Shown here: piece by piece, positions 1 through 64,000 of the stretch | Position numbering within the stretch: the stretch's first letter is position 1 | How the letters are laid out: every line of letters begins with the position of its first letter | Source: Cyclobacteriaceae bacterium | GTDB lineage: Bacteria; Bacteroidota; Bacteroidia; Cytophagales; Cyclobacteriaceae | Length of the DNA: 64,000 nucleotides | Direction of reading: 5' to 3' | NCBI GenBank assembly: GCA_958296015.1 | Contig: CATQIH010000029.1 | Span: forward strand, 1 to 64,000 | Notes under the pieces: generated by a model | The model's database searches: none | What the model saw: the letters and a program-made list of their open reading frames with translations, nothing else | Told to the model about the DNA's origin: nothing | Made by a program: the position numbers and the translations under genes

Positions 1-2519
1 GGCAGACTTCTGTTTAGATATCTGAGATCTTCAGGAGCACCATTGGCACCATAGTACCGCTCATAGCTTCTTCCGTACAGGTTGCCATAAGCATCGCCAT
101 CAATGAGCTGCATGGTCACTGTACTGCTGGCATAACCGTATTGAGAACCTACTACAATATTATCTATACCTTCACGAATATCTACAATACGGTTTCTGTT
201 TCTGGAAAAGTTGACGGTTAGGTCCCAACTGAAATCACCGGTTTGCACAGGTGTGGCACCCAGAATCAACTCCAGCCCTTTGTTTTCTATTTCTCCGGCA
301 TTGGTGATAAAGGTGCTAAAGCCGGTGGCATTAGATACAGGTACGTTAATGATCTGATCTCTGCTATTAGACTTATAATAGGTGATATCAGCACTCAGCC
401 GGTTGTTGAAGAAGCGCAGATCAGCACCAAATTCCAGCGATACCGTGCGCTCCGGCTTCAGGTCGGGTAGCCCCAATGTATTGCTACGGGTAAATCCTAC
501 CTGGCCATTCAATGGGAAATAGACGTTGCCTGAGCCATCAGCAGGAATCGTATAAGTGATATTGGTAGAGTACGGCTCAGCATCTTTTCCTACCTCTGCA
601 TACGAAGCCCTGATCTTGCCATAGCTTAGCACTTCCGGCAGGTTTAGCTTATCATTGAACACAAAGCCCAGGTTGATAGCAGGATAGAAGAAAGACCGGT
701 TACCTTTGGTCAGCGTAGAGGTCCAGTCGTTTCTACCAGTAATACCCAGGTACAGAAAATTATCATAGTTCAGTTGCAGGTCTCCATAAGCACCTATCAG
801 TCTGCGCTGAGAGTATCTTTGCCCGGTAGAAATGTTAGTAGTATACCCCACATTGTAAAAGCCCGGAACAGTCAAGTTTTGTCCTCGTGAAAACAAGGTA
901 TTTCTGCTACGGTCAAATATATCATTTCCCAAACGCAGTGTTGCTTCCACCTTATCACCAAACTTATGGTTGAGGGTAACGTTAAGCGTGGAGTTCAGAT
1001 CGCGGCTGTTGATGCGAGTTTGTTCAATAAATCCCTGCGCATCTAAAGATACTTCTCCCTCAATACCTAGTGGTCCAGGCTTTATTTCTGTTCGCTGGTC
1101 GCTATAAAAATCAGTACCAATTCTGTACAGGAAGCTCAGCCACTCGGTAGGCGCATAGTTTAGCGTGATGTTTCCGATGGCACGGTTCACATCATCTTTA
1201 TAAGTCCAGTAACGGGCAGTATAGAGCGGGTTGTTGTTACCATACGTTTTCATGGTACCATCCGGATTCTCATAATCTGTAGCATCCTGGGTAACGGCCC
1301 AATACATCAGGTTTTCCATAATACGTTCGTGGGGTACCCGATCTCCACCTGAGTTGATATAGTTGATAGAGCCGCTCATGTTAAACTTTTCACCAATATT
1401 AGCCTGTCCGGATAGTTTGGCAGAGGTTCTGCCCCAGTTGCTGAAAGGAATTACGCCTTGCTGGTACAAATTGGCAAATGACGCATAGAATGTAGCATCT
1501 TCGCTTCCGCCCGATATATTGACAGTATTGTCTGTACGCATACCAGTGCGCATCACATTGCGGGTGTTATCATAATAACGCACATTAGGATCAACTACCT
1601 GATCGGCAATGATCGGCGCGCCCCAGCTGGGCCAGAAACTGGTAGGCTCAAACGCACCTGAAAAGCCCTGTCCGTATTGCTTCTGAAATTCAGGGTACTT
1701 ATTGATATTCTCAAAGCCTACGGTGCCAGCATAATTTACTTTAACCCCACCTGCTTTTCCTTTTTTGGTGGTGATGATCACTGCGCCGTTGGCTGCTCGC
1801 ACTCCGTACAGGGCAGTAGCTGCGGCACCTTTCAGCACGTTGATAGATTCAATATCATTTGGGTTGATATCGGCTGCACGGTTGCTGAGGCCGCGGGGCG
1901 TATTGCCCGAACCTTCGTCTATTGTACTGTTGTCAATAGGCACACCATCGACAACAAACAAAGGCTGATTATCTTTAGTGGGGTCCAGTGAGGTGATACC
2001 ACGGACGATGATACGGGAACTCATACCAGGTGCACCACCTGCGTTGGTGATTTGTACCCCTGCTACCCGGCCCTGCAAGGCGTTTACTAAGTTGGGCTGC
2101 TGGGTTTGGGTGATCTCTTTTCCCTGTAGCTCCTGTACCGAATAACCCAGAGCTTGCTTTTGCTGCTCAATACCAAAAGAAGTCACCACAACTTCCTGTA
2201 GGGATTGGATATCCGGCAAAAGGGATATGTCAATTGTTGAGCTAGAGCCTATATTTGCTTCTTCTGTGGTGTAGCCTACAGAAGAAAAAATAAGGGTCTT
2301 TGCTCCTTCGGGCACAGTCAGGCTATACTTGCCATCAACATCAGTGACGGTTCCGGCAGTAGTGCCTTTCACCAGTACGTTGACACCCGGCAATGAAATT
2401 TCTTCTGCTCCGTCCATGACCGTCCCGGAAACCGTCGCTGAAGATTGCGCCCAGGCAGGAAACTGCGTACTACATAAGCCCATTATCAGCATAATGAGTG
2501 CGTAAAAAGGTTTTTTCAT
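1..2519 (-). CDS. SusC/RagA-family TonB-dependent outer membrane receptor, C-terminus truncated by window edge
   Basis: Reverse-strand translation starts MKKPFYALIMLIMGLCSTQFPAWAQSSATVSGTVMDG..SLPGVNVLVKGTTAGTVTDVDGKYSL, followed by LQEVVVT, NALQGRVAGVQI and NVLKGAAATALYGVRAANGAVIITTKKG (CarboxypepD_reg-like + plug domain). Stays open to the window edge. Confidence 0.93.
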   Translation of the reverse strand, partial: MKKPFYALIMLIMGLCSTQFPAWAQSSATVSGTVMDGAEEISLPGVNVLVKGTTAGTVTDVDGKYSLTVPEGAKTLIFSSVGYTTEEANIGSSSTIDISLLPDIQSLQEVVVTSFGIEQQKQALGYSVQELQGKEITQTQQPNLVNALQGRVAGVQITNAGGAPGMSSRIIVRGITSLDPTKDNQPLFVVDGVPIDNSTIDEGSGNTPRGLSNRAADINPNDIESINVLKGAAATALYGVRAANGAVIITTKKGKAGGVKVNYAGTVGFENINKYPEFQKQYGQGFSGAFEPTSFWPSWGAPIIADQVVDPNVRYYDNTRNVMRTGMRTDNTVNISGGSEDATFYASFANLYQQGVIPFSNWGRTSAKLSGQANIGEKFNMSGSINYINSGGDRVPHERIMENLMYWAVTQDATDYENPDGTMKTYGNNNPLYTARYWTYKDDVNRAIGNITLNYAPTEWLSFLYRIGTDFYSDQRTEIKPGPLGIEGEVSLDAQGFIEQTRINSRDLNSTLNVTLNHKFGDKVEATLRLGNDIFDRSRNTLFSRGQNLTVPGFYNVGYTTNISTGQRYSQRRLIGAYGDLQLNYDNFLYLGITGRNDWTSTLTKGNRSFFYPAINLGFVFNDKLNLPEVLSYGKIRASYAEVGKDAEPYSTNITYTIPADGSGNVYFPLNGQVGFTRSNTLGLPDLKPERTVSLEFGADLRFFNNRLSADITYYKSNSRDQIINVPVSNATGFSTFITNAGEIENKGLELILGATPVQTGDFSWDLTVNFSRNRNRIVDIREGIDNIVVGSQYGYASSTVTMQLIDGDAYGNLYGRSYERYYGANGAPEDLRYLNRSL

Positions 2520-2663
2520 AAGTGTTAGTAGTTTGAGAAAATAAGCGTGTAATTGTCTAGGATACTTAGACGTCTGAAAAATAGGAGATAGATTGATGTA
2601 ATACAAAAAAAATCCCTACCAGTTTTACACCAGCAGGGAAATATTATGCTTTGAGCAGCTTTA

Positions 2664-4088
2664 TCAGGGTTTATCCCACCATACAGGTTCGTACAAATCG
2701 TCTGTACCTCCCAGCGAACGCTGCACGGCCTCATTGTAGTTGGCCGTGTTGTTCTGGTCTTCCTGCGTAGGATAAGCCTGCCGCAGCGGAATTTTCCTTC
2801 CGCTGTTGTTCTCAGGTGCCTGCAATTCGGGGTAGCCGGTACGCCGCCATTCGGCCCAGGCTTCGTATCCATTCATGTACAAGTGTACCCATCGCTGGTA
2901 GCTGATCTGCCGAATAGCATTGGCCGCATCATACGCAATGGCAGGATAAGCCATCATCTCTGTCAAACCGGTAATATCATCATTGTTCCATTGCCTGACC
3001 GACTGCTCTATGGCAAGGTTATAGTAATTTGCTGCTGCCGCATCGCCTCCGGGTATCCACCCTCTCTGAGCAGCTTCTGCCTGGGCAAAGAGTGCTTCGG
3101 CATAAGTGACCAGATAAACCGGTGACGTGGGCTGCCGGATCGCCTGCCCCAGCAGAGAAATGCTGTCTTTGCTGTATTTCCCAGTGTTTACTATATCGCC
3201 AGGCAAGCCATATTCTAATCCTACGTATTCTCCTGCCGCATTGGGTTCTGCATAGGTAGGCAGGCGTGGGTCTTGCACGGGTTTCATATAATCTACCATA
3301 GGTTTGCTAATGGCATACCACTCGCGGTTGAGGATGTCGAAGGTACTATACCAGTAGTTCCAGTTGTTGGCATCAGAGAGGTGCTGGTATACCAGGTTGT
3401 CTTCGTTGGCAGCAATCACTCCGGCATTCAGAGCTTTGTTAAATTCTGCTTTTCCTTTGGCAGCATCTACCTCTGATAGCCGCAGTGCCATCAGCATATG
3501 AAGCGTGTTGCCTAGATGCCGCCACTTTTCAGGATCACCGCCATAGACAATATCGTTGTCTATCACTCCGGGTACTATTTTGGCATTGGCTTCATCCAGC
3601 AAAGCAAAAAGCGCGTTGTAGATATCCTGTTGAGTATCATAAGCCGGGGTGAAGTTATTTTTTCCCTGCAACGACTGGCTATAGGGCAAATCTCCCCACC
3701 GGTCGGTCATAAACCAGAAAAAGTAGGCTTTCATGATCTTTGCCACGGCCAATTGGTTGGCTACAGGGCCTTCGGTAGCATTCAGGTTGTCAGACTCCAG
3801 CACCGTTTGCAGGTTCATCAGCGGATCTGCATAGTAGCCGTAAAAGTCAAAGCTGATCGTATTGTACCGAGAATCATCTGTATACTCGGTTTCTGACAGC
3901 TGCTGCGCATACAGCGGGCCATGAGCCGAAGAACTGATGCCTGGCAGACTTCGCATCGCATAGGCAAGCAGTTGGGTATTGGATGCCTCACTGGGCTGAT
4001 TAGGATTGACGTTGATGTCATCATCAAAGTCATTGCAGCCGGTCAGTAACAGAATACAGCTGATGGCTGAGATTAGTATTTTTTGCAT
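2664..4088 (-). CDS. SusD/RagB-like nutrient-binding outer membrane lipoprotein
   Basis: Lipobox (ISCILLLTGC), NPNQPSEAS near N-terminus, SusD-like C-terminus (QRWVHLYMNGYEAWAEWRRTGYPEL); directly downstream of a susC. Confidence 0.92.
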   Translation of the reverse strand: MQKILISAISCILLLTGCNDFDDDINVNPNQPSEASNTQLLAYAMRSLPGISSSAHGPLYAQQLSETEYTDDSRYNTISFDFYGYYADPLMNLQTVLESDNLNATEGPVANQLAVAKIMKAYFFWFMTDRWGDLPYSQSLQGKNNFTPAYDTQQDIYNALFALLDEANAKIVPGVIDNDIVYGGDPEKWRHLGNTLHMLMALRLSEVDAAKGKAEFNKALNAGVIAANEDNLVYQHLSDANNWNYWYSTFDILNREWYAISKPMVDYMKPVQDPRLPTYAEPNAAGEYVGLEYGLPGDIVNTGKYSKDSISLLGQAIRQPTSPVYLVTYAEALFAQAEAAQRGWIPGGDAAAANYYNLAIEQSVRQWNNDDITGLTEMMAYPAIAYDAANAIRQISYQRWVHLYMNGYEAWAEWRRTGYPELQAPENNSGRKIPLRQAYPTQEDQNNTANYNEAVQRSLGGTDDLYEPVWWDKP

Positions 4089-4099
4089 GATATGTTGTT

Positions 4100-7000
4100 T
4101 TAGAAAGTAACGTTTAAGTTAAGGCCATAGGAACGAACCGTGACCAGTTGGCCTGTTTCTAACCAGCTGATGGGCTGGCTCCCCGTAGAAAGTTCGGAAG
4201 GGTTCAGCCCTTTGGGAGCTTTTTGCCAGATCATCAACGGATTACGGGCAATAATTCCTACCCTGATGGCACGGAAAGGCAGATTGCCCAGCCTTTCTTT
4301 GGTAAAATTATAGGCCAGCCGAAGCTCCCTCAGATTGACATAAGACGCGTCATACAGCCATTCTTCATACACATGCGTTCCTAATACCGTTCTGTAATAG
4401 GAGCGGGCATTTACGTAAGCGGTTACGTATTCACCGGTCTCGGCAGAAACCCCTGTTACCTTTACGCCACCACCTTCGTCTACCGGTTCACGCACATTTT
4501 TGCCACGGTCATTCGTAGCGGCTGTTTCCACGGCCTGGCCAGTCTTGGTGGCAAGCATACGAGACCAGCTAAAGAACTGCCCCCCTACCTGGAAATCTAT
4601 CATGGCATCCAGGCTAAGTGGCCCATAGGCAAATGAGTTCTGGAAACCTCCGGTAAACCTGGGCAGGGCACTGCCAAAGCTATGGTTAGGTTCGTAAAGC
4701 GGCAGGTTGTCTTCGTCCAGCAGGATTTTGCCACTTTCAGGATCACGCTGGTATGCTTTTCCTATCAGTATGCCATACGGCTCTCCTACCTGGGCATTTA
4801 CTGTAACAAGCACACCTGAATAACGATTAGAAGCTATCTGATAGTTATTGATCTCGGTACTGCCCTCTTTGTACAACTCCTTCACCATGCTCAGGTTTCT
4901 GCTGATATTGAAGTTGGCATTCCAGTTGAACTTGCTGCCCCGCACTGGGTTGGCTGTCAACGTAACTTCATAACCTTTGTTTTCTATTAGTCCGGCATTG
5001 ATGATGGTAGAGGTATAGCCACTGGCTCCGGATACCGGAAGCGAAATAATCTGATTGCGGTTTCGCTGCTGGTAGAGCGTCAGGCTGGCCCCAAAACGGT
5101 TATCAAAAAACCTCAGGTCCATACCTGCTTCCAGAGAGTGGCTGAAGGAAGGCTGTATATTCGGATTGTTCAACTCATTGGGAACATACAGAGAATTGAT
5201 GGTCTGGTTATCAGAGGAATACACATCTTCTGCATCCAGTTTGTAGTTGAGGGATGTCTGGTAAGGGTCTAGGTCGGCACCTGCCTGTGCATAGCTAAGC
5301 CTTAGTTTACCCAGGTTCAGAGGCTTCCAGTCGAGGATTTCGCTAAACAAGGCACTGCCCGAAACAGAGGGATACCAGTAAGAGTTGTTGTTTTCCGGCA
5401 GAGTAGACGAGTTATCGTTTCGAAGAGATGCATCCACAAACCAGATTTCGTTGTAGCCTAGTGAAACCAGCCCATACATACTGCGAATTTCTCTCCGGCG
5501 AAGATAAGAGGCAGTCAGCGGACGGTCGATAGAGGCTTCTATGTTGTAAAATCCCGGGCTGGCAAGTCCTCCCTGGGTTTCTTCCCGGAGGTAAGAATAC
5601 TCCTGAGTCATCAGGTTGGCTCCCAGGTTGGCACTTAGCGAAAGCTTACCCCAATATTTGGTATATTGTGCCAGAAACTCGTAATTCATCTCCTTGTTCT
5701 GATACTTTCCTACCCAGTAAGCTGGCTGCTCCCTTCCGCCAAAGGCAGTGCGCTTATCAATATTCTGGACAAACATATCTGATCTCACATGCCCGCTCAG
5801 GGTCAGTGCCGGTAACACCTGGTAGGTCAGCCCCACATTGCCAAAGAACCGGTCGCGCCTGTCCTGCGAGAAACTTTCGTAGGCATCAAAATAAGGGTTG
5901 TTCCAGTAAAGCGGCTCAGAGCTAACGTTGCCCTCATCGTCGGGGTCTCCCAGGTTCCAGTGCAAAAAGGTGCCATCCGGATACCGGTAGTTTTTCATAC
6001 GACTGATATCTACACTTCGCTGAAACCACTGTGTCAGATAGGTTGAGCCGTAGTCGTATCCCTGGGGAGGGCGCTGCGCTGCGTTGTTTGCGTAGTTGAG
6101 ACTGGTAGATACGGTTACTTTTTCGTGCGCTTTCAGTGAGCCGTTGAAGCCCAGGTTGTTTCGCTTCAGCCAGGTGTTGGGTTCTACCCCCTCAATGTTG
6201 GTGTGATTAAAACTCAATCTGAAAGATGATTTTTCTCCTTCTCCGCTTACGGCAATGTTATTGTTAAACGTGTTGCCCAGTTCGTAATAATCTTTGATAT
6301 TGTTCGGGTGCGGGCTAAAGGGAGTAAGCTTTCCATAGTCAGGGTCGTTGGGGTAAAAGCTGTAAAACTGCCTGACCGGTGTCCCGTCCATCTTGGGTCC
6401 CCAGCTTTCGTCTACGCCCATATTGACATAAAGCTGCCCATTGGTCAGCGTGTTAAACTCCTGGCTGCTTCCCCCTCCGTACAGGTTCTGTAGGGGCATA
6501 AAGTTGCTGGCCTTTTCTACCGAATAAGCACCGCTGTATTCTAAAGTCACTTTCTCCTTACCTTTTGCGCCATTTTTGGTTGTAATCATAATCACGCCAT
6601 GTTGCCCGCGCAAACCATACAAAGCCGAAGCTGCCGGGCCTTTCAGCACGTTGACCGATGCAATGTCATCGGGATTAATGTCCTGAATCACGTTTCCGTA
6701 GTCCTGACCGCCGGCTTCGGCAAAATTGATATTAGACATAGGCGTACCGTCCAGTACAATCAAAGGCTGGTCTTTTCCGGACAGAGAATTGACACCACGT
6801 ATCTTGATTTTTTGCGTGCCTCCCATACTGGCTCCTGATGCGCCTACTACCTGCACACCGGCTACTCTGCCTGCCAGCGAACCCAGCACATTTTGCTCTT
6901 TGGTAAACGTCAGGTTTTCTCCTTTTACCTGTTGTGTGGCATAGCCCAGCGAGCGTTCATCGCGGGTAATTCCCAGGGCAGTAACCACCACTTCCTGTAG

Positions 7001-7330
7001 CGAAAGGATATCTGGCAGAAGTACCTGGTTTATTTCGGTACGGTTGCCAATGGTTACTTCTTCTGAGGTATATCCTATCGAGGAGAAGATCAAAATGTCT
7101 GCGTTTTCGGGAACGCTCAGACTGTAACGGCCTTCGACATCCGTGACAGTACCATTGGTTGTGCCTTTGACCAATATATTGACGCCGGGCAGAGTAGTAT
7201 CATATTCGCCGTCTGTCACCGTTCCGGAGATCGTTCTGGAGCTGCTACTCTGGGAAGATTGTGCCCAGATGGGGTAGGCAAAGCATATACCCATAAACAG
7301 CATAATACATGCGTAGATTTGTTTCTTCAT
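4100..7330 (-). CDS. SusC/RagA-family TonB-linked outer membrane protein
   Basis: 1076 aa; SGTVTDGEYDTTLPGVNILVKGTTNGTVTDVEGRYSL, LQEVVVTALGI, NVLKGPAASALYGLRGQHGVIMITTKNG; beta-barrel C-terminus. Confidence 0.95.
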   Translation of the reverse strand: MKKQIYACIMLFMGICFAYPIWAQSSQSSSSRTISGTVTDGEYDTTLPGVNILVKGTTNGTVTDVEGRYSLSVPENADILIFSSIGYTSEEVTIGNRTEINQVLLPDILSLQEVVVTALGITRDERSLGYATQQVKGENLTFTKEQNVLGSLAGRVAGVQVVGASGASMGGTQKIKIRGVNSLSGKDQPLIVLDGTPMSNINFAEAGGQDYGNVIQDINPDDIASVNVLKGPAASALYGLRGQHGVIMITTKNGAKGKEKVTLEYSGAYSVEKASNFMPLQNLYGGGSSQEFNTLTNGQLYVNMGVDESWGPKMDGTPVRQFYSFYPNDPDYGKLTPFSPHPNNIKDYYELGNTFNNNIAVSGEGEKSSFRLSFNHTNIEGVEPNTWLKRNNLGFNGSLKAHEKVTVSTSLNYANNAAQRPPQGYDYGSTYLTQWFQRSVDISRMKNYRYPDGTFLHWNLGDPDDEGNVSSEPLYWNNPYFDAYESFSQDRRDRFFGNVGLTYQVLPALTLSGHVRSDMFVQNIDKRTAFGGREQPAYWVGKYQNKEMNYEFLAQYTKYWGKLSLSANLGANLMTQEYSYLREETQGGLASPGFYNIEASIDRPLTASYLRRREIRSMYGLVSLGYNEIWFVDASLRNDNSSTLPENNNSYWYPSVSGSALFSEILDWKPLNLGKLRLSYAQAGADLDPYQTSLNYKLDAEDVYSSDNQTINSLYVPNELNNPNIQPSFSHSLEAGMDLRFFDNRFGASLTLYQQRNRNQIISLPVSGASGYTSTIINAGLIENKGYEVTLTANPVRGSKFNWNANFNISRNLSMVKELYKEGSTEINNYQIASNRYSGVLVTVNAQVGEPYGILIGKAYQRDPESGKILLDEDNLPLYEPNHSFGSALPRFTGGFQNSFAYGPLSLDAMIDFQVGGQFFSWSRMLATKTGQAVETAATNDRGKNVREPVDEGGGVKVTGVSAETGEYVTAYVNARSYYRTVLGTHVYEEWLYDASYVNLRELRLAYNFTKERLGNLPFRAIRVGIIARNPLMIWQKAPKGLNPSELSTGSQPISWLETGQLVTVRSYGLNLNVTF

Positions 7331-7646
7331 AAGTGTTTGTGGTTTGAAAAAGATAAACGGACAATAACTGGTAGTGACCAGTTGTGCGAAAAATAGGCTA
7401 ATTATTTATTCGATGCAAATACATAAGATGTACTAAAAACGCAAGGAAAACACCTTTTTACTTAATTGGCTTTTTCACAAAATTGCAATGACAACTAATT
7501 CGTGCAGGATATATTGTCTGCATGTAATACTTTGTATAATTAATCTTTGATATTCTACAATGAAAGTTTAGAAGCTGCATTCAACAGATTGAAGTGAGCT
7601 TTTGCTGCATATTACTATAAAACCATGCCTGTACCTTGTATTAAGT

Positions 7647-7997
7647 TCAAACAAACTTTTTGTAATACCTAAAACCAAAACGAGGGCGGGTGGAGAGATA
7701 ACTGAGATCATGTTCGTTTTGAAAAGCTTCCTGCTCAAAACGAATGTTCAGATATGCCTGTAGGTGTGATTTGCCACGCAGCCGCCCCGCCATATATTCC
7801 AGCAGGTAGCCTACGTAAAAGGGCAGCACCAGCAGTTCTGCTTGTTGCCGGATATGGATTCTTTCGTGGTTGATCAGTACAGCGTCTGCCTGATCGTGCG
7901 GATGGTGCAGCAGTATGAAGGGATATAGTGTAATGGCCCGCGCAAAATCGCGTGTGATAAACCTGACCAGGCGCGGTGCACACACAATTTTGCTCAT
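7647..7997 (-). CDS. small conserved protein with HExxH motif (HERIH), function unknown
   Basis: 116 aa ORF containing INHERIHIRQQ; overlaps the upstream ORF by 4 nt (ATGA). Confidence 0.6.
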   Translation of the reverse strand: MSKIVCAPRLVRFITRDFARAITLYPFILLHHPHDQADAVLINHERIHIRQQAELLVLPFYVGYLLEYMAGRLRGKSHLQAYLNIRFEQEAFQNEHDLSYLSTRPRFGFRYYKKFV

Positions 7998-8410
7998 GGT
8001 TTTGCTACACTACTTAATATAGTTGTAAAATCATGGGTCTGATTATCCAGGTAGATATTATCACAATGCACGTTATAGATATCTTCTGAAAGGATTGTCA
8101 GCAGGGAATGTCGCAGGTTGGCGGCTCTGCCATACGATCGCCAATTGTCGCCTACCTCACGGTCAGTTGTATTGTATACATACTGCTTGCCGATGATGTC
8201 AGGCTCAATAAAATACTCGTCGTTCAGCTCTATAATGCCGAAAAATATTTCTTGCACAAGGGCCTCAGGAAAGACCGTGACCGAGGCGCGATAAACAATA
8301 GTATCGCTTTCTATGCCGGTAAGGCGCTCGAGCTGGCAGGTGCAGAATTTCTGCGCCCAGCCGGTGGTGGCGGTGAAGAGTATCAGCAATATTCCAAAAA
8401 TGCTTTTCAT
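7994..8410 (-). CDS. secreted hypothetical protein
   Basis: 138 aa, signal peptide (MKSIFGILLILFTATTGWAQ); translationally coupled to 7647..7997. Confidence 0.55.
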   Translation of the reverse strand: MKSIFGILLILFTATTGWAQKFCTCQLERLTGIESDTIVYRASVTVFPEALVQEIFFGIIELNDEYFIEPDIIGKQYVYNTTDREVGDNWRSYGRAANLRHSLLTILSEDIYNVHCDNIYLDNQTHDFTTILSSVAKP

Positions 8411-8440
8411 AGGTGTAGGGCTAAAGTGTTCTGATGGCCA

Positions 8441-9481
8441 TTATAGCTGATTATTGCGCCGGGCGGCCTGCTGGCTTCTTATTGTCAGGAAGGAGGGTGC
8501 CAGCCACGACTTGCTTTGATAGCCCTTCTTCTGTTGTTTGCCAATACCTCCGGCTGAGGGCAACGCCCGGTTGACAAGTCCTAGCACATCTGCCATCAGG
8601 CCGGGCAACAGGTTGTTCAACCCTGCCAGCAATACGGCCTGCGCAGAAATAGTTACATCACTCTTGCCATAGCGGCAGGCCCTGATGATCTGCCGGGCCG
8701 CATCATAGGCATTTACAGAAGACAGAGGTGATGAATCACCTATGGTAAACCAGGCGTACTCCTTGCGGTGCTTCCCTTTGAAGATAGCATTGCGCGGACT
8801 GCCGGTACGCATCAGTCCAGGACATACCGTGGTAACATAGATATGATCTTTGAGCAGCTCGGCATGGTACCCTCGGGATAGCCCTACCAACGCATGTTTG
8901 CTGGCACTATACGGCACCAGGTGCGGAATACTTACTTTGCCACCGATGGAAGCGATGTTCACAATGCGCCCGGCCTGGCGTTTGCGCATGTCTGGCAGCA
9001 CGGTTTGCATGGTATACAACGGTCCCCAATAGTGGGCGTTCAGTGCTTCTGCGTGGTCGCTGAGCTGTACTTCTTCCACTGGGCCTACCTGTATGGTGCC
9101 TGCATTATTGATCAGCACCTCTACAGGGCCAAGCTTTCGGGTGATCTTTTGTATCATAGCTTCTACCTGTTTCAGTTTGCCCACATCACAGGTAAAGATT
9201 AGCACTTTGTGCGGGTTTCCGCTCTTCTTAGCCAGGGCATTCAGTATATGTTTTGCTTTTTTGAGGTCTGCCGCGTTGCGGGCACAGATAGCCATCTTTG
9301 CGCCTTCTTCCACCAGCACACGCGCCAGTTCCAGCCCCAGCCCACGCGAACCACCTGTCACCAAAGCTACTTTGTTCTGAAGGCTCATGGCCCTTTGCTG
9401 CCTGCTGATCAGCTTTGCCCCTAACAGGCCAGCCAATCCAATAACTGCCCATCGCAGCAGCCCCTTTTGTGTAGCTTTCAT
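8441..9481 (-). CDS. short-chain dehydrogenase/reductase (SDR family)
   Basis: TGGSRGLG nucleotide-binding motif, NNAG, YSASK catalytic motif. Confidence 0.93.
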   Translation of the reverse strand: MKATQKGLLRWAVIGLAGLLGAKLISRQQRAMSLQNKVALVTGGSRGLGLELARVLVEEGAKMAICARNAADLKKAKHILNALAKKSGNPHKVLIFTCDVGKLKQVEAMIQKITRKLGPVEVLINNAGTIQVGPVEEVQLSDHAEALNAHYWGPLYTMQTVLPDMRKRQAGRIVNIASIGGKVSIPHLVPYSASKHALVGLSRGYHAELLKDHIYVTTVCPGLMRTGSPRNAIFKGKHRKEYAWFTIGDSSPLSSVNAYDAARQIIRACRYGKSDVTISAQAVLLAGLNNLLPGLMADVLGLVNRALPSAGGIGKQQKKGYQSKSWLAPSFLTIRSQQAARRNNQL

Positions 9482-9695
9482 AGATTAAAAAGTAATAGCA
9501 TGACAATTAATCCCCTCAATATCTACCGTAAATTTAGGCATATTTAACCATTTTCTATTCATACTTCTACAAAATGTTACACAGCGCATATTTCTTCGAA
9601 AACAGGTTTTATGGAGGCTTGGGATATATATAGCTTAGCTAACAGTTTTACAACGCTAAATTCTTGAAAAAGCAGTCTATTAACTTATTCCGATT

Positions 9696-12092
9696 ATGAA
9701 GAAAGTGATTAATAAAAGAGTAGCAGACACCAATGCAGGTTTCCTGGATATCAGACCCTATACAAGATTTGAATTGGGAATACTTAAACTCTTATTTTTT
9801 GTGATAATCCACCTTTGTATTACATATGCCTCTTATGCGCAAAGTGCAGATGATGCTCTGATAGACCGTGCCAATAAATTCTTTGAACTGGCAAAAAACT
9901 ACGAAGCTGCTCTCCCGCTGTATCAGCAGGTAGTAGACCGTGGCAACAAAGACCCTTTCATTCACTACAGGCTGGGCGTGTGCTACACGCAGGCACCTTT
10001 TCTCAACAACCAATATAAGGGAATTGCCTACCTGGAAAATGCCCTGGCAGGAAAACAAACCGGTAAAGTACCCGAAGAGGTCCATTATTACCTGGGCGAA
10101 ATGTATCATAAAGACATTAGGATAGAACAGGCCATCAACCAATATCAGCAGTACAAAAAGAGCCTGAAACCAACCCAGAAGAAAGAACTGGACGATGTGA
10201 ACCAACGTTTGCAAATCTGCAATAACGCACAGTTTTTTATCAACGAAAAAAGGGGTATCGTCATCAATAACTTTGATGAGATCAACACACCCTCTATTGA
10301 GTACAACCCGCTGGTGACTGCCGACGAAAGTATGCTGGCCTATACAGCGGTGATCAGCGAAGGTGGTAAAGTGAAAGAGAAGATATACACTGCCAACAGA
10401 GAAGGCAGCAAGTGGAGCAAACCGGAAGCTATAGATATCAAAAGCAACAGCAACGTAGGCACAGCTGGTTTGTCTGCCGACGGACGAGAGATGATGATCT
10501 TCATCGGTGGCGAAAATAAGACAGGTAGCATCTATGCTATTCAAAAAAGCGGAAAAAGCTGGACACCCCCCACCTCTATCGGCAACCATGTCAACTCCCG
10601 GTTTCTGGAATCAACAGCCAGTACCACGCCGGATGGAAAAACCATCTATTTTGCCAGCAACCGCCCCGACGGATACGGTGGTATGGATATCTACAAATGC
10701 GAAAAGGATGAAAAAGGTGCATGGGGAAAACCTGTGAACCTAGGCCCTAAGATAAACTCCACAGCCAACGAAGACGCTCCATTCATTCACCCGGACAGCA
10801 AAACGCTGTTTTTCACTTCTGACGGGCACAACACGATGGGCGGTGCCGATATTTTCAAAACTTATAACATTGGAGGCAAGTGGGAAGCACCAGAAAACAT
10901 GGGTTATCCTATCAACACGCCTACCAACGACAATTACTTTACCCTTACCGCCAACGGTAAGACCGGCTATTTTTCTTCCGAAAGAAAGGGTGGAAAAGGT
11001 GGACAGGATATTTACTATTTTGAGATGCCCGCCAGCGAAGCCAATATCCCGCTGACGATGATCAAAGGACGCATTTTGGCCGGAGAAACTGAATATAAAC
11101 CCGTGCCTACCAATATCAAAGTGGTAGATGTGGAGGCCAGCCGCAAAGTAGATTATGTATACAGCCCCAACGAGGATGGCAACTACCTGATCATTCTTTC
11201 ACCTGGCAAAAACTACGATCTGGTGATCGAGTCTGAGGGCTATCTACCCTACACGGTCAATGTTAATATACCCAACCAGGACTATTTCTACCAGTTATAC
11301 CAGGAAATCATCCTCAAACCGATCAAACAGTTTGATATTGTGGTAGGCCAGGAAGTAACTGTGAAGAATGCATTTTATGATACGGGCGAAAAATCCAAAA
11401 CAACTATCCGGCAAGCCAACGAAGCCATGCTGATACAAAATGACAGCGTAGATCTGTATGACATGATGGAAGCGATCATCGCAGCTTCTGACACCACAGC
11501 TTATCAGTACCTGCTGGACCTGATGTACAACGTGGCCCCTATTGAGAACGTGAACTTTGATGCGTTGCAAAATGATAAGATAGAGGCAGCTGCGGTTTCT
11601 TATTTTTATGATGAAACCGGAGAAGATGATTTGGTGGCTAAAAAAGTAGGTAGCGAGACGGTATACACCTTGCCTACTTTCTATGTGACGGAGGAAGCCG
11701 TGAAGCAGAAAAACAAAAAGACACTGGCATCCGGCTATGATGCAAGCCTGCTGGGCAAAACGCACAAAGTGTATTTTGGCGTGGGCGAAAGCAAAGTAGA
11801 TGCATCGGCACAAGAGCAGATGAAAGCCATCTTACAGGCACTGAAAAAGTATCCGGTGCTGGGCATAGAAATATCCGGTTACGCTTCTCCGGAAGGGGAT
11901 GAAGAAACCAACCGAAGACTCTCCAACCAGCGAGCTATTGAGATTCTCAACTACTTCAACCAGAGCGGTATCGTAAGGCGAAGGATCAAGGCCAGAGGAT
12001 ACGGTGCTACCAAACTGGAAAAAGTAAGCGCAGAAGAAAGCCGCCGCGTAGAAATCAAACTGGTAGACCTCAACCAATACACTGAGTTGTAA
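9696..12092 (+). CDS. OmpA-family protein with TPR and PD40 (WD40-like beta-propeller) repeats
   Basis: N-terminal TPR-like segment; repeated TPDGKTIYFASNRPDGYGGMDIYK-type motifs; C-terminal OmpA-like domain (ISGYASPEGDEETNRRLSNQRA). Confidence 0.88.
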   Translation: MKKVINKRVADTNAGFLDIRPYTRFELGILKLLFFVIIHLCITYASYAQSADDALIDRANKFFELAKNYEAALPLYQQVVDRGNKDPFIHYRLGVCYTQAPFLNNQYKGIAYLENALAGKQTGKVPEEVHYYLGEMYHKDIRIEQAINQYQQYKKSLKPTQKKELDDVNQRLQICNNAQFFINEKRGIVINNFDEINTPSIEYNPLVTADESMLAYTAVISEGGKVKEKIYTANREGSKWSKPEAIDIKSNSNVGTAGLSADGREMMIFIGGENKTGSIYAIQKSGKSWTPPTSIGNHVNSRFLESTASTTPDGKTIYFASNRPDGYGGMDIYKCEKDEKGAWGKPVNLGPKINSTANEDAPFIHPDSKTLFFTSDGHNTMGGADIFKTYNIGGKWEAPENMGYPINTPTNDNYFTLTANGKTGYFSSERKGGKGGQDIYYFEMPASEANIPLTMIKGRILAGETEYKPVPTNIKVVDVEASRKVDYVYSPNEDGNYLIILSPGKNYDLVIESEGYLPYTVNVNIPNQDYFYQLYQEIILKPIKQFDIVVGQEVTVKNAFYDTGEKSKTTIRQANEAMLIQNDSVDLYDMMEAIIAASDTTAYQYLLDLMYNVAPIENVNFDALQNDKIEAAAVSYFYDETGEDDLVAKKVGSETVYTLPTFYVTEEAVKQKNKKTLASGYDASLLGKTHKVYFGVGESKVDASAQEQMKAILQALKKYPVLGIEISGYASPEGDEETNRRLSNQRAIEILNYFNQSGIVRRRIKARGYGATKLEKVSAEESRRVEIKLVDLNQYTEL

Positions 12093-12218
12093 ATGACGCG
12101 GGAAGCCGGTAGATATACACAAGAAAACTCCGGTCTTCGGTCTCCTGACTCCGGTCTTCAGACTTCCATCTCCAAACTAATATCCGCCGGTGTGTGTTAG
12201 GCATACTAAACTGGCAGA

Positions 12219-13169
12219 ATGCATTTAGCCAACAAATCCGATTATACAAGTTTCATCAAACACAAAGCTGCCGAGCTTGGCTTTGATTTTTGTGGTATGG
12301 CAGCAGCAGGCTTTCTGGAAGAGGAAGCCCCTCGCCTGGAGCAATGGCTCCGCCAGGGAATGCACGGCGAGATGTCGTATATGGCCAACCATTTCGACAA
12401 ACGCCTAGACCCAACCAAGCTCGTAGAAGGTGCCAAATCGGTGGTGACTTTGCTGTACAACTACTATCCGGAAAATACGCCGGATCAGGAAGACCATTAC
12501 AAAATATCCAAATACGCCTACGGAGAAGACTATCACTTTGTCATCAAGAGAAAATTACATGCACTGCTGGAGGCTATACGGGAAGAGATCGGGGAAGTAC
12601 ATGGCCGGGCATTTGTAGATTCTGCTCCCGTGATGGAACGGGCCTGGGCCAAAAAAAGTGGCGTAGGATGGATTGGCAAAAACAGCCTGCTGCTCAACAA
12701 GCAAAGAGGCAGCTTTTTCTTTATTGCCGAGCTGATCATAGACCTGCCCCTGGAATACGACGGTCCGGTTAAAGACTACTGCGGCACTTGTACCCGCTGC
12801 ATAGATGCCTGCCCAACGGAGGCCATCCGGCAACCCTACGAAGTGGATGGCAGCCGCTGTATCTCTTACTTCACCATAGAACTGAAAGACGCTATCCCGG
12901 AAGCCTACAAAGGAAAATTCAACGACTGGATCTTTGGCTGCGACATTTGCCAGGATGTGTGTCCGTGGAACCGTCATGCCCGTCCGCATCAGGAGCCTGC
13001 TTTTGAGCCTCACGAAGATTTACACCAGATGAAAAAGCAAGACTGGGAAGAGATCACAGAAGATGTTTTCAGGAAAGTCTTCAAGCGTTCGGCAGTTAAG
13101 AGAACCAAGCTGGCTGGTCTGCAAAGAAATATTGCGTTTGTAGCAGCAAAAAAAGATGCCAGCGAATAG
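12219..13169 (+). CDS. queG: epoxyqueuosine reductase QueG
   Basis: 316 aa; [16 protein letters not shown] and [11 protein letters not shown] Fe-S motifs; QueG N-terminal domain. Confidence 0.93.
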
Positions 13170-13331
13170 CAACATTACCAGTAGGAAATCAGGATATCAG
13201 CCTTGGTCGCCTGTGGGCAAAGCAGTGGTGCAATAAATTTGCCTAGTTGCTTGGGTTAAAGACTAAAAAAACAAAATTTTACATCAGATAATTTTTCGAG
13301 CGCATATACAGTTCTGTATGCACAACCGTTA

Positions 13332-14810
13332 TTGCAAAAAAAGAAACGCAACATGAGAATGAAGGTGTATCGATTTTATGCTATTTTCTTGACACTCATT
13401 GCTTTGTCCGTACTTCAGCAGGTACAGGCGCAAAGTGTGTCAGTTGAACTGGGCGAAGGTCAGATTGGTATCAACGAGCAGTTTACAATCACTGTGAAAG
13501 TAGAAAATGAACGGTTGCAGCGTTATGGCGACTTTCCACAGATACCGGGCTTTGAGCAGGCCGGCACCTCTTCTTCTTCTTCTACCAACATCATCAATGG
13601 TAAGGTTTCCTCTTCGCAAAGCGTCATACAAACCTATATCCCCACCCGAGAGGGTACCTTTCGTCTCCCTGATTTTCAGATAGAAGTTAATGGCAAAGCT
13701 GTGCGCGCCACAGGCACCACCATCACTGTAGGGCCAGCCCAGCAACAAAGCCGCAACAATAATAATCCGTTTGGCTCAGACCCCTTTGAAGATTTTTTTG
13801 GCAACAAAGGCCAGTCTGATGAATTTGTCGATGTGGATGATGAAGCTTTTGTGGCCCTGTCCAACAGTAAAGATACTGTGTATCTGGGCGAAGGGTTTAC
13901 CACCACGCTGGCTTTTTATGTAGCAGAAAAGAACCAGGCACCGCTCCAGTTTTATGATCTTGGCAAACAGCTAACAGACATTCTGAAGGAGATCAAACCT
14001 TCTGCGGCCTGGGAAGAAAACTTTAATATTGAGAATATCAACGGTGCGCCCGTCAAAATCAACGGAGAGAACTTCACACAGTATAAAATATACCAGGCTA
14101 CTTTTTATCCCTTCAACCTGGATAAAATCAAGTTTCCGAGTGTGTCGCTGAAGATGATCAAATACAAAGTGGCCAAAAACTCGTCGTTCTTTGGCAGAAG
14201 AAAGCAGGAAAGTTTTAAAACTTTCTACAGCCAGCCCAAAGAAGTTGTGATAAAACCGCTACCGCCTCATCCGTTGAAAGATGAAGTGCCGGTTGGTAAT
14301 TATAAGCTGGAAGAAAACGTGAGTGCTAAAACGTTGGAAACAGGCAACAGCTTCAACTACACCTTTAAAGTGACAGGCGAAGGAAACATATCGGCTATCG
14401 ACAAGCCTACGGTGCGGCAGGCGGAGTCGCTGGAAGTTTACGCGCCCAACGTAGAGCAGAACATCAGCCGACGCAACAACACAGTGCAAGGCTCAAAGGC
14501 TTTCTCCTACTATGTCGTTCCCAGCGAACCTGGCGACTACAAGCTGTCTGATTATTTCAGCATGGTCATATTTAATCCTACTACGGAGCAATACGACACG
14601 CTTACTTCTGATGTTGAAGTGCATGTAGAAGGTAAAAGCTTGAAAAATGCATCCATTAGTTCCCAGGATGTAGGCAACTTTTATGAAGAACTGACCAACA
14701 CGGATAACCAGCTCAGAAGCCGGAGCCAGAGCGGATGGCTGCAACTGACTGCCAATATCCTGATCTTGGTGATGTTGCTGATCACGATTGTGCTGGTATT
14801 CAGGAAATAA
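13332..14810 (+). CDS. BatD-family protein (aerotolerance-related)
   Basis: Signal peptide, VSVELGEGQIGINEQFTITVKVEN, repeated beta domains, C-terminal TM helix. Confidence 0.8.
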   Translation: MQKKKRNMRMKVYRFYAIFLTLIALSVLQQVQAQSVSVELGEGQIGINEQFTITVKVENERLQRYGDFPQIPGFEQAGTSSSSSTNIINGKVSSSQSVIQTYIPTREGTFRLPDFQIEVNGKAVRATGTTITVGPAQQQSRNNNNPFGSDPFEDFFGNKGQSDEFVDVDDEAFVALSNSKDTVYLGEGFTTTLAFYVAEKNQAPLQFYDLGKQLTDILKEIKPSAAWEENFNIENINGAPVKINGENFTQYKIYQATFYPFNLDKIKFPSVSLKMIKYKVAKNSSFFGRRKQESFKTFYSQPKEVVIKPLPPHPLKDEVPVGNYKLEENVSAKTLETGNSFNYTFKVTGEGNISAIDKPTVRQAESLEVYAPNVEQNISRRNNTVQGSKAFSYYVVPSEPGDYKLSDYFSMVIFNPTTEQYDTLTSDVEVHVEGKSLKNASISSQDVGNFYEELTNTDNQLRSRSQSGWLQLTANILILVMLLITIVLVFRK

Positions 14811-14871
14811 ACTTGGGGGTTTGTTTTTTAGCAATTAGTTTTGCTTAAACACAGATTACGCACCAGCATTC

Positions 14872-15948
14872 ATGGGAAACAGTTACGGCACCTTATTCAA
14901 GATCACCACCTTCGGGGAATCGCACGGCAAAGCCATTGGCGTCATCATCGACGGATGCCCGGCAGGTATGCCTGTTGACGAGGCTTTTATCCAGCAGGAA
15001 CTGGACAGGCGCAAGCCAGGGCAGTCGAAGATCACCACGCAGCGCAAAGAAAGTGATACCTTCCAGGTGCTGTCAGGCACGTTTGAAGGCAAAGCCACCG
15101 GCACACCCATCATGCTGCTCATTCCCAACGAAGACCAGCGCAGCAAAGACTACTCGCACATCGCCGATAAGTTTCGCCCCTCTCATGCCGATTATACCTA
15201 CCATACCAAATACGGTGTGCGCGACTACCGTGGTGGCGGACGAAGCTCAGCACGGGAAACAGCCGCCAGAGTAGCCGCAGGTGCCGTAGCCAAACTGTTT
15301 CTGCAACACAAACACATCAGCATCAATGCGTACGTGTCGCAGGTAGGCAGCCTGAAGCTGGACAAACCTTACCAGGAGCTGGACTTTACCCAAACAGAAG
15401 CCACCCCCGTGCGCTGCCCCGACCTGGAAACTGCCGAACAGATGATCGAGCTGATCGACCGGACGCGCAAGCAGCAGGATACCATTGGTGGCATTGTGAG
15501 CTGCGTGATACAGGGGGCACCTGCTGGCCTGGGCGAGCCTGTTTTTGATAGGCTCCATGCAGAACTGGGCAAAGCCATGCTAAGCATTAATGCCGTGAAA
15601 GGCTTTGAATACGGCAGCGGTTTTGAAGGAGTGGCATTGAACGGTTCTCAACACAACGATGCCTTTTACCAGGAAGCCGGGCAAGTCAAAACCCGCACTA
15701 ACTTCTCGGGAGGCATCCAGGGTGGCATCTCCAACGGCGAAGACATCTACTTCCGCGTAGCCTTCAAGCCCGTAGCCACCATCATGCAAGACCAGGAAAG
15801 TGTAAACGAGGCAGGCAAAACCGTCTCCGTCTCCGGCAAAGGTCGCCACGACCCCTGCGTGGTGCCCAGAGCCGTGCCCATTGTTGAGGCGATGGCCGCT
15901 TTGGTAATGGCAGATTTTTATCTGAGAAACCAGACAGTTAAGTTTTGA
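14872..15948 (+). CDS. aroC: chorismate synthase
   Basis: [73 protein letters not shown]. Confidence 0.98.
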
Positions 15949-16152
15949 ACAATTAGAATCAGTAGTAAATTATACAGAACAAGTTATTATTTAGCGGTTT
16001 TTGAAAAATCAAGCACGGGTTACAGCGTGTATGTTCCTGGTCTGCCCGGATATATTTCTACCGGTGCTACTAAAGAGGAAGCCAAGAAAAATATCAAAGA
16101 AGCTATTGCGCTTCATTTAGAAGTGATGGCAGAAGACGGGTTAACCCTTTAA
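15949..16152 (+). pseudogene. HicB-like antitoxin remnant without recognisable start codon
   Basis: Manual translation in the aroC frame after its TGA gives YLAVFEKSSTGYSVYVPGLPGYISTGATKEEAKKNIKEAIALHLEVMAEDGLTL*, resembling the HicB partial RNase H fold. No ATG/GTG/TTG upstream in frame. Confidence 0.6.
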
Positions 16153-16459
16153 TAAAATACCATAAAAGCCACACTGACAGCCATTTCGTTGCGGCATCCG
16201 TCACTGCCCGACGACCCAGGGTGGATCATTCTAACCGGGGGTGTTCCACATTGAGTCACGATGTGTTGATTTGAAGATTTCTTTGTGAGGTCTTTCTATT
16301 TAGGAAACGCTACTTCTTAACAGACAACCAAGCAGTACCACATTCCTTCAACAGCACATATCCCAGCAACCGATAGCAGCCAGGTGACAGCAATTCTATA
16401 TCTTTGTTTTGCATCTTTGTATTTTTGCCGCAACTTAGACAGTTACCTGACCTACATAT

Positions 16460-17782
16460 ATGAAGAAAAAGATACCGCTGCACACCCAGATTATCATTGG
16501 TTTGGTTTTAGGGTTGGTTTTCGGCCTGGCCAGTATCAAATTTGGCTGGCCACCGGAGTTTACCGCCAAATACATCAAGCCTTTCGGCACAATCTTTATC
16601 AACTCATTGAAAATGATTGCCGTTCCACTTGTGCTGGCATCATTGATTACAGGCATTTCCAACTTGGGCGACATCTCCAAACTCTCACGCATGGGCGGCA
16701 AAACGATTGCGGTATACCTGGCGACCACCACTATTGCCATCACCATCGGCTTGCTATGTGTCAACATTTTGCAGCCTGGCAAAAAACTCCCTCAGTCTAC
16801 CCGCGACAACCTGATGGCACTCTACAGCGGCGATGTGGAAAGCAGAGAAAACGTAGCTCAGAATGTTAAAGATGCCGGTCCGCTGCAACCACTGGTAGAT
16901 ATCATCCCGGAAAACATCGTACAGTCAGCTACCGACAATGGCAATATGCTACAGGTAGTCTTTGTAGCGATGATCATCGGCATTGCCTTATTGAAAATTC
17001 CCAAAGAGAAGGGCCAGCCGGTCATTGCTTTCTTTGACGGGCTGAATGATGTGATCATCAAGATCGTGGAGTTTATCATGATCCTTGCCCCGTATGGTGT
17101 CTTCGCCCTGATTGCTGCGCTGATTGTAGACATAGGCGGGAATAATCCAGACAAAGCTTTTGAACTGCTGTACGCCTTGCTGTGGTATTCCGTTACAGTG
17201 CTTATCGGCTTGGCATTAATGATGGCGGTTGTTTATCCGGCTTTTTTCAAGATTTTTACCAAAGTAAAGTACAAAGACTTCTTCAAGGCCATGCAACGTG
17301 CACAGTTGCTGGCGTTCAGCACCAGCTCGAGTGCTGCCACGCTGCCTGTCACGATGGAGGTGGTAGAAAAAGATCTGAAAGTTTCTGAGGAAGTATCCAG
17401 CTTTGTGCTGCCGCTGGGTGCCACTATCAATATGGACGGCACCAGTCTCTATCAGGGCGTGGCAGCAGTATTTATTGCGCAGGCACTTGGCTTGGGTTTG
17501 TCCATCGCTGATCAGCTTATGATCGTGCTCACCGCCACGCTGGCTTCTATCGGTACGGCAGCCGTTCCCGGTGCCGGTGTGGTGATGCTCGTGATTGTGC
17601 TAGAATCAATTGGTGTGCCCACCGCCGGTATTGCCCTCATCCTGGCTCCCGATAGAATCCTGGATATGTGCCGCACCGTAGTCAATGTGACCGGCGATGC
17701 CGCTGTAGCCATGATTGTCGCCAGCACGGAAGGCGAGCTTCCCGATGAACTCATCCGCGATAATGTAGTCAAGACGAGCTAG
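16460..17782 (+). CDS. dicarboxylate/amino acid:cation symporter (SDF/DAACS family)
   Basis: 440 aa; FSTSSSAATLPVTMEV, LPLGATINMDGTSLYQGVAAVFIAQ, NVTGDAAVAMIVA. Confidence 0.95.
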   Translation: MKKKIPLHTQIIIGLVLGLVFGLASIKFGWPPEFTAKYIKPFGTIFINSLKMIAVPLVLASLITGISNLGDISKLSRMGGKTIAVYLATTTIAITIGLLCVNILQPGKKLPQSTRDNLMALYSGDVESRENVAQNVKDAGPLQPLVDIIPENIVQSATDNGNMLQVVFVAMIIGIALLKIPKEKGQPVIAFFDGLNDVIIKIVEFIMILAPYGVFALIAALIVDIGGNNPDKAFELLYALLWYSVTVLIGLALMMAVVYPAFFKIFTKVKYKDFFKAMQRAQLLAFSTSSSAATLPVTMEVVEKDLKVSEEVSSFVLPLGATINMDGTSLYQGVAAVFIAQALGLGLSIADQLMIVLTATLASIGTAAVPGAGVVMLVIVLESIGVPTAGIALILAPDRILDMCRTVVNVTGDAAVAMIVASTEGELPDELIRDNVVKTS

Positions 17783-17827
17783 GAATTGTTTGCTTTTTGT
17801 TATTTGATCTCTGAGATTTAACCCCTT

Positions 17828-18850
17828 ATGGCGCGCCTACCTGTTGATCAGTTTATACGTTTATCGCGGCAGATGCCGGTGATAGATGTACGTTCTCCTG
17901 CCGAACACGCCAGCGGCCATATACCCGGTGCCCATAATATACCGCTCTTTGATAATGAAGAAAGAAAACAGATCGGTACCACTTACAAGCAGATAAGCCG
18001 GAAAGAAGCCTTGTTGCAGGGCCTCGACCTGGTAGGCCCGAAGATGCGTTCTTTCGTTGAACAGACACAAGCCATTTCTTCCGACAGGGAAGTGCTGGTA
18101 CATTGCTGGCGCGGCGGTATGCGCAGCGAAAGTTTTGCGTGGCTGCTCAACATGGCAGGCTTCCGCACACATACGCTGGAAGGAGGTTACAAAGCCTACC
18201 GCAACCATATGCATACAGCCTTTGAACAGGCTAATAATATTATAATTTTAAGTGGAGAAACCGGCAGCGGCAAAACAGCCATCCTTCATGCGCTGACAGC
18301 ACTGGGTGAACAGGTGATCGACCTGGAAAAGCTGGCCAACCACCGGGGTTCTGCTTTCGGACACATCGGACTGGAACCGCAGCCTACCACCGAACAGTTT
18401 CACAATAACTTATACCACGCGTGGCAGGAGCTGGATACAAGCCGCAGGGTTTGGCTGGAAGATGAGTCGTTCAACATAGGGCAGGTAAAGCTTCCACCTG
18501 CGCTATGGAGCCGCATGGAAACAGCCCCTGTTATCAAGATCACGTTGCCCAGGGAGGTGAGGGTGCACCGATTGGTAGAAGAATATGGCCGCCTGGACAA
18601 AGCCCTGCTGCAATCGGCTATCCTGAAACTTGAAAGACGGCTGGGCGGACTCAAAACAAAAGAGGCAATAGAAGCACTAGAAACCGGACAACTGGCAGCA
18701 GTAGCCGATATTTTGTTACATTACTACGACAAAGGCTATCAGCGATGCCTGGCCAGAAAACCCAATAATGCTACTATCAAAGAAGTGTTATCAGACACCG
18801 GAGATGCTGAGGCAAATGCTGTAAGAATAATGGGTTTGGTTAAACGTTAG
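17828..18850 (+). CDS. mnmH: tRNA 2-selenouridine synthase
   Basis: Rhodanese domain (VIDVRSPAEHASGHIPGAHNIPLFDNEER, HCWRGGMRSES) + P-loop (LSGETGSGKT). Confidence 0.95.
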   Translation: MARLPVDQFIRLSRQMPVIDVRSPAEHASGHIPGAHNIPLFDNEERKQIGTTYKQISRKEALLQGLDLVGPKMRSFVEQTQAISSDREVLVHCWRGGMRSESFAWLLNMAGFRTHTLEGGYKAYRNHMHTAFEQANNIIILSGETGSGKTAILHALTALGEQVIDLEKLANHRGSAFGHIGLEPQPTTEQFHNNLYHAWQELDTSRRVWLEDESFNIGQVKLPPALWSRMETAPVIKITLPREVRVHRLVEEYGRLDKALLQSAILKLERRLGGLKTKEAIEALETGQLAAVADILLHYYDKGYQRCLARKPNNATIKEVLSDTGDAEANAVRIMGLVKR

Positions 18851-18988
18851 GATAACCACACCTTTACTACCCTCTACTAGCTTCAGATTGTATCTGAAGC
18901 TTCTCAATACTATCAAGTTTTTAACTTTAATGTATTGCTTTGCCCCAGTCTTAAGCCAAAGGGTTACACACTTAATAATATAAAAACG

Positions 18989-20032
18989 ATGACCAACGAC
19001 ATCAATAATATCAAGCTTACACAATTTAGCCACGGGGCGGGTTGTGGCTGCAAAATATCGCCCAAGGTGCTGGAAGAAATACTGGCAGGCGACGACAAAG
19101 GGCTGGAAGACGCACGGCTGCTGGTAGGCAACAGCACCAAAGACGATGCAGCCGTCTATGCCATAGACAACGGCCAGGCCATCATTAGCACCACCGATTT
19201 TTTTATGCCCATTGTAGACGATCCCTTCGACTTTGGCCAGATTGCTTCTGTCAATGCCATCAGTGATGTGTATGCGATGGGTGGCAGGCCACTGATGGCA
19301 ATTGCCATTCTGGGGTGGCCTATCAACAAAATTCCGGCAGCAGTAGCACAGCAGGTATTGCAGGGAAGCAGAGCCGCCTGTAGCAAAGCAGGCATCACAC
19401 TGGCCGGTGGGCACAGCATCGACTCGCCGGAACCTATCTTCGGACTGGCCGTCACAGGGCAGGTGGCGGTGGAGCACCTGAAGAAAAACGACAGTGCTAC
19501 GCCTGGTTGTGTACTTTTTCTGACCAAACCTCTGGGCGTAGGCATCATCACCACAGCACAAAAGAAAGGTTTGGTGAAAGAAGAAGACCTGCAACTGGCA
19601 AAGCAAAGTATGCTCACCCTCAACGATGCAGGCTACCGGTTTGGCAAGCTGCCCTACGTCAAAGCCATGACTGATGTTACCGGGTTTGGTCTGCTGGGGC
19701 ACCTGAGTGAGGTGTGTGAGGGCAGCGGCATCAGTGCTGTCATACAAAGTGCGCAAGTGCCGCGTTTTGATGTGGTGGATCAGTATATCGAGCAGGGGAG
19801 CATTCCGGGAGGCACAAACCGCAACTGGGATAGCTACGGACACAAGATAGGAGACATCACCGCAGCACAGCGCGCCTTACTCTGTGATCCGCAGACCAGC
19901 GGTGGTTTGCTGGTGGTGGTGGAAGAAGCGCATGTGGATGATTTTGTCAGAGAAGCACAGTCACTGCAACTGCATTTAACGCCGTTTGGTAAAACTATTC
20001 AGCAGCAAAATCCTTTAATTACTGTACTATAG
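18989..20032 (+). CDS. selD: selenide, water dikinase SelD (Cys-type active site)
   Basis: [54 protein letters not shown]. The ORF track start at 18935 is less likely than ATG 18989 ([21 protein letters not shown]). Confidence 0.95.
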
Positions 20033-20064
20033 CTTTTATATTTTAACGTGTTGTTAGCCTAACC

Positions 20065-20655
20065 ATGAAACATTCATTACTGTATTCATTAGCTATCCTG
20101 TGGCTGTGTGCCTGCGGTACGCCTGGCGAAAAGATAGACCAGCAGGCGGTGCGGCAGGAGATGGAAGACCGGGAGATCAAAAGGGTGTTGCCCGGACAGA
20201 TCATAGAAGCTGCCAATGAGCAGGGCGACAGCATCGCTGCCATTCTTCGCCAGCAGTTGCAGCAGCAAAACCCACCTGTTACTTCTGCCGATCAGTTTTC
20301 AGCTTTTGCACAAAAAATGATCCGCCGTACCGATGATTCTTTGCGTAGCCTGCATGGCACCCGGATCGGATGGGCCGCTCCCCGCGATACCGCCAGCAAT
20401 AATCTGACAACGCTCGAACGGCAGGTGCTAAGTGCTTATTTATATAACGTTGACAAAAAGATAGCCGTTAACAATAATGTGCAGAAACTCCATGATACAG
20501 CTTACCTGTATACCAGTCCGCTGTTTTATAACAAAGCCCAGCAGGAGGCCCGGCAGGCATTTACGCAATCGGGTGCTGCGCAGCCAGACTCGGCCCTATT
20601 TTTAGGTATGTGGCGTATCCGGCTTTCTAAAAAACATATTATACAAGGCATGTAG
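20065..20655 (+). CDS. DUF3365-like/hypothetical lipoprotein
   Basis: Lipobox AILWLCACGTPGEK; no confident domain. Confidence 0.5.
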   Translation: MKHSLLYSLAILWLCACGTPGEKIDQQAVRQEMEDREIKRVLPGQIIEAANEQGDSIAAILRQQLQQQNPPVTSADQFSAFAQKMIRRTDDSLRSLHGTRIGWAAPRDTASNNLTTLERQVLSAYLYNVDKKIAVNNNVQKLHDTAYLYTSPLFYNKAQQEARQAFTQSGAAQPDSALFLGMWRIRLSKKHIIQGM

Positions 20656-20703
20656 CCCTGTAAGCCGACTCAACGGCATCATATAATCAATAACCACGTT
20701 TTT

Positions 20704-21774
20704 ATGCATCAAGATAGCAAAGAATTTTTAGTGAAGTATTTGAATAACGCTTCCCCTACGGGTTTTGAATCCTCTGGCCAGCAAATATGGCTCGATTACC
20801 TGAAGCCTCATGTGGATGAGTACTTTACAGACACTTACGGCACCGTAGTAGGGGTGGTCAATCCGGATGCCAAATACAAAGTGGTGATAGAGGCACACGC
20901 CGACGAAATATCCTGGTTTGTCAACTACATCACTGATGATGGTTACATTTACGTACGCCGCAACGGCGGATCAGATCACATGATCGCGCCCTCCAAACGG
21001 GTGAACATCCACACCAAACAGGGCATGGTGAAAGGTGTGTTTGGCTGGCCGGCCATCCATGTGCGGGATGCTGCCAAAGAAGAAGCTCCTTCGCTCAAGA
21101 ACATTTTCATCGACTGCGGATGCAGCTCCAAAGAAGAAGTGCTGGAAAAAGGCATACACCCCGGCTCGGTCATCACCTTCGACGATGAGTTTATGGAAAT
21201 GAACGACCGCTATTATGTAGGCAGGGCACTCGACAACCGCGTTGGTGGATTTATGATCGCTGAAGTAGCCCGTAGGCTGAAAGAAAACAACCAGCGTCTG
21301 CCCTTTGGCCTGTATGTGGTCAATGCCGTGCAGGAAGAAATCGGGCTGCGGGGTGCCGAGATGATCTCCCGACGTATCAAGCCCGATGTAGCCATCATCA
21401 CAGATGTGTGCCACGATACGGCTTCACCGATGTACGACAAAAAGGTGAGCGGCGACCAGAAAGCAGGCAAAGGCCCCGTGCTCACCTATGGCCCGGCAGT
21501 GCAGAACAACCTGCTGGACATGATCATAGCCACTGCGCAGACGAAAGATATTCCTTTTCAGTGGGCCTCTGCCTCCAGGGCCACCGGCACCGATACCGAT
21601 GCTTTTGCCTACTCCAGCGAAGGCGTAGCCTCTGCGCTGATCTCTTTGCCATTAAAATACATGCATACAACCGTAGAGATGGTGCATCAGGAAGACGTAG
21701 AAAACGTGATCCGGCTCATGTACGAATTTCTGGTACAGCTCAAAAGCGAGCACGATTTCCGGTATATTAAATAA
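20704..21774 (+). CDS. M42-family metallopeptidase (glutamyl/deblocking aminopeptidase-like)
   Basis: EAHADEISWFVNYI, GRALDNRVGGFMIAEV, AVQEEIGLRGAEM, ASRATGTDTDAFAYS. Confidence 0.93.
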   Translation: MHQDSKEFLVKYLNNASPTGFESSGQQIWLDYLKPHVDEYFTDTYGTVVGVVNPDAKYKVVIEAHADEISWFVNYITDDGYIYVRRNGGSDHMIAPSKRVNIHTKQGMVKGVFGWPAIHVRDAAKEEAPSLKNIFIDCGCSSKEEVLEKGIHPGSVITFDDEFMEMNDRYYVGRALDNRVGGFMIAEVARRLKENNQRLPFGLYVVNAVQEEIGLRGAEMISRRIKPDVAIITDVCHDTASPMYDKKVSGDQKAGKGPVLTYGPAVQNNLLDMIIATAQTKDIPFQWASASRATGTDTDAFAYSSEGVASALISLPLKYMHTTVEMVHQEDVENVIRLMYEFLVQLKSEHDFRYIK

Positions 21775-21782
21775 AACAACCT

Positions 21783-21813
21783 TTTGTAAATACAAAAGAA
21801 TCATGTACTTTTG
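21783..21813 (+). promoter_or_regulatory. Bacteroidota-type promoter (TTTG-N19-TAnnTTTG)
   Basis: TTTG at 21783-21786, TACTTTTG at 21806-21813, 19-nt spacer; exact match to the consensus. Confidence 0.75.
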
Positions 21814-21819
21814 TAACAA

Positions 21820-21871
21820 CATGTTCACCCCCCTTCTCGTTAGATCAGGGCGCTTAGGGTGAACTTTTTTT
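21820..21871 (+). ncRNA. candidate AbiF-associated small RNA (antitoxin-like) ending in intrinsic terminator
   Basis: GTTCACCC (21823-21830) pairs perfectly with GGGTGAAC (21857-21864), followed by T7 (21865-21871). Inside: CCCT(21831-34)/AGGG(21847-50) and TCT(35-37)/AGA(42-44) around a CGTT loop. Sits between promoter and an Abi_2 gene. Confidence 0.72.
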
Positions 21872-21875
21872 ATTG

Positions 21876-22814
21876 ATGCCTATGCCTAAAGTGCGATATA
21901 ACAAGCCAGCACTCACTTATGAAGAACAACTCCAGCAATTAAAAAATAGAGGTCTTCGAATAGAAAACGATCAAAAAGCTCTTCATCTTTTAGAAAATAT
22001 CAGTTACTATCGTTTGAGTGCTTATTGGTATCCCATGTTAGCCTATCCAAAATCTGCGCATACTTTTAAACAAAATTCGTCTTTTGACGAATCATTTAAA
22101 TTGTATTGTTTTGACAGAGAATTAAGGAAACTGATCGTTGGAGAGCTTGAAAAAATAGAGGTGTCTGTTAGAGCGAAGATGAGTTATATTCTTGCTCATA
22201 GGCATGGGCCATTCTGGTATGAAAATAAGGATCTTTTCAAAGATCAAGATAAACTTGCTAATACTATACAAAAGCTAAAACAAGAACAACTTAGGTCTGA
22301 TGAAGAATTCATTAAAGCGTTTCGAAAGAAATACGCTAATCCTTACCCTCCAAGTTGGATGCTTTTAGAAGTTTCGTCTTTTGGCATTTTATCTAATTTG
22401 TATAAAAACCTAAGTGCTGGACGAAACAAACGAGATATAGCTAGTTACTTTGGCTTAGACGATTCTACTTTTGAGTCATGGCTTCATAGCCTTACTTATG
22501 TGAGAAATATATGTGCACATCACTCAAGGTTATGGAACAAAAAAATGAGTATACAACCTCAAGTACCACTGAAGCCATCAAACTTGTTTATCACAATTGT
22601 TAAACACCCAGACTCACTTCCGGGAAAAATGTCAGCAAGGCTAAATGATAAGACATACTTTATTTTGTGTATCATCATTTACTTGCTCAATACCATCAAC
22701 CCCAACCATACATTTAAGGATAAATTACAAAATTTATTCCTTAAATATCCAAATGTAGACAAAAGGGCCATGGGTTTTCCGGCAGGATGGGAAGAAGAAC
22801 TTATTTGGAGTTAG
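21876..22814 (+). CDS. Abi_2-family (AbiF/AbiD-like) abortive infection protein with HEPN RNase motif
   Basis: KPALTYEEQLQQLKNRGLRIENDQKALHLLENISYYRLSAYWYPM; FDRELRKLIVGELEKIEVSVRAKMSYILAHRHGPFWY; YVRNICAHHSRLWNKKM with R-x4-H (RNICAH). Starts possible at TTG 21873, ATG 21876 or ATG 21882. Confidence 0.9.
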   Translation: MPMPKVRYNKPALTYEEQLQQLKNRGLRIENDQKALHLLENISYYRLSAYWYPMLAYPKSAHTFKQNSSFDESFKLYCFDRELRKLIVGELEKIEVSVRAKMSYILAHRHGPFWYENKDLFKDQDKLANTIQKLKQEQLRSDEEFIKAFRKKYANPYPPSWMLLEVSSFGILSNLYKNLSAGRNKRDIASYFGLDDSTFESWLHSLTYVRNICAHHSRLWNKKMSIQPQVPLKPSNLFITIVKHPDSLPGKMSARLNDKTYFILCIIIYLLNTINPNHTFKDKLQNLFLKYPNVDKRAMGFPAGWEEELIWS

Positions 22815-22913
22815 CATATACCTAGATACTATATTCTTTTGAAGCTTGATTTACATATATAGTGCAAATCAATTAAAAGCTAAGCCCACAATGCCTATCA
22901 AACGGCATCATGA

Positions 22914-25277
22914 TTATTCATCTCTCAAACTCTCCACAGGGTTGGCCAGTGAGGCGCGGATGCTGTGGTAGCTTACGGTGAGGAAGGCGATCAGGATGCC
23001 TAGCAGACCGGCCATCAGGAATACACCCAGCCCGAGGCTGGTGCGGTAGGCAAAGTTGTCCAGCCAGCGGCTCATCAGGTACCAGGCCAGCGGCGAGGCA
23101 ATGAGCAGCGACAGCAGCACCAGTTTCATAAAATCCAGGGCAAACAGCCGTACGATGCCGCTGATAGAAGCACCGAGCACTTTGCGGATACCGATCTCTT
23201 TTACCCGCCGCTCCGCAGCAAAGGTAGCCAGGCCAAACAGTCCCAGACAGGAAACGAAGATGGCAATGCCTGCAAAATAGCGGAAGATACGGCCTGTGCG
23301 TTGGTCGGATTTGTACAATTGATCGTAGGCATCATCCAGAAACTCGTAGTCGAACGGATAATTGGGATTGTATTTGTTCCACTGTTCCCGTGCGGCGGCA
23401 ATGGCCTGGCTGGCTTCTGCATTGGTGGTTTTGATATACATGCTCCAGCCTTCAGGTACATAGTAAAACGCAGAGGGTTCTATCTTCTGATGAATAGAGG
23501 CAAAATGAAAATCTTTGACGACCCCGATGATCGTGGCCTCTCTCCCCCACAGTGAAAACCGCTTGCCTATCGGGTCTGTAATACCAGCCTCTTTCACTGT
23601 TGTTTCATTGAGCAGGATGTAGGCAGAATCAGCCGGAGCACCACTGAAACTTCGTCCGGTAACCAATGTCAGTTTCATATCATCTATAAAATGCTCATCG
23701 ACGCCCATCGGATGAATCAGAAACGTGCTGGTGGGTTCTTTGCCGTCCCAGTCCGTATCTCCGGTGGTGCTGCCAATATTGGTCAGTTGCTGGTCGGCGG
23801 AGGTGACCGCCAGGATGCCGGGTTGTTGCAATAGCTCGTTGCGGATGCTTTTATAATGCTCTTTCATGTCTCTCATGCCAAAGACAAACACATTCTCCCG
23901 GTCGTAGCCCAGCTTTTTGCTTCTCACGTATTCCATCTGCTGGCTGATGATCAACGTGCCGATGATCAGCGTGAGGGACAAGGTAAACTGAATCACCACC
24001 AGCGACTGTCGGAACGTGCTGTTGCCACTACTGATCTTGCTATGGCCTTTCAGCACATCGAGCGGCTCAAACCCGGAAAGCAGCAATGCCGGATAAATAC
24101 CTGCCGTCACCACCGTAAAACCAAAAGCAGCGGCCAGGGTATACAGCACGGTAGTATCCAGTGCATTGAACGACATCTGCTTGCCCACCAGGTTGTTGTA
24201 GGCAGGCATCAGCAGGTCGGCAGCCACCAGCGTAATGGCCACAGCGATGGTAAATAACAGCATGGATTCTGCCAGCAGCTGCCAGAACAATGTTCTCCTG
24301 TCGGCACCGATCAGCTTTCTCAGGCTGATCTCTTTAGCTCGCTTGGTAGCCCGTGCCGTTGCCAGATTGACATAGTTGATGCAGGCGATCAGCAGAATCA
24401 CAAAGGCGATGATGGCAAAGATGCGCACCTCCTGCATCCCTGCTTCCGTACCGTCTGCGTTGTACAGGTGCGTTTGCAACAATGGTTGAAGGCTGAAGAA
24501 AAAGTCACTTTCATCTTCCGCTTTGGCAGCATGTATTGCTTCTGTTAGTTTATTGCTTACTTCCTTCACAGAGGCTTCCGGTTGCAGCAACAGGTAGGTG
24601 GATTGGTCAAAATTACCCCAGTCGTTGGCCATGTCTTTGAAGTAGCCATTGCCCCAGAATTTCTGTGCAAAAAGGTCCATGCTAAACAGCATATCATATC
24701 GGATGCTGGAATTTTCAGGAAAATCTTCTACAACGCCACTCACCACATAATCCTGTTTGCCATCGGCCTGCATCACCTTGCCCATCGGGTCAGCCTCCCC
24801 AAAGTATCGTCTGGCTGTAGATTCAGTGACGATGACGGAGTACAGATCAGGAAAAGGCTGCTGCTGGTTTCCCTGTAACAAAGGAAAATCAAAGACGGAG
24901 AAGAAAGAAGTGTCTACATAAGCTTTCTCTGATTCGGTGAAGGTCTTGTTCTGGTATTTGAAAAGAGAGACATCGTAATTGTTGTGGATACGCACGGCAT
25001 TTTCCACCTCAGGAATAGATTCCCGGCCCACCCTGGCAACCGGAGCAGGCACACTACCCCAGGTATCTACTGCCCCATTTACGGTAAAGTTGCCATTGAC
25101 ACGATAGACACGGTCGGCTTGGGTGTGCATCGTATCATAGCTTAGTTCGTCCTGCACCCATAGCAGAATGAGCAGGCTGGTGGTGAGGCCCAGCGTGAGG
25201 CCGGCGATGTTGAGGATGCCATACGTTCTTTGCTTCCAGAAATGGCGAAGGGCGGTGGTCAGGTAATTTTTGAGCAT
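22914..25277 (-). CDS. FtsX/MacB-like ABC transporter permease (Bacteroidota four-plus TM type)
   Basis: MLKNYLTTALRHFWKQRTYGILNIAGLTLGLTTSLLILLWVQDELSYD; ATKRAKEISLRKLIGA; RRVKEIGIRKVLGAS; NPVESLRDE. Confidence 0.93.
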   Translation of the reverse strand: MLKNYLTTALRHFWKQRTYGILNIAGLTLGLTTSLLILLWVQDELSYDTMHTQADRVYRVNGNFTVNGAVDTWGSVPAPVARVGRESIPEVENAVRIHNNYDVSLFKYQNKTFTESEKAYVDTSFFSVFDFPLLQGNQQQPFPDLYSVIVTESTARRYFGEADPMGKVMQADGKQDYVVSGVVEDFPENSSIRYDMLFSMDLFAQKFWGNGYFKDMANDWGNFDQSTYLLLQPEASVKEVSNKLTEAIHAAKAEDESDFFFSLQPLLQTHLYNADGTEAGMQEVRIFAIIAFVILLIACINYVNLATARATKRAKEISLRKLIGADRRTLFWQLLAESMLLFTIAVAITLVAADLLMPAYNNLVGKQMSFNALDTTVLYTLAAAFGFTVVTAGIYPALLLSGFEPLDVLKGHSKISSGNSTFRQSLVVIQFTLSLTLIIGTLIISQQMEYVRSKKLGYDRENVFVFGMRDMKEHYKSIRNELLQQPGILAVTSADQQLTNIGSTTGDTDWDGKEPTSTFLIHPMGVDEHFIDDMKLTLVTGRSFSGAPADSAYILLNETTVKEAGITDPIGKRFSLWGREATIIGVVKDFHFASIHQKIEPSAFYYVPEGWSMYIKTTNAEASQAIAAAREQWNKYNPNYPFDYEFLDDAYDQLYKSDQRTGRIFRYFAGIAIFVSCLGLFGLATFAAERRVKEIGIRKVLGASISGIVRLFALDFMKLVLLSLLIASPLAWYLMSRWLDNFAYRTSLGLGVFLMAGLLGILIAFLTVSYHSIRASLANPVESLRDE

Positions 25278-25316
25278 AGCATAAGAAGTTGTGTATATGC
25301 TCTTTATAAAAAAAGT

Positions 25317-25401
25317 GTGCCAAACGCGCTCAGGTACTACCAGGCGGTATCTCAGCTTTGTATATTGTCCGCATCAGAACAGTTGTGTGCGATAATGGAC
25401 A
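25317..25401 (-). promoter_or_regulatory. sigma54-like promoter plus tandem 16-bp dyads upstream of ABC permease
   Basis: TGGCAC on minus strand (25317-25322); dyads TGTCC-GCATCA-GAACA (25366-25381) and TGTGC-GATAAT-GGACA (25386-25401). Same layout as at 31767-31852. Confidence 0.55.
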
Positions 25402-25407
25402 CAAAGT

Positions 25408-25917
25408 TTACCCCTTTTTATTAGTCAGAGAAGCTTTTAACTTCTGAAGGAATGATAGATCCTCAGTGTCACGTGCTTTGTCACGACCTTTTACAGCAGC
25501 TTGTTTGAGCAGGATAAGATCATCTAGGCTTACTACGCGCAGCGGCAGTTTGTCTACCTGCACTGTTTTTACTCTGGCATAAGCATACTGAAAATCGACA
25601 GTATCCAGCTTTTTGAGTACTTCAATACGCAAGGGTGGTTCTCCAATCACCACCATTTTAGGCACCAAAAACATATCAAGTTCAATGTGTTTTTCGTCAA
25701 TGCCATAAGCAGCACATGCCTGTCTCATCTTTTGAGCATTTTCAGGTGTAGCATTGATGAAGATGTCCAGATCGTTGGTACCTCGCGCATACCCATAAGC
25801 ACCGATAGCATACCCACCGATAATCATGTATTCTACCTGAAAGCGGTTTAACACAATGATGAACTCCCGAAAGTTTTCAGGAAACCGCATGTTAGAATTA
25901 CTCGTCGGCATAAGCAA
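25408..25917 (-). CDS. nucleotidyltransferase-fold protein (DUF6036/AbiEii-like)
   Basis: YMIIGGYAIGAYGYARGTNDLDIFINATPEN (minimal NTase G-G-x-A ... D-x-D pattern). Real start possibly the internal MRFPENFREF. Confidence 0.75.
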   Translation of the reverse strand: MLMPTSNSNMRFPENFREFIIVLNRFQVEYMIIGGYAIGAYGYARGTNDLDIFINATPENAQKMRQACAAYGIDEKHIELDMFLVPKMVVIGEPPLRIEVLKKLDTVDFQYAYARVKTVQVDKLPLRVVSLDDLILLKQAAVKGRDKARDTEDLSFLQKLKASLTNKKG

Positions 25918-26092
25918 TACACCGTTTTATCGGATAATTTAATACATCAATCTCTGCCATAGCATACAATGCTACAATTGTCTCACAATACGCCTGAAAG
26001 TTCTCTTCCATAGAGCGAGCGATCGCAATGTCTACTTCTATCTGGAGCAGGTCTTCTTCCGGGTCAGCATATTGTATCTTTCTTGTATTCAT
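25898..26092 (-). CDS. small hypothetical protein, possible antitoxin partner of the nucleotidyltransferase
   Basis: 64 aa acidic ORF; overlaps downstream NTase ORF by 20 nt. Confidence 0.5.
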   Translation of the reverse strand: MNTRKIQYADPEEDLLQIEVDIAIARSMEENFQAYCETIVALYAMAEIDVLNYPIKRCIAYADE

Positions 26093-26312
26093 TACAACTT
26101 TATTTTATTGATGTTATTTTCCTCTATAAACAGCTTGATTTTTTTGGTTCAAACCGTCTAACTTAGATTTTGGCAATATAAACATAAATGAACATCAAAC
26201 CGGTTCTGAAAAACCATAACTGTCTGCTCTACATTTTGATCAAACCTTACATAAAAAATGGTCAATATAGATCATCTAAGATTATTTATGTATATCTTTA
26301 TTTGTTCGCTTT

Positions 26313-27842
26313 TTGATTGAAACTATTTCATATACCTTTCCATTTTTTGATAACCTAACCATGAAATCATTCTATAAATTAATCACAGTCATCCTGCTGT
26401 TTGCTGGCTGTATTGTCTCGGCAGCTTGGGCTGCCCCTCTCAAAAGCGAGGTTTATACAGCTGCTGACCCAATAAAAATTGTTGTCATTGGGTCTTCTAC
26501 AGCGGCTGGCTACAAGGTCAAACCGGCAGACGCTTGGGTGAGCCGCTACCGTGCTTACCTGCAAGCTATTGATCCTACTGTGGAAGTGATCAACCTGGCG
26601 GAGGGAGGTTTTAATACTTATCATCTGATGCCTACGGGATTCAGTAAGCCCGGCAGAGAATCGCCGGATGTAAATCGCAACATCACCAAAGCACTGTCGC
26701 TCCACCCGGATGCCATCATCATCAATCTGCCCTCCAATGATGCGGCAAAGAACTATGGCAAAGCAGAACAGATGCAAAACTTTGCTGTTATGTACGAAGC
26801 AGCCCGAAAGCAAAACGTGCCGGTCTGGATCACCACCACGCAACCCAGAAATACCCTGACCAGCGCACAAAACAAAATACAGCTATCAGTCAAAAATGCT
26901 ATCCTTGCTACCTATGGCGATCATGCGCTGAATTTCTGGGGACCGCTGACTACTTATAAAAACAGCCAGCCCATCATCAAACCCGCGTTGAACAGCGGCG
27001 ACGGTATCCATGTGAATGCTGAAGGGCATCGTTTGTTGTTTGAAGAGGTCAAAAGTCAGCAAATATACGAGCAGCTTGCTCCCACACTACTCACCTCTGC
27101 TACCACTTATCTTTCTGACCTCGCCTGGTATGGCACACCGCACAACGATCTGGGACCAATAGAAAAAGACCAAAGCAATGGCAAAGCGGCTGCTGGAGAT
27201 GGCGGACCGATCACCATCAGAAGCAAGACGTACAAAAAGGGGCTTGGCGTACATGCTAACTCGTCTGTCACCTATCAGCTCAAAGGACAATACCAGACTT
27301 TTTTTACCAGCATAGGGCTAGACATCAACGCCAGATCCAAAGGCACGGTGGTCTTTGAGATTTATACAGACAACAAGCTGGCATACCGCAGCTCAGTGAT
27401 GACCGGCAAGATGAACGACGTGCCAGTAAAAGTCTCTGTGTCAGGCGTCAATCTACTCAAGCTGGTCGTCACCGATGCAGGCGATGGCTACGGCTACGAC
27501 CATGCCGATTGGGCAGATGCCCGGCTGGAAGGTAGCCAAACAAACAAGCAGGCACTTCTGGCAACTACAACATCAGCAAAGCTTATAATGTCTGATACAG
27601 CACTGGCTACAGCACCACTGTTCAGCCTCTTTCCCAACCCTGCCAGTCAGCAGGTGCAGGTAGTGGTAGATGCTGGCAAGAAAGCGGTGCTGCGTATCTA
27701 CAATGCACAAGGCCAGCAGGTATACCTCCGGCCACTGGCCGCTACTTGTGAGCTGGACATAGCAGCCCTTACGCCCGGTATCTATCTGATCAAAGTGCAA
27801 CAAGGTAGTGTGATGCAGACCGAGAGGCTGGTGGTGGAGTAA
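26313..27842 (+). CDS. SGNH/GDSL hydrolase with NPCBM domain and T9SS sorting domain
   Basis: VVIGSSTAAGYKVKPADAWVSRYRAYL; DGIHVNAEGHRLLFEEV; NPCBM-like KTYKKGLGVHANSSVTYQLKG; C-term LFPNPASQQVQVVVDAGKKAVLRIYNAQGQQV...LTPGIYLIKVQ. Start probably the internal ATG 26361 (MKSFYKL). Confidence 0.88.
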   Translation: MIETISYTFPFFDNLTMKSFYKLITVILLFAGCIVSAAWAAPLKSEVYTAADPIKIVVIGSSTAAGYKVKPADAWVSRYRAYLQAIDPTVEVINLAEGGFNTYHLMPTGFSKPGRESPDVNRNITKALSLHPDAIIINLPSNDAAKNYGKAEQMQNFAVMYEAARKQNVPVWITTTQPRNTLTSAQNKIQLSVKNAILATYGDHALNFWGPLTTYKNSQPIIKPALNSGDGIHVNAEGHRLLFEEVKSQQIYEQLAPTLLTSATTYLSDLAWYGTPHNDLGPIEKDQSNGKAAAGDGGPITIRSKTYKKGLGVHANSSVTYQLKGQYQTFFTSIGLDINARSKGTVVFEIYTDNKLAYRSSVMTGKMNDVPVKVSVSGVNLLKLVVTDAGDGYGYDHADWADARLEGSQTNKQALLATTTSAKLIMSDTALATAPLFSLFPNPASQQVQVVVDAGKKAVLRIYNAQGQQVYLRPLAATCELDIAALTPGIYLIKVQQGSVMQTERLVVE

Positions 27843-27959
27843 CGTTGGTGGTTAAGAGTAGAAAATGTTTTTGTAAAGATGGATTATTTGTTAGCTTGAA
27901 TGAGAAATGATTGACGAACATGTTTATTTGATTACTAGCTGTTATTTAGATATGAGTCT

Positions 27960-29150
27960 ATGCACTACAGAATTATCCTTTTGATCATATCATGGTTAGC
28001 CTTCTTGCCTGGGTATGGACAAGATAAGCCTGAACTACTTCCAGAATTGCTTGTGAGTAAAGATGGAAAGACTATCCGTACGAGTAATGACTGGACCAAT
28101 GTCAGGCGCCCGGAACTCCTGCGCTTGTTTGAAGACAACATATACGGACAACTGCCCCAGGATTTTGACAGCATCCGGTTTGAACTGGAACGGCAGGGTC
28201 AGAAGGCCATGCGTGGAAAGGCTATGCTCAAAGAGGTGGACATTATAGTGTACCGTCGTGGGCAATCGGTTAGGATTGGTCTGGTATTGTTTGTTCCTGC
28301 GAATACTTCCAAACCCTCGCCGGTATTTTTGTTGATCAACCATCGGGAAAAAGACAATACTGACCCTAGCCGTGAAATAAAGAGAGCATTTTGGCCAGCT
28401 GAAGAAGTCATTGATAGGGGGTATGCCGTGGCTGCCTTTCAGGTAGGCGATCTGGCGGCTGATAACCCTAAGACTTACGATCAGCAAGTACTTAGGCTCT
28501 ATCCGGAGCAGCTAAAGCAGGACAATGGGATGAAAGCCATAGGGGCCTGGGCATGGGGAGCCAGCCGCGTGATGGACTATTTTGAAACTGATAAGGACCT
28601 GAATGCTACTCAAGTAGCCGTAGTGGGGCACTCCCGCGGTGGAAAAGCTGCATTGTGGTGCGGAGCGCAGGATGAACGTTTTGCCATAACCATCTCCAAC
28701 GACTCAGGCTGCACAGGAGCCGCCCTGTCCAGACGCAAAGTAGGAGAAACCATATCGGATGTTAATACAAAGTTTCCTCACTGGTTTTGTACAAAGTATA
28801 ACCAATTCAACAGCAAGGAAGAAGATTTGCCAGTAGACCAGCATATGCTGTTGGCCCTTATAGCTCCCCGGGCAGTGTATGTAGCCAGTGCCTCCAAAGA
28901 TACCTGGGCTGATCCTAAGGGCGAATTTTTGTCCATGAAGTATGCCGAACCTGCTTTTCAGCTTTTTGATTTGGCTCCTCTTCCAATTGAAGAACAACCT
29001 CCGGTTAATACTCCAGTGAGCAGTGTTCACCTAGGTTACCACATGAGAGAAGGAGGGCATGGATTAGAGCTATATGATTGGAAACAGTATATGAATTTTG
29101 CCGATACCTATTTTCCCTCCATTTCTTCGGACCACTATATTAACAAGTAA
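27960..29150 (+). CDS. alpha/beta-hydrolase, glucuronoyl esterase (CE15)-like
   Basis: VAVVGHSRGGKAALWCGAQDERFAITISNDSGCTGAALSRRKVGET; FPHWFCTKYNQF; catalytic His near C-terminus (EGGHGLELYDW). Confidence 0.75.
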   Translation: MHYRIILLIISWLAFLPGYGQDKPELLPELLVSKDGKTIRTSNDWTNVRRPELLRLFEDNIYGQLPQDFDSIRFELERQGQKAMRGKAMLKEVDIIVYRRGQSVRIGLVLFVPANTSKPSPVFLLINHREKDNTDPSREIKRAFWPAEEVIDRGYAVAAFQVGDLAADNPKTYDQQVLRLYPEQLKQDNGMKAIGAWAWGASRVMDYFETDKDLNATQVAVVGHSRGGKAALWCGAQDERFAITISNDSGCTGAALSRRKVGETISDVNTKFPHWFCTKYNQFNSKEEDLPVDQHMLLALIAPRAVYVASASKDTWADPKGEFLSMKYAEPAFQLFDLAPLPIEEQPPVNTPVSSVHLGYHMREGGHGLELYDWKQYMNFADTYFPSISSDHYINK

Positions 29151-29304
29151 ATTATCATCTGCCACTTGATAACAGATAGCCATAAGCAAGCACTACTAAC
29201 CAGTATCCACAACCACAAATGCCATCAGAATACTGGCACTAAACAACTATCCTCGTGAGGTCATATCAGAAGCACAGCAACTGTCAGCACAGATCAACAG
29301 TAAA

Positions 29305-29322
29305 GCCGCCATGCATGGCGGC
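29305..29322. terminator. perfect 18-nt palindrome between convergent genes
   Basis: GCCGCCATGCATGGCGGC between the stops at 29150(+) and 29340(-). Confidence 0.4.
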
Positions 29323-29339
29323 TCAACAATCATACTACC

Positions 29340-31715
29340 TCACTCACTCCGCAGGCTCTCTACCGGGTTCACTTTGGCAGCGCGTATGGCTCTCATGCTT
29401 ACGGTGAGGAAAGCAATGAGCACAGCCAGCAGGATGACCAGCACAAAAGGCAGCCAGGTCATGTTCATATGGTAGGCGAAGCCAGATAGCCAGCTTTTGG
29501 CCAGCCAGAAAGCAATAGGTACGGCTATGGCGCCGGCAATGAGTACCAGCTTCAGGAAATCTTTGCCCATCAGCACGACAATCTGCGGTACGGAAGCTCC
29601 CAACACTTTGCGTACACCGATCTCTTTGGTACGCTGCTCAGCCATGTAGGAGGCCAGTCCAAACAGACCCATGATGGCAATCAGCAGCGTGAGCAGGGTG
29701 GCATACAGCAGGGTTTGCCCCAACTGCTGCTGCGCTGTATACAGCCTGCTGAAATCATCGTCCAGGAAGGTGTAGCGCATCGGGTGTTCGGGTTCTATCT
29801 GCTTCCAAAACTGCTCTATCTCAGCCAGAGTGCTGTGCATATCCTGTGAAGAAACCTGAAAGGCTACATCGCCTATCCAGCCACCCACCACCTGACTGAT
29901 GGCACCTGAAATCACCAGCGGTTCTATCTGTTGTGTCAGGCTAAACACATGGAAATCCTGCATCACGCCAATGATCTCTCCCGGTTCCTCTATGCCGCTG
30001 AACTTCATATGATGCCCTATAGGGTCTTTCAGGTTATATTCTTTGACGAATGCTTCGTTGACCACAAAAGTGTTGGCTGTAGTGTCAGCATCAGACAGAA
30101 AACGACCTTGTTTCATGGTAAGGCCCAGCACATCCATGTATTCTGCATCAGTGAAATAAATGTCGACAGATGGATCATTCTGCTCACCTTCAATATGAAA
30201 AGAGTAATCCGCCGTTGGCTGTCCAGGCATGGTAGAAGCCGCGCTGATGCTGTTGATGTGCGTACTTTGCAGCAACTGCTGTTTGAGTGCCTTTATCTTT
30301 TGGTAGGTCTGGCTGGTATTGGCTTTGACCACCAGTACCTGTTCCGGCTGAAAGCCCAGCTCCTGCTGCTGCATATACTGCACCTGCCAGTAAATAAAGA
30401 ACATGACAATGGCAACGACCATAGCACCCGTAAATTGGGTAACAACCATCCCGTGCCGCAAAAGCCTGCCCCGATCCTTGCGCAGCCACTGCCCCTTAAG
30501 CACTTCCGACGGATGGTAGGCCGACAAGAACAACGCCGGATAGGCACCTGCCAGCAGGCCCAGCACCGTGACCAGTACCAGAAGGTACACGCTCAGGGCT
30601 TTCCATGTTGCCCAATCAAGTACCAACTCCCGATTTATGATGCTGTTGAAGGCAGGTAATACCAGGTCGGCCAGCAGCATGGCCAGCGGCAGAGCGATCA
30701 GTGCCTGTATCCAGGCTTCTGCCAGAAACTGCCCAATCAACTGCTGATGCGTGGCACCGGTTACTTTTCGTACGCCTACTTCCAGTGCCCTCCGGGTGGC
30801 CTGTGCAGTAGCCAGATTGATATAATTGATGGTGGCAATAGCCAGCACCACCAAAGCAACCAGTCCGATGATGTAGACCATGCGCATACTGCCTTTGCCT
30901 GTATACGGAACACTCACATGCGCTTCATTCAGGTGGATGGCCGACCAGGACTGCAAACGCCAGTCAGGGTATTTTTCCCAAGAATCTTCCACTTCTGCTT
31001 TAATGCGCGGGTTGATGTTTGCTGTGATCTTTTTTTCCAGGGCTGCTATGTCTGCGCCTTTGTGCAAAGCCACAAAAGTTGCCAGATTATTACCCGACCA
31101 GTACTCTCCAACAGAGGTCGTATCTCGTAGGATAATATCAGCCTGGAAATGCGAGTTGCCAGCATTGGGTTCCAGCACGCCGGTCACCTGGAAGTCTGTG
31201 CTGTTGTTGAATACGATCACTTTTCCTACCGGATTTTCCTGACCAAAGAGCGTATGCGCCAGTTCGTTGCTAAGCAAAGCAGACAAAGGTTGCTGCAATG
31301 CCGTGGCAGCATCACCATATTTGAGCGGAAAAGGCAACACCTGGAGAAAACTGCTGTCGGCAAAGGCAGCATTTTTGATGTACAGCGACTTTTGCCGATC
31401 GGCAGTAGATACCAGTACGTCTTCATATTCATATGCGCCAGTAGCATATTGCACCTCCGGGAAATCCATGCGTAGCACTTCTGCCAGCGGAGAAGGTGTA
31501 TGCCCGGTGCCTCTTCCCGGCTCCCACTGCCGGTATACTTTGTAGATATTTTCATAACCGGGAAGCCAGGTATCGTAGCTTAGCTCATGGCGTATGAAGA
31601 TGATGGCCAGTATGGCCACCGCCAACGCGATAGTCAGTCCCACCATATTGACCACTCCGTATACTTTCTGTTTTCGGAAGCTTCGGAGCGCAACAAGTAA
31701 ATAATTTTTTAGCAT
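29340..31715 (-). CDS. FtsX/MacB-like ABC transporter permease
   Basis: MLKNYLLVALRSFRKQKVYGVVNMVGLTIALAVAILAIIFIRHELSYD; ATRRALEVGVRKVTGAT; EQRTKEIGVRKVLGAS; NPVESLRSE. ORF track start at 31793 is upstream of the family-typical MLKNY start. Confidence 0.92.
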   Translation of the reverse strand: MLKNYLLVALRSFRKQKVYGVVNMVGLTIALAVAILAIIFIRHELSYDTWLPGYENIYKVYRQWEPGRGTGHTPSPLAEVLRMDFPEVQYATGAYEYEDVLVSTADRQKSLYIKNAAFADSSFLQVLPFPLKYGDAATALQQPLSALLSNELAHTLFGQENPVGKVIVFNNSTDFQVTGVLEPNAGNSHFQADIILRDTTSVGEYWSGNNLATFVALHKGADIAALEKKITANINPRIKAEVEDSWEKYPDWRLQSWSAIHLNEAHVSVPYTGKGSMRMVYIIGLVALVVLAIATINYINLATAQATRRALEVGVRKVTGATHQQLIGQFLAEAWIQALIALPLAMLLADLVLPAFNSIINRELVLDWATWKALSVYLLVLVTVLGLLAGAYPALFLSAYHPSEVLKGQWLRKDRGRLLRHGMVVTQFTGAMVVAIVMFFIYWQVQYMQQQELGFQPEQVLVVKANTSQTYQKIKALKQQLLQSTHINSISAASTMPGQPTADYSFHIEGEQNDPSVDIYFTDAEYMDVLGLTMKQGRFLSDADTTANTFVVNEAFVKEYNLKDPIGHHMKFSGIEEPGEIIGVMQDFHVFSLTQQIEPLVISGAISQVVGGWIGDVAFQVSSQDMHSTLAEIEQFWKQIEPEHPMRYTFLDDDFSRLYTAQQQLGQTLLYATLLTLLIAIMGLFGLASYMAEQRTKEIGVRKVLGASVPQIVVLMGKDFLKLVLIAGAIAVPIAFWLAKSWLSGFAYHMNMTWLPFVLVILLAVLIAFLTVSMRAIRAAKVNPVESLRSE

Positions 31716-31766
31716 AGCATTGAGAGAATAATACTTTTGTAGGATACACTTTCTTTTGAGAAAAGT

Positions 31767-31852
31767 GTGCCATCTGCTCACAATAAGCACCAAGCAGGTT
31801 TTGGGTTTTTTCTACTGTCCGAATTAGGACAAAGTATGTACGATTGTGAACA
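31767..31852 (-). promoter_or_regulatory. sigma54-like promoter plus tandem 16-bp dyads upstream of ABC permease
   Basis: TGGCAC on minus strand (31767-31772); dyads TGTCC-GAATTA-GGACA (31816-31831) and TGTAC-GATTGT-GAACA (31837-31852). Confidence 0.55.
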
Positions 31853-31924
31853 GTTGAGCTTAGCAGGTTCCATAACTTTTTACGCGCTGTTTAGTCTTGT
31901 TTATGGAAACATCTTATTGCAAAC

Positions 31925-32719
31925 ATGAAAAGCATTCGGACAATCAATGGCTGGCGTTGGGGCGTCGTCATTTTTTATGTACTACTTATTGTTGTCAACT
32001 ATCTCTCGCAGACGTTGCCTTTCAACGGGCAGACCAATGGTGAAGTGTCTAACCAATATAGCACCTTGATGACACCGGCAGGCTATGCGTTCTCCATCTG
32101 GGGTCTGATTTATTTGGCGTTAGGCGTATACGCTTATTTTCAAGCATTTCGTGCCGATAACAATCAGCCGGTCTATGATAAGATTGCCCCGCTGCTGATC
32201 ATTAACTTCATCTTCAACGGGCTTTGGCTGGTTGTTTTTCAGTATGAGTATATTGCACTAAGCGTGATTGTGATGGCGGTGATCCTGGCGACGCTGATCA
32301 GAATAGAAATGCTGCTGGTCAAGGATATTTTACTTCCCCCAAAAGAAAGAAACGGGGTGCGTATCCCTTTTGGCTTATATTTGGGCTGGATATCCGTGGC
32401 TACCATTGTTAATATCAGTGTATGGCTCAAATACAGCGGCTGGCAACTGCCTGATTTTAGCGAAACCGCCTGGGTAGTAATCATGACAGTGATTGGTGCT
32501 GGCTTGGCTTACTGGGTCTTGAAATCTGCGCGGGAAGTTTTTTATCCACTGGTGTTTGTCTGGGCTTATGTGGCCATTGCCGTCAAACAATATGAGAATA
32601 GCACCATCCTACAGGTAACCTCGGGACTGGCTATGATGCTGCTCGTGCTGACTATCATAGAAGCGTGGAGAAATTACAGAAAAACAACAGCCAGCGAACC
32701 AATGAAAATCAACTACTAA
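31925..32719 (+). CDS. TspO/MBR-like (tryptophan-rich sensory protein) membrane protein
   Basis: 264 aa, multiple TM; LMTPAGYAFSIWGLIYLALGVYA, FNGLWLVVFQYEYIALSVIVM, WLKYSGWQLPDFSETAWVVIMTVIGAGLAYWVL. Confidence 0.65.
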   Translation: MKSIRTINGWRWGVVIFYVLLIVVNYLSQTLPFNGQTNGEVSNQYSTLMTPAGYAFSIWGLIYLALGVYAYFQAFRADNNQPVYDKIAPLLIINFIFNGLWLVVFQYEYIALSVIVMAVILATLIRIEMLLVKDILLPPKERNGVRIPFGLYLGWISVATIVNISVWLKYSGWQLPDFSETAWVVIMTVIGAGLAYWVLKSAREVFYPLVFVWAYVAIAVKQYENSTILQVTSGLAMMLLVLTIIEAWRNYRKTTASEPMKINY

Positions 32720-32736
32720 TACTTTCTGAAACAGTA

Positions 32737-32909
32737 ATGAAAAAATATAACCTGCCTCTTGCCTTACTTCTAAGCCTATCCATCGTGTTGGCCTGACCAA
32801 AGACAACCAGCAGGTGGTTTCTCCCAACAAAAACCACTGGTTACTACAGCCACAGAATGCGCTCATCTGGCAGCACGAATTTTTCAAATGGCTGAAAGAA
32901 ACATTGTAG
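32737..32909 (+). pseudogene. alpha/beta-hydrolase-like remnant (signal peptide joined out of frame to C-terminal tail)
   Basis: ATG 32737 gives MKKYNLPLALLLSLSIVLA*; a shifted frame gives GLTKDNQQVVSPNKNHWLLQPQNALIWQHEFFKWLKETL*, a C-terminal hydrolase-like tail. The central part is missing. Confidence 0.5.
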
Positions 32910-32913
32910 GAAG

Positions 32914-33543
32914 CTACAATTGGAATAGTTCATTCAACCAATCAACGAACTGTTGGCATAACTCTTCATTCGTTGTAAGACAGCTTTTTGTAATGGCTAG
33001 TCCAAGAGGCGTTCCCGGACTTTCCTGCCATGCCAGCCAGGTATGGATCAGGGCTTTGGCTCTGTGTACTTCCTGATAACCATGAAGCTCTTGTTTCTCT
33101 AACTCGGCTAAAGTTTGTTCTGCAAATGGAAGTGTCTTATCATGATGAGGAATCAACGCCTTGATAAAGTCTTCTATCATGCCGTTGGTTTGATTATTGG
33201 GCATGATCCATATGCCTACAGTAGGCAAATCCTTTTGTCTAAAGATGCTGCCAGAGGGCGCAGGTTGAGCAGGCACATTGTACCCAGACTTTGTTAACGT
33301 ATCTTTGAGTGACTGCCAGCGAAAGGCTAAATCAGTGTCAGCATCTACCACAATTCCTACTTTCTCAATACCAGATTGTTTCAGACGTACTGATATTTGG
33401 CTCAAGAGTTTATCTATTCCTTCGCAGTCAATTACATCAAAGGTTTCGCTGACACCAAATTTTTGACATAATGCCTATATAACATGCTGATCATCTTTAC
33501 CTTCAACCAGAAGTTTACTGTTAAACTCTTCTGCGATCTTCAT
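32914..33543 (-). pseudogene. DUF3226 (TOPRIM-like) protein interrupted by one in-frame TAG
   Basis: ATG 33543: MKIAEEFNSKLLVEGKDDQHVI*ALCQKFGVSETFDVIDCEGIDKLLSQISVRLKQSGIEKVGIVVDADTDLAFRW... continuing in frame to 32914. The stop is at 33475-33477; start lies 1 nt after the upstream ATPase stop. Confidence 0.75.
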
Positions 33544-33544
33544 G

Positions 33545-34651
33545 CTAACGTATCTCGATATCTTGTTGGGTAGTAATATCTAATTCCGAAGCAGTGAAAG
33601 AAACTGGTTTGATAACATCATTTACTCTGTCTAACCTGATAAATTTGCCTTGCTGATCATTTACCGTGTCATTCATTACACGCTCAAAGGCATAAATACA
33701 ATCGTTGCTGTGGGTGGTGGCAAATACTTGTACATTAAGTGACTGCGCTAATTTAAAGATCATTTTCCATAAATCTTCCTGCACAGTATAGTGTAGTCCG
33801 TTTTCAAATTCATCTATTAGTAGAAACCCATTTTCAGCATTGACCAATGCCAAAATGATGGTAAGAATACGATTCATACCATCTCCCATGCTTTTGAGGG
33901 GTACGGGCTGACTGTTGTTTGATAATTTAACTACAGCATTTCTTCTTTGTGGTAATTCGTCATTGACAAAAGCTATCCTTTCAACTTTCTCATCTATAAT
34001 CTTTAAAGCATCTATCACATATGCTTCCTTTTCTGTTAATGCAATAATATCCCAGAGCAAACTATTATCTGTGATGCTATTACTGGTTGTATCTATAAAC
34101 TGGCAATTCTGCTTAAAAAGGCTTTTATTATATCTTTCATACGGAAACAATGATTCCAAGTCCTTTTCTAATGGATATACTATCTCATAAGACAAGGACT
34201 TCTGATATGTTTTGGTGTAGTATGTAAATCCAACTTCCAAACCAATACTATAAACTACATTGGAAGGTTTACCTTCTTCTTTCAATTCTATGAAGCGTAC
34301 GGATAGCATACTATCGCTTCTTTCTTTTATACAGTCTACTTTCTCCCCTATAATTAAACAATTTTGCTCAGAAATATCGCTTTTCCTATCGTAAAAGAGA
34401 GAAGAAAACAATGATAAGTTACTCTCAAAGTTATCTTCCTTTTTCTTTCCAAATAATTCGCCTCTCTTTCTAAAAATACCAAGAAGTGTATTTAAATCGC
34501 CCCCCGAAGCATACAGAGAAACTGCCTCTAGCAAGGAGGTTTTGCCTGTATTATTTTTACCGGCAATAAGATTAACTCTAGCTAGAGAGTCAATCTCGAG
34601 GCACTTAAGATTTCTATAATTCCTGATACTTAACAAAGGTAACATAGACAT
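33545..34651 (-). CDS. AAA family ATPase (AAA_15/AAA_21, OLD-like)
   Basis: LSIRNYRNLKCLEIDSLARVNLIAGKNNTGKTSLLEAVSLYA (Walker A), LKSMGDGMNRILTIILALVNAENGFLLIDEFENGLHYTVQ (signature/Walker B), FATTHSNDCIYAF. Confidence 0.92.
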   Translation of the reverse strand: MSMLPLLSIRNYRNLKCLEIDSLARVNLIAGKNNTGKTSLLEAVSLYASGGDLNTLLGIFRKRGELFGKKKEDNFESNLSLFSSLFYDRKSDISEQNCLIIGEKVDCIKERSDSMLSVRFIELKEEGKPSNVVYSIGLEVGFTYYTKTYQKSLSYEIVYPLEKDLESLFPYERYNKSLFKQNCQFIDTTSNSITDNSLLWDIIALTEKEAYVIDALKIIDEKVERIAFVNDELPQRRNAVVKLSNNSQPVPLKSMGDGMNRILTIILALVNAENGFLLIDEFENGLHYTVQEDLWKMIFKLAQSLNVQVFATTHSNDCIYAFERVMNDTVNDQQGKFIRLDRVNDVIKPVSFTASELDITTQQDIEIR

Positions 34652-34706
34652 TCAAATGACTTTTTCATATTCAACGGTTAATGTTATGCCTTTGCGGTAA
34701 AAAAAG

Positions 34707-36455
34707 TTACTTCTTTACCTGTATGCTTAATTCATTCAACTGCTCCTGCGAAATAGTAGAGGGTGTGTCTATCATCACATCCCGGCCTGCATTGTTTTTG
34801 GGAAAGGCAATGTAATCGCGGATAGAGTCTGCACCGTCAAACAAGGCACACATGCGGTCGAAGCCAAAAGCAATGCCGCCGTGCGGAGGTGCACCATATT
34901 CAAAAGCCTCCAGCAGAAAACCAAACTGCTTCTGTGCTTCTTTTTCGGTGAAGCCCAGCTCTTTGAACATACGGTTTTGCAGCTCGCGGTTGTGAATACG
35001 GATAGAGCCGCCACCAATCTCTACGCCGTTGATTACCAAATCATAAGCATTGGCACGCACGCTGCCCGGATCGGTATCTAGCTTCTCAATATCTTCCGGC
35101 TTGGGTGAGGTAAATGGATGGTGCATGGCATAGTAACGCTGCGTGGCATCGTCCCATTCCAGCAACGGAAAATCTACCACCCAAAGTGGCTTAAAGACAT
35201 TTTTATCACGCAAACCCAGCTCACTACCCATGTGCAGGCGCAGTTCGGAAAGAGCTTTACGGGTACGGTGGGCATCGCCTGACAGTACCAGCAGCAGGTC
35301 GCCAGGAGTAGCATCCATTTTCTGGGTCCACGCTTTCAGGTCATCTTCGCTGTAAAATCTATCTACCGAAGATTTGAACGTGCCATCGGTATTGTATTTA
35401 ACATACACCAGCCCTTTGGCACCAATCTGCGGACGCTTTACAAATTCCGTTAAGGCATCCAGTTGCTTGCGGGTATATTCTGCACAACTTTTGGCGCAGA
35501 TACCTACCACCAGTTCGGCCTGATCAAACACATTAAAGCCTTTTCCTTTGGCTATATCGTTGAGTTCTGTGAACTTCATCTCAAAACGGGTATCCGGCTT
35601 ATCGTTGCCATACCGTTGCATGGCTTCTGCATAGTTCATGCGCGGAAAATCTGCAAGCTCCAGATTCTTTACTGTCTTGAAGAGGTATTGGGTAAGCCCT
35701 TCAAACATGCTTAGGATATCATCCTGTGTCACAAATGACATCTCGCAGTCTATTTGTGTGAACTCCGGCTGGCGATCGGCCCGAAGGTCTTCATCTCTGA
35801 AACACTTCACGATCTGAAAGTAGCGGTCGAAGCCCGACACCATTAGCAGTTGCTTAAAGGTTTGCGGCGACTGTGGCAAGGCATAAAACTCACCCGGCTG
35901 CATCCGGGAAGGCACTACAAAATCGCGGGCTCCTTCGGGTGTAGACTTGATCAGTACAGGTGTTTCCACCTCAATAAATTGCTGGCCGTCCAGGTATTTG
36001 CGGGTTTCCTGCATCATCCGGTGGCGAAGCTGTAGCTTCTGGCGCACCACGGTTCTGCGCAGGTCGAGGTAGCGGTATTTCATGCGCAGGTCTTCGCCTC
36101 CATCCGTATCGTCTTCAATCGTGAAGGGAGGCACTTTGGAAGTGTTCAGCACTGTGAGTTGCGTTACTTCTATCTCAATATCGCCGGTAGCCATTTTTGG
36201 GTTTTTAGAGTAACGCTCAATCACTTTTCCCTGCGCTTTGACAACAAACTCGCGTCCTGTAGATGTAGCCTGGTCAATGAGTTCCTGCGCAGTCTCACCC
36301 TCCTTAAAGATGAGTTGCGTGATGCCATATCTATCGCGCAGATCTATCCAGATAACACCCCCTTTGTCTCTTACACGTTGTACCCAGCCAGTGAGGATCA
36401 CTTCTTTGCCTGCATCTTCCAGACGCAATTCACCACAAGTATGCGTTCTTAGCAT
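34707..36455 (-). CDS. aspS: aspartyl-tRNA synthetase
   Basis: [83 protein letters not shown]. Confidence 0.98.
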
Positions 36456-36572
36456 ATGATATCAGGTTTGTATTCGGTTGATAAAATTGTGCGCTAAAGT
36501 TATCGGTTTTTTACCGGCTTCAAAAGCAGATGTTGCGTAGTTTTGCGCTATGCCCAATTAATATGATCCGGC

Positions 36573-37397
36573 GTGGAGCGCAAGACTATCAAGGAAAACC
36601 TGGAAGCGGTACTGCTCCCGTTAATCCGTAAAATGCTGCACATAGAACCCAAAAGTGTAGAGGAAATGCCGGATGACCTACAGGTTACATTAGAAAGAAA
36701 ACCGGATTTGCTGAAAAAGGTAATTGTTCTGCCAGAAGATGTTTTTATTCTGCACGTTGAATTTCAAACGGTAGATGATGCTCTGATGCACTACCGTATG
36801 CTGGAATACCGGGCATTGCTCATGAGGAAATATTTGTTACCAGTTAAACAAGTAGTACTTTATTTAGGAAAGGGAGCTTCCTCTATGCCTTACCATCTCA
36901 CAGTGGAGGATTTGTCTTTTCGCTTTATGTTAAAGAACATACAAGAGTATCACTATTCAACATTGCTTTCTTCTGAAATACCGGAAGAGATCATACTGGC
37001 TGTATTAGGAGATTTTGATCAGGAAAGACCTGTAGAAGTAGTAAAGAAAATTTTGGAACGCTTGCAGAAACTTTCTGGTAACAAACAAAAGTTACAACGG
37101 TACATCCGGCAATTGACAGTATTATCAAATTTGCGTAATTTACGTGAAGAAACCATTAATCAGTTGAAAAGCATGAACATCACTTATGATATCACAAAAG
37201 ACGTTTTATACCAGGAAGGTATAGAAAAGGGGATAGAAAAAGGCATAGAAAGGGGCATAGAGAAAGGCAAGCGAGGAGTAATTCTCAAAATGTTGAAATC
37301 AGGGACATTAACTGTGGCCCAAATTGCAGAGTTTACCGAGGTTTCAGAAAAATACGTGAAACAGCTTGAGAAGAAGATCAATGGAAAAGAGAAATGA
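36573..37397 (+). CDS. Rpn-family / PD-(D/E)XK transposase-like nuclease
   Basis: LHVEFQTVDDALMHYRMLEYRALLMRKYLLPVKQVVLYLG; C-terminal EKGIEKGIERGIEKG repeat typical of this family. GTG start. Confidence 0.75.
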   Translation: MERKTIKENLEAVLLPLIRKMLHIEPKSVEEMPDDLQVTLERKPDLLKKVIVLPEDVFILHVEFQTVDDALMHYRMLEYRALLMRKYLLPVKQVVLYLGKGASSMPYHLTVEDLSFRFMLKNIQEYHYSTLLSSEIPEEIILAVLGDFDQERPVEVVKKILERLQKLSGNKQKLQRYIRQLTVLSNLRNLREETINQLKSMNITYDITKDVLYQEGIEKGIEKGIERGIEKGKRGVILKMLKSGTLTVAQIAEFTEVSEKYVKQLEKKINGKEK

Positions 37398-37456
37398 ACA
37401 AAGCCTTTGTGCTCTGCCTTCTTCCGGTTTCCGGTTCCCAGACTGCCGTTTCCGAG

Positions 37457-39340
37457 CTACACATCTACCCGCACACTATTATTACCGATCAGAATAGGCT
37501 CACCAAAGCGGTCCTTCTCTTCCGCATTTTCTAATTTTAATACACCACGAGGGCATACGGAAGCGCATACACCGCAACCTACGCAGGAGGCGCGCACGAT
37601 ATTCTGCCCCCGCTGTGCATACCACCTCACATCAATGCCCATCTCGCAATAGGTAGAACAGTTGCCGCAGGAAATGCACTGGCCGCCATTGGTGGTGATG
37701 CGAAAGCGCGACTTAAAACGCTGCACAATACCCAAATATGCTGCCAGCGGACAACCAAACCGGCACCATACCCGGTTGCCCATGAGCGGATAAAAGCCGG
37801 TGCCGATCACGCCTGCAAAACCAGCTCCAATAAAAAATCCATAGGCTTCTGACACAGCATATACCGGAATACCCAACAGGCTACCGCTACCGGAGAAAAA
37901 GGCGTACAACATGCCAGCTGTCATTAGCACGGCAAAAACCAGCACACCATGCACCAGGTAGCGTTCTACCTTCCAGGCACGCAGCGACTTATCCGACAGC
38001 TGCCGGTAAGGGTCGCCCAGGGTTTCGGCCAGGCCACCACAGCCGCATACCCAGGAGCAGTACCAGCGTTTGCCAAAGAAATAGACCAACACCGGTACGG
38101 CAATAATGATTAGGATGATGCCCCACACCAGCATAAAAATGCCCAGACCACCGTTGTCTATCAACTGGCTCAGGCTGCTGGGAAAAAAGAAACTATAGTT
38201 CAGCGGCCAGATATTTTTGAAATCGTAATAAGGATAGTTGAGCCGCACCAGGATTTCGGGTAGCAAAAAGGCAAGCGAGGTCTGGAAAAACATGACCGAC
38301 AATGTGCGGATGATGTGATAGTTGCTGTGCCGATAGTTGATGATCATGCGGATGCCCATCACCAGGATGCAAAGTGTGTAGAGAAAGCCGTACAAAAAGA
38401 ACTCCCCTGCCGGGCCACCATTGAGCATTCGGCTTAGCGGATCTACTACCAGAATCCAGTTGGTCATGTAATAAGGATAAAAATACAGAAACACATAGAA
38501 TACGATCAGAAACGAACCTAGGAGAATGCCGATCCATCCCCGATGTTTCAGTGCGCTATGGAAAATATGGTTATTCTTGATGCCCGGATGCTCTTTGGTG
38601 CGTGGCAGCAGATACAGCAATGCGCCTAAAATAGTAACCCCGTAAGAAAGCAGCAGCACGAGCAGTTTGTGATCAGCCACAAAACCGATGGTTGAAGCTT
38701 TGACGATACTCGTATTAATTCCCTTCTGTTGATAACTGCCTATGCCTTTTTGCTGTGTCACGTTGCGGTTGATGCTTGCAATGGTACCTTCCAATTGTGA
38801 CCGAAGCTTTTCCTTGCTGTCAAACTTCTGGCCTTCCATCCAACCGGTGTAGTCCTGCAACATCTTTTCCCTGAACTCTCCTACTTCATTGTCTGGAAAA
38901 ACGGTAGCCGCAGATGCTACTGAATAGGTCAGGTCATTCTTTGCTGCCAGCGTATTCACCATGTTGTCTAGTTCATCAGGTGTGATGCCATAGATTTTCT
39001 GCACTTCCTGGTTGGCTTTATCCGTCACTTTATTCAGGTCGCGAATAAAGCTGAAATTGAAAGTATACACCTTGCCGGTCATCGCACTGGCCGCTTCGCT
39101 CATAAGCTGATACGTACTTTTGGGCATTCTTCTATCATCATCCGGCTGATCGCTTGTTTGCTGACTGGCAGCATTGGGTGCCTGCGATGGGTCGGCTTGC
39201 TCATCGTCTTTTTGTAGTTCCTGCTTCAGAATATCATCGGTGAGCCGGTAGCTTGACAGGAAAAAAACGGCAATAAAAAAACCAAACCCCGCCATGAACA
39301 GGGCCAATCCGAGAAGTCTGATAGAAGATAAATATTTCAT
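37457..39340 (-). CDS. polytopic 4Fe-4S binding membrane protein (NosR/NapH-like)
   Basis: CSWVCGCGGLAETLGD, RFGCPLAAYLG, CISCGNCSTYCEMGIDVRWYAQRGQNIVRASCVGCGVCASVCPRGVL. Confidence 0.85.
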   Translation of the reverse strand: MKYLSSIRLLGLALFMAGFGFFIAVFFLSSYRLTDDILKQELQKDDEQADPSQAPNAASQQTSDQPDDDRRMPKSTYQLMSEAASAMTGKVYTFNFSFIRDLNKVTDKANQEVQKIYGITPDELDNMVNTLAAKNDLTYSVASAATVFPDNEVGEFREKMLQDYTGWMEGQKFDSKEKLRSQLEGTIASINRNVTQQKGIGSYQQKGINTSIVKASTIGFVADHKLLVLLLSYGVTILGALLYLLPRTKEHPGIKNNHIFHSALKHRGWIGILLGSFLIVFYVFLYFYPYYMTNWILVVDPLSRMLNGGPAGEFFLYGFLYTLCILVMGIRMIINYRHSNYHIIRTLSVMFFQTSLAFLLPEILVRLNYPYYDFKNIWPLNYSFFFPSSLSQLIDNGGLGIFMLVWGIILIIIAVPVLVYFFGKRWYCSWVCGCGGLAETLGDPYRQLSDKSLRAWKVERYLVHGVLVFAVLMTAGMLYAFFSGSGSLLGIPVYAVSEAYGFFIGAGFAGVIGTGFYPLMGNRVWCRFGCPLAAYLGIVQRFKSRFRITTNGGQCISCGNCSTYCEMGIDVRWYAQRGQNIVRASCVGCGVCASVCPRGVLKLENAEEKDRFGEPILIGNNSVRVDV

Positions 39341-39432
39341 GAGCGACTGTGTTAACGTGTTATTCTATAAAAGTATGAGGCTGTAGTATCGTAGCGGCTT
39401 TAGAAGATACTTCCAATGATATTAGCTGTTTA

Positions 39433-40776
39433 TCATCCAAATATACTTGCCAGCAGCCCTTTCTTCTTCCTGAGTGCCACTTTCCGTTCGGGATAAGTCT
39501 GGTTAAATGTGTCAATAATCTCTTCTTCGTACTGTTTGAAAAACTCAGGATCAAAATTCGCTTCTTTTAGATGCGACATCACATGCTCAATGGTCGCTTT
39601 TTCTTTGATCCATCGGTCGCAGACCACGTGTTTGTAGCGGATACCCATCAGGTTGAAGCCTCGCACAGCACCACTTGCCCGTTCGAATACGATTCTTACT
39701 GCTTTTTCTCCAGCTTCATGCTTCCAGTAAAAGTGCTCTTCATCGTCTGCCGGTTTGGCATTGACCGTGCCATACACTTGATATTCTATATCGATGAACT
39801 TAGCAGAATTGAAGAACACGCCAGGAATATATTTCGTCTTTTTTCCGCAGATAGTCTGGGCCACCGTTTCGCCTTGCATGCGGGCACTGTACCAGATTTG
39901 CTCTATGTTTTTTCTGCCGACAGGTGCCGTCTGATGTTGCGCACAGTCGCCTACGGCATACACATCAGGAATGTTTGTTTGCAAAAACTCATTCACCACA
40001 ATGCCTTTGTCTGTAGCAATTTCAGCGTTTTCAAGAAAAGCAATATTAGGCTTCACACCAATGGTGATACCCACAAACTGGCAGGGAATTTCTTCATCGT
40101 GTATGGTGATCACAGAACGAACCCGCCCCTGCGCATCTCCTTTGATTTCTTTAAGTCCTGACTGGGTTTTTAAATTAATGCCATAATTCTGCAAGTGGCG
40201 GCTTACCATATAGGCTTCTTCAAGGGGCAACGTATTTTGCCAGTAGGCATCTTCTCTGATCAGGATGGTGACCGGAATATGCCGTGAGTGCAGGCATTCA
40301 GCCATTTCTACACCGATAAGTCCACCGCCTACGATCACTGCCCCAAAGATGTGCTGTGTATTTTGCTCCATCAGTTCAATATCCTGAAGCGTAACCATAC
40401 CTTGTACGCCCTGTAATTCTTCTCCAGGCCAGCCTGCTCTGTTGCCCTGCGAACCGGTAGCCAGGATAAGCGTGTCGTAAGATATAGGTTCCTGCTGCTG
40501 AAGCTTGAGCTGCTTGTTGGCGGTGTCTACCTGCGTTACATAGTCTCTGACGAGTTGTATGTCATTTTTTTGCCAGAACCAGTCTTCGTAAGGTTTGGTA
40601 TGCTCATAGGTCATGTGACCCATGTAGATATACATCAGCGCAGTGCGCGAATAAAAATAATCGGTTTCGGCAGAGATGACTACGATCTGGCAGTCAGCTG
40701 TACTTTGCTGCTTGCGAATATGCCGTGCCGCTGTGATGCCTGCTACGCCATTGCCAATGATACAGATTTTTTTCAT
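39433..40776 (-). CDS. NAD(P)/FAD-dependent oxidoreductase
   Basis: KKICIIGNGVAGITAARHIRKQ; TLILATGSQGNR; GAVIVGGGLIGVEMAE; DVYAVGDCAQ. Confidence 0.92.
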   Translation of the reverse strand: MKKICIIGNGVAGITAARHIRKQQSTADCQIVVISAETDYFYSRTALMYIYMGHMTYEHTKPYEDWFWQKNDIQLVRDYVTQVDTANKQLKLQQQEPISYDTLILATGSQGNRAGWPGEELQGVQGMVTLQDIELMEQNTQHIFGAVIVGGGLIGVEMAECLHSRHIPVTILIREDAYWQNTLPLEEAYMVSRHLQNYGINLKTQSGLKEIKGDAQGRVRSVITIHDEEIPCQFVGITIGVKPNIAFLENAEIATDKGIVVNEFLQTNIPDVYAVGDCAQHQTAPVGRKNIEQIWYSARMQGETVAQTICGKKTKYIPGVFFNSAKFIDIEYQVYGTVNAKPADDEEHFYWKHEAGEKAVRIVFERASGAVRGFNLMGIRYKHVVCDRWIKEKATIEHVMSHLKEANFDPEFFKQYEEEIIDTFNQTYPERKVALRKKKGLLASIFG

Positions 40777-40876
40777 GTGCGAAGAAATATTTTAGCTTTC
40801 TAAGTTAGTGTTCAAACGATAGCTCAAATGTCAGACATACGACAGCCGATCATATTTTGTACCCTATACACAACTG

Positions 40877-41473
40877 CTACCCAACTTTTTTATGCGCATC
40901 AGACGCAGAATTTCCGGAAATATCCGTTCCGGGAACCTCCGTTCCGGGAACCTCCGTTCCGGGAACCTCCATGACGGTACCACATTGGTTGCAGGTGCGT
41001 AGCTCTAGTGAATTGTGAAACTTATTGATCACAACGGGGAGTTCCTCTACGATATTGGTGAGTGGAAAAAATTCTTCATACAACTTGTTGCCGCAATTTT
41101 CACAAAACCAAAGCAAGCCATCGGTATGTTCTTCCGAGCGTTTTTTCTCTATCACAAGTCCAATCGTATTGGCAGGTCGGCGCGGACTATGGGGTGTTTT
41201 GGCAGGACATAGGAAAATATCGCCTTCGCTGATGACAATATCGCGGGTTTCACCATTTTCCCGTATCTTTACAGTGATTTCGCCTTCCAATTGATAAAAG
41301 AATTCCTCTGTTTCGTTGTAATGAAAATCTTTGCGTGCATTGGGCCCGCCTACTACCATCACAATAAAATCTCCGGCATCCTGGTATATTTGTGCATTGC
41401 CTACGGGAGGCTTAAGTATATCACGATGTTCGTCTATCCATTTTTTCAGGTTGAAAGCACCGGTAATTGCCAT
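40877..41473 (-). CDS. 3-hydroxyanthranilate 3,4-dioxygenase
   Basis: FNLKKWIDEHRDILKPPVGNAQIYQDAGDFIVMVVGGPNARKDFHYNETEEFFYQLEGEITVKI; LCPAKTPHSPRRPANTIGLVIEKKR; C-terminal CENCGNKLYEE...CNQCGTVME rubredoxin-like Cys pairs. Confidence 0.92.
   Translation of the reverse strand: MAITGAFNLKKWIDEHRDILKPPVGNAQIYQDAGDFIVMVVGGPNARKDFHYNETEEFFYQLEGEITVKIRENGETRDIVISEGDIFLCPAKTPHSPRRPANTIGLVIEKKRSEEHTDGLLWFCENCGNKLYEEFFPLTNIVEELPVVINKFHNSLELRTCNQCGTVMEVPGTEVPGTEVPGTDISGNSASDAHKKVG
40920..40970. repeat. 15-nt tandem repeat within dioxygenase C-terminus
   Basis: CCTCCGTTCCGGGAA iterated three times plus a partial copy; encodes (V-P-G-T-E) repeats. Confidence 0.8.
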
Positions 41474-41601
41474 ATTTGCTGATTTTTGATGTTTATTAAA
41501 TGATGAACCCAGTGAGATTGTGTGTCAAACAATCTGCTCGTAAATATTATTGAATATTCACGGAAAGATATAATATTGTAAGCAAAAATATACGCGCAAC
41601 T

Positions 41602-41994
41602 ATGGTAATAATGATTGATGACGATGAAGATGCTTTGGAGATTTATCAGCTACTGCTCGATAAGACAAGCTGTGCACAGCATTTTTATACCTTCAATAGT
41701 GGTAATAAGGCATTTGATTTTCTGGATCAGTGCATCAAAGAAAAGCAAACATTTCCAAAATATATTTTGCTGGACCTGAATATGCCGGGTATCAGTGGCA
41801 TTGACTTTATAGAAAAATATGAAAGTCAATACACGCCGCAATATGCAGACACAAAAATCATCATGCTCACCAGTTCTGTCAGAGAATCAGATAATGAAAT
41901 TGCTTTAAGCTACAACGCGGTAGCGGCATTTAAAAACAAGCCAATGGCAAAAAATGATTTGATGGCCATGATTCAGGAGAGTATTGAAAGCTAA
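41602..41994 (+). CDS. single-domain response regulator (CheY-like)
   Basis: MVIMIDDDEDALEIYQLLL, YILLDLNMPGISGIDF, IIMLTSS, NKPMAKNDL. Confidence 0.92.
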   Translation: MVIMIDDDEDALEIYQLLLDKTSCAQHFYTFNSGNKAFDFLDQCIKEKQTFPKYILLDLNMPGISGIDFIEKYESQYTPQYADTKIIMLTSSVRESDNEIALSYNAVAAFKNKPMAKNDLMAMIQESIES

Positions 41995-42010
41995 AATCCC
42001 ACTTCATAAA

Positions 42011-42036
42011 AAAAGCCTTCAAAAATGAAGGCTTTT
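42011..42036. terminator. bidirectional intrinsic terminator
   Basis: AAAAGCCTTC AAAAAT GAAGGCTTTT, perfect 10-bp stem with A/T tails. Confidence 0.8.
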
Positions 42037-42039
42037 CTG

Positions 42040-42111
42040 TAGTCCGTAGGGGAATCGAACCCCTGTTACCAGGATGAAAACCTGGCGTCCTAACCCCTAG
42101 ACGAACGGACC
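42040..42111 (-). tRNA. tRNA-Glu (anticodon TTC)
   Basis: Reverse complement GGTCCGTTCGTCTAGGGGTTAGGACGCCAGGTTTTCATCCTGGTAACAGGGGTTCGATTCCCCTACGGACTA; cloverleaf with CCAGG-TTTTCAT-CCTGG anticodon arm and GGTTCGATTCC T-arm. Confidence 0.95.
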
Positions 42112-42202
42112 AGGCCATAAAGACCATCACTTGTGCAAGCAGCGATAGAAGGTTAAAATAATTGAAAATAAGCGTCAATCCATTGTGCGACGTGCCGCTT
42201 AG

Positions 42203-42274
42203 TAGTCCGTAGGGGAATCGAACCCCTGTTACCAGGATGAAAACCTGGCGTCCTAACCCCTAGACGAACGGACC
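42203..42274 (-). tRNA. tRNA-Glu (anticodon TTC), identical second copy
   Basis: Sequence identical to 42040-42111. Confidence 0.95.
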
Positions 42275-42651
42275 GAGTTGTGCAAACCGTCAGTCACCAT
42301 TTAAAGTAGAAGCTAAAATGTTAAGCTTTAACGCAAATCATATAGCCTTTTCCCATTTGAGAGTGCAAATATAGCAGAGACATTTTATTTTTCCAAAATC
42401 GTCAAAAAGAATTTGAGGCTTCTGCCGTAAAATTGACTGGTGAGAATTTATTCCTGAATAACCCGTACTAATTGAAGTTGACATAGTACAATGTGTTTTC
42501 ATACGAATATTCCACAATAGCAGGCTATTTTTAACGCCTTCATCATTTCATTTGCAGGAACTATTCCCTTCAGCAGTTCCGACTATCACGTTTAATCCTT
42601 ACTTTTGCTGTTTAAAAATACGCTATCCAACAGATTATCTGATAAATTCAT

Positions 42652-44406
42652 ATGCCACTAAGCGATCAGGAAGTTAGAAGACGCGAGGAACGGGAAGAAC
42701 TGGAGAAACTAGGAATTAATCCTTATCCCGCAGAGCCTTTTGAGATCAATGCAAGTGTAGAAAATATCTTGCAGCATTACAACTCAGAAAACCAGACCAA
42801 CAAGGCTAAATATGAGGATGTAAGTTTGGCTGGGCGCATCATGAGCCAGCGTATCATGGGTTCGGCTTCTTTTGCCGAAATTCAGGATGCCACCGGGCGC
42901 ATTCAACTCTACATACAACGCGATGAGATCTGCCCGGAAGAAGATAAAACGCTCTACAATACGGTCTTCAAAAAACTGCTAGATATTGGCGACATTGTGG
43001 GTGTTAGAGGTTATGTATTCACCACCCAAACCGGCGAGACCACCATTCATGTCAAAAGCTTTAAACTGCTGACCAAATCGCTGCGACCTTTGCCCATTGT
43101 AAAGGAGGCAGAAGATGAGGAAGGAAATATGGTCACGTACGATGCCTTCGCCGATCCTGAGCAACGTTACCGCCAGCGTTATGTAGACCTGATTGTGAAT
43201 CCGCAGGTGCGGGAGACTTTCAAAAAACGCACGCAACTGGTCAATTCCATGCGTTCATTCCTCACCGATCAAGGTTATATGGAAGTGGAAACGCCCATCT
43301 TGCAACCTTTGTATGGTGGTGCAGCGGCGCGTCCTTTCAAAACACACCACAATACGCTCGATATGACGCTTTACTTGCGTATTGCCAATGAATTGTACCT
43401 GAAAAGGCTAATCGTGGGCGGCTTTGATGGGGTTTTTGAGTTTGCCAAAGATTTCCGCAACGAAGGCATGTCGCGTTTTCACAACCCGGAGTTTACGCAA
43501 GTAGAACTGTATGTGGCCTACAAAGACTACAATTGGATGATGGACCTGGTGGAAGAAATGGTAGAGAAAGTAGCCATCGCCCTGCATGGCACCACAGAGG
43601 TGCAGGTAGGCAAAAATATAATCAACTTCCAGCGTCCCTGGAAACGCTTTACCATGTTTGAAGCCATTGAGCACTACACCAACATCGATATCAGTGAAAT
43701 GAATGAGCAGCAGCTCCGCGAAACCTGTAAGAAGCTAAATATCAAAGTAGACGATAGCATGGGTAAAGGCAAACTGATTGATGAGATATTTGGCGAATAT
43801 GGCGAACCAAAACTCATCCAGCCTACTTTTATTACAGATTATCCGATAGAAATGTCACCGCTGGCCAAGAAGCACCGCACCAAAGAAGGGCTGGTAGAGC
43901 GGTTTGAAGCGATCTGCAACGGCAAAGAGATTTGCAATGCCTTCTCCGAACTCAACGACCCGATAGACCAGCGTGAGCGATTTGAAGAGCAGCTTACCCT
44001 GGGCAAACGAGGCGATGAAGAAGCAATGGTGCTCGATGAAGACTTTTTGCGTGCCCTGGAATATGGTATGCCGCCCACCGCAGGGTTGGGCATCGGCATA
44101 GACCGCCTATCGATGATCATGACCAACAGCCAGTCTATCCAGGATGTGCTGTTCTTCCCGCAGATGAAACCCGAAGTAAGAAAAAAAGAATCTACCGACG
44201 AAGAGTTTGTCAGCCACGGCGTGCGTGCCGAGCTGGTGCCTATTTTGCATAAGCTGGGCATCTTAAATACAGAGCAGTTTGCCAAATCTTCACCCAGCAA
44301 GCTACACAACGATATCTGCGGTATGCGCAAAAAGATGAAACTCAAAGACGTGAAAAATCCTACAAAAGAAGAAGTAGCGGAGTGGATTGAAAAAGCACAA
44401 CAGTAG
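42652..44406 (+). CDS. lysS: lysyl-tRNA synthetase (class II)
   Basis: [94 protein letters not shown]. Confidence 0.97.
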
Positions 44407-44413
44407 CATTGGG

Positions 44414-44893
44414 ATGGACGAATATGAAATAGATAAGCTTATAAAAATAGATAAAACTATTTATCCACCTCTTCCTAGAGATTATAAGATAGAGGGGAAT
44501 CATAAGAGAAAAAATTTTAAAATCTAGACTGCGGATAGTAAAGAAATTTTTTCTGTATTTATGCGCCAAAATTTAGATTTTCATGAAAATTTCTCCATAG
44601 GACTGATCTACCATGCGCTAGATGGGCGCAAAATACATCTTCTAAGAATGAATGGCAATCACGGGGAAACAGTAGAAAACCCTTTGCGCCCATCACCTCA
44701 TTTTGGTTATCATATCCACAAAATAACGCCAGAAGAGATCGCAGATGGAGCATATTATGAACCCAAATTTAGTCAGTTAACTAATAAGTATGAATCCTTT
44801 GATCAAGTGATCTATTATTTCTTAAAATACGTTAACATTGTAGATTACAGTTCTTATTTTAAGAACACTGATCAACTTTCTATCTTTGATTAG
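44414..44893 (+). pseudogene. DUF1828-partner protein interrupted by one in-frame TAG (DUF6978-like, tentative)
   Basis: ATG 44414: MDEYEIDKLIKIDKTIYPPLPRDYKIEGNHKRKNFKI*TADSKEIFSVFMRQNLDFHENFSIGLIYHALDGRKIHLLRMNGNHGE...FGYHIHKITPEEIADG..., one uninterrupted frame except TAG 44525-44527. Confidence 0.65.
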
Positions 44894-44896
44894 ATA

Positions 44897-45685
44897 GTGA
44901 ATATAGAAAAGGAAATAACAGAGAAAATAGGTAAAAATTTCAGGTTGAAAGAAAAACGTCCTGGGGTTTATCAACTTTTTGCGCCTTTCTATCATGAAGA
45001 TGGTGATATGTATGATATATTTCTTAAAAGGACAGAGCATGTTCAATCAGAAGATAAGTTTTTGAAACTAACTGATTATGGAATGACTTTGATGAGACTT
45101 TCCTATGCATATGACTTGGATACTCCAAACAAAGAAAAAATACTTCATAAGATATTAGCTTCAAATTACCTTAAACTAGATGAAAAGGGTAGGATATACC
45201 TTGAGACTGATTTAGAAAATCTCATTTCATCCATATTAATCTTTGCCCAGGGAATAGCAAAAGTCAGTAACATGAAGTTATACCAAAGAGAAGTTGTTCA
45301 TAGTCTGTTTTTTGACACGCTGAAAGAATTTATTGAAAACAGTTTAGCCCAATACCAACCTGTAAAGAATTACCATCCTCTTTCAAATGAAGCAGAGTAT
45401 GAAGTAGATTACTTCTTCAACAATAGACAAAGACCTTTATATCTTTTTGGCGTAAACAGCAGCTCGAAGGCTAAACTTGCCACTATATCTTGCTTAAAGT
45501 TTCAAAATGAAAAGGTTCCGTTCAAAAGTATTATTGTTTTAGAAGATATTGATGTTCTTCCTAAAGAGGACTCTAAAAGATTGATGTCAGTTTCAGATAA
45601 GCAATTCCCTTCTATTGAGGACTTTGAGAAAAATGGACAAAAGTACTTCGAGCGGGAATCAGAGCTTGAAGTAGGAATCAGATAA
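44897..45685 (+). CDS. DUF1828/DUF1829 domain protein
   Basis: GVYQLFAPFYHEDGDMYDIFLKR...DKFLKLTDYGMTLMRLSYAYDLDTPNKEKILHKILASNYLKLDEKGRIYLET; GTG start 4 nt after the preceding stop. Confidence 0.75.
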   Translation: MNIEKEITEKIGKNFRLKEKRPGVYQLFAPFYHEDGDMYDIFLKRTEHVQSEDKFLKLTDYGMTLMRLSYAYDLDTPNKEKILHKILASNYLKLDEKGRIYLETDLENLISSILIFAQGIAKVSNMKLYQREVVHSLFFDTLKEFIENSLAQYQPVKNYHPLSNEAEYEVDYFFNNRQRPLYLFGVNSSSKAKLATISCLKFQNEKVPFKSIIVLEDIDVLPKEDSKRLMSVSDKQFPSIEDFEKNGQKYFERESELEVGIR

Positions 45686-45693
45686 ATAGTAAG

Positions 45694-46176
45694 ATGAACA
45701 TACGCATAGGCTTTGGATACGATGTACACCAGCTGGAAGCAGGCCGAGACTTCTGGCTGGGTGGTATAAAATTAGACCATACACATGGGGCCAAAGGGCA
45801 TTCGGATGCCGATGCGCTTATCCATGCTATCTGCGATGCCATCCTGGGCGCAGCCGACCTGCGCGATATTGGCTACCATTTTCCAGATACCGATCCGAAA
45901 TACAAAGGCATAGGCAGCAATATTCTGCTGAAAGAAGTGATGATACTGCTGCGCAAAGAAGGTTATGAATTAGGCAATATAGATGCTACCGTGTGTCTGG
46001 AAGCACCCAAAGTGAATCCGCACATAGTAGCTATGAAAAAGTGTATGGCAGAGGTGATGAGCATAGAGGAACACAATATCTCTATCAAAGCTACCACATC
46101 CGAGAAAATGGGCTTTGTAGGCCGCAAAGAAGGCGTGGCTGTTCATGCAGTGGTGCTGATCTACCGGGAAAAATAA
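45694..46176 (+). CDS. ispF: 2-C-methyl-D-erythritol 2,4-cyclodiphosphate synthase
   Basis: MNIRIGFGYDVHQLEAGRDFWLGGIKLDHTHGAKGHSDADALIHAICDAILGAADLRDIGYHFPDTDP. Confidence 0.97.
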   Translation: MNIRIGFGYDVHQLEAGRDFWLGGIKLDHTHGAKGHSDADALIHAICDAILGAADLRDIGYHFPDTDPKYKGIGSNILLKEVMILLRKEGYELGNIDATVCLEAPKVNPHIVAMKKCMAEVMSIEEHNISIKATTSEKMGFVGRKEGVAVHAVVLIYREK

Positions 46177-46225
46177 AAACGCTTTGGGCTCGTTTACGTT
46201 AATTTTCTAAAAACTGATAACTATT

Positions 46226-46918
46226 GTGAATAAAGATATTCAGCTTATGGAAACCCGCGATGGCTCGCATACTTTATTAAATGTGGCCATGGACGAAACC
46301 TATCATTCCCGACATGGGGCCTTGCAGGAATCAGAGTACGTCTTTATCGAAAAGGGCTTGTATCACTGGATGGAGCACCATCAGCAGGAGCAGGAAATCA
46401 ACATTCTGGAAGTGGGTATGGGCACCGGCCTGAATACGATACTGACGGTCAGGGAAGCACTCCAGCACTTACACATTCATTTCCATTATACCACGCTGGA
46501 GCCTTACCCGGTAGACGAAGAAATGGTAGAAAAGCTCAACTATCTACGATTTCTGCCTAAAATCTATACCATACAAGCCAAGTTCAGGGAGTTGCATGCC
46601 TGCGCCTGGGAAGAAACCGTGCCTTTGCTGGATAACTTTACGTTGCTCAAACTCAAGCAGAAGCTGGAAGATATAGACTCGCAGCCCTGCTGTTATGATC
46701 TGGTATATTTCGATGCCTTTGCGCCTAACAAACAGGAGGAAATGTGGGTGCCCGAAATTCTGGAAAAGGTAGTCCATATGATGCGCCCCTCCGGCGTGTT
46801 TGTCACCTATTCTGCCAAAGGCCAGGTCAAAAGAGACCTAAAAACATTGGGTCTTACAGTGGAAACGCTGCCAGGTCCGCCACACAAAGCAGAAATGGTA
46901 AGAGCCACGAAACCATAG
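46226..46918 (+). CDS. mnmD: tRNA mnm5s2U34 methyltransferase MnmD-like
   Basis: TLLNVAMDETYHSRHGALQESEYVFIEKGL; ILEVGMGTGLNTILT; YDLVYFDAFAPNKQEEMWVPEIL; GVFVTYSAKGQVKRDLKTLGLTVETLPGPPHKAEMVRATK. Confidence 0.9.
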   Translation: MNKDIQLMETRDGSHTLLNVAMDETYHSRHGALQESEYVFIEKGLYHWMEHHQQEQEINILEVGMGTGLNTILTVREALQHLHIHFHYTTLEPYPVDEEMVEKLNYLRFLPKIYTIQAKFRELHACAWEETVPLLDNFTLLKLKQKLEDIDSQPCCYDLVYFDAFAPNKQEEMWVPEILEKVVHMMRPSGVFVTYSAKGQVKRDLKTLGLTVETLPGPPHKAEMVRATKP

Positions 46919-46927
46919 ATCATGGTA

Positions 46928-47350
46928 CTATTCAGCCGCAAAGATACGGCTCTTGTCTTTGAAAGATTTGAACTCCAGGGCATTGCCACTGGGGTCTAGA
47001 AAAAACATGGTGGCTTGCTCACCTACCTGACCTTTGAATCGCACGTGCGGCTCTATGACAAAGACAATGTCATGCTGCCGTAGCTTTTCTGCCAGTGCTT
47101 CCCACTGTTCCCAGTCCAGTATAGCCCCAAAATGGCGTACCGGCACCTGGTCGCCATCCACTTCGTTGGCAGCAGCTTTTCTTACTTCTTCCGGCTTGAG
47201 GTGCGCTGTGATCTGATGGCCAAAAAAATTGAAGTCAATCCATTTTTCAGATGTTCGGCCAATACTGCATTCCAGCAAGTCGCCATAGAAATCTCGGGTC
47301 TCTATCAGACTGGCTACCGGAAAAGCTAAGTGAAAAGGTGTGTTACTCAT
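46928..47350 (-). CDS. VOC (glyoxalase/dioxygenase) family protein
   Basis: [46 protein letters not shown]...[17 protein letters not shown]. Confidence 0.9.
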
Positions 47351-47511
47351 GATATTTCGTAAGTTTGATGCTCTTAATGTTAACAAGTACCTACGTAAAG
47401 TGTCTTTAAATTTATAAAAAAAGAAACTATACTACTGAAACGCGTTCTAGAAGATTTTACTCTGGTCCCGGTGGGGCATCAGTTCCGTCTCCGGTCTTCA
47501 GACTATAAAAC

Positions 47512-48126
47512 ATGACATATCAGGAAATCAACCAGGCTATCGGCAATATAGATATTTATCTGCTGGATCAGATCTTAAAAGGAAGATTCATACCTCCTGC
47601 CCGTGTGCTGGATGCTGGCTGCGGAGAAGGGCGCAACCTGACATATTTTATCCGCAACGGCTTTGATGTGTGGGGCGTAGATACCAATCCGTCGGCAATT
47701 CGCATGATGCAAATGATGGGTAAATCACTGCATCCTTCTTTTGATGCCGAAAAACTGATGGTCAGTGATGTAGCCGATATGCCTTTCCCACCGGAAAGTT
47801 TTGATGTTGTGATCAGCTCGGCGGTGCTGCACTTTGCCAGTGATGAAGCAAATTTTAACGACATGTTCCGGGAAATAGCCCGCGTATTGAAGCCTGGGAG
47901 CATCTTGTTTGCCAGGCTGGCTACCACCTACGGTGTGGAAAATAACCTTGAGCCGCTGGGCAACCATTGGCACAAGATGAAAGATGGCAACGAGCTTTTC
48001 CTACCTTCCCGTGAGATGTTGCATGAAACCTGCCAAAAGCTATCGTTCAACTATCTAGAACCCTTTAAGACCGTTGTGGTAGAAGACATCAGGAGCATGG
48101 CTGTGCTGGTGTTGCAAAAAAAATGA
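47512..48126 (+). CDS. class I SAM-dependent methyltransferase
   Basis: RVLDAGCGEGRNLTYFIRNGFDVWGVDTNPSAI; MPFPPESFDVVISSAVLHFA. Confidence 0.92.
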   Translation: MTYQEINQAIGNIDIYLLDQILKGRFIPPARVLDAGCGEGRNLTYFIRNGFDVWGVDTNPSAIRMMQMMGKSLHPSFDAEKLMVSDVADMPFPPESFDVVISSAVLHFASDEANFNDMFREIARVLKPGSILFARLATTYGVENNLEPLGNHWHKMKDGNELFLPSREMLHETCQKLSFNYLEPFKTVVVEDIRSMAVLVLQKK

Positions 48127-48173
48127 CTGCCTGCTTAGGCAAACTTATTCTGCTGATGAAAAGTTAGAGAGTC

Positions 48174-48722
48174 ATGCGCAAAATCATGTTTTTTAGCCTT
48201 GCCTGCCTGCTCTTCGCCTGCAACCCTGACAAGTCGAGGAAAGTGGCGGCTAATCAGGCAAAGTTTACTACTTCTGACGCTTCCGAGCTATTCTTCAAAA
48301 ATGTACGGCAGCTTTACTATGATAAAAATACGCTTGAAGCAGCCAAACTGGACATATATAGAAGTACCGATCGGGATACCAACAGCACTGATACCGTGCT
48401 GAACCTTGCCATTGTTATCAACTGGCGATATGATGAGGCTTATTTGCTGGTAGAGCCAAGCGAACCCCTACAGGCACTTGATACTATCAAAATTTTGTGG
48501 AAAGATACCGCAGACCAGCAACAGGGATATTACTTGTATGCGGGCGGAAGCAAAGAAGATCAGTTTAACTTTGCAGCCACACTTTACGAGGGTATACAAA
48601 ATGGGCAGCAGTTTTTTTTAGATATACAGGGAAACCAGACAAAACTTATGGCAGACCGTAAGTCCAGAGAAGCATTTCGCAAAACCATGTTTGACTACTT
48701 CCGATTAGTAGATTTATTATAG
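48174..48722 (+). CDS. hypothetical lipoprotein
   Basis: Lipobox FSLACLLFACNPDKS. Confidence 0.55.
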   Translation: MRKIMFFSLACLLFACNPDKSRKVAANQAKFTTSDASELFFKNVRQLYYDKNTLEAAKLDIYRSTDRDTNSTDTVLNLAIVINWRYDEAYLLVEPSEPLQALDTIKILWKDTADQQQGYYLYAGGSKEDQFNFAATLYEGIQNGQQFFLDIQGNQTKLMADRKSREAFRKTMFDYFRLVDLL

Positions 48723-48977
48723 CCATTGGTAGATAAGGTATTCCCTATAGCCTAATGCGATCAAACTAAATACAACCTAAACAGTTGCCAATAGTTAAGA
48801 GTATAAGGTATCATTTGGCAATCATGATGATACGCTCATTTCCATTAATCACCATATCTATATATCAACCACTATTGATATTTGCTTTGTAAATATTTTA
48901 TAGATTTTTGGGCAAATCCTAATGAGGCAAATATCAGACTAGCTATTGCTAATAAAGTATTAACCCTGATAAGTTTT

Positions 48978-50096
48978 ATGAAAAACCGTTTTCCGATACA
49001 ATATAAACCCCTCTTATGGTTTATCCTCATACCAATAGTAGCTACAATACAGTCATGTGGCGGAGAAACAGACCAAGCTACTGCAAAAAATGTAGAGAAA
49101 CCCCAATCGCAGGTAATTGCTATAGAAGGTATGATTGTTAGTGCAAGCAAGGTGAACGATAAAATATTTGCTACAGGCACTTTGTTGCCTAACGAAGAAG
49201 TGGAGCTTCGTCCTGAAATATCCGGCAGGGTGACAGGAATTTATTTTGAGGAAGGAAACAAAGTAAAAGCCGGGCAATTGCTGGTTAAGATGGATGACAG
49301 CGAACTGAAAGCGCAGTTCAAAAAAGTGAAAGTACAGGAAAAACTAGCCAAGAGCGAAGAGCAACGCCAGCAGCAGTTGCTGGATATTGATGCGGTGAGC
49401 CAGGAAGAGTACGATATTTCTCTGAATCAGCTCAACACCCTGGAAGCAGAAATGGATTTGCTGGAAACACAAATCAGGAAAACCAGTATCTACGCTCCCT
49501 TTAGTGGCATTATTGGCCTGAGAAATGTGAGCAAGGGCGGCTACATCACGCCGTCCGACATAATTGCTTCTCTGCTACAGATTGACCCTATCAAGCTGGA
49601 ATTTTCTGTTCCTGAAGTATACAGCAGCAAGCTGAAAGACGGCGCCAAAGTAGATTTTGCTGTTTCCGGTATAGATAAAACTTTTACTGCCTCCGTCTAC
49701 GCCGTAGATTCCAGAATAGATATTAATACAAGAACAGTGAAAGCCAGGGCAAAGAGTGCCAACCCCGGCAATATCATGAGTCCCGGGGCATTTGCCAGAG
49801 TAGAAGTGGTGCTGCAAACCTATGAAAATGCGTTGCTCGTGCCTAGTGAAGCGATTCTAACAGAGCTTCAGGGGCAGAAAATATTTGTCGCCAAGAATGG
49901 CAAAGCACAATCGCAGCCTATCAAAACCGGTGTGCGTACGCAAAGTGCCGTGCAGGTGACAGAAGGACTAAGTGCGCAGGATACCGTGATCCTGACCGGT
50001 CTGATGTCGCTTCAGGACGGAGCCGCTATAGAGCTTAAAGAAATTAAGCAGCCGGATTTGGAAATGCATGTCGAACAACCTAATGTAGCTCTTTAA
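48978..50096 (+). CDS. RND efflux periplasmic adaptor (membrane fusion) subunit
   Basis: Biotinyl-lipoyl-like LRPEISGRVTGIYFEEGNKVKAGQLLVKMDDSELKAQ; IYAPFSGIIGLRNVSKGGYI; followed by RND pump. Confidence 0.93.
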   Translation: MKNRFPIQYKPLLWFILIPIVATIQSCGGETDQATAKNVEKPQSQVIAIEGMIVSASKVNDKIFATGTLLPNEEVELRPEISGRVTGIYFEEGNKVKAGQLLVKMDDSELKAQFKKVKVQEKLAKSEEQRQQQLLDIDAVSQEEYDISLNQLNTLEAEMDLLETQIRKTSIYAPFSGIIGLRNVSKGGYITPSDIIASLLQIDPIKLEFSVPEVYSSKLKDGAKVDFAVSGIDKTFTASVYAVDSRIDINTRTVKARAKSANPGNIMSPGAFARVEVVLQTYENALLVPSEAILTELQGQKIFVAKNGKAQSQPIKTGVRTQSAVQVTEGLSAQDTVILTGLMSLQDGAAIELKEIKQPDLEMHVEQPNVAL

Positions 50097-50100
50097 CTCT

Positions 50101-53100
50101 ATGAACTTATCATCTACCAGTATTGATCGTCCGGTACTTGCCACCGTTCTGTCTGTTGTGGTCGTATTGTTTGGCGTAATTGGCTTTACTTATCTGGGCG
50201 TGAGAGAATATCCCAGCGTAGACCCACCCATTATTTCCGTGCAAACCAATTACACCGGTGCCAGTGCCGATGTGATAGAATCGCAGATCACCGAGCCGCT
50301 GGAGGAAAGTATCAATGGTATCTCCGGCATTCGTTCGCTTTCCTCGATCAGCAGCGACGGCAGAAGCACTATCACCGTAGAATTTGAACTGGGCGAAGAC
50401 CTTGAGGCTGCTGCCAACGATGTACGGGACCGTGTGGCGCAGGCGCAGCGCAACCTGCCGGAAGATGCCAATCCGCCCATCGTTACCAAGGCCGATGCCG
50501 ATGCCACCACCATCCTGGCACTTACCGTGCAGAGCGACAAGCGCAGCCTGCTGGAGCTAAGTGATATTGCCACCAATACTTTCAAAGAACGCCTGCAAAC
50601 CATCCCCGGCATCAGCAATATCCGCATATGGGGTGATAAGAAATACGCGATGCGGCTGCAAATGGACCCGTCTAAGTTGGAAGCCTACCAGCTAACTCCG
50701 CTGGATGTCAGAAATGCCTTGCGCGCTCAAAACGTGGAACTTCCTACCGGCAATATCGAAGGCTACCGCAGCTACCTGACCATCCGCACCATGGGCAGGC
50801 TGATCACAGAAGAGCAGTTTAATAATATGATCATCAAAGAGGAAGATGGTGCGGTGATTAAGTTCAAAGATATTGGCACGGCACAACTGGAAGCCGAGAA
50901 CCAGCGGTCTATCCTTCGGGGAAATAATAAAACGCCTATGGTGGGCGTAGCAGTAACACCACAGCCCGGAGCCAACTATATTGCCATTGCCGACCAGTTC
51001 TACGAACGGGTAAAGCAAATAGAAAAAGAATTACCGGATGACTTGAAGCTGGGCTATGCCATGGATACCACCACCACCATCCGCAAAGCCATTACCGAGG
51101 TGGAAGAGACCATTCTTATCGCGTTTGGGTTGGTCGTTATCGTTATTTTTGTATTCCTACGCGACTGGCGCACGACGCTGATTCCGGCGGTAGCTATTCC
51201 CATCTCACTGATAGGCACTTTTTTCATCATGTACTTTGCAGGATTTTCTATCAACATCCTCACGCTGCTGGGTATTGTGCTGGCGACTGGCCTGGTGGTA
51301 GATGATGCCATTGTGGTACTGGAAAATATTTATCAGAAGATCGAGAACGGGATGTCTCCCCGAAAAGCCGCACATGCCGGGGCCAGTGAGATCTACTTCG
51401 CCATCATTTCTACCACGGTTACGCTGGCAGCTGTGTTTCTTCCTATCATATTTTTGGAAGGTGTAACAGGTCGTCTGTTCAGAGAATTTGGGGTAGTAGT
51501 AGCCGGTGCAGTGTTGATTTCTGCCTTTGTCTCGCTCACCCTCACACCCATGATGAGTTCGCTTTTGCTGAAGAAGAAAGAAAAGACCAGCAGGTTCTAT
51601 GCGTATACCGAACGCTTTTTTACCGGACTTACCAACAATTATAACCGCACCTTGCAATATTTTATGAAGCACCGGTGGATAGCCATCGTGGTAATGGTTG
51701 TTTCGTTTGGAGGCATTGTCTGGATAGGCTCTCTCCTGCCCTCTGAACTAGCACCACTGGAAGATAAAAGCCGTGTGCGGATATTTACCACCGCTCCGGA
51801 AGGCACCTCTTATGAACTAATGGATCAGTACATGCTGCAAATGCTGAGCGTGGTGGATACGATGCCAGAACGCGAGTCTATTATTGCTGTCACCTCGCCG
51901 GGCTTTGGCAGCGGCACGGCGGTGAATACTTCCTTCGTTAGAATCACGCTGAAGCAGCCTTCTGAGCGGGAAAAATCGCAGCAAGAAATAGCCCAGGAGC
52001 TTACCAAACTGACCAAAGAAATGAATTTTGCCCGCTCGTTTGTCACCCAGGAGCAAACCATAGAAGCAGGCCGTAGTGGCGGTTTACCGGTACAGTTTGT
52101 CATACAGGCACCCAATATCGAGAAGCTGAAAGAGGTATTGCCCAAGTTCATGGAACGAGCCAACCAGGACCCTGCCTTTGAAGTAGTAGACCTGGACCTG
52201 AAATTCAACAAACCGGAACTTGCCGTCACCATCGATCGGGAAAGAGCCAGAGCTTTGGGTGTATCTGTCCGAGACATTGCCGAAACCATTCAGCTACTTT
52301 TCAGCGGACAACGCTTCGATTATTTTGTCATGGATGGTAAACAATACCAGGTGATCGGAGAAGCCGACCGTGCAAACAGGGATGAGCCGCTGGATCTGCG
52401 GTCTGTCAGTGTTAGAAATACCGATGGCAACCTCATCACACTCAACAATCTGGTGACAACATCAACGCAAAGCACTTCGCCGCAACTGTACCGGTACAAC
52501 CGCTACATTGCTGCTACCGTTTCTGCTTCGCCGGCGCAGGGAGTCACGCTGGGGCAGGGCATTGAGGCAATGGATAAGATAGCAGGAGAAGTGCTGGATG
52601 AAAGCTTTTCTACCGCCTTGTCGGGCACATCCAAAGACTACAACGAGAGTTCGGGAAGCTTGTATTTTGCTTTTGGCCTGGCATTGGTGCTGATCTATCT
52701 GGTGCTTGCTGCCCAGTTTGAGAGCTTTATAGATCCGCTGATCATCATGTTTACTGTGCCTCTGGCAATTGCAGGAGCCTTGCTCACGCTATGGCTGTTT
52801 GGTCATACCCTCAATATCTTCAGCCAGATTGGTATCATTGTACTCATTGGTATTGTCACCAAAAACGGTATTCTGATCGTAGAATTTGCTAACCAGCGCA
52901 AAGAGGAAGGACTCAGCAAGATGGATGCTGTCATGGAAGCTGCCACACTCCGGCTGCGTCCTATCCTGATGACTAGCCTGGCCACCATCCTGGGAGCTTT
53001 GCCTATTGCCCTGGCCCTGGGAGCTGCCTCTACCAGTCGTATTCCTATGGGCGTTGCCATCATCGGTGGATTAATATTCTCGCTGATACTTACGCTGGTG

Positions 53101-53187
53101 ATCATTCCTGTCATTTACTCTTATATGTCAAGGAATATCAAGGCAACCAAACCATCAGGCACTACAGCCAGCAAAAACTTAAACTAA
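50101..53187 (+). CDS. RND family efflux transporter permease (AcrB/MexB-like)
   Basis: 1028 aa; VVLFGVIGFTYLGVREYPSVDPPIISVQTNYTGASADVIESQITEPLEE; GLVVDDAIVVLENIYQKIE. Confidence 0.97.
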   Translation: MNLSSTSIDRPVLATVLSVVVVLFGVIGFTYLGVREYPSVDPPIISVQTNYTGASADVIESQITEPLEESINGISGIRSLSSISSDGRSTITVEFELGEDLEAAANDVRDRVAQAQRNLPEDANPPIVTKADADATTILALTVQSDKRSLLELSDIATNTFKERLQTIPGISNIRIWGDKKYAMRLQMDPSKLEAYQLTPLDVRNALRAQNVELPTGNIEGYRSYLTIRTMGRLITEEQFNNMIIKEEDGAVIKFKDIGTAQLEAENQRSILRGNNKTPMVGVAVTPQPGANYIAIADQFYERVKQIEKELPDDLKLGYAMDTTTTIRKAITEVEETILIAFGLVVIVIFVFLRDWRTTLIPAVAIPISLIGTFFIMYFAGFSINILTLLGIVLATGLVVDDAIVVLENIYQKIENGMSPRKAAHAGASEIYFAIISTTVTLAAVFLPIIFLEGVTGRLFREFGVVVAGAVLISAFVSLTLTPMMSSLLLKKKEKTSRFYAYTERFFTGLTNNYNRTLQYFMKHRWIAIVVMVVSFGGIVWIGSLLPSELAPLEDKSRVRIFTTAPEGTSYELMDQYMLQMLSVVDTMPERESIIAVTSPGFGSGTAVNTSFVRITLKQPSEREKSQQEIAQELTKLTKEMNFARSFVTQEQTIEAGRSGGLPVQFVIQAPNIEKLKEVLPKFMERANQDPAFEVVDLDLKFNKPELAVTIDRERARALGVSVRDIAETIQLLFSGQRFDYFVMDGKQYQVIGEADRANRDEPLDLRSVSVRNTDGNLITLNNLVTTSTQSTSPQLYRYNRYIAATVSASPAQGVTLGQGIEAMDKIAGEVLDESFSTALSGTSKDYNESSGSLYFAFGLALVLIYLVLAAQFESFIDPLIIMFTVPLAIAGALLTLWLFGHTLNIFSQIGIIVLIGIVTKNGILIVEFANQRKEEGLSKMDAVMEAATLRLRPILMTSLATILGALPIALALGAASTSRIPMGVAIIGGLIFSLILTLVIIPVIYSYMSRNIKATKPSGTTASKNLN

Positions 53188-53204
53188 ACTGTTGATTCAC
53201 TACC

Positions 53205-54530
53205 ATGAGATTATATGGCTTCACGCTTAGCATATTCCTACTTATTTCTAACCATACCTTAGTACTATCGCAGGATACCCTTACATTGTCTGATGCGATA
53301 CAAATCGGGATGGAGCGAAACTTTAATATTCGCATTGCACAAAAGAATCAGCAGGTAGCCGAAAATAATTATTCACTGGGTAATGCAGGTTTTTTGCCTA
53401 CCGTGGGCGTAGATGCCTCCTATCTGCGCGAGATACAGGATACACGACAGGTTTTTGCCAGCAGCGATACGCCACCTCAAGTAAGAGATAATGCCAAATC
53501 CAGCAGTTTGTCTGCCGAAGCTGCTGTCAACTGGGTGATCTTTGATGGCACACAGATGTTTGTCAACTACCAACAACTGCAAGAGTTGAAAAACGTGGAA
53601 TCAGCCAATGTCAAAGCAACCATAGAAAACTCGATTGCTGATATTTCCGGTGCATATTATGCGGTAATTCTGGCAAAAGCGCAGCTGGATGTTTTCAAAG
53701 AGACGCTGGATGTATCCAAAGAGCGGATGACCATTGCACAAGCAAAATACAAAGTGGGCAAAGCATCCAAGCTGGAGTTTCTTACCGCCCAGGTAGATTA
53801 TAATGCAGACCGTGCGGCACTCATCCAACAGCAGGAAGTGTTGTACAATGCTAAGGTTGACCTTAACAACCTGCTGAACCGCGATCCGGCAACTGATTTT
53901 AATGTGCCGGGCACCATCGCCCCCAACCTACAGTTGGACAAAGAGGTTTTACAAGACCAACTGACTTATAATAACCCGACAATTATTGCAGCGCAAAACA
54001 ACCAGAATGTAGCTTACCTGGAAATGAAAAGGCTCCGAACCCAATATCTGCCCATTCTTTCTCTCAATGGAGGATACCGGTACAATTCGCTGGAAGCACA
54101 GGCAGGGTTTATATTATCTCGCCAATCGCACGGCCCTTACTACGGTGCTACGGCCAGTTGGAACATCTTTGATGGGTTCAATAGAAGCCGGAATGTGCAA
54201 AATGCCCGTGTAGGTATTGAAACTTCGCAACTGGAAGTAGAAAGTACGCAGCAGTCTTTGCTTGCCGACCTGGAAAAGAATTTTGCCAGCTATCAGAACA
54301 GTATTCAACTGGTAGAGCTGGAACGGGCTAACCTGGAATTAGCCAAAGAAAACACCCAGATTGCCCTGCAAAGATACAAGCTAGGCAACACCAATAACCT
54401 GGAACTCCGCGAAGTGCAGCAAAATGCAGTGCAGGCAGAAAGCAGGCTGATCAATGCCATTTACAATACCAAAATAGCCGAAATCGAACTACTCCGCCTT
54501 AGCGGACAAATCATTGATGGCGATGGCTGA
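53205..54530 (+). CDS. TolC-family outer membrane efflux protein
   Basis: LTLSDAIQIGMERNFNIRIAQKNQQVAENNYSLGNAGFLPTVG; ALQRYKLGNTNNLELREVQQNAVQAESRLINAIYNTKIAEIELLRLSG. Confidence 0.94.
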   Translation: MRLYGFTLSIFLLISNHTLVLSQDTLTLSDAIQIGMERNFNIRIAQKNQQVAENNYSLGNAGFLPTVGVDASYLREIQDTRQVFASSDTPPQVRDNAKSSSLSAEAAVNWVIFDGTQMFVNYQQLQELKNVESANVKATIENSIADISGAYYAVILAKAQLDVFKETLDVSKERMTIAQAKYKVGKASKLEFLTAQVDYNADRAALIQQQEVLYNAKVDLNNLLNRDPATDFNVPGTIAPNLQLDKEVLQDQLTYNNPTIIAAQNNQNVAYLEMKRLRTQYLPILSLNGGYRYNSLEAQAGFILSRQSHGPYYGATASWNIFDGFNRSRNVQNARVGIETSQLEVESTQQSLLADLEKNFASYQNSIQLVELERANLELAKENTQIALQRYKLGNTNNLELREVQQNAVQAESRLINAIYNTKIAEIELLRLSGQIIDGDG

Positions 54531-54660
54531 ATACTTACCCATAGCCTAAATATGCTAACGCAAGCGTCTCGCCAGGACACCGAGTCGCTTGTGCTTTTGA
54601 AGAACCACATAGTGGCTTGCGCCAGATTAAGGAAAATTTTTTAACCTAATCTTTCTCATT

Positions 54661-55092
54661 ATGAAAGCAGTCATTGTATCACCCCCCGGAGATGCCGGGC
54701 AACTGAATATTAGCTCATGGGAAAAGCCGGTTCCCAACCAGCATGAGATACTGGTAAAAGTAGCTGCCACAGCCATCAACCGTGCCGACATTCTCCAGCG
54801 GAAAGGAAGCTACCCGCCACCAAAGGGCGCAAGCCCTATCCTCGGCCTGGAAATAAGCGGTGAGGTAACCAAAGCAGGAAAAAATGTAACTCGATGGAAG
54901 GCAGGTGACAAAGTATTTGGGCTTTTGCCGGGCGGTGGCTATGCACAATACGCTGTCATCCATCAGGATATGGCCATGCCCAACAACCTGAGCTTTGAGC
55001 AGGCAGCAGCCATTCCCGAAGTTTTTCTCACTGCCTACCTGGCGTTGCAGTGGCTGGCAAGCTTGCAAAGCTTACTATACAGACTCATGTAA
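54661..55092 (+). pseudogene. truncated NAD(P)H-quinone oxidoreductase, partial duplicate of 58211..59194
   Basis: First ~137 residues match the ORF at 58211 (except a 2-aa indel), then divergent tail SLQSLLYRLM and stop; NAD-binding half absent. Confidence 0.9.
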
Positions 55093-55285
55093 GGAAAACC
55101 AGTAATAGTTACTTTTATAAGTAGCTGCGAAGAGAAGCTTATCATTTCTTTTCGATCTATTTGCACAAATTTTTATCCCTTTTAACGCATTGAGCTTGCT
55201 TCTTACGTGCTTTCAAACTTACAAAAAGCAGGTGAGATAAGTGTAAGTTTTTGATTAATTTAACATCTTATTGGTATAAGATTTA

Positions 55286-55317
55286 CTTGAAAAAATCCCC
55301 CCCCCCCTCTATATTTA
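55286..55317 (+). promoter_or_regulatory. putative promoter with C11 homopolymer in the spacer
   Basis: CTTG (55286-55289), 20-nt spacer containing C11 (55297-55307), TATATTTA (55310-55317; 1 mismatch to TAnnTTTG). Confidence 0.45.
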
Positions 55318-55433
55318 ATACTATAAAGCAAACAGATGTTGCCGCTATGACTGAAGCATGTGTGTGAAAGAGCGACTCGTTAATCTACTATCGTATTTAA
55401 TAGTTATTTATAACCCTAAAACTTTTTTCACTC

Positions 55434-57368
55434 ATGAAAACTTTTATCTATGCATGGCTGATTGCTATGCTTTTTGTTTCTGCTACTGTACACGCACAAG
55501 ATACAGCCAACAAAGCTGATAACGAATGGATGATTCCCTTAAAAGGAAATCGTCTTGATGCTCAAGTCTTTGATAAAGCCAGCTTTTTAAAAGACGAAAA
55601 ACACTATGCTGATGTAGAATATGTGTACTTAAAGTTGGTGGCTGATGCGCAGCAAGATGGTAAGCTAACCTTTAGATTACCCAACACGGAGAGAAAAGTT
55701 AAAGCATAAGTTATTGAAGTAAGAGCTACCTCTAAAAAGGATTACGAGTGGGAGGGGCAATTTCCAGACTATGGTGGTAGTATGCTCATTGTTTCACAGA
55801 AGGGGCAGGTGCGCGCTCATATCAGTTATGATGGCGAAGAATACGAAATTTTCCCTTTAGAAGAAGGCGTACACGCAGTAGCCAAGATAGTACCTGCTGA
55901 TAGCGCAAATACAGGAGTTTGTGGTATTGGTACGCTGGTGGTACCTACAGGAGATAGCAGTCCTCAAGTGCCTGAAGATGGATACAAGAGAAAAGAAAAC
56001 ACAGATTTGAAATCTTCAAGAGTGGTTGCTTGTAACCCAGCCGCCACGCGCGTGCGTGTATTAGTATTGTCAACAGCACGAGCCAGGGCTACAGGTTTAG
56101 ACCCCACGCAGACCGCTCAGTTAGCCATCAGCCAATTTAATCAAGCGGTTACCAACAGCCAAGTGGGAACGGACGTTGCCCGTTTAGAACTCGCCGGTGT
56201 ACAGAATTTTGATTTTGCGGAAAGGCAAACTCAGCCTATTGCAGATATTGAAAATTTAAGATCAAATCCTCAAATACAGCAATTGCGGAACGCAGCAAGA
56301 GCTGATTTGGTAGTGCTGCTTACGGATGGAAATTATATTGTTGGCAATGGAGACTTGTATGGAATAGCCGGTAATTATGATGCAAACTTTAACTTGGGCT
56401 TTTTTTCCAATCTTTCATCTGCCATTGTGGAGATTGATCAAGCTACTGCTAGCTATACGTTTGCTCACGAAGTAGGCCACCTATTTGTAGCTCGGCATCA
56501 AAGCTGTAATGTGTCTGCTAATGGGTGTGATCAGAATGGAACCTTTGGACATGGGTTCAGCTTTACCCGGCCCGGAGCACTCTTCAGAAAGACCCGGCGG
56601 TACCGCACCATCATGCAGGTAATACGCAATGATTACTCATTAATCCCTTACTTTTCTAATCCTGATGTGGTTTACGATACTAGGGCGACTGGTACGGCTG
56701 CTGAGAATGACAATGCTCGGCAATTGGAGGTGGGTGCCCCTATTGTATCTCGTTATATCGCAGAGGTTCAAACCCTTACCGCTAGTATTGACGGCCCTAC
56801 GCAGGCAAGGCTAAATACTACTTATACATGGGAGGCAGTGGTAAGCTGTGGCGGTGCCTATACATATCGTTGGGAGACTAGCAACGATGGCTTTACCTAT
56901 GTGCCTGGTGGTACCAGTGATAGAATAAACCTTTCTTTTTCTGTGCCACCGCCTTCCAACTATCTGTACCTTCGTTTAACGGTTACTTCTAACGGACAGA
57001 CACGTACTGTTTACCGTACCGTATACATACAAGGTAATGCCCGTATAGCTCAAACGAGTAAAGACACGTTGGAATGGACTGAAGCCGTGGAGCTAGAAGT
57101 ACCGAAAGAAGTGTTGTTAGAACAGGCTTATCCAAATCCTCTTACCAAACAAACCCAAATAGGTTTTTATCTACCGAAAGCACAAACTATCAGCTTGGAT
57201 ATTTTGAACCAAAGCGGTAAATTAATTAGAAATGTAGCGGACGGCTCAATGGAGGCTGGTCCTTACAAATTTACAATCAATCGAGGCGACTTGCCTACAG
57301 GGCTGTACTTTTATCAGCTATCAGTAGGCGACCACCGGTACGTTAGACGTTTATTGATTAAAGATTGA
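55434..57368 (+). pseudogene. secreted reprolysin-like zinc metalloprotease with T9SS C-terminal domain, interrupted by one in-frame TAA
   Basis: MKTFIYAWLIAMLFVSATVHAQD...NTERKVKA*VIEVRATSKKDYEWEGQFPDYGGSMLIVSQKGQV...; TAA at 55707-55709 with both parts in the same frame; HEVGHLFVARH zinc motif; QAYPNPLTKQTQIGFYLPKAQTISLDILNQSGKLI...LPTGLYFYQLSVG. Confidence 0.8.
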
Positions 57369-57432
57369 GTTCATTACCAACTGTCTTGCCTGGCCAATAT
57401 TGCAGCCAGGCAAGCTTAAAAAAAATTCATGT

Positions 57433-57966
57433 ATGAGACGATTAGTAATGGCTATTGTACTTTTGTGGGGAATGGCCGCATGTTGTCAAGAAGAAAATGA
57501 AGAGGTAACGCCTGCTTATGGCACTGCTAGTGCATTGCTCAACGGACAGCCTTGGGAAATCAAACCTAGCGGTGCTGGCAACTCAGCTTGTTATCCTACT
57601 CGTTTGAGTATGAATTTTGCCTACTCTAATAAAGAAGGTCTCTTGCGAAACTCACTTGAAATAGGCAACTTTCCTAAAAGTATCGGAACTTATAATTTGC
57701 TTCGCTTCAACCCCTTAGAAAACGATTGTTTTTCAGAACGCATTACGGCATTGTTTGGAACGTGGCAAGAGGATGGAGATGTAGTGGGAGAAATTTATGA
57801 TGTGGATGAAGAAGCGCGCAATGAACTGGTCATCACCGTATACGATTCATCAGCCCAGCGGTTGGAAGGAACCTTCCAGGCCACGATGGTAGCCAGGAAT
57901 ATGAAAGACCAAATGATCTTGGACTTGCAGACACCTTACAAATACAAGGTTTATTTTCAGTTGTGA
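57433..57966 (+). CDS. DUF6252-like/hypothetical lipoprotein
   Basis: Signal/lipobox-like MRRLVMAIVLLWGMAACCQEENEE; YGTASALLNGQPWEIKPSGAG. Confidence 0.55.
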   Translation: MRRLVMAIVLLWGMAACCQEENEEVTPAYGTASALLNGQPWEIKPSGAGNSACYPTRLSMNFAYSNKEGLLRNSLEIGNFPKSIGTYNLLRFNPLENDCFSERITALFGTWQEDGDVVGEIYDVDEEARNELVITVYDSSAQRLEGTFQATMVARNMKDQMILDLQTPYKYKVYFQL

Positions 57967-58210
57967 TACGCCCTCCTTTTGATAAATAGTACAAGCTACC
58001 ATCTTTTAGCCCATAATATCAAGGAGATTTTTAAGTAACTATTTGTTTCTACAATTGCCTACCATCTAATTTTTTCTAGCATCTATTGTTAATATTAACA
58101 ACAATGTTTCAAAATTGATTTGAGTCATTGTAAAAACATAATCCTCCAAATTATAAAATAAAATGCGGAAATTTATCCCAATCTATATTTAAAACCTAAC
58201 CCTGTTCACT

Positions 58211-59194
58211 ATGAAAGCAGTCATTGTATCACCTCCCGGAGATGCCGGGCAACTGAATATTAGCTCATGGGAAAAGCCGGTTCCCAACCAGCATGAGATA
58301 CTGGTAAAAGTAGCTGCCACAGCCATCAACCGTGCCGACATTCTCCAGCGGAAAGGAAGCTACCCGCCACCAAAGGGCGCAAGCCCTATCCTCGGCCTGG
58401 AAATAAGCGGTGAGGTAACCAAAGCAGGAAAAAATGTAACTCGATGGAAGGCAGGTGACAAAGTATTTGGGCTTTTGCCGGGCGGTGGGTATGCACAATA
58501 CGCTGTCATCCATCAGGATATGGCCATGTCCATGCCCAACAACCTGAGCTTCGAACAGGCGGCAGCCATTCCGGAGGTTTTTCTTACTGCCTATCTGGCG
58601 TTGCAATGGCTAGCAAATTTGCAACCTAAAGAGAAGCTGCTGATCCATGCAGGTGCAAGCGGAGTGGGCACCGCAGCCATTCAGCTCGCCAAACATATGC
58701 AGGCAGGCCAGATCATTATCACCGCATCAGCCCCCAAACATCCGCTTTGCCTCAACTTGGGTGTAGATCATGCTATTGATTACAAAACCCAGGATTTTCA
58801 GGAGAAGGTACTTGCGTATACACAACAGGAAGGCGTGGATGTGATCATAGATTTTATAGCCGCTCCTTATCTGCACAAAAATATGCATTGCTTGCGCACT
58901 GATGGTCGCCTTGTGCTGCTGGCCTTGCTGGGTGGCGCAAAGGCAGATAGCTTTGATATGGGTGAGGTGCTGCAAAAACGGTTGCAGATTATTGGATCAA
59001 CGCTGCGTTCCCGGTCGCTCGATTATCAGATCAGGCTTACCAAAGACTTTGCCGACTTTGCGCTTTCTAAATTTCAGCACCAGCAACTACACCCTGTCAT
59101 CGACAAAGTATTTGACTGGCAGGACGTACAGCAAGCTCACAAATATATGGAATCCAACCAAAATACCGGAAAGATTGTCATGAAGGTGCATTGA
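58211..59194 (+). CDS. NAD(P)H-quinone oxidoreductase (PIG3/zinc-less MDR family)
   Basis: MKAVIVSPPGDAGQLNISSWEKPVPNQHEILVKVAATAINRADILQRKGSYPPP; LLIHAGASGVGTAAIQLAKH. Confidence 0.94.
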   Translation: MKAVIVSPPGDAGQLNISSWEKPVPNQHEILVKVAATAINRADILQRKGSYPPPKGASPILGLEISGEVTKAGKNVTRWKAGDKVFGLLPGGGYAQYAVIHQDMAMSMPNNLSFEQAAAIPEVFLTAYLALQWLANLQPKEKLLIHAGASGVGTAAIQLAKHMQAGQIIITASAPKHPLCLNLGVDHAIDYKTQDFQEKVLAYTQQEGVDVIIDFIAAPYLHKNMHCLRTDGRLVLLALLGGAKADSFDMGEVLQKRLQIIGSTLRSRSLDYQIRLTKDFADFALSKFQHQQLHPVIDKVFDWQDVQQAHKYMESNQNTGKIVMKVH

Positions 59195-59238
59195 TACGTT
59201 GTAGCGAACATTTTCGTTTTAATAGAAAAATGTGATCC

Positions 59239-59793
59239 ATGATAAGAATATTCAATATTATTTTGTTGCTGTCATCCGTTGCTGCCTTTTCCTGTTCTTC
59301 TATTAAAGTATTTTCTGAAAATGAACATAGCGGCCAGCTGGCAGATTATCAGACCTATGCCTTTGTAAAGGTACCTCTGGACCAGCTTGATCAGGCCACG
59401 GCCATTTTGTATGAAGAAGTGCGCAAAAGAATCGCTGCTGAACTTAATGGCAAAGGTTACAAACCGGATACGGAGAAGCCCGATCTCTATGTGACGTTCA
59501 ATATGCTTACCGAAGAACAAAGGAAAGAAGTCACCAAAAGTACCAATCCTTATAGCCCTTACGGCATGGCAGGCATGTGGCCTTCTCCCTACACTTATCC
59601 GGGCATGTATAATTATCGTTACAAGGAAATTCAGATCAAAAAGACAGGTACGCTGGTAGTAGACCTGATTTCCCGTGAACTCAAAGAACCGGTTTGGAGA
59701 GGGATAGGCATTGGCCCTACCAATGACCCGGAGGAACGCTTTGAAACAGCCTATAAAATAGTGGAAAAGCTTTTCAGGAAGTTTCCATCCTGA
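59239..59793 (+). CDS. DUF4136 domain lipoprotein
   Basis: LADYQTYAFVKVPLDQLDQ...EEVRKRIAAELNGKGYKPDTEKPDLYVTFNM; IQIKKTGTLVVDLISRELKEPVWRGIG. Confidence 0.85.
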   Translation: MIRIFNIILLLSSVAAFSCSSIKVFSENEHSGQLADYQTYAFVKVPLDQLDQATAILYEEVRKRIAAELNGKGYKPDTEKPDLYVTFNMLTEEQRKEVTKSTNPYSPYGMAGMWPSPYTYPGMYNYRYKEIQIKKTGTLVVDLISRELKEPVWRGIGIGPTNDPEERFETAYKIVEKLFRKFPS

Positions 59794-59898
59794 TTTTTCT
59801 GTGCTATTTTTTGATTTAGCCAGGTCAAATACTTGCGCATCCGTAGTTATATGGTTATTTTAGTTGATAAACACACAAGCTTAAATCATCACAATATT

Positions 59899-60366
59899 AT
59901 GGCTAAACCAACACCCGCCCTGATTGATGCCATCAGGAAAACAGCCCGCAAACTGCAAACCAGTACCGCCTATCAGTGGGGCCATATGGGAAGCTGCAAC
60001 TGCGGTCATCTGGTACAGGAAATCACCAAACTCAGCAGAGCGCAAATCCACGATTATGCGATGCGCACCCGTGGGGGCGACTGGAGTGAGCAAGCACTGG
60101 ACTATTGCCCTACCAGCGGTTACCTCATGGACCAGGTCATATCCATCATGCTGGATGCCGGTATGGACCTTCCGGATTTTGAGCATCTGGAAAAACTATC
60201 TGACAAAAGAGTATTGAACAGACTTCCCTACGAATTGCGGCATCTCAGATACAATAACCTGGCAGACGTGGTAACCTACATGAATACCTGGGCTGACTTG
60301 CTACAGGAAGAGCTAATACAACATGTAAAGCTGCCATCTATAAAAGACTATGAGGCTGTGTTGTAA
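59899..60366 (+). CDS. conserved hypothetical protein
   Basis: MAKPTPALIDAIRKTARKLQTSTAYQWGHMGSCNCGHLVQEITKLSRAQIHDYAM; no named domain recognised. Confidence 0.6.
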   Translation: MAKPTPALIDAIRKTARKLQTSTAYQWGHMGSCNCGHLVQEITKLSRAQIHDYAMRTRGGDWSEQALDYCPTSGYLMDQVISIMLDAGMDLPDFEHLEKLSDKRVLNRLPYELRHLRYNNLADVVTYMNTWADLLQEELIQHVKLPSIKDYEAVL

Positions 60367-60392
60367 ATAATATAACATCAGCATATTAACAG

Positions 60393-60421
60393 AGCCAGGC
60401 AAAAAAGCCTGGCTTTTTTTT
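60393..60421 (+). terminator. intrinsic terminator
   Basis: AGCCAGGC AAAAAA GCCTGGCT followed by T-tract. Confidence 0.85.
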
Positions 60422-60615
60422 ACCCAAATAGAAGTAGTTTGCATGTTAAATCGCTTTTGTTCCGGTATAATCTCACCAACTATACAACACCAACCTTACA
60501 TTTCACCCAAATTCTCATAGTCAGCTATTATCTTTAAAGCACTATACAACTACATATCAACATTTAACTTAACCTATATGATAAAAGCAGAAGACTTATT
60601 TAAAGATATTAATAT

Positions 60616-61761
60616 ATGTTTAGTGATTTACCGGAGTCTGTATGGGTTATGTTGTTTGCGCTCATGTCTTCTTATGCAGTAGTACGTATCATCATTCCTG
60701 TAGTCGTTAGAGTATCCCGGGAAAAACATCTGATGGATGAGCCTAACAACCGAAGCTCCCATACACAAAAAACGCCCAGTCTTGGTGGCGTAGGTATATT
60801 TGCCGCCATAGCCATTGTATTCACCACTGTTACCAGCCTGACAGGCCAGCAAAACCAGGCACATCTTATCTTACCCTCTCTTGTCATTTTATTTTTTATC
60901 GGCCTCAAAGACGATATCCTTGTCATAGACCCTTATAAGAAATTAATTGCCCAGCTGCTGGCAGGTGCTTTGATGATCATTTGCACCGACATCCGTATGG
61001 GCAGTTTGTATGGATTGTTTGGCATCTATGAATTGCCTTACATTGCCAGCTTCCTGTTCACCTTGTTTTTCATTATTGTCACAGTCAATGCCTATAACCT
61101 GATTGACGGAATAGATGGCCTTGCCGGAGGGCTAGGGATCGTCGTATGTGTTACATTTGGCATTTACTTTTACATGGCTGGCCTGCTTTGGGCTACCGCT
61201 CTTTGCGCTACGCTTACCGGGGCTTTGGCAAGTTTTGTACGGTTCAATTTTTCTCAGGTCAACAAAATATTTATGGGCGATTGCGGCTCGCTCACCGTTG
61301 GATTTGTGCTGGCATTGCTGGCAATCAAATTTCTACAGGTGAACGAAGTAAGCCCACACACTGCTTATGTTCAGAACGCTCCTGCTTTGGCTATTGCCAT
61401 ATTGTTTGTGCCGCTTTTTGATACTTTGCGATTGTTCATACAACGCATAGCCAGTGGCAGAAAGCCCTTTCATGCCGACCGCAACCATATACACCACTTC
61501 GTTATCGATAGCGGCTTTTCGCATTTGCAGGCCAGCATCATACTCTGTAGCACCAATGCAGTAGTCATCAGCCTGGCATTCGTTGCTTTCGCTCAATCAT
61601 CAGTCACCGGTTCATTGCTATTCCTGGGAGTATTGTTTGTAACCTATCTATTAGTTGTACGAAGGAAAAACCCAACAGCAAAGCCTCACACCAAATATTC
61701 CAAATACTACGTGAGCAAGCCTGTAGCGGCGAAAGAGCTACAGCGGGAACCGGTGAATTAA
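60616..61761 (+). CDS. MraY/WecA-like undecaprenyl-phosphate glycosylphosphotransferase
   Basis: DEPNNRSSHTQKTPSLGGVGIF; GLKDDILVIDPYKKL; NAYNLIDGIDGLAGGLG; IFMGDCGSLTVGFVLA; ADRNHIHH. Confidence 0.94.
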   Translation: MFSDLPESVWVMLFALMSSYAVVRIIIPVVVRVSREKHLMDEPNNRSSHTQKTPSLGGVGIFAAIAIVFTTVTSLTGQQNQAHLILPSLVILFFIGLKDDILVIDPYKKLIAQLLAGALMIICTDIRMGSLYGLFGIYELPYIASFLFTLFFIIVTVNAYNLIDGIDGLAGGLGIVVCVTFGIYFYMAGLLWATALCATLTGALASFVRFNFSQVNKIFMGDCGSLTVGFVLALLAIKFLQVNEVSPHTAYVQNAPALAIAILFVPLFDTLRLFIQRIASGRKPFHADRNHIHHFVIDSGFSHLQASIILCSTNAVVISLAFVAFAQSSVTGSLLFLGVLFVTYLLVVRRKNPTAKPHTKYSKYYVSKPVAAKELQREPVN

Positions 61762-63296
61762 TGCTTAAAATGCCTGAATCCTGTACAGACCATCGCCATA
61801 TCATGCTGATCGCAGAACGCTATGGAGTCCTGGTCACGGATGGAGCCGCCAGGCTGAATCACCGCCTGAACGCCTTCTTGCTGGGCTATTTCCACACAAT
61901 CGGGGAAAGGGAAAAAGGCATCTGATGCCATCACGGCCCCGTGCAAGTCAAAGCCAAACACTTTTGCTTTTTCTATTGCCTGCCGCAGCGCATCTACCCT
62001 GGAGGTCTGCCCCACGCCGCTGGCTAGTAGCTGCCCTTTTTTTGCCAGAATGATTGTGTTGGACTTGGTGTGCTTGCAGATTTTGCTGGCGAATAATAAT
62101 ACCTCATTCTCTTCATCAGTAGTAGCTCTTTTGGTCACTACCTTCAGGTCTTCCAACGTATCGGTTTTCAAATCTCTGTCCTGTTCGATCACGCCATTGA
62201 GCAACGTTTTAAATTGTGTCTTGGTGGCCAGTGGTTGCTTTTGCACCAGCAGCACCCTGTTTTTCTTTTGTTTCAGCAGTTCCATCGCGTCATCAGTATA
62301 GGCAGGCGCGATCAGCACTTCCACAAAGAGTTTGTGGATTTCTTCGGCAGCGTCCACATCCACTTCCTTGTTGGTGATCAGCACACCGCCAAAAGCAGAA
62401 ACGGTATCGGCTTCAAAGGCTTTCAGATAGGCTTCTTTCACGCTGTGGCCGGTTGCTACACCACAGGCATTGGTGTGTTTGAGAATAGCAAAAGCAGTTT
62501 CGCTTTCAAATTCTCCTATCAATGCCACCGCCGCATCAATATCTACCAGGTTGTTATAAGACAACTCCTTGCCGTGAGTCTGCTCCAGCATGGCCGCCAG
62601 ATCGCCATAGAAAGCCGCCTGCTGGTGTGGATTTTCGCCATAGCGAAGTGTCTGCTTTGGCATGTTGGTTTTATCAAACCCTTCGGAACTAGCTTCTGAA
62701 CCAGCATTGCCCGTTGCAAAGTACTGGTGAATGGCTGTGTCGTAGTGCGAACTGGTAGCAAAAGCTTCCATAGCAAACTTTTTGCGGTCTTCCAGATCAG
62801 TAGCACCGTCTTTTTCGCTCAATAGTTGCGTCAACCACTGGTATTGGTTGCGGGAAGATACGATCACCACATCCTGGAAATTTTTGGCTGCTGCACGGAT
62901 CAGAGCAATACCGCCAATATCTATCTTCTCTATCACGGTCGCCTCCTCTGCACCGGAAGCCACAGTTTCTTCAAAAGGATACAGGTCAACAATGACCAGA
63001 TCAATAACAGGAATCTCATATTGTTGTATCTGCTGCTGGTCTTCGGCATGATCGCGCCTGTTTAGGATCCCACCAAAAACTTTAGGATGCAGCGTCTTTA
63101 CTCGTCCGCCCAGAATAGCAGGGTAGCTGGTGAGATCTTCTACCGGCACCACCTGTGCACCTTGTTCTTCTATAAACTGCTGTGTGCCACCCGTAGAATA
63201 GATGGTGATGCCATGCTGCTGTAGTAATTTAACAATAGGGGCCAGGTGATCTTTGTAGTATACAGAAATAAGGGCCGAACTGATTTTCTTGTGCAT
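61758..63296 (-). CDS. purH: bifunctional AICAR formyltransferase/IMP cyclohydrolase
   Basis: ALISVYYKDHLAPIVKLLQQHGITIYSTGGTQQFIEEQG; RVKTLHPKVFGGIL; LRYGENPHQQAAFYG; IQPGGSIRDQDSIAFCDQHDMAMVCTGFRHFKH. Confidence 0.98.
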   Translation of the reverse strand: MHKKISSALISVYYKDHLAPIVKLLQQHGITIYSTGGTQQFIEEQGAQVVPVEDLTSYPAILGGRVKTLHPKVFGGILNRRDHAEDQQQIQQYEIPVIDLVIVDLYPFEETVASGAEEATVIEKIDIGGIALIRAAAKNFQDVVIVSSRNQYQWLTQLLSEKDGATDLEDRKKFAMEAFATSSHYDTAIHQYFATGNAGSEASSEGFDKTNMPKQTLRYGENPHQQAAFYGDLAAMLEQTHGKELSYNNLVDIDAAVALIGEFESETAFAILKHTNACGVATGHSVKEAYLKAFEADTVSAFGGVLITNKEVDVDAAEEIHKLFVEVLIAPAYTDDAMELLKQKKNRVLLVQKQPLATKTQFKTLLNGVIEQDRDLKTDTLEDLKVVTKRATTDEENEVLLFASKICKHTKSNTIILAKKGQLLASGVGQTSRVDALRQAIEKAKVFGFDLHGAVMASDAFFPFPDCVEIAQQEGVQAVIQPGGSIRDQDSIAFCDQHDMAMVCTGFRHFKH

Positions 63297-63333
63297 AACT
63301 TTTGGTGTGTTATTCTATTAAAATTTCAAAGGT

Positions 63334-63903
63334 TTATGATTGAGTAACTAACTTTTCAATCACTTCAGGATAATACTGATGTTCGAGTTGGTGTACTTTG
63401 TTGGCTACCTGCTCCGGTGTATCGGTAGCCTCTACCGGGCAATTTGCCTGAAAAATGATCTTTCCTTCATCATAGTTTTCATTGACCAAATGAATGGTGA
63501 TGCCAGTAGACGTTTCTTTGGCAGCAATCACTGCCTGGTGTACCCGCACTCCATACATGCCTTTGCCGCCATAAGCAGGCAACAGGGCCGGGTGAATATT
63601 GACAATGCGGTTTGGATATGCCTGGATCAGGTTGTCAGGGACTTTCAGCAGAAAGCCAGCCAATACAATAAAATCAATGCTTGCTTCCTGTAGCCATTGC
63701 AACACAAGGCTAGTATGCAATAAAGTATGTTTATCAAAAATCTTTGCTGGTACACCAAAGCGGGCAGCTCTGGCAATGGCTCCGGCTTTAGGGTTATTGG
63801 TGAGCAGCATACCAACTTGCATGGCTTTGTGTTGGGCAAACCGCTCAAAAATCTTCTCGGCGTTTGTACCGCTGCCCGAAGCAAAAACCGCTATGTTTTT
63901 CAT
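63334..63903 (-). CDS. purN: phosphoribosylglycinamide formyltransferase
   Basis: MKNIAVFASGSGTNAEKIFE; IVLAGFLLKVPDNLIQAYPNRIVNIHPALLPAYGGKGMYGVRVHQAVIAAKETSTGITIHLVNENYDEGKII. Confidence 0.96.
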   Translation of the reverse strand: MKNIAVFASGSGTNAEKIFERFAQHKAMQVGMLLTNNPKAGAIARAARFGVPAKIFDKHTLLHTSLVLQWLQEASIDFIVLAGFLLKVPDNLIQAYPNRIVNIHPALLPAYGGKGMYGVRVHQAVIAAKETSTGITIHLVNENYDEGKIIFQANCPVEATDTPEQVANKVHQLEHQYYPEVIEKLVTQS

Positions 63904-64000
63904 GGCGCAAATATACAAACAACCCTGCTACTTAAAAAAGATCATACTCAACACACCACTCAACATCAGCACCTTGCAGAAATCGCTCAAAAAACCAAAT

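Follow-up and report, generated by a model that had tools for sequence, protein, structure and literature searches.

The locus lies on a contig of a Cyclobacteriaceae bacterium, of which we analysed a 64-kb stretch (64,000 nucleotides; the window). A single gene of the Abi_2/AbiF family is found here between a predicted peptidase gene and a predicted permease gene, preceded by a promoter and a small structured RNA (Table 1).

Table 1. Features of the abiF locus and its immediate neighbours (positions in the window).
Feature	Position	Strand	Remarks
M42-like peptidase gene (upstream neighbour)	ends 21774		name from sequence reading
Bacteroidota-type promoter	21783–21813	+	TTTG 21783–21786, 19-nt spacer, TACTTTTG 21806–21813 (TAnnTTTG)
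abiF-type small RNA (predicted antitoxin and terminator-attenuator)	21818–21871	+	about 52–54 nt including the U-tract
RNA outer stem	21823–21829 with 21858–21864	+	GUUCACC/GGUGAAC; 6 of 7 pairs covary in relatives
RNA inner stem	21831–21834 with 21847–21850	+	CCCU/AGGG; 12-nt loop UCUCGUUAGAUC
Unpaired 3' linker	21851–21857	+	CGCUUAG; nearly invariant in the window's protein clade
U7 tract	21865–21871	+	read from sequence; T-run after the outer stem in the RNA model too
abiF gene (predicted Abi_2/HEPN RNase toxin)	21882–22814	+	310 aa; Pfam, PADLOC, 8VZ6 sequence and fold matches
HEPN catalytic motif R-N-I-C-A-H	22503–22520	+	supplies the arginine and histidine of RxxxxH; R, N and H identical in 68/68 proteins
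FtsX-like permease gene (neighbour)	22914–25277	opposite to abiF	name from sequence reading

The abiF reading frame runs uninterrupted and in frame from ATG 21876/21882 to the stop codon at 22812–22814. ATG 21882 is the most likely start, because relatives begin at the equivalent codon; the other in-frame candidates are ATG 21876 (312 amino acids) and TTG 21873. An HMM search with Pfam Abi_2 (PF07751), recommended in the first-pass annotation of this DNA, matched the protein over the entire profile (positions 1–184 of 184; E = 3.4e-59; 200.7 bits against a cut-off of 25.6), and the PADLOC AbiD profile matched at 2.2e-80. By sequence, its sole significant relative in the PDB is 8VZ6 (E = 7.7e-71, residues 6–311), described as a dimer of the AbiF of a Prevotellaceae bacterium (PbAbiF) bound to its ncRNA, AbiFr (Zilberzwige-Tal et al. 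2025, as described in PMC12373285 and PMC12737573). The two proteins are homologous over their full length and 41% identical. A structure prediction of the protein returned the PbAbiF fold: the AlphaFold2 model, made from 27 relatives, has a mean pLDDT of 91.3 and matched 8VZ6 in a fold search with TM-scores of 0.88/0.92 (E = 1.7e-24); the second-best PDB match had E = 0.94. R210, N211 and H215 (numbered from ATG 21876) are unvarying in all 68 aligned proteins. This arginine and histidine correspond to R202/H207 of AbiFCd from Clostridioides difficile, whose mutation abolishes toxicity (PMC12373285), and to R210/H215 of PbAbiF, whose mutation inactivates the protein (PMC12373285). The window protein is a member of the Abi_2/AbiF family with an intact HEPN motif and a PbAbiF-like fold. 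Of the original description, an intact Abi_2 protein of about 313 amino acids with an R-x4-H motif, the family, the integrity and the motif (RNICAH) stand, and the likeliest length becomes 310.

Directly upstream of the Abi_2 gene, the RNA displays a stem-bulge-stem-loop-linker architecture. The element at 21818–21871 folds with −18.4 kcal/mol (z = −3.0), equalled by 2 of 200 shuffles. From the upstream RNAs of 16 Bacteroidota relatives we built a covariance model, R1, that left the window sequence out. All 176 of its 176 pair cells hold standard pairs, and 7 of the 11 pairs have changed on both sides; the second pair of the inner stem, for instance, is C-G in the window RNA and G-C in most relatives. 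Sliding the structure by 1–3 columns as a control abolished the pairing and covariation signal, and RNAalifold, given the alignment alone, arrived at exactly the same structure. R1 matched the window at 21818–21869 (63.3 bits, E = 4.2e-17), so that the element is predicted by a model that never saw the window. Across the host genome the window element was the best match at 3.9e-15, followed by one at 0.06. Covariation and the held-out match put the RNA element far beyond chance, bearing out the compact structured element and U-tract first described from the letters alone. Together, the hairpin and the U7 tract ahead of abiF read as an intrinsic terminator; a generic terminator scan with a loop limit of 8 nt did not list the hairpin.

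For the promoter upstream of the RNA, we scanned the whole 64-kb window with the pattern TTTG-N17-21-TAnnTTTG-N4-AACA. The window holds a sole match, TTTG-N19-TACTTTTG-N4-AACA at 21783–21821, with 0.02 expected by shuffling. Of 59 matches to the RNA models, a set that counts orphans and a small number of rows in the wrong orientation, 46 have a TAnnTTTG ending 4–5 nt 5' of the RNA, compared with 22 of 2832 control windows (0.8%). This fixed distance indicates a dedicated promoter for the RNA and predicts a constant 5' end. The consensus promoter proposed earlier is thus corroborated, both by its uniqueness in the window and by its spacing across relatives, and the roughly 100 nt then assigned to the region before the gene resolve into promoter and RNA; the leader itself is merely 10 nt from U-tract to start codon. 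With the Pfam and 8VZ6 matches, the invariant R, N and H, the R1 match and this promoter, the first-pass identification of an AbiF-type HEPN protein with a dedicated upstream small RNA is supported.

These features also bear on a simpler reading, in which the hairpin merely serves the upstream M42-type peptidase gene as its intrinsic terminator and is unconnected to abiF. A GC-rich hairpin and U-tract about 50 nt past the peptidase stop codon could suggest as much, but the promoter sits between the peptidase gene and the hairpin, conservation and covariation extend over the loop, inner stem and linker, and at other abiF loci the same RNA precedes abiF beside unrelated neighbours without an M42 match. 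On these grounds we rejected this reading as extremely improbable.

The association of RNA and gene recurs among relatives. When 291 genomes of the order were searched blindly with R1, 21 matches in 20 genomes were obtained at E ≤ 0.001. Directly behind the RNA in 12 of these 21 starts an Abi_2 gene, whole or broken; the remaining matches, apart from L083, are orphans. Counted from the gene, and with one divergent clade set aside, an abiF-type RNA precedes at least 55 of 65 Abi_2 genes: 52 by the rule that R1, a further model R2 or Rfam's abiF model (RF03085) matches in the interval from 330 nt upstream of the called start to 60 nt inside it, and also L057, L019 and L088, which escaped that rule for no reason other than start assignment or the hit list. 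Most of the other ten show a similar hairpin by eye. On viral contigs, every R2 match to an Abi_2 locus at E ≤ 1 is found immediately ahead of the gene and on its coding strand. In the divergent, long-branch clade (L021, L113, L114, L116, L117 and L118), an upstream abiF-type RNA was not seen.

The correspondence extends to subtypes. In the protein tree the window AbiF falls into a clade of 11 proteins (SH-aLRT 97), and all 11 carry the same RNA subtype; the PbAbiF clade is separate from it and carries RF03085-type RNAs. That the RNA subtype tracks the protein clade is as expected for partners that touch. Spacing varies as well: in most members of the window clade 6–16 nt separate the end of the model match from the gene, among the shortest distances seen, and in many relatives 30–100 nt lie between RNA and abiF.

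The same data speak to the alternative that the RNA is only a cis-attenuator, that is, a riboswitch-like leader that sets the abiF mRNA level and neither binds nor inhibits AbiF. The hairpin and U-tract just ahead of the start codon would suit such a leader, as would the C. difficile RNA RCd22, which acts in cis by premature termination (PMC12373285). Nonetheless, we consider this alternative unlikely: an RNA in contact with the protein would be expected to show both the matching of RNA subtype to protein clade and the conserved letters of the unpaired linker and loop, direct RNA binding has been described for PbAbiF and AbiFCd, and relatives with a 30–100-nt gap, or with two such RNAs, are at odds with it.

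Some loci (L004, L005, L010, L018, L041, L107 and L108) have a tandem pair of different abiF-type RNAs before one abiF gene, an R1-type RNA first and then one of the form CCTCCC-A-TGC-CTCTCTCTGAT-GCA-CACTT-GGGAGG. RNA-model matches also occur where no intact Abi_2 gene is nearby (L073, L074, L075, L081, L082, L084, L086, L087, L147, L150, L155, L157 and L158). These orphans form tandem pairs in L150, L155 and L158, are followed in L155 and L157 by small genes resembling another toxin-antitoxin pair, and in L074 keep the inner stem via a two-sided change; they could be solitary antitoxins or remnants. At L159 and L160 (genome:contig G113:C65 and G049:C11), a 274-aa gene that is not Abi_2 lies between two R1-type RNAs spaced by about 890 nt.

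The element had initially been connected with the abiF motif of Rfam, whose covariance model does not recover it: RF03085 gave no match at the gathering threshold in the whole window, and none at E ≤ 10 when searched against 1.6 kb or 81 bases of the locus. The RNA is nevertheless there; the negative result reflects a failure of RF03085 to recognise this Bacteroidota subtype. RF03085 itself consists of an outer stem, a 1-nt bulge, an inner stem, an 11-nt loop and a 6-nt 3' linker, and shares with the window RNA an outer stem of 6–7 bp, the 1-nt bulge, an inner stem of 3–4 bp, a loop of 11–12 nt and a 3' linker of 6–7 nt. The linkers occupy the same position but differ in sequence, CAAAUC in RF03085 and CGCUUAG in the window RNA. 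One RNA, that of L023, bridges the models, scoring 37.4 bits with RF03085 (gathering 37) and 30.7 bits with R1 (E = 3.5e-6). On viral contigs, moreover, R2 called five of six Rfam-called loci (L174, L177, L183, L184 and L186) at the same place; R2 comprises 39 sequences including L023 and is not fully independent of RF03085, whereas R1 is independent. Neither R1 nor R2 found the RF03085 RNAs of PbAbiF-like genes and of phiC2, so the homology rests on the bridging sequences and the shared architecture. Judged by these, the window RNA and RF03085 are one RNA family, and the analysis shows that the Bacteroidota subtype overlooked by RF03085 is a large part of that family in Bacteroidota. The first impression of a very short, perhaps minimal RNA needs revision: single-motif RNAs of about 52 nt are the norm among relatives and the Rfam motif measures 37 nt, so the RNA is neither unusually short nor minimal.

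The G+C content of the islet that carries abiF is about 0.34, and that of either flank about 0.51. A second Abi_2 gene was not found in the host genome, where the window abiF is the only one, and none was found in one genome of the same genus. The single-gene islet was most likely acquired horizontally. We compared the site with relatives through M42 orthologues; the peptidase is present there, its flanks are non-syntenic with the window, and no clean empty site emerged. Elsewhere in the window, another low-GC stretch (25411–26092, minus strand) encodes a 169-aa nucleotidyltransferase (DUF2204/DUF6036; PADLOC AbiEii 2.3e-7) with a 64-aa ORF immediately upstream, possibly an AbiE-like toxin-antitoxin pair, and two tandem tRNA-Glu(TTC) genes of equal score lie at 42040–42274 (minus strand).

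A low-GC islet between unrelated genes might also be what is left of a decayed or domesticated module that no longer has toxin activity, and relics do exist among relatives. For the window locus we regard this as very unlikely, given the full-length reading frame, the invariant catalytic residues, the confident fold and the intact promoter and RNA. In the relics themselves, an intact abiF-type RNA (at about position 1501 on the locus's own strand) is followed by a decayed or truncated abiF (L144, L152, L156 and L164). L164 keeps both protein ends and has lost the HEPN core by internal deletion, L156 keeps the first abiF codons and L144 a broken N-terminal part, each behind an intact RNA. An RNA that outlasts its gene, as in these three, is what one would expect if the protein does harm and the RNA does not; the evidence is weak, because 50 nt present a small target for damage and the RNA may have survived by chance.

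We conclude that the locus is very probably an AbiF-type, type III-like module in which a single gene supplies the HEPN toxin and its upstream RNA the antitoxin, with the toxin expressed solely via terminator read-through. What we observed is an AbiF-family protein with its catalytic motif and fold, a promoter, a conserved RNA structure, and an RNA that is paired and co-inherited with the gene; for transcription, termination, RNA binding, inhibition, toxicity and phage defence, we reason from PbAbiF and AbiFCd. The layout, with one promoter, an RNA that has its own terminator and no space for a second promoter before abiF, appears to fit co-transcription of RNA and toxin from one promoter with the terminator between them. 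This single promoter would give a transcript starting at about 21818. Most transcripts would end at the U-tract, yielding an abundant RNA of about 52 nt, and some polymerases would read through to produce abiF mRNA, with the start codon 10 nt past the U-tract. An AbiF dimer would then form the HEPN RNase site, and one RNA per monomer would block its single-strand RNase activity. Upon a shortage of RNA or a disturbance of the complex, most plausibly by phage takeover, freed AbiF would cut cellular RNA and growth would stop.

More tentatively, the conserved loop and linker may have co-diversified with the AbiF clades, giving a distinct Bacteroidota abiF-RNA subfamily and orthogonal RNA-toxin pairs, with AbiF on the nascent RNA perhaps shutting off its own translation or tuning termination. 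With a start codon 6–16 nt after the modelled RNA end in the window clade, AbiF bound to nascent RNA could block translation or tune termination. This is a possibility that we put forward without leaning towards it.

The mechanism of AbiF/ncRNA toxin-antitoxin (phage-defence) systems was already demonstrated in 2025 in other bacteria, and the locus is a divergent but clear member of this group. A useful by-product of the analysis is an RNA subfamily that Rfam does not recognise and that follows the protein clades. In the AbiFCd-RCd22 system of C. difficile phages phi027/phiC2, the order is the same: promoter, abiF RNA, terminator and then Abi_2 toxin (PMC12373285). Most transcription stops before the gene and the toxin is expressed by read-through; AbiFCd is toxic in C. 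difficile and in Escherichia coli, and RCd22 neutralises it in cis by premature termination and in trans by binding (PMC12373285). By contrast, RCd22 contains two abiF motifs in about 100–130 nt, whereas the window RNA has one motif in about 52 nt and is itself the terminator, and AbiFCd is merely about 32% identical to the window AbiF.

The relation to Cas13 ancestors raised in the first-pass annotation is published at the level of the AbiF family (PMC12165695, PMC12373285, PMC12737573), AbiD/F having been grouped with the HEPN domains of Cas13 (PMC12165695). Window AbiF and Cas13 share a HEPN domain and the character of an RNA-bound RNase, but window AbiF has one HEPN per chain of 310 amino acids, with no CRISPR array and no guide evidence. 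No CRISPR repeat family matched at the Rfam gathering threshold in the whole window, and a fold search with the AbiF model gave no significant match to Cas13 (EsCas13d at E = 7.1). The locus is not a Cas13/type VI system, which has two HEPN domains, a CRISPR array and a guide RNA.

The closest likeness is to PbAbiF-AbiFr, with its 41% identical protein, the same fold and the catalytic R and H in the same place. Close relatives of PbAbiF have a single RNA directly upstream, built of an outer and an inner stem, a loop and a 3' linker, and each PbAbiF monomer binds one AbiFr RNA, which blocks the RNase (PMC12737573). The two differ in that PbAbiF belongs to a neighbouring protein clade whose RNA type is recognised by RF03085 while that of the window is missed, and in the sequences of linker and loop. 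The window locus provides a compact AbiF/RNA pair with a single RNA motif, belonging to a clade that adjoins the structurally solved PbAbiF, and the set of protein clade and matching RNA subtype makes RNA-toxin specificity directly testable by cross-clade RNA swaps, for a kind of recognition that is thought to foreshadow that of crRNA by Cas13.

What the first reader, a model, noticed from the sequence alone, without database searches (positions are those of the whole stretch)
21820..21882. Nested hairpin with U7 ending 4 nt before the abiF start codon: small RNA and toxin mRNA may share one promoter, split by termination
Outer stem GTTCACCC/GGGTGAAC (8 bp) encloses CCCT-TCT-CGTT-AGA-TC-AGGG (7 bp with a 2-nt bulge) and an unpaired CGCTTA on the 3' side. 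U7 (21865-21871) is followed directly by TTG/ATG starts at 21873/21876/21882. No second promoter fits between hairpin and ORF. Hence most transcripts should end as the small RNA, with toxin made only by read-through. The unpaired CGCTTA and CGTT loop are candidate recognition elements. The U-tract is also within reach of the ribosome footprint.
Basis: partly seen in the sequence, partly recalled or inferred. Interest (0 to 1): 0.75.

Follow-up and report, generated by a model that had tools for sequence, protein, structure and literature searches.

The report
AbiF toxin's RNA antitoxin and terminator
The hairpin just in front of this bacterial toxin gene is real and conserved: it is very likely a tiny RNA that both stops transcription before the toxin gene and binds the toxin to keep it quiet, and viruses of bacteria carry the same RNA without the toxin, perhaps to disarm it.

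Summary
The hairpin is real. It belongs to a family found upstream of AbiF (Abi_2/HEPN RNase) genes across Bacteroidota. In 26 homologues the 8-bp outer and 4-bp inner stems are 100% paired, with compensatory changes in both. A Bacteroidota promoter (TAnnTTTG) lies 4-5 nt before the conserved RNA start in 25/26 (background 0.8%), a U-rich tract follows in 26/26 (background 4%), and the toxin ATG comes 10-23 nt after the hairpin, so no second promoter fits. This is a member of the AbiF-RNA (type III-like) toxin-antitoxin kind, with an RNA subtype that Rfam RF03085 misses; RNA subtype follows the AbiF protein clade.

The unexpected part lies outside the window. The same RNA cores occur without AbiF in phage genomes: 40 of 42 viral contigs found by three core patterns, about half next to tRNAs, with covarying stems. 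Six of six inspected isolate phages carry RF03085 RNA with no Abi gene annotated within 2 kb. The best reading is antitoxin mimics that neutralise host AbiF. That is inference, untested.

The parts
21783..21786 (+). -33 box TTTG of a Bacteroidota-type promoter; 19-nt spacer to the -7 box
   Evidence: a TTTG or TTG at spacer 19-21 is present in most relatives, not all
21806..21813 (+). -7 box TACTTTTG (TAnnTTTG)
   Evidence: same box 4-5 nt before the conserved AACA in 25/26 homologous loci, background 0.8%
21818..21871 (+). predicted small RNA (about 54 nt): +1 at A21818 (inferred from fixed promoter spacing), end in the U-tract
   Evidence: model R1 hit 21818-21872, 79.2 bits (the window is in the model's training set); transcript ends not measured
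21823..21830 (+). outer stem, 5' arm GTTCACCC
   Evidence: 100% paired in 25 distinct homologues, 5 of 8 pairs with compensatory changes
21831..21834 (+). inner stem, 5' arm CCCT
   Evidence: 100% paired; one pair flips GC to CG
21835..21846 (+). apical loop TCTCGTTAGATC, conserved; candidate toxin-contact element
21847..21850 (+). inner stem, 3' arm AGGG
21851..21856 (+). unpaired 3' bulge CGCTTA (CGCUYA in all 26 homologues), candidate toxin-inhibiting element
   Evidence: CGCTYA was also part of the extraction pattern, but one search found it by structure alone; a bulge holds the inhibitory nucleotides in PbAbiFr according to a review
21857..21864 (+). outer stem, 3' arm GGGTGAAC
21865..21871 (+). 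U7 tract of the intrinsic terminator
   Evidence: at least 6 T in 9 nt after the stem in 26/26 homologues against 4% background
21882..22814 (+). AbiF toxin gene (310 aa; Abi_2 family HEPN RNase), most likely start ATG 21882 (alternatives 21876, 21873)
   Evidence: Pfam PF07751 E 3.4e-59; PDB 8vz6 Abi family protein E 7.6e-71; start by alignment
22503..22520 (+). HEPN catalytic motif RNICAH (R208...H213)
   Evidence: Rx4H in 107/107 AbiF proteins; corresponding residues inactivate AbiFCd and PbAbiF when mutated (PMC12373285)

Best explanation
This is an AbiF toxin-antitoxin module whose antitoxin is the hairpin RNA. One Bacteroidota promoter starts transcription at about A21818. The first about 54 nt fold into the hairpin. 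With the U7 tract it terminates most transcripts, releasing an excess of the small RNA. Rare read-through gives the AbiF mRNA. The free RNA binds AbiF, mainly through its conserved loop and unpaired CGCUUA bulge, and keeps the HEPN RNase inactive. Stress or phage interference with RNA supply would free AbiF to cut RNA and stop growth. Shown here: module anatomy, conserved structure, promoter and U-tract placement, RNA subtype tracking toxin clade. Inferred from relatives: termination, read-through, toxin binding and neutralisation. Speculative: the trigger.
For: Structure and covariation: both stems 100% paired in type-A homologues, 6 pairs with changes on both sides, 0/500 shuffles as good; independent type-B set 100% paired, 4 pairs with compensatory changes. 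Promoter box at fixed 4-5 nt in 25/26. U-tract in 26/26 and ATG 10-23 nt after the stem. AbiF identity with HEPN motif. RNA type follows the AbiF protein tree: 16 label changes against 60 in shuffles. Same layout as Rfam RF03085 abiF RNA. Experimental precedent with the same logic: RCd22-AbiFCd, RACE-mapped single promoter, terminator and read-through, antitoxin in cis and trans, RNA-protein complex (PMC12373285); PbAbiF-ncRNA complex 8vz6 described in PMC12737573.
Against: No transcript or toxicity data for this genome. Two AbiF genes inside the type-A clade (L061, L075) have an intact HEPN motif but no hairpin upstream, so the RNA may not be obligatory in all cases. RF03085 itself does not score this RNA. 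14 of 24 strong chromosomal model hits lack an intact AbiF downstream, so the RNA can exist without acting as a leader.
Confidence: 0.86

Rival explanations
1. The hairpin is only a cis attenuator (terminator) that keeps toxin expression low; the released RNA has no function in trans.
For: Hairpin plus U-tract sits directly before the gene in all type-A loci.
Against: Loop and CGCUYA bulge are more conserved than a terminator needs; stand-alone copies, some without a clear U-tract and inside phage tRNA arrays, have covarying stems around the same core (the core itself was the search pattern); a related RNA neutralises AbiF in trans (PMC12373285).
Confidence: 0.07
2. Translational control: the hairpin (alone or bound by AbiF) lies in the ribosome footprint and mainly blocks initiation on the read-through mRNA, as a weak AU-rich leader structure does for lactococcal AbiD1.
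For: ATG only 10-23 nt after the stem; AbiD1 translation is activated by phage Orf1 and cold through a leader structure (PMC2661086).
Against: The AbiD1 leader structure is weak, AU-rich and sequesters an RBS; this one is GC-rich with a U-tract and leaves the start region unpaired in the short fold. It may be an added layer, not an alternative.
Confidence: 0.05
3. The hairpin ends the upstream M42 peptidase transcript and is unrelated to abiF.
For: It lies downstream of the peptidase stop (21774) on the same strand.
Against: Homologous hairpins precede AbiF in many genomes, with their own promoter box 4-5 nt upstream; the 200 nt printed after the M42 gene of 11 relatives show no similar arrangement and no AbiF.
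Confidence: 0.01

Closest known systems
RCd22-AbiFCd of Clostridioides difficile phi027 (PMC12373285)
   Same: AbiF/Abi_2 toxin; small RNA upstream from one promoter; terminator between RNA and toxin; toxin by read-through; conserved abiF hairpin motif.
   Different: RCd22 has two abiF motifs and a separate terminator (132-nt full-length transcript, ATG 168 nt from TSS). Here one hairpin serves as motif and terminator, RNA about 54 nt.
PbAbiF-AbiFr (PDB 8vz6; Zilberzwige-Tal et al., cited in PMC12373285 and PMC12737573)
   Same: Homologous AbiF (E 7.6e-71); one RNA per AbiF monomer reported; inhibitory single-stranded bulge reported.
   Different: PbAbiF sits in the type-C protein clade whose genes carry RF03085-type RNA (CUCUC loop, CAAAU bulge). 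The window has type A (UUCYCRU loop, CGCUYA bulge). The original paper was not available.
Rfam RF03085 abiF RNA
   Same: Consensus layout: 6-bp outer stem, one-nt bulge, 3-bp inner stem, 11-nt loop, 6-nt 3' unpaired stretch.
   Different: Sequence of loop and bulge differs; the model gives no hit to the window or 13 type-A loci at E up to 5.
ToxIN type III TA and the pseudo-ToxI escape RNA of phage phiTE (PMC3475682)
   Same: RNA antitoxin, terminator between RNA and toxin; phage RNA mimic defeats the toxin.
   Different: Unrelated toxin fold and pseudoknot RNA; the mimic expanded in selected mutants, whereas abiF-type orphans here are standing parts of many phage genomes.
AbiD1 of Lactococcus lactis (PMC2661086)
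   Same: Related Abi_2 protein controlled through its leader RNA.
   Different: Weak AU-rich structure, translational activation by phage Orf1 or cold; the authors saw no such structure before AbiF.

Membership tests
AbiF/AbiD (Abi_2) RNA-antitoxin TA module | Abi_2 protein with HEPN Rx4H motif | tested here: met
   PF07751 200.7 bits against cut-off 25.6; RNICAH at 208-213; PADLOC names it AbiD
AbiF/AbiD (Abi_2) RNA-antitoxin TA module | structured ncRNA directly upstream, same strand, own promoter | tested here: met
   (sequence and comparative evidence only)
AbiF/AbiD (Abi_2) RNA-antitoxin TA module | terminator between RNA and toxin, read-through toxin mRNA | tested here: inconclusive
   U-tract and position conserved; the generic terminator scan did not list it, as its loop limit is 8 nt; no transcript data
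AbiF/AbiD (Abi_2) RNA-antitoxin TA module | RNA binds and neutralises the toxin | not testable with these tools
   only indirect: RNA subtype follows the AbiF clade
Rfam RF03085 (abiF RNA) | score at or above the gathering score (37 bits) | tested here: not met
   no match at E up to 5 in 21700-22000 nor in 13 type-A relatives, while type-C L065 scores 58.5
Rfam RF03085 (abiF RNA) | outer stem / asymmetric internal loop / inner stem / 11-14 nt loop layout upstream of Abi_2 | tested here: met
classical type III TA (ToxIN/CptIN/TenpIN) | ToxN-fold toxin and tandem-repeat pseudoknot RNA | tested here: not met
   HEPN Abi_2 protein; single hairpin, no tandem repeat of it

The most novel reading that the evidence does not exclude
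Phages widely carry stand-alone copies of AbiF antitoxin RNAs (the window's subtype and two others) as RNA decoys that bind and neutralise host AbiF during infection. Many are embedded in tRNA arrays, where tRNA processing could release them. This would be an RNA counter-defence parallel to pseudo-ToxI and RNA anti-CRISPRs. Toxin-less chromosomal copies would be anti-addiction relics or shields. Evidence: 14/15 type-A, 13/13 type-B and 13/14 type-C viral contigs have no AbiF in the DNA fetched; stems covary; RF03085 RNA above threshold in phages of Acinetobacter, Aeromonas, Synechococcus, Mycobacterium and Salicola with no Abi gene annotated nearby.
Probability: 0.55. Interest if true: 0.82.

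Novelty: new variant of a known kind. Interest (0 to 1): 0.6.

Why it matters
AbiF is the proposed ancestor of Cas13 (as reported in PMC12737573 and PMC12373285), so how its RNA partner is made and recognised bears on how RNA-guided nucleases arose. The window gives a minimal form: one about 54-nt hairpin acting as antitoxin motif and terminator at once, in an RNA subtype that current RNA annotation misses. The comparative data name the elements to mutate (loop, CGCUYA bulge). The toxin-less copies in phages turn an unexplained annotation (an abiF sRNA in cyanophage S-CREM1, role unconfirmed: PMC9964418, PMC12197685) into a direct test of RNA-based counter-defence.

Tried and rejected
Rfam scan of the window and loci: no RF03085 match to type A. 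MFE-only hairpin search on unoriented loci gave noise until minus-strand loci were turned. Empty-site test with M42 peptidase neighbours: synteny not conserved, so no insertion boundary could be shown. The sigma-70 and terminator consensus scan is unsuited here (Bacteroidota promoter, 12-nt loop). NCBIfam had no match. The papers describing RF03085 (Weinberg 2017) and PbAbiF (Zilberzwige-Tal) are not held, so what they say about phage copies or subtype A is unknown. Type A and B copies were not found among isolate phages in INPHARED by blastn; only type C was. Rejected: third helix TCT/AGA; hairpin as terminator of the upstream gene. Considered but not run: the lactococcal phage sk1 region reported to protect from AbiF (Rince 2000, cited in PMC12737573); structure prediction of the window's AbiF (the sequence match to 8vz6 was enough).

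Full report
Observation. The sequence and stems are present as described, with two corrections: the inner helix is 4 bp, and the homologous AbiF start is ATG 21882, 17 nt after the stem and 10 nt after the U-tract. RNA folding gives -18.4 kcal/mol for 21819-21871, with 1 of 200 shuffles as good. The downstream ORF is an Abi_2 family protein (PF07751, E 3.4e-59; PADLOC AbiD). Its only convincing PDB match is 8vz6, 'Abi family protein', E 7.6e-71, which PMC12737573 identifies as PbAbiF bound to its ncRNA. The HEPN motif RNICAH is present. The genome has one Abi_2 gene. abiF has 35% G+C against about 50% on both sides, as expected of an acquired module; an empty site could not be shown.

Homologues. 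AbiF relatives were collected from the window's family and from named genomes. Most upstream regions hold a short hairpin of one layout: outer stem 6-8 bp, inner stem 3-4 bp, loop 11-14 nt, 3' unpaired stretch of about 6 nt, then a U-rich tract. Three main sequence types were seen. Type A (the window's) is AACAY-stem-CSCU-UYCCRUNAGAWC-AGSG-CGCUYA-stem. Type B is AACAGUAC..CACGCUACCCRUNAGAACAGCGUCCCAG. Type C has a CUCUC loop and CAAAU bulge. Minor types are D and E.

Structure test. In 26 type-A sequences (25 distinct), outer and inner stems are 100% paired. RNAalifold agrees apart from two extra pairs. Nineteen type-B sequences: 100% paired, 4 outer pairs with compensatory changes.

Promoter and terminator. 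A T[A/T]nnTT[T/C]G box ends 4-5 nt before AACA in 25 of 26 type-A loci; the same test at other positions of these loci is met at 0.8%. This places +1 at A21818 in the window (inference). At least 6 T in the 9 nt after the stem: 26/26 against 4% background; ATG 10-23 nt after the stem. There is no room for another promoter. In type B the ATG is mostly further away (about 20 to over 110 nt), so the one-promoter argument is strongest for type A.

Membership. RF03085 has the same layout and finds type C (58.5 bits in L065) but nothing in 13 type-A loci at E up to 5 and nothing in the window. In 297 Bacteroidota genomes it rings in two. Type A is thus outside the formal Rfam family although architecturally of that kind. 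On a tree of 107 AbiF proteins, RNA type needs 16 changes against 60 in shuffled labels. The window lies in a starred set of 27 rows (25 type A, 2 without a recognised RNA), and PbAbiF lies with type C.

Mechanism. C. difficile RCd22-AbiFCd has one mapped major 5' end, a terminator before the toxin, a short abundant RNA and a long read-through mRNA; RCd22 represses toxin expression in cis and neutralises the protein in trans, and stem-breaking mutations abolish while compensatory ones keep activity (PMC12373285). The review PMC12737573 reports that PbAbiFr nucleotides C32 and U38 in a single-stranded bulge inhibit the RNase. The window's unpaired CGCUUA is plausibly at the corresponding place. 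What differs from RCd22 is the economy: one hairpin does both jobs.

Toxin-less copies in bacteria. A covariance model of type A (R1) searched in 396 Bacteroidota genomes gave 24 matches of 58 bits or more. Ten have an intact AbiF downstream (including the window); five have truncated or frameshifted copies; three have short remnants; six have no trace. Of 14 genomes with toxin-poor loci, 10 have no Abi_2 match anywhere (some assemblies are incomplete). Orphans such as L130, L133 and L134 keep loop and bulge while outer stems changed on both sides. Antitoxin outliving toxin is what an addiction module predicts; stem maintenance suggests some are still useful.

Copies in phages. The type-A core pattern in IMG/VR hit 15 contigs; by my own estimate from the pattern's information (about 47 bits) chance would give about 0.001. 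Only L160 has AbiF downstream (in L172 only 71 nt follow). Stems of this set are 99% paired, with 7 of 8 outer pairs and 1 inner pair compensated (alignment fitted to the model); loop and bulge were fixed by the pattern, so their conservation is not independent. Type-B core: 13 contigs, none with AbiF; type-C core: 14 contigs, one with AbiF. About 18 of the 40 orphans lie within about 30 nt of a tRNA gene, often directly after it. Contigs L164, L165 and L168 encode phage baseplate or terminase proteins. Named phages with RF03085 RNA above threshold and no Abi gene annotated within 2 kb: Acj61, PZL-Ah8, S-SZBM1, Thibault, Baka, CGphi29. One published cyanophage, S-CREM1, has an annotated abiF sRNA with no known role (PMC9964418; PMC12197685). 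No held paper found here proposes the decoy role. Phage phiTE's pseudo-ToxI shows that such RNA mimicry works against an RNA-antitoxin system (PMC3475682). Alternatives for the phage copies: remnants of prophage-borne modules, or a role in phage regulation; the absence of any AbiF trace and the position in tRNA arrays speak against the first.

Verdict. As a mechanism it is a new variant of a known kind. The more surprising and directly testable result is the set of phage-borne, toxin-less antitoxin RNAs.

Noticed in passing
L158, L159, L161-L172 (type A), L173-L185 (type B), L186-L198 (type C): Viral contigs carry abiF-type hairpins without AbiF, many directly 3' of tRNA genes in phage tRNA arrays (often after tRNA-Thr for type B).
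   Followed up: partly
L200-L205 (phages Acj61, PZL-Ah8, S-SZBM1, Thibault, CGphi29, Baka) at about 2001-2038: RF03085 abiF RNA above gathering score in isolate phages with no Abi gene annotated within 2 kb; blastn found 58 phage records, 45 of them Mycobacterium phages.
   Followed up: partly
L114, L125, L128-L134, L136 (about position 1501): Chromosomal type-A hairpins with no intact AbiF downstream, some with covaried stems, in genomes that mostly have no Abi_2 gene at all.
   Followed up: partly
L017, L022, L025, L026, L031, L016 upstream of AbiF: Two-hairpin leaders in several loci: a promoter-proximal type-B-like hairpin then a type-C-like hairpin with terminator (L016: two type-B-like hairpins), resembling the two motifs of RCd22.
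   Followed up: no
L061 and L075: AbiF genes of the type-A protein clade with intact HEPN motif but no recognisable hairpin upstream.
   Followed up: partly
L069 upstream of AbiF: Type-C hairpin apparently split by an insertion of about 70 nt between inner stem and 3' outer arm.
   Followed up: no
L097 and L019 upstream of AbiF: Type-B hairpins whose usual loop is replaced by a longer, apparently self-complementary sequence.
   Followed up: no
window 21782-21797: Perfect palindrome TTTTGTAAATACAAAA overlapping the -33 box; L037 has a similar one (TTTTGTTTTAAACAAAA); possible operator or chance.
   Followed up: no
window 42040-42111 and 42203-42274 (-): Two tRNA genes with identical Rfam scores (61.8 bits), about 90 bases apart.
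   Followed up: no
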